From IMG/VR virus record IMGVR_UViG_3300027631_000106, positions 1-27,618 of that record: DNA of 27,618 nt; one strand, written 5' to 3'. This stretch comes from a virus. Below the pieces are notes generated by a model. That model ran no database searches. It worked only from the letters and a program-made list of their open reading frames with translations, and had not been told where the DNA came from. Below, piece after piece: positions 1-27,618 of the stretch (the stretch's first letter is position 1; each line of letters begins with the position of its first letter). The position numbers and the translations under genes were made by a program.

Positions 1-3000
1 AAACCATATTAAACACTGGTGTGTATTGTGCTGGGGTTAAAGTATTATTGGTTATATTAAGTCTTACTAGTTGATTTGTAAATTGTCCGCTTGGATTATT
101 AGGATTTAATGGATATGGAAAGCAAGTAAGTAATGTTGTATTATCTATTGCTTGTAATCTCAGAAAAAAATTACCAGGTATCCCAGTTAATGTTAATGTT
201 CTACTATATATTAATGTTGCTGGGGTATTATTTGTGGAGTATTCGATGATTGTGCCTGTACTATTTGTAATTGCCCAAAGTTTAGTTGAAGTATGAGTTA
301 TATCTCCAAGAAAATTATCAGGTAATGTTATAATTGGAGTTGAAATATTTGTAAAAACATCATATTGGAAAATTTTTGTTACTAGATTACTAGCTTGACC
401 ATAAAGAAGACATCCTAATAAGCCAGTAGACTGAGGTGAAGCCGAAGGTGTAGGTGTTGGTGTAACAGTTATAGAAGGTGTTACAGATGGTGATGGTTGT
501 GGTGCCGGTACTATACTACTAGAGCAAATAGAGAATAGTGTACCTTGATCACCTCCTGGGGATCTTAAAGTTAATGTTGTATAACTTGATGGAGCTGTTA
601 TTGTTATTATACCAGCCCCTTGATTTATAGGTCCTGGTGGGTTCCATAAACTAGAACCTGTTACTACATTTCCATTTATTGTTTGATAGCACCCCTTACA
701 AAGATCAATACTAGGGATTCCTCCATTTGTAGTCCATGTAAATACTTCACCATTAATAGGATCAAAAGCAGGTCCATTAGTTCCATTATACTGTATTTTA
801 ATATTATTAACAGGTTGGTTAAAAGTTAAATTATATGTATAATCTCCTGTTATATTTCCTAGAAAAGCTGTAAATGGGGGTGCTATTAATGCATTAGTAT
901 TGATACAGCTTACAGCTCCTAAATCTCCTATAGGGTTAGTATCATCAGTTGCTGCGGGGCCTGTATATAAAGGAATTATATTGATACCATTATAATTCAT
1001 AGGGGTTGCCAGTTTTAATGGTAAAGCTACACATTCAGGACAACTTGATGTAGGGAAATTGGTATCAATACAACTTGCTAATTGAGATGAAGCTACTAAT
1101 TGATTTCCAGTAGTTTGTACTAATGTTAAATTATATGGATCAACAGTATCTACTTTATATATGTTGTACCCCATAATGTAAATGTTTCCATTTACTTCTG
1201 CTAAACTACAATCTCCAGTAATAGTTGGGGATAGCTGTTTTCTAAATTCTAATACTCCAGTAGCATAATTGTATTGGTTTATGTATGTAGCAGCACTTAT
1301 TTGGGTAGATTGGGTAAGAACAATAAGTTTATTATTTGTTGTTAATATTAACCCACCTAATGGAAGTTCTAAAACAGGTAATTTAACTTTTATAGTAAAT
1401 GTAGCTACATTTGTTGTGATGTCAAATTCTACTATAGGGATTCCATTAGCATATTGAAATAGTGGATTAGTTTGTATATTTTGTTCTGATACTTGAGTGT
1501 GTAGTGGAAGAAATGATATTTGTTTTATAGTTCCTATTAATGTAGTATTATTAATAGCAAATAGTCCTATTCCTGCATCAATCTCATTACCTAATATTTG
1601 AGGTAGAGCAATATATCTATTAATAGTTGCTGTAAAGGGGTTGCTTATTGTATTATACTCTACTATACTATAAGGACTAAGATTACTTCCATTATTATTA
1701 TATGTATATGACCATAATTTATTAGATGAATTAGCTATTACTCCTCTAGGAGGATTAGTAGAACTAGCTATTTCTAATGGTGGTACAGGTACATTTAATA
1801 GTGTAGATGTATTAGTTGTAAAATTATATGAATAATATTGACTAGTTTGGGTTTTATATAATATATTATCACATCCGTTAGTGTTAGGTCCTATTAATTT
1901 ACCTTGAGAACATGATAATATTGAATTTGCACCACCAGCGTTTATTGTGCTATTTACTAAAGTCCAGTTATATGGTGGATTTGAATTTACTGTATAAATA
2001 CGTCCTGTTGTTCCAAATGAGTCAACATAAAAAGCATAAATTATGTTATTAAACTGACCAATACCAGCTATTCCAGAACCATTAGATAGTCCTGAAGGTG
2101 GAGGATTAAGTATAGTTTCATATTCAAAGGCTCCAGTATTGTAATCGTATTGTTGAAGAGCTATTAACAAATTTGTAGTTCCAGGAGTTGGATTAGATAT
2201 ACCACCTACTAATAAAAGTTTATCAGGATTACCATTTACATCTGATGTTAACATTAGATCTCCTTGACCTTGAAAATTACTATTTAAGCTAAATTTAAAC
2301 GTAGATGTTAATTGTGTTGCCGGAGCTGTTGGAATGTTAAGTTCATAAACTTGGTAAATTGTTTGTCCGTTTATACTAGCCGGAGCAATATCTACAAGTG
2401 TATTATTGTCTTTTGCGGTTAACCCAGGAGAACCAAAACTAGGTACATTTTGAAGTGGTACGGGGTAAGAAAGGGTTCTACTTAATGTTGCTGTATAAGG
2501 AGGGTTTCCAGATAAATTCCATTCTTTAATATATCTAGTAAATTGAGGATTTGAATTTGCAGAAAAAACAGTAAATTGTTTCCATAATCTAGTTCCAGTA
2601 GAAGCAATATCATCACCCACAACATCATCAGGTAATACTATTTCTTGTTGAACATTTGTGTTAGGATCCCAAGTATAATTTTTAGTTTTAAAAGCAACTG
2701 GGTTATTATTGGTTTGAAACTGTTCATTAGTAGTATAAATTAAAGGACACACAGCTGATGGTAAAGAAGGTGACGGTGTTACACTTAACGTACGAGACGG
2801 GCTAACTGTTATACTAGGTGTAGCTGTTATTGATGGTGTTACACTTGGTGTTTTACTAGGTGTTGCACTAGGAGTAACAGTTTTAGTTGGTGTTACACTT
2901 GGTGATTTTGTTACTGTTGGTGTTGGTGATGGTGATGTTGATGGAAGCGGTGTTGTTGTATCTAGACATAAATTAATACTTGAACCGGCATATCCACCTA

Positions 3001-6000
3001 CACCTGTTATTATTACTTGAGTATAAGGATTAGTAGCAGTTACTTGAACTAAAAAATCACCAGAACTACCATAACTTATACTTCCTTGACCATTAATTGG
3101 TCCTGCCCCAACAGTATTTCCTGATATTGAGGCATTGCATGGTAATCCAGAAGCATCTGTTTGTTCACCGCAAAATGAAAGGTTAGGAGTTCCTCCACTA
3201 GTATTAAAAGTAAAATATTCACGTGAATTTATACTAGTATAATCTCCTGAACCGCAAATAAAGAATTTAATACTATTAACAGGTTGACTGAAGTTTAAGA
3301 TATAAGTATATGGCCCAGCATTTCCACCAAGTCGAAGGCTAGACTCCAAATATTGTATTCCAGTACATACAGTATTACTAATAACAGTAACAGGAAAGTT
3401 TACAATTATTAAAGGAGGTCCACTATATGTTGTACTAACAGTTAAATTTCCAACAGTTATAGTACCATTACCCGTATTAGGTAATATTTGATTTTGTACT
3501 AATGATACATCACAAGAAGTACAAGCTACTGGTGGCGCTGGTAGGATTGAAGTACAATCAATACCAAATATTGACCCGTCAAACCCTCCAGGTCCTGTTA
3601 TAGTTAAAGTAATAAATGGACTAGGAGCAGAAATAGTAAATAAACCCCCCCCACCAGTACCGGATGTTGGATTATTAGCTATAATAGTGTTTCCTGATAT
3701 TGTGCTAAGACAATTATTGGAACTTGCTATTGTTGGGGTTCCTCCACTTGTATTAAATGTAAAGGTTTCAGCAGTTGCGTATCCGGTAAGACTACCCAAT
3801 GCAGTAATAGGTAATCTAATATTATTAACAGGTTGACTAAATGTTAATGTATATGAAAAAGATGAATCTGCTCCTAAATATACTGTATTGGCAGGAGTTG
3901 TTGTATTACATGATGCCCAAGCATTAGGGTATTGACTGATGCTTCCTGTTCCACTAGCTGTTATAGTAACTCCATTTATAGTAGTACTACCACTAGGTAT
4001 TGGTAAAGTTCCTTGACAAGGAGTAGTATTAGATGTTGGAGAGGGTGTTGGCGTTGGTGTTCTTGTAGGAAACGGTGTTGTACTTGGTGTTGGTGTTTTA
4101 GTTAGTGTTACTGTCTTAGTAGGTGTTGGTGTTGGTGACGGTGAAGCCCCTATTATGTTTGGTTGAAATGAAACATTACAACAACTTGGTATCTGTGATG
4201 ATCCGGCTGCTCCAGGATTTGTAATATTTCCTTGGGTTGTATTATATGGAAATACATTATTTATTTGAATAAGAGAATAAAATGCACTAAAAATATAAAT
4301 AATATTATTTATTATAGCTAAACCCCAAGGAAAAGGAGCAGCAACCGTTATATCTTTTTCAAATTCTAAATCCCAACCTCCTGTTGCATTTGGAATATAT
4401 TGAGATATCCAAAAATAAAAAGGTGAGGTTGTTGTTTGCGTTGTTACAATAATTTTTCCATCGGTTGTATATACTATATCTCCCGACACAATTCTTTCTG
4501 AAGGTAAAGAAAATAAATTTGATATTGTTGTTGTATTATCCGGATTTAATGTAATTTGAACAATTTGTGTTACAGAAAATAGTGGAGAAAATACAGAAGA
4601 TATTAATGTTGTATCATTAACAGCACATAAACCCGCTCCTAGGGATATCCCTACTGGTAGAAGTATTTTTCTATTATATGCTGATGTAAATGGGGTTAAA
4701 GTAATATTGTATTCAAAAATACCTGTGTTATCATAAAGCCATAATTTATTAGTAGTATGGGCTATATCATCTGCCCTTCCTATAGTAGGAGAGGTTCCAA
4801 GATTTAATAAAGTAGAAATATTAGTGGTACTGTTATAACTATAAACTTTATTACCATTGCCATTATTCAAATAAATTACAGAACACTCAGGCACTACTAG
4901 GGAACCCGGTGATACACTAGGTGTAGGTGTAGGTGTTTTAGTTGGCGTTACACTAACAGTTGGTGTTTTTGTTATACTAATAGTTGGAGTAACAGTACGT
5001 GTTGGTGTTACACTAGGTGTAGTACTTGGCGTTGTTGAAACACTAATAGTTGGTGTTTTAGTTGGTGTAATACTAGGAGTAACAGATGGTGTTGCCGATG
5101 GTGAAATTGATGGAAATATAGGAAATGTTGAAGTACTTACGGTTGCAGTAGGTGTTATTGACACGGTTGCTGTAGGTGTTGTACTAGGTGTTGGTGCAGG
5201 ACCAAACACTACATCCATACATAAATCTGCAGGTTCAGGTAAAGAACCACTAACAGAAGTAGCTGATGGGGTTGGTGTTGGGGTAGGTGAAATATCAGGA
5301 GTAACACATTCTTCTTCTATACATGCACTTCCTGTATAAAATGTTACAGCAGGATTTCCTGCAGATGGATTGCTACCACATACTTGAATTGTTTGTTGTG
5401 GAGCTATTGTAAACTGAGCTCCAACAAATCCATTACAAGTTGTATAAAAACTTTGGTATGAACTAAATTCACTAGTATTAATATAAGTAATACATTTACA
5501 TTCAGGAGATCCAGGTGATGTAGTTGGGCTAGGTGTAATGCTAATTGTTGCTGTTGGTGTTGCACTAGGTGTCTTACTAATTAAAGGATAAGTAGTAGAT
5601 GACGGAGTAACTGTTATAGTTGGAGTTACTGTTTGAGTAGGAAATGGTGTTTGTGTTACAGTTGGTGTTACACTAGGTGATGGTGAGATACATGTACCAC
5701 AATCTTCACATGTTTTATATACAGTTTCATCTATTATTGCTATAGTAGGGTTACCGTCAGTAACTGTTAATACAGTATAACAATTACCTAATGAGTCTTG
5801 AAATATATCTCCAGGGACTACATTATTATTAACAACTATTTGAGTAATTGCTTTATCACAACAGCTTTCAACTAACCAAACTGTAGTAGGTTCTTTAGGA
5901 TCACATGGTGGTAAATCGATTAAACAATCATCACAAGTTTTATAAAGAGGTACAAGATCTGGGAGGAATATATTTGGCGTAGCGTTAGTTGGAGCTATTA

Positions 6001-6124
6001 CTTGATAGCAATTACTTAAAGAATCTTGAAAAATTATACCTGCATATAAAATAGGGGTATATTTAATAACTTTAGTAATAGAAGGATTGCAGCAACTTTG
6101 GACTAGCCAGTTATATAGAGCCAT
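1..6124 (-). CDS. Giant mosaic Thr/Ser/Pro-linker adhesin / tail-fibre-type protein (C-terminus beyond left edge)
   Basis: Reading leftward from the ATG at 6122-6124, I translated every line to the window edge and met no stop: at least 2,041 codons. The N-terminus has two tandem Cys-rich repeats (residues about 6-67 and 83-142; W-LV-SCC, FQDS-NCY, YKTC-DC). A third Cys-rich module follows at about 204-272. Next come linkers built from T-P-S/T steps (about 146-203, 309-407, 660-702, 1057-1120, 1876-1900). These separate beta-rich modules: three copies of a QPVN(N/S)I module and four segments with a (N/S/T)(K/R)LW motif, which look like beta-propeller blades. No signal peptide or membrane helix is visible. 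It follows fibre and baseplate-type genes, and 52 nt lie between its start and a promoter-like motif. A virion adhesin or tail-fibre role is inferred from architecture and position; I cannot name a characterised homologue. The total length is unknown. Confidence 0.9.
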   Translation of the reverse strand, partial: MALYNWLVQSCCNPSITKVIKYTPILYAGIIFQDSLSNCYQVIAPTNATPNIFLPDLVPLYKTCDDCLIDLPPCDPKEPTTVWLVESCCDKAITQIVVNNNVVPGDIFQDSLGNCYTVLTVTDGNPTIAIIDETVYKTCEDCGTCISPSPSVTPTVTQTPFPTQTVTPTITVTPSSTTYPLISKTPSATPTATISITPSPTTSPGSPECKCITYINTSEFSSYQSFYTTCNGFVGAQFTIAPQQTIQVCGSNPSAGNPAVTFYTGSACIEEECVTPDISPTPTPTPSATSVSGSLPEPADLCMDVVFGPAPTPSTTPTATVSITPTATVSTSTFPIFPSISPSATPSVTPSITPTKTPTISVSTTPSTTPSVTPTRTVTPTISITKTPTVSVTPTKTPTPTPSVSPGSLVVPECSVIYLNNGNGNKVYSYNSTTNISTLLNLGTSPTIGRADDIAHTTNKLWLYDNTGIFEYNITLTPFTSAYNRKILLPVGISLGAGLCAVNDTTLISSVFSPLFSVTQIVQITLNPDNTTTISNLFSLPSERIVSGDIVYTTDGKIIVTTQTTTSPFYFWISQYIPNATGGWDLEFEKDITVAAPFPWGLAIINNIIYIFSAFYSLIQINNVFPYNTTQGNITNPGAAGSSQIPSCCNVSFQPNIIGASPSPTPTPTKTVTLTKTPTPSTTPFPTRTPTPTPSPTSNTTPCQGTLPIPSGSTTINGVTITASGTGSISQYPNAWASCNTTTPANTVYLGADSSFSYTLTFSQPVNNIRLPITALGSLTGYATAETFTFNTSGGTPTIASSNNCLSTISGNTIIANNPTSGTGGGGLFTISAPSPFITLTITGPGGFDGSIFGIDCTSILPAPPVACTSCDVSLVQNQILPNTGNGTITVGNLTVSTTYSGPPLIIVNFPVTVISNTVCTGIQYLESSLRLGGNAGPYTYILNFSQPVNSIKFFICGSGDYTSINSREYFTFNTSGGTPNLSFCGEQTDASGLPCNASISGNTVGAGPINGQGSISYGSSGDFLVQVTATNPYTQVIITGVGGYAGSSINLCLDTTTPLPSTSPSPTPTVTKSPSVTPTKTVTPSATPSKTPSVTPSITATPSITVSPSRTLSVTPSPSLPSAVCPLIYTTNEQFQTNNNPVAFKTKNYTWDPNTNVQQEIVLPDDVVGDDIASTGTRLWKQFTVFSANSNPQFTRYIKEWNLSGNPPYTATLSRTLSYPVPLQNVPSFGSPGLTAKDNNTLVDIAPASINGQTIYQVYELNIPTAPATQLTSTFKFSLNSNFQGQGDLMLTSDVNGNPDKLLLVGGISNPTPGTTNLLIALQQYDYNTGAFEYETILNPPPSGLSNGSGIAGIGQFNNIIYAFYVDSFGTTGRIYTVNSNPPYNWTLVNSTINAGGANSILSCSQGKLIGPNTNGCDNILYKTQTSQYYSYNFTTNTSTLLNVPVPPLEIASSTNPPRGVIANSSNKLWSYTYNNNGSNLSPYSIVEYNTISNPFTATINRYIALPQILGNEIDAGIGLFAINNTTLIGTIKQISFLPLHTQVSEQNIQTNPLFQYANGIPIVEFDITTNVATFTIKVKLPVLELPLGGLILTTNNKLIVLTQSTQISAATYINQYNYATGVLEFRKQLSPTITGDCSLAEVNGNIYIMGYNIYKVDTVDPYNLTLVQTTGNQLVASSQLASCIDTNFPTSSCPECVALPLKLATPMNYNGINIIPLYTGPAATDDTNPIGDLGAVSCINTNALIAPPFTAFLGNITGDYTYNLTFNQPVNNIKIQYNGTNGPAFDPINGEVFTWTTNGGIPSIDLCKGCYQTINGNVVTGSSLWNPPGPINQGAGIITITAPSSYTTLTLRSPGGDQGTLFSICSSSIVPAPQPSPSVTPSITVTPTPTPSASPQSTGLLGCLLYGQASNLVTKIFQYDVFTNISTPIITLPDNFLGDITHTSTKLWAITNSTGTIIEYSTNNTPATLIYSRTLTLTGIPGNFFLRLQAIDNTTLLTCFPYPLNPNNPSGQFTNQLVRLNITNNTLTPAQYTPVFNMV
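425..500 (-). repeat. Thr/Ser/Pro linker
   Basis: About 25 codons of SPSVTPSITVTPTPTP-type sequence between the third QPVN module and the last propeller-like segment, which runs off the left edge. Confidence 0.65.
525..1045 (-). repeat. QPVN-type beta module, copy 3
   Basis: Contains TFNQPVNNIKI (795-826), EVFTWTTNGGIP, INGN and a closing LTLRSPGG. It is more diverged than copies 1 and 2 but keeps the same order of landmarks. Confidence 0.65.
2765..2955 (-). repeat. Thr/Ser/Pro linker
   Basis: About 63 codons of SPSPTPTV, SVTPTK and TPSIT units between the second QPVN module and the next propeller-like segment. At DNA level it is close to the linker at 4905-5210. Confidence 0.7.
2980..3530 (-). 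repeat. QPVN-type beta module, copy 2
   Basis: Contains NFSQPVNSIKF (3266-3295), EYFTFNTSGGTP, ISGN and a closing VIITGVGG. It starts with a C-x-x-C pair (ACTSCD) near 3520, as copy 3 starts with CPEC. Confidence 0.7.
3556..4020 (-). repeat. QPVN-type beta module, copy 1
   Basis: Landmarks in order are a YTLTFSQPVNNIR segment (3815-3850), ETFTFNTSGGTP, ISGN, a Gly-rich stretch and a closing ITLTITGPGG. The same order recurs at 2980-3530 and 525-1045, so these are repeated domains of about 150-180 residues. Confidence 0.7.
4025..4145 (-). repeat. Thr/Ser/Pro linker
   Basis: About 40 codons of TPTPTK / TPFPTR units between the first propeller-like segment and the first QPVN module. Confidence 0.7.
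4905..5210 (-). repeat. Thr/Ser/Pro linker (longest)
   Basis: About 100 codons of TPS/TPT units with interspersed K, R, V and I (SVTPTK, TISVST types). It lies between the N-terminal Cys-rich part and the first propeller-like segment. Confidence 0.75.
5515..5690 (-). repeat. Thr/Ser/Pro linker 1 (tandem degenerate repeat)
   Basis: Codes for repeated units of the VTPT, ITVTPS and TPSAT type. The DNA is a degenerate tandem repeat of about 12-18 bases, seen on the + strand as ggtgtt / ggtgta units. Confidence 0.75.
5699..5878 (-). repeat. Cys-rich N-terminal repeat, copy 2 of the giant protein
   Basis: Residues 83-142. It carries the same W-L-V-x-S-C-C / F-Q-D-S-L-x-N-C-Y / Y-K-T-C-x-D-C landmarks as copy 1. 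It ends in CGTC just before the first Thr/Pro linker. Confidence 0.8.
5924..6109 (-). repeat. Cys-rich N-terminal repeat, copy 1 of the giant protein
   Basis: Residues 6-67. The pattern is W-L-V-x-S-C-C, then F-Q-D-S-L-x-N-C-Y, then Y-K-T-C-x-D-C. It matches the next copy in order and spacing, so it is an internal domain duplication. Confidence 0.8.
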
Positions 6125-6176
6125 TATAGAATATTTTATTATTTACTATGATTTATTACACGACAGTGTTTCATAG

Positions 6177-6185
6177 TATAAATAT
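6177..6185 (-). promoter_or_regulatory. ATATTTATA motif upstream of the giant gene
   Basis: The minus strand reads ATATTTATA, with 52 nt between it and the start codon at 6124. It is one of ten such motifs at gene junctions here. A promoter role is inferred. Confidence 0.4.
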
Positions 6186-6199
6186 GGCGGTACGATTAG

Positions 6200-6364
6200 T
6201 TACTTTTTACTTTGTGGTGTAATTTCGTTTTGAGATTGCTCTTTTTGTGCTACTAATTCTTCTAATTTAGTTTGAAGTGAAGCAATTGCTTTAGCATCTT
6301 TTCCTAAAATTTGAATGTGTTCAAGAGAAGAACGTAATACGATTAATTCTTGTAGTGTAAACAT
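6200..6364 (-). CDS. 54-residue hypothetical protein, predicted helical
   Basis: ATG at 6362-6364, TAA at 6200-6202, 54 residues. It starts MFTLQELIVLRSSLEHIQIL and continues with a heptad-like helix (IASLQTKLEELVAQKEQ) and a polar Lys-rich tail. It is probably a short coiled coil or helical hairpin; I do not recognise the family. It lies between the collagen-like fibre gene and the giant gene, so it may be a small structural or chaperone partner of one of them (inference from position only). The leader is A/T-rich with no Shine-Dalgarno sequence. Confidence 0.7.
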   Translation of the reverse strand: MFTLQELIVLRSSLEHIQILGKDAKAIASLQTKLEELVAQKEQSQNEITPQSKK

Positions 6365-6394
6365 AACTTGTAATTTTAATTAATTTATAATTTT

Positions 6395-7141
6395 TTATGA
6401 CCAAATAAAAATCTCATTTGTATCTGTAGATACATATGTATTCCCATATCCATAAGTACTACCACCATAAGATGGAGTCGCTGGGAGGTCATTTAGTAAT
6501 CCATATTGTGTTGTATTGATATACCCATCAGTAGCACCAAATGAGGTTGATAGGAAATTTAAACTTGATTGCAATACCCATCTATTTTCTGGTGTTCCAT
6601 AACCAAAAGCATGGCCTGACCCGTCTATATTGTTTTGTATAATAATACCCCCATCAACATCCGATGATGATCCTGATGCTAAAAGAGCAAATTGCCCTAA
6701 ATTTACAGCAGTTGATGGAATATTTGTTAATCCACTACCATCTCCAGCAAATGAACCAGTAAATGATCCTGTAGTATAGGAACTAGTAAAGGCGTCAAAA
6801 GAAGATGTGGTTACAAGAGAACCTGTATCAAATGATTGAGAAGGTAGATTTGTTAATCCACTACCATCTCCAGCAAAGGCACCTGAAAATGAACCAGTAG
6901 TATACGAGCTAGTAAAGGCGTCAAAAGAGGAAGTAGTAACAAATGAACCCGTATTAATAAGAGAACCTGTCGATACGGGTCCTGGTGGTCCTTGAGGTCC
7001 AGGAGTAACAATTTCAACAACATTAGTGACTTGTTGAGGTATAACCAGTATATTGCTAATATCATTATTAACATCTACTGTGTTAAATGTACTCTCTACA
7101 CTAACACTATTAATTGTATTATTGATTTGGATTTGACTCAT
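6395..7141 (-). CDS. Collagen-like phage tail-fibre protein
   Basis: 248 residues. The N-terminus (about 1-46) is rich in N, I and V and probably attaches to the virion. A short collagen-type G-x-y run follows at 48-55 (GPQGPPGP), then two copies of a 42-residue Ser/Thr/Gly repeat (66-107 and from 108) with SSFDAFTSSYTTGSF and AGDGSGLTN. The C-terminal part (about 150-248) is Gly/Tyr/Asn-rich, contains GSGHAFGYGTPENRW and may form the fibre tip. The ATG shares its A with the stop of the preceding gene (TAATG), which suggests translational coupling. Collagen-like segments and GDGSGLTN repeats are usual in aquatic phage tail fibres. The receptor is unknown. Confidence 0.8.
   Translation of the reverse strand: MSQIQINNTINSVSVESTFNTVDVNNDISNILVIPQQVTNVVEIVTPGPQGPPGPVSTGSLINTGSFVTTSSFDAFTSSYTTGSFSGAFAGDGSGLTNLPSQSFDTGSLVTTSSFDAFTSSYTTGSFTGSFAGDGSGLTNIPSTAVNLGQFALLASGSSSDVDGGIIIQNNIDGSGHAFGYGTPENRWVLQSSLNFLSTSFGATDGYINTTQYGLLNDLPATPSYGGSTYGYGNTYVSTDTNEIFIWS
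6716..6820 (-). repeat. 126-nt fibre repeat, copy 2 (partial)
   Basis: Codes for residues 108-142 and matches the first 35 residues of copy 1 apart from a few substitutions (F to L, SGA to TGS, L to I). Confidence 0.8.
6821..6946 (-). repeat. 126-nt fibre repeat, copy 1
   Basis: Codes for residues 66-107 of the collagen-like fibre. The next copy is nearly identical at DNA level, including the segment that encodes AGDGSGLTN. Confidence 0.8.
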
Positions 7142-7521
7142 TAGCTTAGTACAGTAACTTCTTTACTTAATCTAACTTTACCTTCAAGTATTCTATTCAC
7201 TAGAGGACAATCTCCACTTCCGGAAATTATATCTAAATCATAAACAGCATCGTAAAAATTAAACATAGAAGAAGTACATGAAGCAATGTATATAGTGATC
7301 CCACCAGATACAGCATTAGACATATTTAACCCAGTACCATCTGGGTTTAGGCTACTGCTTAAAGTAATGATAGGGATACTAGAGCTATATGAGTTTCTAA
7401 TTTGCATTTTAGAACTATATTGAGTAAGATCAACAGGTACCCCAAGATTATCTTTATAGATTAGTGGGATATCAACTGTTGAACCTTGTTCAATTGTAAA
7501 AGAATATTTACCTGCGGCCAT
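7141..7521 (-). CDS. Small beta-rich virion protein, baseplate/fibre-type
   Basis: 126 residues. The N-terminus (KYSFTIEQGSTVDIPLIYKD, then VDLTQYSSKMQIRNS) fits a recurring phage pattern: a short beta domain at the start of baseplate or fibre-associated proteins, like the N-terminal domain of BppU-type upper baseplate proteins. The rest alternates hydrophobic and polar residues as beta strands do, and ends in EGKVRLSKEVTVLS. It lies between PhoH and the collagen-like fibre gene and overlaps the latter by one base. A role as a virion component near the fibres is inferred. An ATATTTATC motif with a 20-nt spacer precedes the ATG. No enzyme motif is present. Confidence 0.7.
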   Translation of the reverse strand: MAAGKYSFTIEQGSTVDIPLIYKDNLGVPVDLTQYSSKMQIRNSYSSSIPIITLSSSLNPDGTGLNMSNAVSGGITIYIASCTSSMFNFYDAVYDLDIISGSGDCPLVNRILEGKVRLSKEVTVLS

Positions 7522-7541
7522 ATGTGTGTGGAATTACTATC

Positions 7542-7550
7542 GATAAATAT
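7542..7550 (-). promoter_or_regulatory. ATATTTATC motif upstream of the small beta-rich gene
   Basis: The minus strand reads ATATTTATC, one base off the ATATTTATA form, with a 20-nt spacer to the ATG at 7521. It lies in the short gap after the PhoH gene. Confidence 0.35.
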
Positions 7551-7560
7551 TAATTAATTA

Positions 7561-8247
7561 TTAGTCTCTGAATTCTTGGTATACTTGAAGTATGGGAGAT
7601 ACTATTTCATGTCTGTGGTTAGCTTTTAAAGCAAATACTTTAAATCCTTTTACATGTTCCTCAACTCTAGTTAAAAATGAAAACCCTGTGTCTTTTTTAG
7701 TTTTTAAGTCTATTTGAGCTAAATCTCCACATATTACCATTTTAGATCCCTTACCTAGTCTTCCTAAGACAGTTTCCATTTGATCGTGTGTAACGTTTTG
7801 TGCTTCATCTACTATAACAAATGATTTAACAAATGTTCTACCACGCATAAAGGCAAATGGTACTATTTCAATGTTGCCGTTTTCTAATTCTTTATCAACT
7901 TTTTCTTTACCGTATAACATATAAAGATTATGATAAATTGGAGCCAACCATGGATCCATTTTTTCCTTTAAATCGCCGGGTAAAAATCCTAATTCTTCTT
8001 TAGCTACTGTAGGTCTTGTTATTACAATTTTATCTACTTCGCGCTTAAATAGCATATCTAACGCGGCTTGAACGGCAACAAGTGTTTTTCCGCTACCGGC
8101 CATTCCTTTTAATACTACTACGGGATTCTCTACGATTAAAGCTTTCGCTTCTTTTTGTTCTTCATTAAGTTGAAGGTTGAACTTAATTGGGTTTTTTGGT
8201 TTTCTCTTTGGAGTGAAAACTTCATCGGTGTGATGGTTTGAAGCCAT
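7561..8247 (-). CDS. phoH: PhoH-like P-loop ATPase
   Basis: 228 residues, one P-loop NTPase domain. Walker A is GMAGSGKT (48-55), Walker B is VIVDEAQN (144-151), followed by GDLAQID (174-180) and a C-terminal ANHRHEIV. These are the usual landmarks of PhoH/RNA-helicase-related ATPases. After a basic N-terminus, LNEEQKEAKALI at 27-38 matches the Q-motif-like start of the domain. There is no PIN domain, so this is the short phage form. Phage PhoH is common in aquatic phages; its function is not settled, and RNA metabolism or phosphate stress have been proposed. It forms its own unit: a terminator (8278-8307) and an ATATTTATA motif lie directly upstream. Confidence 0.92.
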   Translation of the reverse strand: MASNHHTDEVFTPKRKPKNPIKFNLQLNEEQKEAKALIVENPVVVLKGMAGSGKTLVAVQAALDMLFKREVDKIVITRPTVAKEELGFLPGDLKEKMDPWLAPIYHNLYMLYGKEKVDKELENGNIEIVPFAFMRGRTFVKSFVIVDEAQNVTHDQMETVLGRLGKGSKMVICGDLAQIDLKTKKDTGFSFLTRVEEHVKGFKVFALKANHRHEIVSPILQVYQEFRD

Positions 8248-8267
8248 AATGTAACGTTTTGGTTTCG

Positions 8268-8276
8268 TATAAATAT
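8268..8276 (-). promoter_or_regulatory. ATATTTATA motif upstream of phoH
   Basis: The minus strand reads ATATTTATA with a 20-nt spacer to the phoH ATG. The T-tract of the capsid-gene terminator ends one base upstream, so a terminator and a promoter-like element abut. Confidence 0.45.
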
Positions 8277-8277
8277 G

Positions 8278-8307
8278 AAAAAAAAGAGCCGAGCTTGCGC
8301 TCGACTC
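8278..8307 (-). terminator. Rho-independent terminator after the major capsid gene
   Basis: On the minus strand, AGAGTCGAGC and GCTCGGCTCT form a 10-bp stem with one U-G pair and a GCAA (GNRA) loop, followed by about seven Ts. The U-G pair becomes a C/A mismatch on the other strand, so it is built for minus-strand RNA. It starts about 25 nt after the capsid stop. Confidence 0.88.
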
Positions 8308-8331
8308 TAATCTTTACTAAATATTTAGTTA

Positions 8332-9999
8332 TTAGCTAATACCTAAGGCATTTAAACCATTAACAAATACTTTACCGTAGAATTCAGGACGTACCATTTT
8401 CTTAGCGTAACGAGTCATGATACCTTTTCTTGGTGTGAAAGTTTCAGGATCGTAAACTAATGGAGTCATTAATAACGGAACGTATGGAGCATAAACAGCA
8501 CCTGATTCTAAGAATTGAGCACCTTTATAACCCATAAGGATTACGTTATCACTGAAATAAGGGTTTACATATACTTTGTAACGAGAGTTTAGAGAACCAA
8601 TTTTTTGGCTACCAAAGTTGAATACTTTATCCAATTCAGCACCTGCATCAGAAGCATATCCTGGGATAGACTGCATGATAGTAGCTACTGCTGGAGAAAT
8701 TACTAAGAAGTTAGCTTGACCTCTAAGAGTTTTTTGCAAGATTTTGTTAGATACTGATTGTAATACTGTACCTAAAGTTGCGAACCAACCACCTTGTGTG
8801 TTGTAGAAACCACCAGTTGTAGTTGAAGTTTGAACGAATGTTGAACCATTCCAAACTTTATTGTTTTCTGCTGACCAGAATCCTGTAGTAGCTGCTTCTT
8901 CAGTCAACATACCTAAGATTTCTAAGTCAATCTCCATAGCGATGTATTGAGATAACAATCCAGTTAATTCCGCTTCAGCATCGATGTTTTGGTAAGCATT
9001 CAAATCTTGAGCTAACTCAGGAGTCCATTGTGCTTTTAATTTTCTTGTTTTCGCAACGATAGCATCTGATTTCATTTGGATGTTAACGGTTGGGATAACG
9101 ATTTGATCTTGGCTTAATGAGTTAGGAATAGCGATTCCAGTATTGTCAGCTTCAAAATCACCTCTTAATGCAGGAGTAGTTTCTTTTTCGTAGTAAACTG
9201 CGATAGAACCAGATGAGTTAGCACCTGTTAATGCAGCAGTTGTAACGAATTGTAAAGCTGTAGCTCCAGATCCACTTGTATAGTTAGTGAATTGTTGTAA
9301 TACGTTGATTCCACTAACTAAAGAGCTACTTGGAATAAATGCTTGTGCAGCTAAGAAATCAGCTAATGTAAGTGTAGAAGCTTGAGCATCAGAAATGTTG
9401 ATTACATATAATGAACCTGTAGAAGACTCATAACGAGAATCCCAGTTAACTTGGCTTAATGAGTTTACTAAAGATGCAGAATAAGTTACAGATTGTGTGA
9501 ACTGGTTCATTGAGTAACCATATCTACCTTGTCCGTAAAGACCACCTGTTGGGTTAACGTTAGTAATGTCAAAGTTAGTTGCTTGAACATCAGCTAATGA
9601 ACCGTAAAGTGATTTATTTTGTTGGAACGGAGTTTTGTTATTTCCATATTGGAAATCTAGATAAAATACAAGACCAGAAGGCATAGCCATTGGTTGTACA
9701 GATACGAATTCTTTAGCTACGATTTCAGCGAATACTCTACGTACTAAAGGCAATGCAATACCAGCCCAGTTTTCACCAGTACCACCTAACATTGAGTTTG
9801 TACCAGAAGTAACGTTAGTTTCAACTACTAACTGTTTTGCCTGGTTTTCAAGGATAACAGCCATGTTGTTTTTCTCAACTTGGTTACTGATTCCTTCAAG
9901 AAGTCCACTTTTTTGCCATTTAGTAGCAACTCTTGCTGCTTCTGCTTGTTGGCTTTTCCATGGATTTGCTCCTTCTAAGAGCATGTTTAAATTGTCCAT
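8332..9999 (-). CDS. gp23: Major capsid protein, T4 gp23-like
   Basis: 555 residues (T4 gp23: 521). Residues 314-360 (IVAKTRKLKAQWTPELAQDL, then IDAEAELTGLLS and AMEIDLE) align residue by residue with the conserved T4 stretch containing KSRQLKAAYSIELAQDL. The C-terminal part (YKVYVNPY, GYKGAQFLESG, YAPYVPL, MTRY) also matches. The T4 protein loses its N-terminus after Glu65 in an LTE site. Here LLE (Glu9, Glu35), ILE (Glu51) and VVE (Glu60) are candidates, the last two at about the right distance. The region at about 180-290 is Ser/Thr-rich and unlike T4, perhaps an outer insertion. The gene lies 10 nt after the scaffold gene, has an A-rich leader without Shine-Dalgarno, and is followed by a strong terminator. 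Confidence 0.95.
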   Translation of the reverse strand: MDNLNMLLEGANPWKSQQAEAARVATKWQKSGLLEGISNQVEKNNMAVILENQAKQLVVETNVTSGTNSMLGGTGENWAGIALPLVRRVFAEIVAKEFVSVQPMAMPSGLVFYLDFQYGNNKTPFQQNKSLYGSLADVQATNFDITNVNPTGGLYGQGRYGYSMNQFTQSVTYSASLVNSLSQVNWDSRYESSTGSLYVINISDAQASTLTLADFLAAQAFIPSSSLVSGINVLQQFTNYTSGSGATALQFVTTAALTGANSSGSIAVYYEKETTPALRGDFEADNTGIAIPNSLSQDQIVIPTVNIQMKSDAIVAKTRKLKAQWTPELAQDLNAYQNIDAEAELTGLLSQYIAMEIDLEILGMLTEEAATTGFWSAENNKVWNGSTFVQTSTTTGGFYNTQGGWFATLGTVLQSVSNKILQKTLRGQANFLVISPAVATIMQSIPGYASDAGAELDKVFNFGSQKIGSLNSRYKVYVNPYFSDNVILMGYKGAQFLESGAVYAPYVPLLMTPLVYDPETFTPRKGIMTRYAKKMVRPEFYGKVFVNGLNALGIS

Positions 10000-10009
10000 T
10001 TTTTTAATT

Positions 10010-11158
10010 TTAATTTGTTTGGTTTATGTTTGCTAATTTTTGCATTCTAGTTATCCATTCGTTGTTTTCAACGATTAGTTTTCTAGGAGCCATACCTGCA
10101 GCTTTAGAAGCGAATCCTAATGATTCTTTCAATTGAGTTTTACCTTTAGTAGGAGCAACGAATGCTTCTGAAAGTGACTCATATACTAATTTAGCTTCTT
10201 TAGCAGATTCTGCTTTGTCAAATGCTTTCACAACTTTTAATTTTTGTGACTCGTTTAAGTTTTTAGCGTTAAAGATTTTGTTAACGTAAAGTAACTTAGC
10301 GTTTAATAGATTAACTTCATTAAGTTCGGTACGAAGAGTTTCAACAGCTTCTAAAGCTAATGTTAATTCTTCTTTCAATTTCTTTTTGTAGTCTTCAACT
10401 CCTTCTTCTTCAGCAGTGTCTTTTTTATCACCACGTTTAGCTGCAGGAACATCTCCTTTATTACCACCGTATTTTTTACGTTCGTCTAATTCACCTGCTT
10501 TTTTACCTTTTTCGTATTCATATTTGTCTACTTTAGATCTTTCAGCACGGCTTTCTCTTTTTTCACCTAATAACTCAGCTAAGATGTCATCTAAGTCTTC
10601 TTCTAAATTTATGTCTTCCTCGTCTGCAGCTATTTCTGCATCTCCGGCCATATCCATAGCGTCAACTTCAGCTTCGTCTTCGTAGCCTTCTCCGTCACCA
10701 GCACCTTCAGTTTCCTGAGAGATGATGTCTTTAATTAAACTTTCTAACTCATCCATAGATAAGTCTTTAACTTCTTTTTCCTCTTCTTCGTCTTCTTTAG
10801 CATCATCTTCAATGTCTTCAGCATCTTCTTCAGCGTCGATCATTTCTTCTTCGTCTTCGTCTTTTGCTTCGTTTAATTCATTTTCTAATTCTGCAAGAAT
10901 TTCGTCAAGGTCGATTTCGTCTATAGAGTTGTCTTGGTCATGTCCCTCCATAGGGATATCATTCATCATGTTTTCGTCGAATTCTTCATCCATTTGACCT
11001 TCAGCTTCATATTCTTCTCTTAATCGAGCAGAGAACATTGACTGTAGACGTGGAGCGAAGGCTTCTTCAAGAGCAAGTTTTGCTTGTGTAAGAGCTGTTT
11101 CACGAACGGCTTTAGCATCAGCAATAGCTTCCTTTAAAAGGGCTTTTGTGTCTTTCAT
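10010..11158 (-). CDS. gp22: Prohead core/scaffold protein, gp22-like
   Basis: 382 residues, very acidic. The N-terminal helix (KLALEEAFAPRLQSMFSARL at about 27-46) has the EAFxPRLQSM signature seen in prohead core proteins of T4-like aquatic phages. Residues about 55-200 are long Glu/Asp runs. A charged Lys-rich stretch (about 200-260) precedes a C-terminal helical domain (TLRTELNEVNLLNAKLLYVN, then KVVKAFDKAESAKEAKLVYESL). The position just before the capsid gene, the acidity and the helical content match the T4 scaffold, which assembles inside the prohead and is degraded by gp21. Many (L/I)xE sites are present. An AGG lies five bases before the ATG, one of the few Shine-Dalgarno-like sites here. 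A 103-nt leader precedes it. Confidence 0.82.
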   Translation of the reverse strand: MKDTKALLKEAIADAKAVRETALTQAKLALEEAFAPRLQSMFSARLREEYEAEGQMDEEFDENMMNDIPMEGHDQDNSIDEIDLDEILAELENELNEAKDEDEEEMIDAEEDAEDIEDDAKEDEEEEKEVKDLSMDELESLIKDIISQETEGAGDGEGYEDEAEVDAMDMAGDAEIAADEEDINLEEDLDDILAELLGEKRESRAERSKVDKYEYEKGKKAGELDERKKYGGNKGDVPAAKRGDKKDTAEEEGVEDYKKKLKEELTLALEAVETLRTELNEVNLLNAKLLYVNKIFNAKNLNESQKLKVVKAFDKAESAKEAKLVYESLSEAFVAPTKGKTQLKESLGFASKAAGMAPRKLIVENNEWITRMQKLANINQTN

Positions 11159-11253
11159 TTTTTCCTAAAATTTGTTTTGTGGAATAAGCTTATTGAGTAA
11201 AAGCTTAATAGGGATTTGTGTTTGTAGTGACGAGATATATAAGGATATCTCAT
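11155..11253 (-). CDS. Possible 32-residue leader ORF overlapping the scaffold start
   Basis: An ATG at 11251-11253 opens a 32-codon frame that ends in TGA at 11155-11157, overlapping the scaffold ATG as ATGA. The peptide is basic and aromatic (starts MRYPYISRHYKHK). The overlap would allow translational coupling. It has no recognisable ribosome binding site or family and covers two hairpins of the leader, so it may be chance. Confidence 0.25.
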   Translation of the reverse strand: MRYPYISRHYKHKSLLSFYSISLFHKTNFRKK

Positions 11254-11261
11254 TGGTCCTT

Positions 11262-11270
11262 AATAAATAT
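11262..11270 (-). promoter_or_regulatory. ATATTTATT motif upstream of scaffold and capsid genes
   Basis: The minus strand reads ATATTTATT just after a terminator, 103 nt before the scaffold ATG. The leader can form two hairpins: GAGATAT/ATATCTC (about 11229-11248) and TAAGCTT/AAGCTTA (about 11186-11208). This is the longest leader in the window, ahead of the genes expected to be expressed most strongly. Confidence 0.4.
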
Positions 11271-11280
11271 ATGTATAAAA

Positions 11281-11306
11281 TAAAAAACCGCAACATCGTT
11301 GCGGTT
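11281..11306 (-). terminator. Rho-independent terminator ending the protease-side operon
   Basis: A perfect 9-bp stem, AACCGCAAC/GTTGCGGTT, with a 3-nt loop. On the minus strand it runs into TTTTTTATTTT. On the + strand it is followed by CTTTTTTT, so it may work both ways. It begins 5 nt after the stop of the 48-residue gene. Confidence 0.88.
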
Positions 11307-11311
11307 CTTTT

Positions 11312-11458
11312 TTAATTTCCTTGACCTATATATAGTTTTTTGTAATTTTTTGAATTTTTTAACTTAGATGTTTTATTTTTTGAATGAACACCTGGTCTTT
11401 TTCTTTTTGGTTTCGCTATATAGCTAATAACGGAACTGGTTTTTGCCTTTGCTGCCAT
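11312..11458 (-). CDS. 48-residue Lys-rich basic protein
   Basis: ATG at 11456-11458, TAA at 11312-11314, 48 residues. It starts MAAKAKTSSVISYIAKPK and continues KRKRPGVHSKNKTSKLKNSK and a YIGQGN end. It is strongly basic (over 15 Lys/Arg). From memory, small proteins with RPGVHSK and SKLKxSKxY recur near structural genes of uncultured aquatic phages; I know no function. High charge suggests binding to nucleic acid or to the acidic scaffold, which is inference. It is the last gene before the terminator and 18 nt after the preceding gene. Confidence 0.75.
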   Translation of the reverse strand: MAAKAKTSSVISYIAKPKRKRPGVHSKNKTSKLKNSKNYKKLYIGQGN

Positions 11459-11476
11459 TGGAATAAATTTATTATT

Positions 11477-11740
11477 TTATACTTGAAAAAACATTATTGG
11501 AGCGCTTGTTGTATCTAAAGAAGCACTTGTTATCACTAAATCCATAACAGTTCCTGGAGGTAAAAATAATCCAGTAGCATTAGTAGTACCAAGAGAAAAA
11601 GCATTTCCATTACCGTCTTTTAAAGCTGATATGTGGCCGTTTGTAGTTGAAGCTGATCCTGAGGCAAAACACTGTATTCTATTAAATGATCCTGTTATTG
11701 ATTGTCCTTGACGTAGTAGGACGGCTGATGGAAATCCCAT
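11477..11740 (-). CDS. Small beta-rich protein, probable virion component
   Basis: 87 residues. Gly/Ser/Thr-rich with alternating hydrophobics (SAVLLRQGQSITGSFNRIQC, then GLFLPPGTVMDLVITSASLD), no charged clusters and almost no helix-forming runs. It looks like one small beta sandwich or barrel. No family is recognised. Its place between protease-side genes and the scaffold/capsid genes suggests a head-associated or decoration role, but this rests on context alone. One nucleotide separates it from the gene upstream, so the two are surely co-transcribed. Confidence 0.7.
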   Translation of the reverse strand: MGFPSAVLLRQGQSITGSFNRIQCFASGSASTTNGHISALKDGNGNAFSLGTTNATGLFLPPGTVMDLVITSASLDTTSAPIMFFQV

Positions 11741-11741
11741 A

Positions 11742-12113
11742 TTATTGTAAATTTACTAGTTTATATTTGGTTGAGTATATTAATTCTTCAACACCATCGA
11801 TTTGGTTTTGAAGATAACTATCAGCTAAATCCGGAGCTTGACGTAATGTTTTAACAATAGCACATATTTTATCAAAATAAGCAATTATGTTTCTTGTATC
11901 ACAGTTATTATCTAATCCCATTACTGGTTTGAATTCGATTAATCCATTTTTACCTTGATAGGATTCAACTAACCCATCAACTATACCATCAATATTTTCA
12001 TAGTATTTTTGAAGAGCTTTGTGTGCAGCGTATGCTCCTGCTCCACTTACTCCTAAATGGAATACATGCGCTTGAGTTCTAGAGTGAAATAAAATTGATG
12101 CTAATTCTTCCAT
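11742..12113 (-). CDS. DUF5856-like helical protein
   Basis: 123 residues, almost all helix. The N-terminus LASILFHSRTQAHVFHLGVS, then AAHKALQKYYENIDGIVDGL and VESYQGKNG, is the pattern I associate with DUF5856, a phage family that looks like Dps/ferritin-type four-helix proteins. His10, His16, His19 and nearby acidic residues could in principle bind metal, but a complete ferroxidase site is not evident. It lies 2 nt after the protease gene and 1 nt before the next gene. The function is unknown. The family assignment is from memory of the motif, not a search. Confidence 0.72.
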   Translation of the reverse strand: MEELASILFHSRTQAHVFHLGVSGAGAYAAHKALQKYYENIDGIVDGLVESYQGKNGLIEFKPVMGLDNNCDTRNIIAYFDKICAIVKTLRQAPDLADSYLQNQIDGVEELIYSTKYKLVNLQ

Positions 12114-12115
12114 TA

Positions 12116-12757
12116 TTATTTGGTATTTGGTAATTCACAAGAGCAAAATCCTGCTCTGTTGCAAAGAATATCTGTTATTAATTCGTTAATTTTTTGCAAT
12201 TGTGGTTGTTGTTTTGGTGTATTATGATTAAGAGATTCATTTACAATTTCCATAAATGCGCCTTGTGTTGATGGTGTTGAAACAAAATCCCAACATACGA
12301 TATCTAAATCGTCTTGTACTTCAACTGTTTCACCAATTTGTTTTACAGATCCCATAGCGCGAGAAGAAATACCAACAGTAATACCTGCTAAAAGTAATTC
12401 TTTTAGTATGTTTCCAGATGGTGTAGGTAATATTTCAATTTTACCCATTACATCATCACCTTGCCACCATAAATCTAAAATATTATGACATACATTTTTT
12501 AAATTAATAATTGGAGATTCAGGATGATCTAATTCACCTAATGCTCTATTTTCCTTAATATATGTATCTTTATATTTTTGTACTTCTCTTCTTAAAGTAT
12601 CCTCAGGATAAACACGACCATTACCGTTTTTAGAATTAGCACGTTGTACTACTCCTTCAACAATAAGACGGCCTTTATTTACTCTAACTGACTCTTGTAA
12701 TAGTTGAGGCGTTAAAGTAAAATTAGAAATGCGTTCTATTAATAATTCTTTGCTCAT
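12116..12757 (-). CDS. gp21: Prohead core protease, T4 gp21-like
   Basis: 213 residues (T4 gp21: 212). Conserved blocks in order: NSKNGNGRVYPEDTL (41-55; T4 NRNKRLYP), RALGELDHPES (71-81; T4 ALGELNHP), LWWQGDDVMGKIEIL (96-110), GITVGISSRAMGS (125-137; T4 GVSSRGLGS) and a C-terminal D-FVSTPSTQGAFMEIVNES. His78 and a Ser of the SSR motif (131/132) are the expected catalytic residues. The enzyme should process head proteins after (L/I)xE and degrade the core during maturation. LIE (Glu8) and IVE (Glu34) in its own N-terminus could be autocleavage sites. It sits between prohead core candidates and the scaffold/capsid genes, as in T4. Confidence 0.93.
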   Translation of the reverse strand: MSKELLIERISNFTLTPQLLQESVRVNKGRLIVEGVVQRANSKNGNGRVYPEDTLRREVQKYKDTYIKENRALGELDHPESPIINLKNVCHNILDLWWQGDDVMGKIEILPTPSGNILKELLLAGITVGISSRAMGSVKQIGETVEVQDDLDIVCWDFVSTPSTQGAFMEIVNESLNHNTPKQQPQLQKINELITDILCNRAGFCSCELPNTK

Positions 12758-12758
12758 A

Positions 12759-13721
12759 TTATTGGCCCATTTCGTCTAAGACTTCTTGAACTAGTTTTGT
12801 TATTGCTGGTTTTAATCTTTCTTTGATGCTTAATGTTGGGGCTTGTTTAGCTCTAACTTCGTCTAATTCAATTTTCATTAATTTAGCTAATTTTTGTCTA
12901 GCTTGATCTTTAAGTGCAGGTAATTTAGCTTTAATTTTAGTAATAGCATCTCTACCTTTTGCTTTAAGATATGCTTTAATTTCAGTAGAATTGTCTGTGT
13001 CTAGGAAATTTTTTAAAACATCGTCAAATGATTTTTCATTCTCATCTACCTCTTCATAGTCATCATATCTATCTGATACATCATCATCAGTATCCCAATC
13101 TTTATTTGGGGTTGATTTTGGTACATCGCTATAATATGGTTCGTCATCGTAGCTGTTGTATTCTTTTAAACCACCTAAACGTTTTAATAACATTTTAAAT
13201 AATTCTTCTTGAGATATACCTAATTTATCCGCCATCGTTTGAATAGAAGCGTCATTTTTAGTAATTTCTTTTTCAGCATCTTTAATTTTTTCAGGTTCTA
13301 TGTTTTCTTTAACAACTTTTACTTTTTTTAATTCGTTTTTAGTATCGTTGTTTTTAATAGGCTCTAAACCAGAAGATGTATCTTTAACTTTTTTATTTGC
13401 TTTAATTTTTGGTATATCAGTTAATGTTGTAGCAGGATAAATACCATCTTGTTCATCTACCTCAGGAGATTGCTCAACTTTTTTGTATTTAGTTTTAGCA
13501 TCTGGTGTTGGTGAATCATATGTTGGTTCTTTATCAGGGGTACCTTTAACAGCATCACCTTCTACTAGCATTCCTTTAGTTTTTAGGATAGCTACTGAAT
13601 CAGCAAATGAGTTTTGGTTAGTAACGAAACTAGGAAACATCATTCTTGCATTACGCAAAAATTGATGTTTGGTCATTTTACCTTCTTGTAACTCTTGATA
13701 TTGTGAGCTAATATTTTTCAT
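12759..13721 (-). CDS. Probable prohead-associated protein, charged and low complexity
   Basis: 320 residues. The N-terminal domain (about 1-55: YQELQEGKMTKHQFLRNARM, then NSFADSVAILKTKGMLVEG) is helical and ends in an LVE site. The middle (about 60-250) is Lys/Asp/Glu/Pro-rich and probably disordered, with repeated acidic clusters (DDEPYYSD, DTDDDVSDRYDDYEEVDENE). The C-terminus is helical (KQAPTLSIKERLKPAITKLV, then QEVLDEMGQ). No enzyme motif. It directly precedes gp21, overlapping its upstream neighbour by one base and 1 nt from gp21. T4 has small prohead core genes (67, 68) at this place, so a core or internal head role is likely, but similarity cannot be shown by eye. Confidence 0.75.
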   Translation of the reverse strand: MKNISSQYQELQEGKMTKHQFLRNARMMFPSFVTNQNSFADSVAILKTKGMLVEGDAVKGTPDKEPTYDSPTPDAKTKYKKVEQSPEVDEQDGIYPATTLTDIPKIKANKKVKDTSSGLEPIKNNDTKNELKKVKVVKENIEPEKIKDAEKEITKNDASIQTMADKLGISQEELFKMLLKRLGGLKEYNSYDDEPYYSDVPKSTPNKDWDTDDDVSDRYDDYEEVDENEKSFDDVLKNFLDTDNSTEIKAYLKAKGRDAITKIKAKLPALKDQARQKLAKLMKIELDEVRAKQAPTLSIKERLKPAITKLVQEVLDEMGQ

Positions 13722-14254
13722 TATTCTTCAGTATTATCGTCAACGTTTTCGTTTTCGTCAACAGTTTCATCTTTTCCTACTAATTTTTCTAATATATCTT
13801 CTAAATCTTTTTTCATTTGGTCAGTAGGAAATACTACAGCGTATGATTTAGGATTTGTTTTATAATATTTTTCAGTTTCTTTTTTAGCTTTAGGTAAAGC
13901 AGATTTAATTTTAGTAACTAGTTCAATAAGTTCACCAAATGAATCTATTCTAGATACTTGAATTTCTTCTCTTTCCTTTACTTTTTTAGAATCTTCTTCT
14001 TTTTCTTCAGCTAATGTTGATAAAATATCTTCAAGTTGTAAAGATTCTTTTTCAGTGTTTAATATACGACCATATGCTTCTTTCATTATGCGATAATCTT
14101 TCATTAACTCACCAATGTCAGTTTTATGAGCACCACCAATACTAGCACCAGATTTTTTAGCTTCTTCTACACGATATTTAATTTCATCGCCTAGTTCGTC
14201 TAATTTAGATTTAAGTTGGTCTTTACTTAATACTTTTTTGCTTTCGTCTTTCAT
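13721..14254 (-). CDS. Helical charged protein, prohead core candidate
   Basis: 177 residues, nearly all helix and heavily charged: KDQLKSKLDELGDEIKYRVE near the N-terminus, LQLEDILSTLAEEKEEDSKK in the middle, and DLEDILEKLVGKDETVDENE plus a short acidic tail at the end. It is probably coiled coil. It overlaps both neighbours by one base (shared-A TAATG type), so it is translated as part of a tight operon between portal and protease. T4 has its small prohead core genes here. Family not recognised. Confidence 0.72.
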   Translation of the reverse strand: MKDESKKVLSKDQLKSKLDELGDEIKYRVEEAKKSGASIGGAHKTDIGELMKDYRIMKEAYGRILNTEKESLQLEDILSTLAEEKEEDSKKVKEREEIQVSRIDSFGELIELVTKIKSALPKAKKETEKYYKTNPKSYAVVFPTDQMKKDLEDILEKLVGKDETVDENENVDDNTEE

Positions 14255-14778
14255 TATTTTGATAGTTTTTTAACGTTTTGAGATAACTCATGTAATCTTT
14301 CAGACAAATCATTAAGTTGTTCTACTTTAGATGTCCAAAATGTATCTTTTTTTACTGCATTTTCGTCTTTTAATCGAGCAGAATATTCAATTACTTGCTC
14401 AATTTCTTTAATACGCTTTTTTACTTCACCTAATGCGCGAGTAATTTTACGTTCCGGAGTTACTTTAGAAACATTTTCATTAAAACGACGATAAGATATT
14501 TCGTTTAATTGTTCTTCTTTATAAAGTTTAACAGATTTTGGTTTTGGAGTTGATGGAAATTGTTTGTAATCGTATATTTTAGAATCAGAAGGCATACCCG
14601 GTTTTACTTTTTTAAATCCGTCTTTGGTATATGTGCTAATATCTGCTTTACCTCCAAAATACTTCCCAGTATATTCACCACCAGCGCTAGCAGTAGTGCT
14701 AACACTACCCCCACCATCTTCTGAAAGAACACTATCAAGTAATTCGTCTATTATTTTTTTAATATTGTCTGGTATCAT
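14254..14778 (-). CDS. Small structural-type protein with N-terminal helix and LSE site
   Basis: 174 residues. It begins with an amphipathic helix (IKKIIDELLDSVLSE, 5-19), then a Gly/Ser/Thr stretch (DGGGSVSTTASAGGEYTGKY) and a helical C-terminal half (KVTPERKITRALGEVKKRIK onward). LSE at 17-19 and LNE near residue 93 fit the gp21 cleavage consensus. The layout of helix, cleavable site and flexible segment recalls core proteins of T4-like heads. Its start overlaps the preceding stop by 4 nt (ATGA). No family recognised. Confidence 0.72.
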   Translation of the reverse strand: MIPDNIKKIIDELLDSVLSEDGGGSVSTTASAGGEYTGKYFGGKADISTYTKDGFKKVKPGMPSDSKIYDYKQFPSTPKPKSVKLYKEEQLNEISYRRFNENVSKVTPERKITRALGEVKKRIKEIEQVIEYSARLKDENAVKKDTFWTSKVEQLNDLSERLHELSQNVKKLSK

Positions 14779-15626
14779 AGAGCTTTTATTTCATGGATTA
14801 ATTCATGAAACTGGAGGATATTTAGTATGTCCTCGTCTTGTACTTGTTCGTTTTTATCTAAAGGTTTAATTATAGATGCCAACTCTTTAAGTTTAATTTT
14901 TGTTCTTTGATCTGCTACTTTATGTTGTAATAATTCTAATGAATTTTTAATACTTTCTAAGTTTTCATTAATGAATTCTTTTAAAGAAACAGTATTAGAG
15001 ATTTTATTAATGTATACTCTTAATACTTCACGTTGCTCAGGTATTAAATTAGCATATTTTTCATTAAATTTCTCAATCATTATTTGTGAAATTAAAGCAC
15101 GAGTTGCCTTATCATGAGAGGCATATTCAAGCATCACTTGATTTTCAACTTTATCCTTATCTACATCTTGTTTTGTTAAGAATTCAAGTAAAGTTATTTT
15201 GTTATCAATTATAAATGATGGATCTATAAATTCTAATGATATTTGAGCTTCAATTAAATTATAAATAGAAGCATGTGCTTTATAGTTATGAATTTTTGCT
15301 TTAAAAAATTCCTCTAAATCGTAATGTTGTTTAAGTTCTTTAATAAGGTTATACTTTTCCTTACGTAATGCAGTACGATTTAAACGTTCCGCTAACTTAA
15401 TTGTAGAGGATATAATACTTTCAGCTTTTACTTCGTTTAAAGAAGCAGCCTTAGTTAAAGCCTGGTATAATTTGTATTCTTTGCCTATTTCCCCTTTAGA
15501 AAAATATTTTTTAACAATACCAACAGCCGCGGAGTCTTTATTAGACATAATATCTGCGGTGATCTGTCTGGTAAGTAATTCAAATAATATACCAGTGTTC
15601 TTAAATTTGTTATGTTTTAGTTTCAC
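14775..15626 (-). CDS. Helical protein following the portal gene
   Basis: 283 residues, all-helical by composition. The start is GTG (15624-15626), chosen because MKLKHNKFKNTGILFELLTR reads as a conserved-looking N-terminus and an ATATTTATA motif sits 17 nt upstream. The body has regular helical segments (IVKKYFSKGEIGKEYKLYQA, then FIDPSFIIDNKITLLEFLTK and VLRVYINKISNTVSLKEFIN). No catalytic motif or membrane segment. It follows portal directly and leads the chain of overlapping genes down to gp21. It may be a head-assembly factor; I do not recognise a family. Confidence 0.75.
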   Translation of the reverse strand: MKLKHNKFKNTGILFELLTRQITADIMSNKDSAAVGIVKKYFSKGEIGKEYKLYQALTKAASLNEVKAESIISSTIKLAERLNRTALRKEKYNLIKELKQHYDLEEFFKAKIHNYKAHASIYNLIEAQISLEFIDPSFIIDNKITLLEFLTKQDVDKDKVENQVMLEYASHDKATRALISQIMIEKFNEKYANLIPEQREVLRVYINKISNTVSLKEFINENLESIKNSLELLQHKVADQRTKIKLKELASIIKPLDKNEQVQDEDILNILQFHELIHEIKAL

Positions 15627-15643
15627 TCTGTTAATTTACTGTT

Positions 15644-15652
15644 TATAAATAT
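15644..15652 (-). promoter_or_regulatory. ATATTTATA motif after the portal gene
   Basis: The minus strand reads ATATTTATA in the 34-nt gap between the portal stop and the GTG start at 15626, with a 17-nt spacer. Confidence 0.42.
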
Positions 15653-15660
15653 GTATTTGT

Positions 15661-17523
15661 TTATAGATCTTTAAGATTTGATTCATCTAATAATGAGGAA
15701 CCTGTTTCTTCTTTACTAAATACATTAGATTTAACAAACATTTCACTAAGCATTTGTTTATTTTGTGCATATATTGCTTTAGTTGACTCAAGTGCTAATG
15801 GTGAACCACCTTTAGGGGTTGGAGCCGCTGGTGTATCCGGATTAAGATCTCTAGATTTACCAAGTGGATCTTTACCTAATATACGTTTTTGTGTATTATA
15901 AACAGATGTTTTTTCTTGTGGTCTTCCAACAGGTACTTCTTCATCATATGGTGGTGGTACACCCATATCGTTTCTTCCTTTACCATACAGTGAAGCAAGA
16001 TCATGTGGTGTTCCATATGATTGACCACTTGTAACAGGGTCATTACCTTCGTTTTCAATTTGAGATAATCTAAACATACGTTTTTTATCTTCAACAACAA
16101 GGTCTCTCATGTCATCATATTTGTCTTCACTCATATGGAATAAATAATCGTAAATATAGTCGGTTGGGAATAAACTAGCATCCATGATTTGTTTAGCTAA
16201 ATCAACTTTTTCTTTCATTAATGCTACTCTTTCTTGATCGTAAACAATAGATGGAGTAGTTAATTCTAATTCAAAGTTTGTTAAGTTCTCATCAGTATAC
16301 CCTTGAGCATATAAGTGAACTAATGCTATTTTAGTTAATTCAGATACAACAATACGTTGAATACGCTCAATTGTACGAGCAAAACGAATATCTTGTTGTG
16401 CTAATGTAGATTTACCTTCAACATCTGCTTCATATCCTAAAAATGCTTTTGGCACTTTCATAGCAGATAACATTTTGTCTCTTAAGTAAACAACATCATC
16501 AATAGCGTTGTATTCAAGACCGGGTAAAGTATCAATTTTAGTTGATGTGTTTCCACCTCTAACAGGTATATAGAAATCCTCATTTACAGTCATCATGTTG
16601 TAACGTAAATTGTATTCACCTGTTTTTGGATCAACCATAGGAGTACGTTGAGTTTGTCCTTTTAATTTTTCCATGAACGCAGGAATCTCATTTGGTGGAA
16701 CATTTCCAGTATCCACGTAGTAAACTCTACGTTGTGGTGCTCTTAATATACGGTGAATTAACATTGCATCTTCCATCAACGCTAATTGCTTAAATATTTT
16801 ACGAGCTGGTTCAATATATGATCTTCCATAAGGTAGGAAGTTATAATCACCTAATAGTCTGAAGTTGGCTACCTCATAGTTTTCAAAAACCATGTCTTTA
16901 TTATCTAACCCACCTAATACACCTGTGTACGCTGCATTTGGTTCAACTCTAAATTGAACATATGATGGATTTTTAGGATCTAACCCTTCTTCTCTAATTA
17001 CGTTATAAACGTTAAGTGGAACAACTTGATACACACCATACTTTTCAGCAATATGCATATGTAAATAAAAATCACCATACTTACACATTGAACGAACCCA
17101 ACCCCAAAGGTTAAATTCGATATTAAGTACATCGTAAAATAAATTGTATAATATTCTTTGAATATTTTCGTCAGCAGATTTAATAGCTAATACTTCACCT
17201 GCTCCATTTTTCAATGTAGACTCATCTGCTACAATATCTAATACAGAAGCAACAATTGGGTCACCATCCATTACCTCATAATCATTATATAGCTGAGGTC
17301 TTAATACTGTGTAATTGGAGTAAGGAGAGTTACCAACATATGTGCCTAAGCCTCCAGTATAGATACGTTGGTATCTTTCCGGGTACATATTGGTTTGTAC
17401 CACACCAGTTGCTTGGATGTGATCACTGTCTATTACTTGTATTTGGCTCCCACCAACGTTCCTAATGATTACGTCGTTTGAGAATAATCGTTTTAATCTA
17501 CCAAATAAGGATGTATCTATCAT
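15661..17523 (-). CDS. gp20: Portal vertex protein, T4 gp20-like
   Basis: 620 residues (T4 gp20: 524). The diagnostic block LMEDAMLIHRILRAPQRRVY followed by YVDTGNVP (249-276) aligns with T4 [20 protein letters not shown] and YVDTGNMP. NMMTVNEDFYIPVRGG, DTLPGLEYN and an FARTIERIQ helix follow in the T4 order. The portal ring sits at one head vertex, nucleates prohead assembly and is the DNA channel to which terminase docks. The extra length is mostly a Pro/Gly-rich C-terminal extension (about 500-620), probably flexible. The gene is 16 nt after terminase, and an ATATTTATA motif ends only 3 nt before the ATG. Confidence 0.93.
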   Translation of the reverse strand: MIDTSLFGRLKRLFSNDVIIRNVGGSQIQVIDSDHIQATGVVQTNMYPERYQRIYTGGLGTYVGNSPYSNYTVLRPQLYNDYEVMDGDPIVASVLDIVADESTLKNGAGEVLAIKSADENIQRILYNLFYDVLNIEFNLWGWVRSMCKYGDFYLHMHIAEKYGVYQVVPLNVYNVIREEGLDPKNPSYVQFRVEPNAAYTGVLGGLDNKDMVFENYEVANFRLLGDYNFLPYGRSYIEPARKIFKQLALMEDAMLIHRILRAPQRRVYYVDTGNVPPNEIPAFMEKLKGQTQRTPMVDPKTGEYNLRYNMMTVNEDFYIPVRGGNTSTKIDTLPGLEYNAIDDVVYLRDKMLSAMKVPKAFLGYEADVEGKSTLAQQDIRFARTIERIQRIVVSELTKIALVHLYAQGYTDENLTNFELELTTPSIVYDQERVALMKEKVDLAKQIMDASLFPTDYIYDYLFHMSEDKYDDMRDLVVEDKKRMFRLSQIENEGNDPVTSGQSYGTPHDLASLYGKGRNDMGVPPPYDEEVPVGRPQEKTSVYNTQKRILGKDPLGKSRDLNPDTPAAPTPKGGSPLALESTKAIYAQNKQMLSEMFVKSNVFSKEETGSSLLDESNLKDL

Positions 17524-17526
17524 GTT

Positions 17527-17535
17527 TATAAATAT
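17527..17535 (-). promoter_or_regulatory. ATATTTATA motif directly before the portal ATG
   Basis: The minus strand reads ATATTTATA, then three bases, then ATG. If it is a -10 type promoter, the transcript would be leaderless or start inside the gene. This copy therefore also tests whether the motif acts at the RNA level. Confidence 0.4.
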
Positions 17536-17539
17536 TTTT

Positions 17540-19123
17540 TTATCTTAATAACCAGGTAATATCTTCTTTACCGTGATCTGCTTGTATAGCCCATGGATTA
17601 GCCATTTGTTGCCCGTGTGCGTTTATAGCATTCATGGTACCTCTATCCATAGTCATATTCATTAAATTTGTTCTATCGTATTCTACATTAGATTTTCTAA
17701 ATCTTAATGCCGTATCTCTTAAATATAATCCCATACTAAAAGACATTACGGCATCGTCATTGTATCCTTCTTGGGCTTGTGGTTTACCATTTTTCCAGAT
17801 AAACACTTTCATTTCATCTAATAAACGTTTAGATTTAATAACACATGCTTTTTCATGAGTATATTCTCTAAATTTTTCAATCATTAAAGGGCGTGTTTTA
17901 ACTGATGTTGTAAAACCAGCTACTAAACTATCTAGATTTTCTGATCGTCTAGCCCATTGATCTGATGTGTATGCTTCTGTTTTAGGTGAGTAATATAAGT
18001 TTTTATATCCTCTATCGATTGCTGTTTGTACAGTATCCCAACCCACATTTGCATTTTCAATTGCTAATAAAGCATCATTGTATTCTGCTGCTAAACCAAC
18101 TAATAAATGTCCGTAATCGCGAGTTCCTATTTGTCCTTTATATTCGGCTACTTGTGTTGATGTTTCAAGATCAAAAACATGGCATGCTGAGTAATCTTTT
18201 CCATCTCCTCGTGCAACGTCTGCTGTTACTAAATATGATTTATTATAATCTGGTTGTTCCCAAATCCATAGATTACCATCGGTTCCTCGCTTTTCAACAG
18301 GTTCTACAATATTTGCTTCAACCCATTGCATTACATCAGCTTCGAATACTGTATCTCCGGAAGTATTAAAATCGCAATCACATTCCTGAGCAGCCATTTT
18401 GATTCCTAAATCGGCATCTTGTTGATCACGCCATACTTGGTTTCGTTCAGGATGTACATTCCATTTTAGCCTAATGGGAACAAATGAATTGGATCCTATT
18501 TCTGCTTTTTGCCACGTTTGATGAAACCAGTTTCCGGTTCCGTTTGGAGTAGATAATGCTATGCATCCTCCTCCCGTTGCTAATGTTTGTTGAGCCGAAG
18601 CAAATATTTCATGTATACTATCAATGAACGCGGCCTCATCTATTATAAGTAAAGATACGGCTTCTGAACGACCGGCATCTCCAGCTGCTGATACTGCTTT
18701 AACTTGAGATCCGTTTGGTAATTTAAGTAAGAGTTTGTTGTTCTCCAAGGGTTTCTCGGCTCCTTTTAACCAAGATGGTAAATTATCGTACATGAATCGT
18801 ACTTTTGTTACCATGTTTTTAGCTGTTTCTTGTTTTGTCGCTATACAAAGTATATTTTTATCACTTTGAAATAACATTAACCATAAAGAAAAACCAGCTA
18901 CTAGGGTTGATATACCTAACTGTCTAGATTTTAATACAACGTTGTAATTATTTTTTTGAAATTGAAATAAAACCTTTTCTTGAAACGGATATAAATTAAA
19001 TTGTATTCTTCCCCTTGTTGGATGTTGAATCATACAATATTTTTTCATAAAATGAGCAGGATCTGTCATACATTTAACGTATTCCTGTTTGATTATCTCT
19101 TTTATGTTTTGTTGTTCACTCAT
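17540..19123 (-). CDS. gp17: Terminase large subunit, T4 gp17-like
   Basis: 527 residues (T4 gp17: 610). The ATPase half has Walker A SRQLGIST (66-73), Walker B LLIIDEA (158-164, Asp162/Glu163) and the coupling motif STPNGTG (191-197). The nuclease half is RNase H-like: TADVARGDGKDYSA with Asp302, LLAIENANVGWD with Glu356, and YNDDAVMS with Asp456/457 as metal ligands. The protein packages DNA into the prohead through the portal and cuts the concatemer. No small terminase subunit is recognisable in the window. Upstream lie a hairpin and an ATATTTATA motif 14 nt from the ATG, so it starts a transcription unit with portal next. Confidence 0.95.
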   Translation of the reverse strand: MSEQQNIKEIIKQEYVKCMTDPAHFMKKYCMIQHPTRGRIQFNLYPFQEKVLFQFQKNNYNVVLKSRQLGISTLVAGFSLWLMLFQSDKNILCIATKQETAKNMVTKVRFMYDNLPSWLKGAEKPLENNKLLLKLPNGSQVKAVSAAGDAGRSEAVSLLIIDEAAFIDSIHEIFASAQQTLATGGGCIALSTPNGTGNWFHQTWQKAEIGSNSFVPIRLKWNVHPERNQVWRDQQDADLGIKMAAQECDCDFNTSGDTVFEADVMQWVEANIVEPVEKRGTDGNLWIWEQPDYNKSYLVTADVARGDGKDYSACHVFDLETSTQVAEYKGQIGTRDYGHLLVGLAAEYNDALLAIENANVGWDTVQTAIDRGYKNLYYSPKTEAYTSDQWARRSENLDSLVAGFTTSVKTRPLMIEKFREYTHEKACVIKSKRLLDEMKVFIWKNGKPQAQEGYNDDAVMSFSMGLYLRDTALRFRKSNVEYDRTNLMNMTMDRGTMNAINAHGQQMANPWAIQADHGKEDITWLLR

Positions 19124-19137
19124 GTAGTATTTTTATA

Positions 19138-19146
19138 TATAAATAT
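19138..19146 (-). promoter_or_regulatory. ATATTTATA motif upstream of terminase
   Basis: The minus strand reads ATATTTATA with a 14-nt spacer to the terminase ATG. It lies 3 nt after the hairpin at 19150-19180. Confidence 0.45.
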
Positions 19147-19149
19147 ACA

Positions 19150-19180
19150 AAAGGCCTAACTTAAAATGAGCCAGACCTTT
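19150..19180 (-). terminator. Hairpin terminator before terminase
   Basis: On the minus strand AAAGGTCT pairs with AGGCCTTT (one U-G pair), extended inward by weaker pairs around an A/T loop and followed by TTTTG. The T-tract is short. It lies in the 83-nt gap between the 226-residue gene and terminase. Confidence 0.6.
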
Positions 19181-19206
19181 ATATAACTTATTATATGGTT
19201 GTTTAA

Positions 19207-19887
19207 TTATGTTAAGTCTTGTAAGACATTAATTAAATTATTAATATCTTCAACCTCAACTACAACTCTTTGTCCATTGTCTTGAGATATTATTATTAAA
19301 CGAGGATCCATTGGGTGTGATTTAACAGATACTCCACGATGTCCAGAACCAACGTTAGCTCTAAATTCATCATTTCTTTCTATTTCTCCTAATTTATATT
19401 TGTCTACATTTGGAGAAGTATCTTCCATATCCTCATATATTGAATCGTAGTCTTTAAAATCAGTATTATCATCATCTACACCTTCATGAACAGTATCGTC
19501 ATCATCAATATAATCGGCTTCGTCTACTGTTTCTTCATAATCAGATCTATCATCAGCCATTTCTAATGCTGCTCCTTGTAGTTGGCGATCTGACCAATTT
19601 CTAGCCTCTTCTCTAGTTAAACCTAAAAAATCAATTAATCCGCTACGGCCCATTTTTTGAAGTCGAGCCACAGTATATTCCCCTGGCTTGATGTCTTCTT
19701 CTGTTTCCTTAACAAATTTAATAGGATTTTTTTCTGTTCCTATTGTTTGGTCTCCAGTTGTTGTTCTCATTTGAGTTATTTTTTGACTAATTTGAGGATC
19801 AGTTAATGCTGCTCCTCCTGTTACTTTAACAGCTGTAGCTTCGCGTACTTTAGTTCGGATTACTTCTTTTAATTGAGATATTTTCAT
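19207..19887 (-). CDS. Acidic protein of unknown function, virion-module type
   Basis: 226 residues. The N-terminal amphipathic helix (MKISQLKEVIRTKVREATAV) resembles the internal helix of the gene at 27036 and the start of the gene at 24373. The middle (about 110-155) is very acidic (DEADYIDDDDTVHEGVDDDN). The C-terminal part reads as a small alpha/beta domain (DPRLIIISQDNGQRVVVEVE, then DINNLINVLQDL). It could be a head-internal or assembly protein; no family recognised. It is preceded by an ATATTTATA motif that overlaps the end of the kinase gene, and followed by a hairpin. It may therefore be transcribed on its own. Confidence 0.72.
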   Translation of the reverse strand: MKISQLKEVIRTKVREATAVKVTGGAALTDPQISQKITQMRTTTGDQTIGTEKNPIKFVKETEEDIKPGEYTVARLQKMGRSGLIDFLGLTREEARNWSDRQLQGAALEMADDRSDYEETVDEADYIDDDDTVHEGVDDDNTDFKDYDSIYEDMEDTSPNVDKYKLGEIERNDEFRANVGSGHRGVSVKSHPMDPRLIIISQDNGQRVVVEVEDINNLINVLQDLT

Positions 19888-19908
19888 TATTAGTTAGGTT
19901 TACATTTA

Positions 19909-20439
19909 TTATAAATATTTATAAAATGCTTCTAACACAAGCGCTATACGCTCTTCTGTTGTACCCTTAATGTTAACTAATCGTTTAGGTGGAAATCTAT
20001 TTATTAAAGCAACAATAGTCTCATCAATTGCATCTCTATATTTAGAATCAATTTCACGTACACCATTATCTTCAATCTCTACTCCTTCAGGTGATATATA
20101 AAATACAATATCATATTGATCTCCCATACACGTTGCTAATTCTATATAGCGATATTTCGCATATACATCAATAGATTTTGCATTATCTGTGAATGCACAT
20201 ACATCCCAAATAGTACGATCAGTTAGCACGTTATCTCGCATAATCTCGCTTGCGCGTTCTGCTAAAAATATAATTTGCCCTGGTAGAGACGAATCTGTAT
20301 TTAGAGGAATACCTAAATCACGCAGATATTTACTACGTTCAGTAGCAATAAAATAATCCTTAAATTCAGGTAATTCAGCTAATGCTTTTACTAGTGTAGT
20401 TTTTCCTACACTCATAGTTCCTGCAAATCCTATTTTCAT
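19909..20439 (-). CDS. P-loop nucleotide kinase-like ATPase (AAA_28/NadR-like)
   Basis: 176 residues, one P-loop domain. Walker A is GTMSVGKTT (7-15). A following ATERSKYLRDLGIP, an Arg-containing LAERASEIMRDN and DRTIWDVCAFTDN (Asp-Arg-Thr) resemble the nucleotide- and substrate-binding segments of NadR-type and AAA_28 kinases. FYISPEGVEIEDNGVREIDS followed by KYRDAIDE gives the lid-like region with Arg. Such enzymes phosphorylate nucleosides, nucleotides or ribosyl cofactors; the substrate cannot be read from the sequence. It ends a small cassette with the FAD oxidoreductase and overlaps the 92-residue gene by one base (TAATG). Confidence 0.75.
   Translation of the reverse strand: MKIGFAGTMSVGKTTLVKALAELPEFKDYFIATERSKYLRDLGIPLNTDSSLPGQIIFLAERASEIMRDNVLTDRTIWDVCAFTDNAKSIDVYAKYRYIELATCMGDQYDIVFYISPEGVEIEDNGVREIDSKYRDAIDETIVALINRFPPKRLVNIKGTTEERIALVLEAFYKYL
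19910..19918 (-). promoter_or_regulatory. ATATTTATA motif upstream of the 226-residue gene
   Basis: The minus strand reads ATATTTATA with a 22-nt spacer to the ATG at 19887. It overlaps the last codons of the kinase gene, which uses the motif to encode part of its C-terminus. Confidence 0.38.
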
Positions 20440-20717
20440 TATTTAGTTTTAAATAAAGGGTTCTTTGCTGGTGGTAGGCCAGTATGATTGCGTTTCAATT
20501 CTCTAATAGCTTCTACAGTAGTACCTTGAAATATTCCCCAAAAGTAATATTCTTTTTTACCATCTGCTTTAATCAGTGCTGGGCCTTCTGTATTATGTAA
20601 TACCCAAATTTTTTCATCAGCTTTAGGATCATTCTTGTCGTGAACGTCGTGTCCTAGGCGTTTCGTTTGAGTCAAATACAACGTCTGTCCGTCTGGTGTT
20701 TTTAATTTTCTTTCCAT
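20439..20717 (-). CDS. 92-residue hypothetical protein
   Basis: 92 residues. KIWVLHNTEGPALIKADGKK followed by EYYFWGI is like a recurring phage module in which a GPA(x)I and a GKKEYxxxG turn form a small beta meander. The C-terminus is basic (RELKRNHTGLPPAKNPLFKT). Function unknown. Its start lies inside the previous gene, an overlap of 89 nt in another frame. There is no later in-frame Met, so either the overlap is real or the previous gene is shorter than it looks. It precedes the kinase gene with a shared-A overlap. Confidence 0.62.
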   Translation of the reverse strand: MERKLKTPDGQTLYLTQTKRLGHDVHDKNDPKADEKIWVLHNTEGPALIKADGKKEYYFWGIFQGTTVEAIRELKRNHTGLPPAKNPLFKTK

Positions 20718-20892
20718 CTGTTTTGGGTTTGTTTGTTTCTGTTTTATATTTTATATCTACTAATATGGGACCATTAGAGAATATATCTAAATTAAAAGTC
20801 CAAGTAGTTATACTTTCATCATCCTCATATACACGAGTATATTTGTTTGGATTGTCTGATTGGATTGGTTTTATTATTTTACGTCTTCCCAT
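20629..20892 (-). CDS. 87-residue hypothetical protein
   Basis: 87 residues. The N-terminal two-thirds (MGRRKIIKPIQSDNPNKYTR, then VYEDDESITTWTFNLDIFSN and GPILVDIKYKTE) reads as a real small beta-rich domain. The last third is Lys/Arg/Thr-rich, low complexity, and coincides with the 89-nt overlap onto the next gene. It starts 20 nt after the FAD oxidoreductase stop and was likely acquired with that cassette. No family recognised. Confidence 0.6.
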   Translation of the reverse strand: MGRRKIIKPIQSDNPNKYTRVYEDDESITTWTFNLDIFSNGPILVDIKYKTETNKPKTDGKKIKNTRRTDVVFDSNETPRTRRSRQE

Positions 20893-20912
20893 AGGGTTAA
20901 ATGTACGAAAAA

Positions 20913-22232
20913 TTATTGATATTTCAAAATATCTTCAGCAACATAAATCCCTTGTGCACCACTTACTGTTATACCTCTAGCGGAAAGCGCATCACCAACG
21001 AAATGTACGTTAGGATACTTGGTCAGGGCTAGATTGGTATAATCAACAAGTGGCTCAGGTGATAGATATTTTACTTCAGGTATATACATACCCCAATCGT
21101 CTTTTAATGTTGGAAATATTTCTTTCATCCCACTGATGAAATCATCAATATATTCAAAATATCCTTCAAATGCTTCTCTTACTTCACCCATTACATAATC
21201 ATTTATTTGAGTAGCCTCTACAAATCCACCTTCGGATGTAAATGAAGGTACTCTAGATGGAGAGTAGTATAATCCTTTATTATCAACTTGTAGCATTTTA
21301 ACTAAATTTCTACTCCATGTGAATGGATCTTCAATACCATTCACTTCCATTATAATACCAAAATTAGTCATATCATTTCTATACTTTTCATCTTTTTTAG
21401 CATGACCATTATATGAGTAGTTTCCATATGTTTCTTCTACTGCAACATATGCTGCATTATTATTAGTACAGAATGAACGTAATGATACTCCTTTATCATC
21501 AAATTTTCTATATAACTTAAAGTCATATGATACATCGATTAATTTTTGAAAGTGATATTGTGGTGCTTCAAAACGAACACCAATTTGTACCGATTTAGGT
21601 TCAGTTGGTAAATCATATTGTTCTGCTAGTGATTTACCAAAGTCAATACCTGATTTACCTACAGCAAATATAAGTTGATCATATTTAATTATTCCATGAT
21701 CCCATGTAATTTCGTTTACTGGATCTGCTTTTAATGTTTGGTTAGCAAATGCAATTTCAGTTACTTTGGTTTCCCAAATAAATTCAACTCCATTATCAAC
21801 TAAATATGAATACCAATTTTTAGCAATTTCAGATAAATAATCTGTTCCAACGTGCCATACAGGAAATAATCTTAAGCCAAATTGTGGTTTAATAAAATCA
21901 GGTTCAGCCACAGGATTTGAACATTGTACTTCTTCTGGTTTAGGATGGAAACGTTTAAAGTTAGTTATAACTTGGTCCATTAATTCCATTGCTTTATCTT
22001 CACCACAGTATTTAGATAATTGACCTCCAATAGCTGTATGATATGTTAATTTACCATCAGACCAACCACCAGCACCTAACATTCCTGTCATTACTTCACT
22101 TGGTAATCGTTTATGAGGATCTTTCCCCATATCGATAATGGTAATTTTACCTTTATAGTTGTTATCTATTAATTTGGTTGCTGCATTGATACCTGCTACA
22201 CCGGCACCTACAATTACAATATTTTTACTCAT
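20913..22232 (-). CDS. NAD(P)/FAD-dependent oxidoreductase (COG2509-like)
   Basis: 439 residues from the ATG at 22230-22232. An in-frame ATG at 22295 exists, but it would place the terminator hairpin inside the gene and delay the Rossmann start. From 22232 the protein begins MSKNIVIVGAGVAGINAATK, with GAGVAG (9-14) binding the FAD ADP moiety. QIGVRFEAPQ, SLRSFCTNNNAAYVAVEE and the C-terminal FVGDALSARGITVSGAQGIY (flavin-binding GD motif) fit the uncharacterised FAD-dependent dehydrogenase family COG2509. The substrate is unknown. Such an enzyme is unexpected among head genes and looks like an accessory metabolic gene. A double hairpin lies upstream, and an 87-residue gene follows 20 nt downstream. 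Confidence 0.85.
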   Translation of the reverse strand: MSKNIVIVGAGVAGINAATKLIDNNYKGKITIIDMGKDPHKRLPSEVMTGMLGAGGWSDGKLTYHTAIGGQLSKYCGEDKAMELMDQVITNFKRFHPKPEEVQCSNPVAEPDFIKPQFGLRLFPVWHVGTDYLSEIAKNWYSYLVDNGVEFIWETKVTEIAFANQTLKADPVNEITWDHGIIKYDQLIFAVGKSGIDFGKSLAEQYDLPTEPKSVQIGVRFEAPQYHFQKLIDVSYDFKLYRKFDDKGVSLRSFCTNNNAAYVAVEETYGNYSYNGHAKKDEKYRNDMTNFGIIMEVNGIEDPFTWSRNLVKMLQVDNKGLYYSPSRVPSFTSEGGFVEATQINDYVMGEVREAFEGYFEYIDDFISGMKEIFPTLKDDWGMYIPEVKYLSPEPLVDYTNLALTKYPNVHFVGDALSARGITVSGAQGIYVAEDILKYQ

Positions 22233-22261
22233 GTTTATAATTTTTGAACTGTTAAATATAC

Positions 22262-22301
22262 GAAAAAGAGATGCGGTCTCAAAAACTGAGGCCACATCTC
22301 T
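22262..22301 (-). terminator. Rho-independent terminator upstream of the FAD oxidoreductase
   Basis: On the minus strand AGAGATGTGG-C-CTCA pairs with TGAG-A-CCGCATCTCT (one internal mismatch, one G-U pair) around a GTTTT loop, followed by TTTTT. It ends the transcript of the 385-residue gene. A TATATTTAAC sequence, a weak variant of the ATATTTATA motif, follows at once. Confidence 0.85.
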
Positions 22302-22323
22302 CTAAAATTTATCTCTTTCGAGC

Positions 22324-22344
22324 GACTAGGATATGAATCTAGTC
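22324..22344 (-). other. Additional hairpin after the 385-residue gene
   Basis: GACTAG and CTAGTC with two more A/T pairs and one bulged base close a 4-nt loop. There is no T-tract. It stands between the stop at 22358 and the terminator, so it may protect the 3' end of the transcript or help termination. Confidence 0.45.
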
Positions 22345-22357
22345 TATATATTATTTT

Positions 22358-23515
22358 TTAGGTAAATTTATCCAATGCTTTAGCAGCATCTATTAATTCT
22401 TTTTTAGCTTGATTAATTTCAAATTCGCTTCTATTGCTTTTTTTTATTTTTATATATCTGTTTAATTTTTGCTCATATTCTCTATGTAGAGCTGTTAACT
22501 CCTCGTTAGATATATTGAATTCTTCTTTGTTTTCATCTAATTGGGATTCGGATACTGCTGTTGGTATAACGTATTCGTTTTTACCAATTTTAAGGTTTTT
22601 AATAGTATTAGCGTTAACCATTCTATATCCCTTAGCACCCATATCATACACTGTAATGTAATTAAATTCAGCTGGGTCGTATGCTAATGTTCCTCCTTTT
22701 AGGTATTTTTTAACACCTAAACGAGCATTCATTACACGTTCGCTACCATCTTTTTTAATAAATTTTACTGTAAAAAATTTACCTTTAGTATCGAATATTA
22801 ATTCCTTAGCTGTTTCTTTATCTATTTCACCTGAAGGTTCTGATGGTGTTTCAGCTGGTACTTCTGGAATTTGAGCTAGTGGGTCATCTGAGGGGATACC
22901 GTCTGCTTCTGGTTGTTCGTTTAGTAGTCTTGAGTTTCTAGTCATTTTGTTTTCAACTAGAAAACGTTTTAAATCAAAGTCTTGCATTTTATTTTCATTT
23001 AATGTTGGTTCATCTTTTACACGGGCATGCCAATAATAGTTTTTCTTAATATAATTCACACCTTGCTTCATTGGTCCATCTTTAGGAGTGCCAGGAATAT
23101 GTATTCTATCAAATTCTAACCTCCAATCATCTTTATTAGTACCAGTTACTTCTAAATCTTTTTGTGTAGGAGTGTGGTCTAATACAGCTACAGTAGGTGC
23201 ATATTTACTTCCACCTATAAACACTATACCTTCATATTCTGATGCATCATTAGCGGAATAGTGGCGAGAATAGCCACCATCATAATGTCCAGTTACATCT
23301 TCTTCTATATCTCCGATGTGTTTTTTAACAAAATCTAAAAGACTAGGTTCATCGTATGTATAGGGTTCCGAAGGTGTATTTAATTTAGGTTTTGGTTTAT
23401 CCAAGGTTGTTGTTGGTTCTCCAAATTGAGGAGTATCACTAACTGTCATTTCTGAAAGTGAATTGCGAGTTAATTTATTTTCAATAAGAAAACGTTTTAA
23501 ATCAAAATTGTCCAT
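22358..23515 (-). CDS. Tagged virion-module protein, apparent fusion of two tagged proteins
   Basis: 385 residues. The N-terminus MDNFDLKRFLIENKLTRNSL is repeated internally at 177-196 as MQDFDLKRFLVENKMTRNSR. The DNA under the two copies shares a 20-base identical stretch. Residues 24-172 hold an unknown domain (HYSANDASEYEGIVFIGGSK, then LEVTGTNKDDWRLEFDRIHI). Residues 200-385 hold a Pro/Glu linker, a beta-rich domain (KGKFFTVKFIKKDGSERVMN) and a helical C-terminus (EELTALHREYEQKLNRYIKI). FLIE and FLVE fit the prohead protease consensus. Met177 could be a second start. No enzyme motif. An internal-head role is inferred. An AATATTTATT motif with a 13-nt spacer precedes it. Confidence 0.78.
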   Translation of the reverse strand: MDNFDLKRFLIENKLTRNSLSEMTVSDTPQFGEPTTTLDKPKPKLNTPSEPYTYDEPSLLDFVKKHIGDIEEDVTGHYDGGYSRHYSANDASEYEGIVFIGGSKYAPTVAVLDHTPTQKDLEVTGTNKDDWRLEFDRIHIPGTPKDGPMKQGVNYIKKNYYWHARVKDEPTLNENKMQDFDLKRFLVENKMTRNSRLLNEQPEADGIPSDDPLAQIPEVPAETPSEPSGEIDKETAKELIFDTKGKFFTVKFIKKDGSERVMNARLGVKKYLKGGTLAYDPAEFNYITVYDMGAKGYRMVNANTIKNLKIGKNEYVIPTAVSESQLDENKEEFNISNEELTALHREYEQKLNRYIKIKKSNRSEFEINQAKKELIDAAKALDKFT

Positions 23516-23528
23516 GTAAGTATTTTAT

Positions 23529-23537
23529 AATAAATAT
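23529..23537 (-). promoter_or_regulatory. ATATTTATT motif upstream of the tagged fusion gene
   Basis: The minus strand reads ATATTTATT with a 13-nt spacer to the ATG at 23515, directly after the exonuclease stop codon. Confidence 0.38.
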
Positions 23538-24317
23538 TTACTCTTCTATTTCCCCTTCACTTTGTTTAGTAACTATGGCCTCATATGTTCTACTAGCTAC
23601 AGTATGATATTTGTGACAATCATTACATTGTAATTGAATACGTGGAGTTCCAGCAGCCGAATAACGGGTTTGTGAATGTTTTAAATCAGTTGAGCCACAT
23701 TCAGGACAACATGTTTTTTCTCCAGTCTCTAAAGCACCGTAATGTGTTTTGTGTGGTACATAGTTTTTGATATGGTTATATACTTTTTCAAGTATAACAA
23801 CATCATTTTTACAATATTCCACCATTGTGTTCATTGCGTCTTTATCGTTATCTAATACGATATTTCTCCACAAATCAAAACCACCGGTTTCAGATTTTTC
23901 ACCCACACCTAAGTATTTAGCAATATAATCTAAACGATTACTATTAAATCTAAATTTAGAACGAGAATGTTTTAATGTGTCGATAGTAGCATAAGTTGGA
24001 AAACATGAAATACCATGAAATAAACAACGTGTTCTAATCCAGGGTAAATCGAATCGATCCCCATTATGTCCTACTAATTCATGAGCTTCGTTAGCTACAA
24101 CCATGAATTTTTCTAACATGGCCTTGTCGTCTTGATTTTTATCCCATTGTAAAGAATATACTTTGTCTTCATCTGCCCATTTATAACAAATACAGATAAT
24201 AGCTCTTTCTTTAATAATATTGGTGTAGGGAATGTTCAGTTTGTATCCTGATTGCCAGAAAAATCCAACGTTCGGGCTTGTTTCAATGTCGAAAAATAAT
24301 CTTTTCTTTTTATTCAT
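23538..24317 (-). CDS. DEDDy 3'-5' exonuclease-like protein with zinc ribbon
   Basis: 259 residues. The RNase H-fold exonuclease core has FFDIETSP (Asp10, Glu12; ExoI), GHNGDRFDLPW (Asp87 or Asp90; ExoII) and YCKNDVVIL (Tyr168, Asp172; ExoIII of the DEDDy type). A C-terminal zinc ribbon follows: Cys204-x2-Cys207 and Cys231-x2-Cys234. The closest known type by motif is the YprB/RNase_H_2 group or DNA polymerase B-type exonuclease domains. It may trim DNA or RNA ends during packaging or recombination, but the substrate cannot be seen. It is unusual between structural-type genes. A terminator-like hairpin precedes it. Confidence 0.85.
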   Translation of the reverse strand: MNKKKRLFFDIETSPNVGFFWQSGYKLNIPYTNIIKERAIICICYKWADEDKVYSLQWDKNQDDKAMLEKFMVVANEAHELVGHNGDRFDLPWIRTRCLFHGISCFPTYATIDTLKHSRSKFRFNSNRLDYIAKYLGVGEKSETGGFDLWRNIVLDNDKDAMNTMVEYCKNDVVILEKVYNHIKNYVPHKTHYGALETGEKTCCPECGSTDLKHSQTRYSAAGTPRIQLQCNDCHKYHTVASRTYEAIVTKQSEGEIEE

Positions 24318-24351
24318 AACGTAATGTTAAATTAGGGTTTAAATGTAATAA

Positions 24352-24368
24352 GGCTCCTTGCGGGAGCC
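24352..24368 (-). terminator. Short terminator-like hairpin upstream of the exonuclease gene
   Basis: On the minus strand GGCTCC-CGCAA-GGAGCC forms a 6-bp GC-rich stem, followed by TTATTACATTT. The tail is interrupted, so termination may be partial. It follows the stop of the 161-residue gene within 5 nt. Confidence 0.6.
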
Positions 24369-24372
24369 AAAT

Positions 24373-24858
24373 TTAACTTAATTCTTCTGGAGATAATGGA
24401 GGTGGAGCAGCTGCTTCTCCTTTAGCTGGTGTTAGATCTTGTTGAGCTAATTCTTCTGGTGATAGATTAGCGTGTACAGGACCAAATTGAAGTAACTCCG
24501 ATATGGCTTTAGTTGCTCTCTCACGTTCTTGAAGAGTAAGCATATCATATTTCATACCCGATACCTTAGCAATAAAATCTTCGGTATTCCATATTAAATT
24601 AAAATATTGTTTATTAGGTAATAGAATTTTAAATGTAGTTGGTTTTGGAGCAACCCATTCAATATCACTAACAAACAATCTATATTGCATTGATAATAAT
24701 TTCTCCAATGTTTGTCTTAACTCAGGGAAACGAGCCAACATTATATTCATAGGGGAGCTAGGATCACCTTGGTAGGCTTCAGTATCAGTTTTTTTCAAAC
24801 GTTGACGTACACGCCCGCGAATAAAATCTTCTAGTTCTTTTTTTGTTTTAAATTCCAT
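24373..24858 (-). CDS. 161-residue hypothetical protein, virion-module type
   Basis: 161 residues. The N-terminus is a basic amphipathic helix (KTKKELEDFIRGRVRQRLKK) like those in the genes at 19207 and 27036. The central part (about 50-105) is a compact alpha/beta-looking segment (LFVSDIEWVAPKPTTFKILL, then PNKQYFNLIWNTEDF). The C-terminus has a short duplicated LSPEEL motif separated by an Ala/Pro linker (residues about 137-161). It overlaps the preceding gene by one base (TAATG). No family recognised; a head or neck role is only implied by the neighbours. Confidence 0.7.
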   Translation of the reverse strand: MEFKTKKELEDFIRGRVRQRLKKTDTEAYQGDPSSPMNIMLARFPELRQTLEKLLSMQYRLFVSDIEWVAPKPTTFKILLPNKQYFNLIWNTEDFIAKVSGMKYDMLTLQERERATKAISELLQFGPVHANLSPEELAQQDLTPAKGEAAAPPPLSPEELS

Positions 24859-26006
24859 TATTTACCCATTTGTTTTAATATATTTTCCATTTGATAGAAT
24901 CGACTAGCACCACCCATATCTGAGGCGTCTTTAGTGGTTGTTTCTAATTTATGTTGAATATCAATTAAAATATTAAGTACAGTTTGTAATCCTTCTTCAA
25001 CATCTTGATCTTGATCTCTACCAAAGTCAATCATTGTTTCGATTTTCTTTAATGTACCACCTATAAGAGCAATATCGTGACTTAATTCTTCGCCTTGTAC
25101 TTCATTCATCATTGAATCAATAGCTGTTACTTTTTCTTCACCATCTAAATATCCATAAGCGCTTTGTAAATAATCGTATGCTTTAATTATTTTAGCTTGC
25201 CACCAATGTGGAAAATCAACTTCTTGACCATTGTCATATTTGTCTAGTTGCTTATATAACATAGCTGCCATTTTAGCAGTTCTATAAACATCGCTTTTAA
25301 GCATATGTGGTTCATTATCTTGATGTCCTACGTCTATATCTTCTTTCATTGCTTTTTGTTTTTTCATTATACCTGCTGCTAGTCTATACAATTCAGGATC
25401 GTCTTCTTTATATTTTCCTGTTTTCTTTAATGCTTTAACAATTCTTTCTTCTTTACCTTTTATATCACGTTCATCAATAACACCTCTTCCTTTAAGTATA
25501 TCGGCTCTAGTTACTTTACCATCGCCTGTTAAGTCAGGAAATTTCTTTTCATCTAATTCATCATCAAAGTCAAATTCTTCTTCATCAGGTATTTCATCTG
25601 AGTCAGGGTCGATTTCCCAAGCTGATGGGTCTATTGTGATGTCTTCTAAGTCATCAATTTGTTCAACACTGTAATTTCCTTCACCTGAGTATTCAAGATA
25701 AGCACTAAATTTAAACCAAGCTCCAGGTATTTTATCTGTAGACATATAAACATCTCCTGATGCTGATGGTTCTCCTGGTTCTCTGTCTATTACTTCAACA
25801 TCAGATGGTCCATCTAGAACATAATCATGTCCATTATAAGTAACAATTACGTCGTTAGCAGCATTATAACCCCATGTTATTTTATCAGAATCAAAAGATT
25901 TCATATCCTTTATAGTAAGACTAGGAGCATTACCATTTTCTAATAATACAGAATTACGAGTTAACTTATGTTCAGTTAAGAAGTTATGTAAATTAAAATC
26001 ACTCAT
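24858..26006 (-). CDS. Tagged virion-module protein with EF-hand-like loop
   Basis: 382 residues. The N-terminal tag [20 protein letters not shown] matches the start of the gene at 22358; FLTE fits the prohead protease site. The N-terminal region (about 25-130) is beta-rich, followed by an acidic stretch ([20 protein letters not shown]). Residues 158-169 ([12 protein letters not shown]) have ligands at positions 1, 3, 5, 9 and 12 of an EF-hand/dockerin-type calcium loop. The rest is helical ([20 protein letters not shown], then [17 protein letters not shown]). From memory, DLTGDGKVT-type loops recur in aquatic phage structural proteins. Function unknown. An ATATTTATA motif with a 13-nt spacer precedes the ATG. 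Confidence 0.76.
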
Positions 26007-26019
26007 TAATATAATTTAT

Positions 26020-26028
26020 TATAAATAT
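26020..26028 (-). promoter_or_regulatory. ATATTTATA motif upstream of the 382-residue gene
   Basis: The minus strand reads ATATTTATA with a 13-nt spacer to the ATG at 26006, directly after the stop of the gene at 26032. Confidence 0.42.
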
Positions 26029-26031
26029 TAA

Positions 26032-27036
26032 CTATAGCCCAGCTAATCCGGTATCGTCTTTTCTAAGATCGTCTTTAATATCACGCATTGTATCAGTTGC
26101 CCATTTCTTTTGTTGTGGTGTTAATGTATTATTAACAGCGTTCTCAATAAACGGAATAAATTCTTCCTCTGATAGTTTATAGATTTCAGTAAATAATAAT
26201 TCTCTAACTCGAGGATCATTTACATTCCCATCATTATATATATCAGATATAGCATCATAGATAAATTTACCAAAACGTAAATCATTAGGTTCATTGGATA
26301 ACTTATCCACAGTATTGACAATTGCTTGATTTTTTTCTTTATCGGCTCCAAAGCCTTCTGTACCAACGATTTCATATAATCCTTTTACTATTTCATGTAC
26401 TAACATAGGAAAGCAAATAGCTCTAGCTTTAATAACGAATTGTTCTTCGTCTTCATCATAAACCATTTCACTTGACCCACCAGCACTATTTTGTTGTTGT
26501 GCAATCATAGCTAATAACATAGCGATTGCGTTTTCATCATCATAAATACCAAATGATAACTTTAGTATTTCATTGTATTTTGCTACTAATTCTTCATCAA
26601 AAGCATCTAAATAATCTCTAAACAATAAGAATGCAAATGAACCTCTAATAGAAGCACCTTGCGTAATACCATTTATAATACGACGTTTAGCTTGTTCAGC
26701 TTCCGGTGGTGTATCCTCTACAGGTACTTCATCTGATTCTTCAGGAATTTTAAGTTCCCCCATAGTTACTATTTTAGCATCTATTTTTATATTAGCATAA
26801 TCAATAATAGGGTATGCTTTTGTTACAATATCAGCAGCAAGTAATTCTAAATGATCACGATATCCATTTTCAGCCTCTATGATTTCAGGAACTAATTCAG
26901 CAGAACGTTGTACTACCTGTTGAAGATTTTTAGTACCAAGTGTATCACGTAAAGATTCGCCTGACTTGCCTTTAAGCAAAGCCATAGTTTCAGGTTTAAA
27001 TATCTTTTCGTATTCTATCTCTAACAGTCTAGCCAT
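26032..27036 (-). CDS. 334-residue helical protein of unknown function
   Basis: 334 residues, mostly helix, acidic overall. Visible parts: an N-terminal helical domain (LLEIEYEKIFKPETMALLKG, then ELVPEIIEAENGYRDHLELL), an acidic Pro-rich linker (PEESDEVPVEDTPPEAE, about 97-113), a Gly/Ala-containing helical middle (RRIINGITQGASIRGSFAFL) and a C-terminal helical domain (KLSEEEFIPFIENAVNNTLT). No Cys/His cluster, no P-loop. The ATG overlaps the stop of the preceding gene by one base. It may be a head or neck structural protein, but I cannot place it in a family. Confidence 0.75.
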   Translation of the reverse strand: MARLLEIEYEKIFKPETMALLKGKSGESLRDTLGTKNLQQVVQRSAELVPEIIEAENGYRDHLELLAADIVTKAYPIIDYANIKIDAKIVTMGELKIPEESDEVPVEDTPPEAEQAKRRIINGITQGASIRGSFAFLLFRDYLDAFDEELVAKYNEILKLSFGIYDDENAIAMLLAMIAQQQNSAGGSSEMVYDEDEEQFVIKARAICFPMLVHEIVKGLYEIVGTEGFGADKEKNQAIVNTVDKLSNEPNDLRFGKFIYDAISDIYNDGNVNDPRVRELLFTEIYKLSEEEFIPFIENAVNNTLTPQQKKWATDTMRDIKDDLRKDDTGLAGL

Positions 27037-27618
27037 TATTTTTTAGATTTATATCGTGTTACAATTCTTTTTACCATTTCTTGTTCAGTCTCATTCATCG
27101 CTTTTGGTTTTGGATCAACATTTGGATTTCCAATGCGACGACGTTTTTTCTCTTCTTCAGTACCTCTATCAGGGATAGTTTCTGTTTCACCAGGTCTAGT
27201 TTCTCTTGACGGAGCTGGTTGGTTTTCAGATAAGCGTTTTTTAAGTGCTTCTCTTATATAGTCTTTTAAATCTTCTTTCATTGAGTTTGGTTTAGATTCT
27301 CCTAAATTTTGTGCATTTACTGCGTTAAAAGCTGCTTGACCATATTTTGCTACTACTTCTCTTTCAGATTTCCCAGCATCAATCATTTTTTTAGCTGCTG
27401 CTATATCTTGTTTAAACTGTGTTGGTTTTGTAGATGGGTTAACTCTATATCTTTCTTGAGCCGGAGTTACTTCTTTAAGATTTGCTTTACGTCTTGCTAA
27501 TTCAGCTTTTACTCTTGCAATTCCCTCTTCGTTACCTTCAAACCTAGATGAATTAATTATCATATCAGTAAGTGCATCGTTTGAATAATCTTTAAAACTC
27601 TCTTCAGTACTGTGTGTT
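27036..27618 (-). CDS. Virion-module protein, 5' end beyond right edge
   Basis: From the first internal Met (27563) the product has 175 residues, but the frame stays open for 18 further codons to the edge (ending ...SFKDYSNDALTD before that Met). The gene is therefore probably truncated. It is Lys/Arg/Glu-rich and helical: NEEGIARVKAELARRKANLK, then an AAKKMIDAGKSEREVVAKYG helix. At 95-113 (counted from the Met at 27563) is MKEDLKDYIREALKKRLSEN, like an N-terminal helix plus LSE site that has become internal. The C-terminus is basic and Pro-rich. No enzyme motif or family recognised. It overlaps the next gene by one base. Confidence 0.72.
   Translation of the reverse strand, partial: THSTEESFKDYSNDALTDMIINSSRFEGNEEGIARVKAELARRKANLKEVTPAQERYRVNPSTKPTQFKQDIAAAKKMIDAGKSEREVVAKYGQAAFNAVNAQNLGESKPNSMKEDLKDYIREALKKRLSENQPAPSRETRPGETETIPDRGTEEEKKRRRIGNPNVDPKPKAMNETEQEMVKRIVTRYKSKK

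Follow-up and report, generated by a model that had tools for sequence, protein, structure and literature searches.

A giant gene of propeller and beta-sandwich modules among the structural genes of a Far-T4-like phage encodes a candidate virion adhesin

Background

Modular phage adhesins are already known as a kind, and the beta-propellers found in many proteins serve many functions. Fibritin, which forms the neck whiskers of T4, and Hoc are accessory surface proteins of the head and neck. Another relevant group is that of the Fib_succ_major domain (PF09603), a member of the C-type lectin group that is a variable target of diversity-generating retroelements (DGRs) in Bacteroides phages (PMC8143477; PMC4159848). 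Far-T4 phages are reported to be common in fresh and sea water, T4 host-interaction genes have not been detected in them, and their phoH gene lies beside the structural genes (PMC4360716).

Here we analysed a viral DNA stretch of 27,618 nucleotides (the window; IMG/VR record IMGVR_UViG_3300027631_000106), one end of which is filled by a giant gene. Like phage receptor-binding, tail-fibre and other modular adhesion proteins, its product is a large multi-domain protein of a structural cassette that has beta domains of binding type, diverges rapidly and exchanges domains between close relatives. It differs from these proteins in that its gene lies between head and neck genes, that neither a tip of fibre type nor a chaperone or attachment domain was detected, and that searches of Pfam and of the isolate-phage collection recovered no propeller or QPVN module. 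The protein would hold a position comparable to that of fibritin and Hoc, but it is far larger and matches no Pfam family, and we do not claim membership of either group.

Results

A genuine single gene

The frame is on the minus strand and remains unclosed at the end of the contig; the virus record has no sequence further left.

2..6124, minus: giant modular gene, ATG at 6124, 2041 codons, stop-free up to the window edge

A search of viral contigs yielded complete homologues that end in a stop codon. That of a syntenic sister phage (IMGVR_UViG_3300046000_008568; L039:8001-15017) has 2338 aa, that of L028 1801 aa and that of L005 1334 aa, and one of 1410 aa occurs with the same sequence in three contigs (L004/L006/L007). 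In addition, G015 (L088) carries a homologue as a 1398-residue stop-to-stop frame (about 1,390 aa). Because intact homologues with stop codons occur in several independent contigs, a frameshift or an assembly error is ruled out and, judged by these relatives, the frame is a genuine single gene that is unbroken in nature. An earlier sequence-only reading, which had described an uninterrupted minus-strand frame of at least 2,041 codons, open at the edge, is therefore confirmed. Alignment of the window edge to the complete relatives indicated that 150-167 residues are missing from the C terminus, for a total of about 2,200 aa (2,190-2,210); the C-terminal end of the homologues reads TIYKYLDI(L/Q). 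A propeller-bearing frame longer than the window gene, of 2949 codons, was seen in another gp23-bearing contig of 85.5 kb (L083:667-9513).

No Pfam family matched the 2041 visible residues; Fib_succ_major, which is present in orthologues, was thus not among the matches. The sole PHROGs match was phrog_15511, of unknown function, which spans a linker region and the start of propeller A, and neither Pfam nor PHROGs returned a tail-fibre family. No signal peptide was recognised by eye, and there was no strong membrane segment. In the cultured-phage collection, tblastn revealed no match to the whole protein, propeller C or QPVN1, and the propeller profile had no match in Flavobacterium phage immuto, the nearest isolate, or in Mel-JY01. 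A scan of genome_contigs for a bacterial source of QPVN gave 32 pattern matches, with no relative among them.

Module anatomy

The visible protein comprises two CC Cys-rich modules, one further Cys-rich module, four propellers, of which the edge truncates the last, and three QPVN modules, with five Thr/Ser/Pro linkers (residues numbered with Met as 1):

5897..6124, minus: CC Cys-rich module 1, residues 1-76 (alignment A3: 42% identity with copy 2; 93% with the sister phage)
5678..5896, minus: CC Cys-rich module 2, residues 77-149 (alignment to copy 1, HMM)
5501..5677, minus: Thr/Ser/Pro linker 1
5303..5500, minus: second type of Cys-rich module, residues 209-274, single copy (own HMM; 92% to the sister, 26-34% to L004/L005)
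4889..5302, minus: Thr/Ser/Pro linker 2, about 138 aa
4166..4888, minus: beta-propeller A, residues 413-653 (AlphaFold2 and Foldseek)
4016..4165, minus: Thr/Ser/Pro linker 3
3533..4015, minus: QPVN beta-sandwich 1, residues 704-864 (AlphaFold2 model of 3521-4018)
2942..3517, minus: QPVN beta-sandwich 2, residues 870-1061 (HMM and alignment)
2750..2941, minus: Thr/Ser/Pro linker 4, including a 54-bp tandem repeat of 2.1 copies at 2805-2919
1901..2749, minus: beta-propeller B, residues 1126-1408 (HMM and alignment)
1055..1876, minus: beta-propeller C, residues 1417-1690 (HMM; by tree apparently exchanged, grouping with L004/L005/G015)
500..1042, minus: QPVN beta-sandwich 3, residues 1695-1875 (HMM; by tree apparently exchanged jointly with propeller C)
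413..499, minus: Thr/Ser/Pro linker 5
2..412, minus: beta-propeller D, residues 1905-2041, truncated at the window edge after its first half (HMM)

The alternation of linkers with Cys-rich, QPVN-type and propeller-like modules, as first read from the letters, thus holds along the protein. The further statement that each module is present in several copies holds for the CC, propeller and QPVN modules but fails for the second Cys-rich type. The homologues draw on a common module alphabet in different orders, to which Fib_succ_major is added (E 1e-36 and 2e-35).

Predicted folds

AlphaFold2 was run on home-made alignments (A4, 23 rows; A5, 28 rows). Propeller A was modelled with a mean pLDDT of 89.4, a pTM of 0.89 and about 20 strands, and QPVN1 as an all-beta domain with a mean pLDDT of 92.0 and a pTM of 0.88. 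These confident models rule out disorder in place of folds for both modules, so that the structure prediction proposed with the sequence-only reading came out in favour of folded modules for the two types modelled. The Thr/Ser/Pro linkers are presumably disordered.

In Foldseek searches of the PDB, propeller A matched Kelch (Keap1, designed SAKe6) and LRP6 propellers (E about 1e-6, probability 1.0, TM 0.5-0.57); 82 PDB entries matched at E <0.001, and the top ones listed were overwhelmingly propellers. By its model, module A is a member of the beta-propeller superfamily, to which modules B-D were assigned by homology. The strand count, rather than the coordinates, suggests five blades with the last strand closing the ring. 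Thus, propeller A shares the fold of the Kelch and LRP6 propellers but has only about 10% identity to them, no Kelch motif by Pfam and a suggested five blades instead of six; the propeller profile gave weak Kelch-type matches only (E 0.1) against PDB sequences.

For QPVN1, no PDB structure matched at E <0.01, and the QPVN profile had no match among PDB sequences. The weak fold list was led by CBM32/6/35/61 at E >=0.012 and TMq <0.5, values that do not assign QPVN1 to the carbohydrate-binding modules. In a virus structure library, the QPVN fold was recovered in the predicted structures of two uncharacterised proteins of Virus NIOZ-UU157 (A0A7S9STY0 and A0A7S9SU38; TMq 0.72; E 1.9e-8 and 1.2e-5).

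Gene neighbourhood and protease partner

Pfam identified gp17, gp20, gp21, gp23 and PhoH in the window. Those nearest to the giant gene, with two further neighbours, are as follows:

6395..7141, minus: collagen-motif fibre-like gene (248 aa), upstream of the giant gene, 54% to the sister
7561-8247: PhoH (Pfam E 4.8e-66)
8332..9999, minus: major capsid protein gp23 (PF07068, E 2.5e-79), the anchor for phylogeny and synteny
10010-11158: gp22-like protein of 382 aa, so named only for its position and acidic composition

In the sister phage, the giant gene lies between gp23/PhoH and the neck and tail genes gp13-gp14-gp15-gp18-gp19. The order downstream is a trypsin-like protease, a 569-aa linker protein, a 1350-aa YadA-head-repeat protein, gp13 (the PHROG head-tail adaptor), gp14-like (named by position and shape only), gp15-like, gp18 (sheath) and gp19 (tube). 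In L004, L005 and L088, the homologue sits directly between gp13/110-aa and gp14.

A homologue of the protease occurs within about 2 kb of the giant-gene homologue in 12 distinct lineages (L004, L005, L012, L017, L023, L028, L032, L033, L035, L064, L080 and L088), and it is retained in distant phages despite otherwise different neighbourhoods. Among loci in which propeller and QPVN modules occur together, it is missing only in L018, whose contig ends where L017 carries the protease; more distant loci bearing propeller or QPVN modules have no adjoining protease. The His/Asp/Ser triad pattern is kept (NNHVV / VDGAL / GGDSGSA). The protease profile found chance-level IpaD matches only among PDB sequences and NAL1_N alone in Pfam (E 0.01).

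The C-terminal TIYKYLDI of the giant protein adjoins the protease start and is near-invariant in nucleotides also. This nucleotide-level conservation confounds its reading as an anchor, which we do not accept as proven; a regulatory or translational-coupling signal is equally possible. One of the 13 matches to the motif, in L063, was rejected as an unrelated integrase-like ORF.

Several other features of these regions were observed. The window gene at 6395-7141 appears to combine the start of a 227-aa gene (L039:5547-6230) with the end of a 424-aa gene (L039:6283-7557) of the sister; window 6380-6660 is 76% identical in nucleotides to L039 7292-7568. Such a gene would fit an internal deletion that fused two fibre-like genes. 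The sister's 1350-aa protein (L050:4220-8272) consists mostly of SHAEG-type YadA-head repeats (PF05658, E 2.7e-28) and resembles a trimeric-adhesin-like fibre. The sister's gp15-like protein (L050:10638-12416) ends in a Thr/Ser/Pro linker and a lectin-like Laminin_G_3 domain; that of L007 (17093-18997) has a similar tail, and that of L005 (8380-9255) ends with neither. In the window, the proteins at 22358-23515 and 24858-26006 have a common type of N-terminal peptide, MxxFxLxxFLxExKLTRNS, repeated internally in the former, which by eye resembles a head-targeting leader as in T4 internal proteins. The structural region also holds an oxidoreductase-like gene, FAD/NAD-dependent (20913-22295; 460 aa; Pyr_redox_2, E 8e-10; 90% identical in the sister). 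A GIY-YIG-like endonuclease ORF of the L004 lineage (L053:5182-6493) opens with MSSNHHTDEVF, the residues with which PhoH begins, and PhoH itself starts afresh downstream of it; this arrangement looks like a homing-endonuclease insertion into the beginning of phoH.

Lineage and host

By gp23, Flavobacterium phage immuto is the nearest isolate (56%), followed by Microcystis phage Mel-JY01 (49%) and Rhodothermus phage RM378 (36%). In the gp23 tree, in which RM378 is a long branch and from which the Lake Pavin Far-T4 contigs were left out, the window, immuto, Mel-JY01 and RM378 group together (97/99), and T4, Aeromonas and cyanophage sequences fall elsewhere. By this tree, the window phage is on the Far-T4/RM378 side and not with T4. 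Both marks of that group were found: gp23 groups with RM378, and phoH adjoins the structural genes. Window genes mostly start without a Shine-Dalgarno-like motif, and the GC content is 33%. A Bacteroidota host would be compatible with both features, and a link between Far-T4 viruses and Bacteroidetes has been reported (PMC7198788).

Divergence and module exchange

Between the window and the sister, gp17, gp20 and PhoH are 100% identical as proteins and gp23 is 95% identical. Within the giant protein, the N-terminal Cys modules retain 86-93% identity, and all of the propeller and QPVN modules only 46-67%; the collagen-like gene (54%) and a 385-aa gene (32%) have also diverged. The dN/dS values of the propeller and QPVN modules against the sister were 0.44-0.61; a ratio below 1 shows constraint and is not proof of positive selection.

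In the gp23 tree, the window, the sister and L028 form one group (99/98), to which L004 and G015 do not belong. In the module trees, by contrast, the window's propeller C clusters with L004/L005/G015 (97/94), and so does its QPVN3 (100/99). In addition, Fib_succ_major lies after QPVN3 in the sister and before the first propeller in L004/L005, with 80-83% identity; its position likewise differs between L012 and L004/L005, and the visible window copy is without it. The conflict of the module trees with the gp23 tree and the shifting position of Fib_succ_major directly indicate module exchange, and the C-terminal half of the giant protein seems to have been swapped with another lineage. Propeller copies at the same position (A, C, D) cluster across phages in their tree, and copies within one protein are far apart; therefore, the propeller duplications predate the split of these phages.

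With the DGR targets of Bacteroides phages and Bacteroidota, the orthologues share a full PF09603 domain that scores above the curated cut-off. However, searches for a reverse transcriptase (PF00078) found no match in eight relative contigs, which may be incomplete, while positive controls worked; the diversity of the modules therefore does not look DGR-driven.

Discussion

A virion-borne adhesin as the preferred reading

The position in a structural cassette, the folded binding-type beta modules, the presence of Fib_succ_major in orthologues, and the strong divergence together with module exchange all argue for an adhesin. We put at roughly 60% the probability that the giant protein is a virion-borne, flexible, modular host-surface adhesin tuned by module exchange, a reading in which we infer the virion location, the orientation, the ligand class and the role in adsorption. 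The protein would be made late, together with the head and neck proteins, and carried on the neck/collar or on the head surface. The chain would extend outward, its folded modules spaced by extended Thr/Ser/Pro linkers, and several weakly binding modules would engage glycans or proteins of the host surface before or alongside the tail fibres. The binding range might then be retuned as recombination replaces, adds or loses modules and linkers. Against this reading, the QPVN matches to carbohydrate-binding modules all fell below significance (E >=0.01, TM <0.5), and searchable sources held no virion proteomics or structure for any family member.

The sequence-only reading had also proposed a host-recognition or surface-attachment protein. 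This proposal gains from the single gene in a head/neck cassette, the folded repeats, the lectin-type domain in orthologues and the fast divergence, and it stands as a candidate role. Its remark that no such protein is described in T4 is correct in that no T4 counterpart was found, but is less striking given that the phage groups with Far-T4/RM378.

Alternative roles

The same structural evidence would also suit a virion surface protein that binds environmental surfaces, such as extracellular polysaccharide, particles or a mucus-like matrix, and so raises the encounter rate with no part in setting host range. Many different binding modules in one chain would fit such a role, and specific recognition would be left to the tail fibres, a YadA-head-repeat fibre-like gene lying nearby in the sister; the Ig-like adhesins of gut phages, which bind non-host surfaces, offer an analogue (PMC13370021). 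However, that portal and terminase are identical between sisters while the giant protein has strongly diverged makes the giant gene a likely determinant of host interaction, and this contrast, with the module exchange, fits host-specific tuning better, leaving the environmental role unlikely.

The protease raises a further alternative, in which the giant protein is a polyprotein or pro-adhesin whose Thr/Ser/Pro linkers are cut by its neighbour, either freeing adhesin or decoy units or trimming the protein during virion maturation. The recurrence of a triad-pattern protease close by in so many lineages, distant phages included, would be expected in this case. However, no cleavage motif was identified, maturation in T4 is done by gp21, which is present in the window, and the protease and the mosaic protein may merely share the host surface as their target; we regard such processing as improbable.

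A non-virion protein, acting late in the cell or released on lysis, for example as a decoy sequestering surface material or rival phages, would agree with the lack of a recognised anchor other than the short C-terminal peptide, but seems very improbable given that the gene lies between head and neck genes wherever the structural context of relatives is readable and that other structural proteins of the same phages bear Thr/Ser/Pro linkers (gp15-like with Laminin_G_3).

Novelty and meaning

Returning to the virion-borne adhesin, we consider the giant protein to be a new family, although modular phage adhesins as a kind are known. In open-access papers, we found nothing close to it among giant linker-rich phage genes, and no description of four propellers and a beta-sandwich family with no match in Pfam or the PDB within one giant, protease-paired gene of Far-T4-like and jumbo phages. 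On a bolder and less likely reading, the adhesin and a dedicated trypsin-like protease, encoded between the head and neck genes, could form a distinct surface apparatus that swaps its modules and is shared by Far-T4-like phages and other large phages related to them. Such an apparatus would do the work of host recognition where Far-T4 phages have no recognisable T4 genes for it, the protease cutting either the adhesin or the host surface.

The family supplies expressible modules, namely the propeller and the new beta-sandwich, both confidently folded in prediction, and a conserved protease partner. With these in hand, host recognition in Far-T4 phages becomes a testable question.
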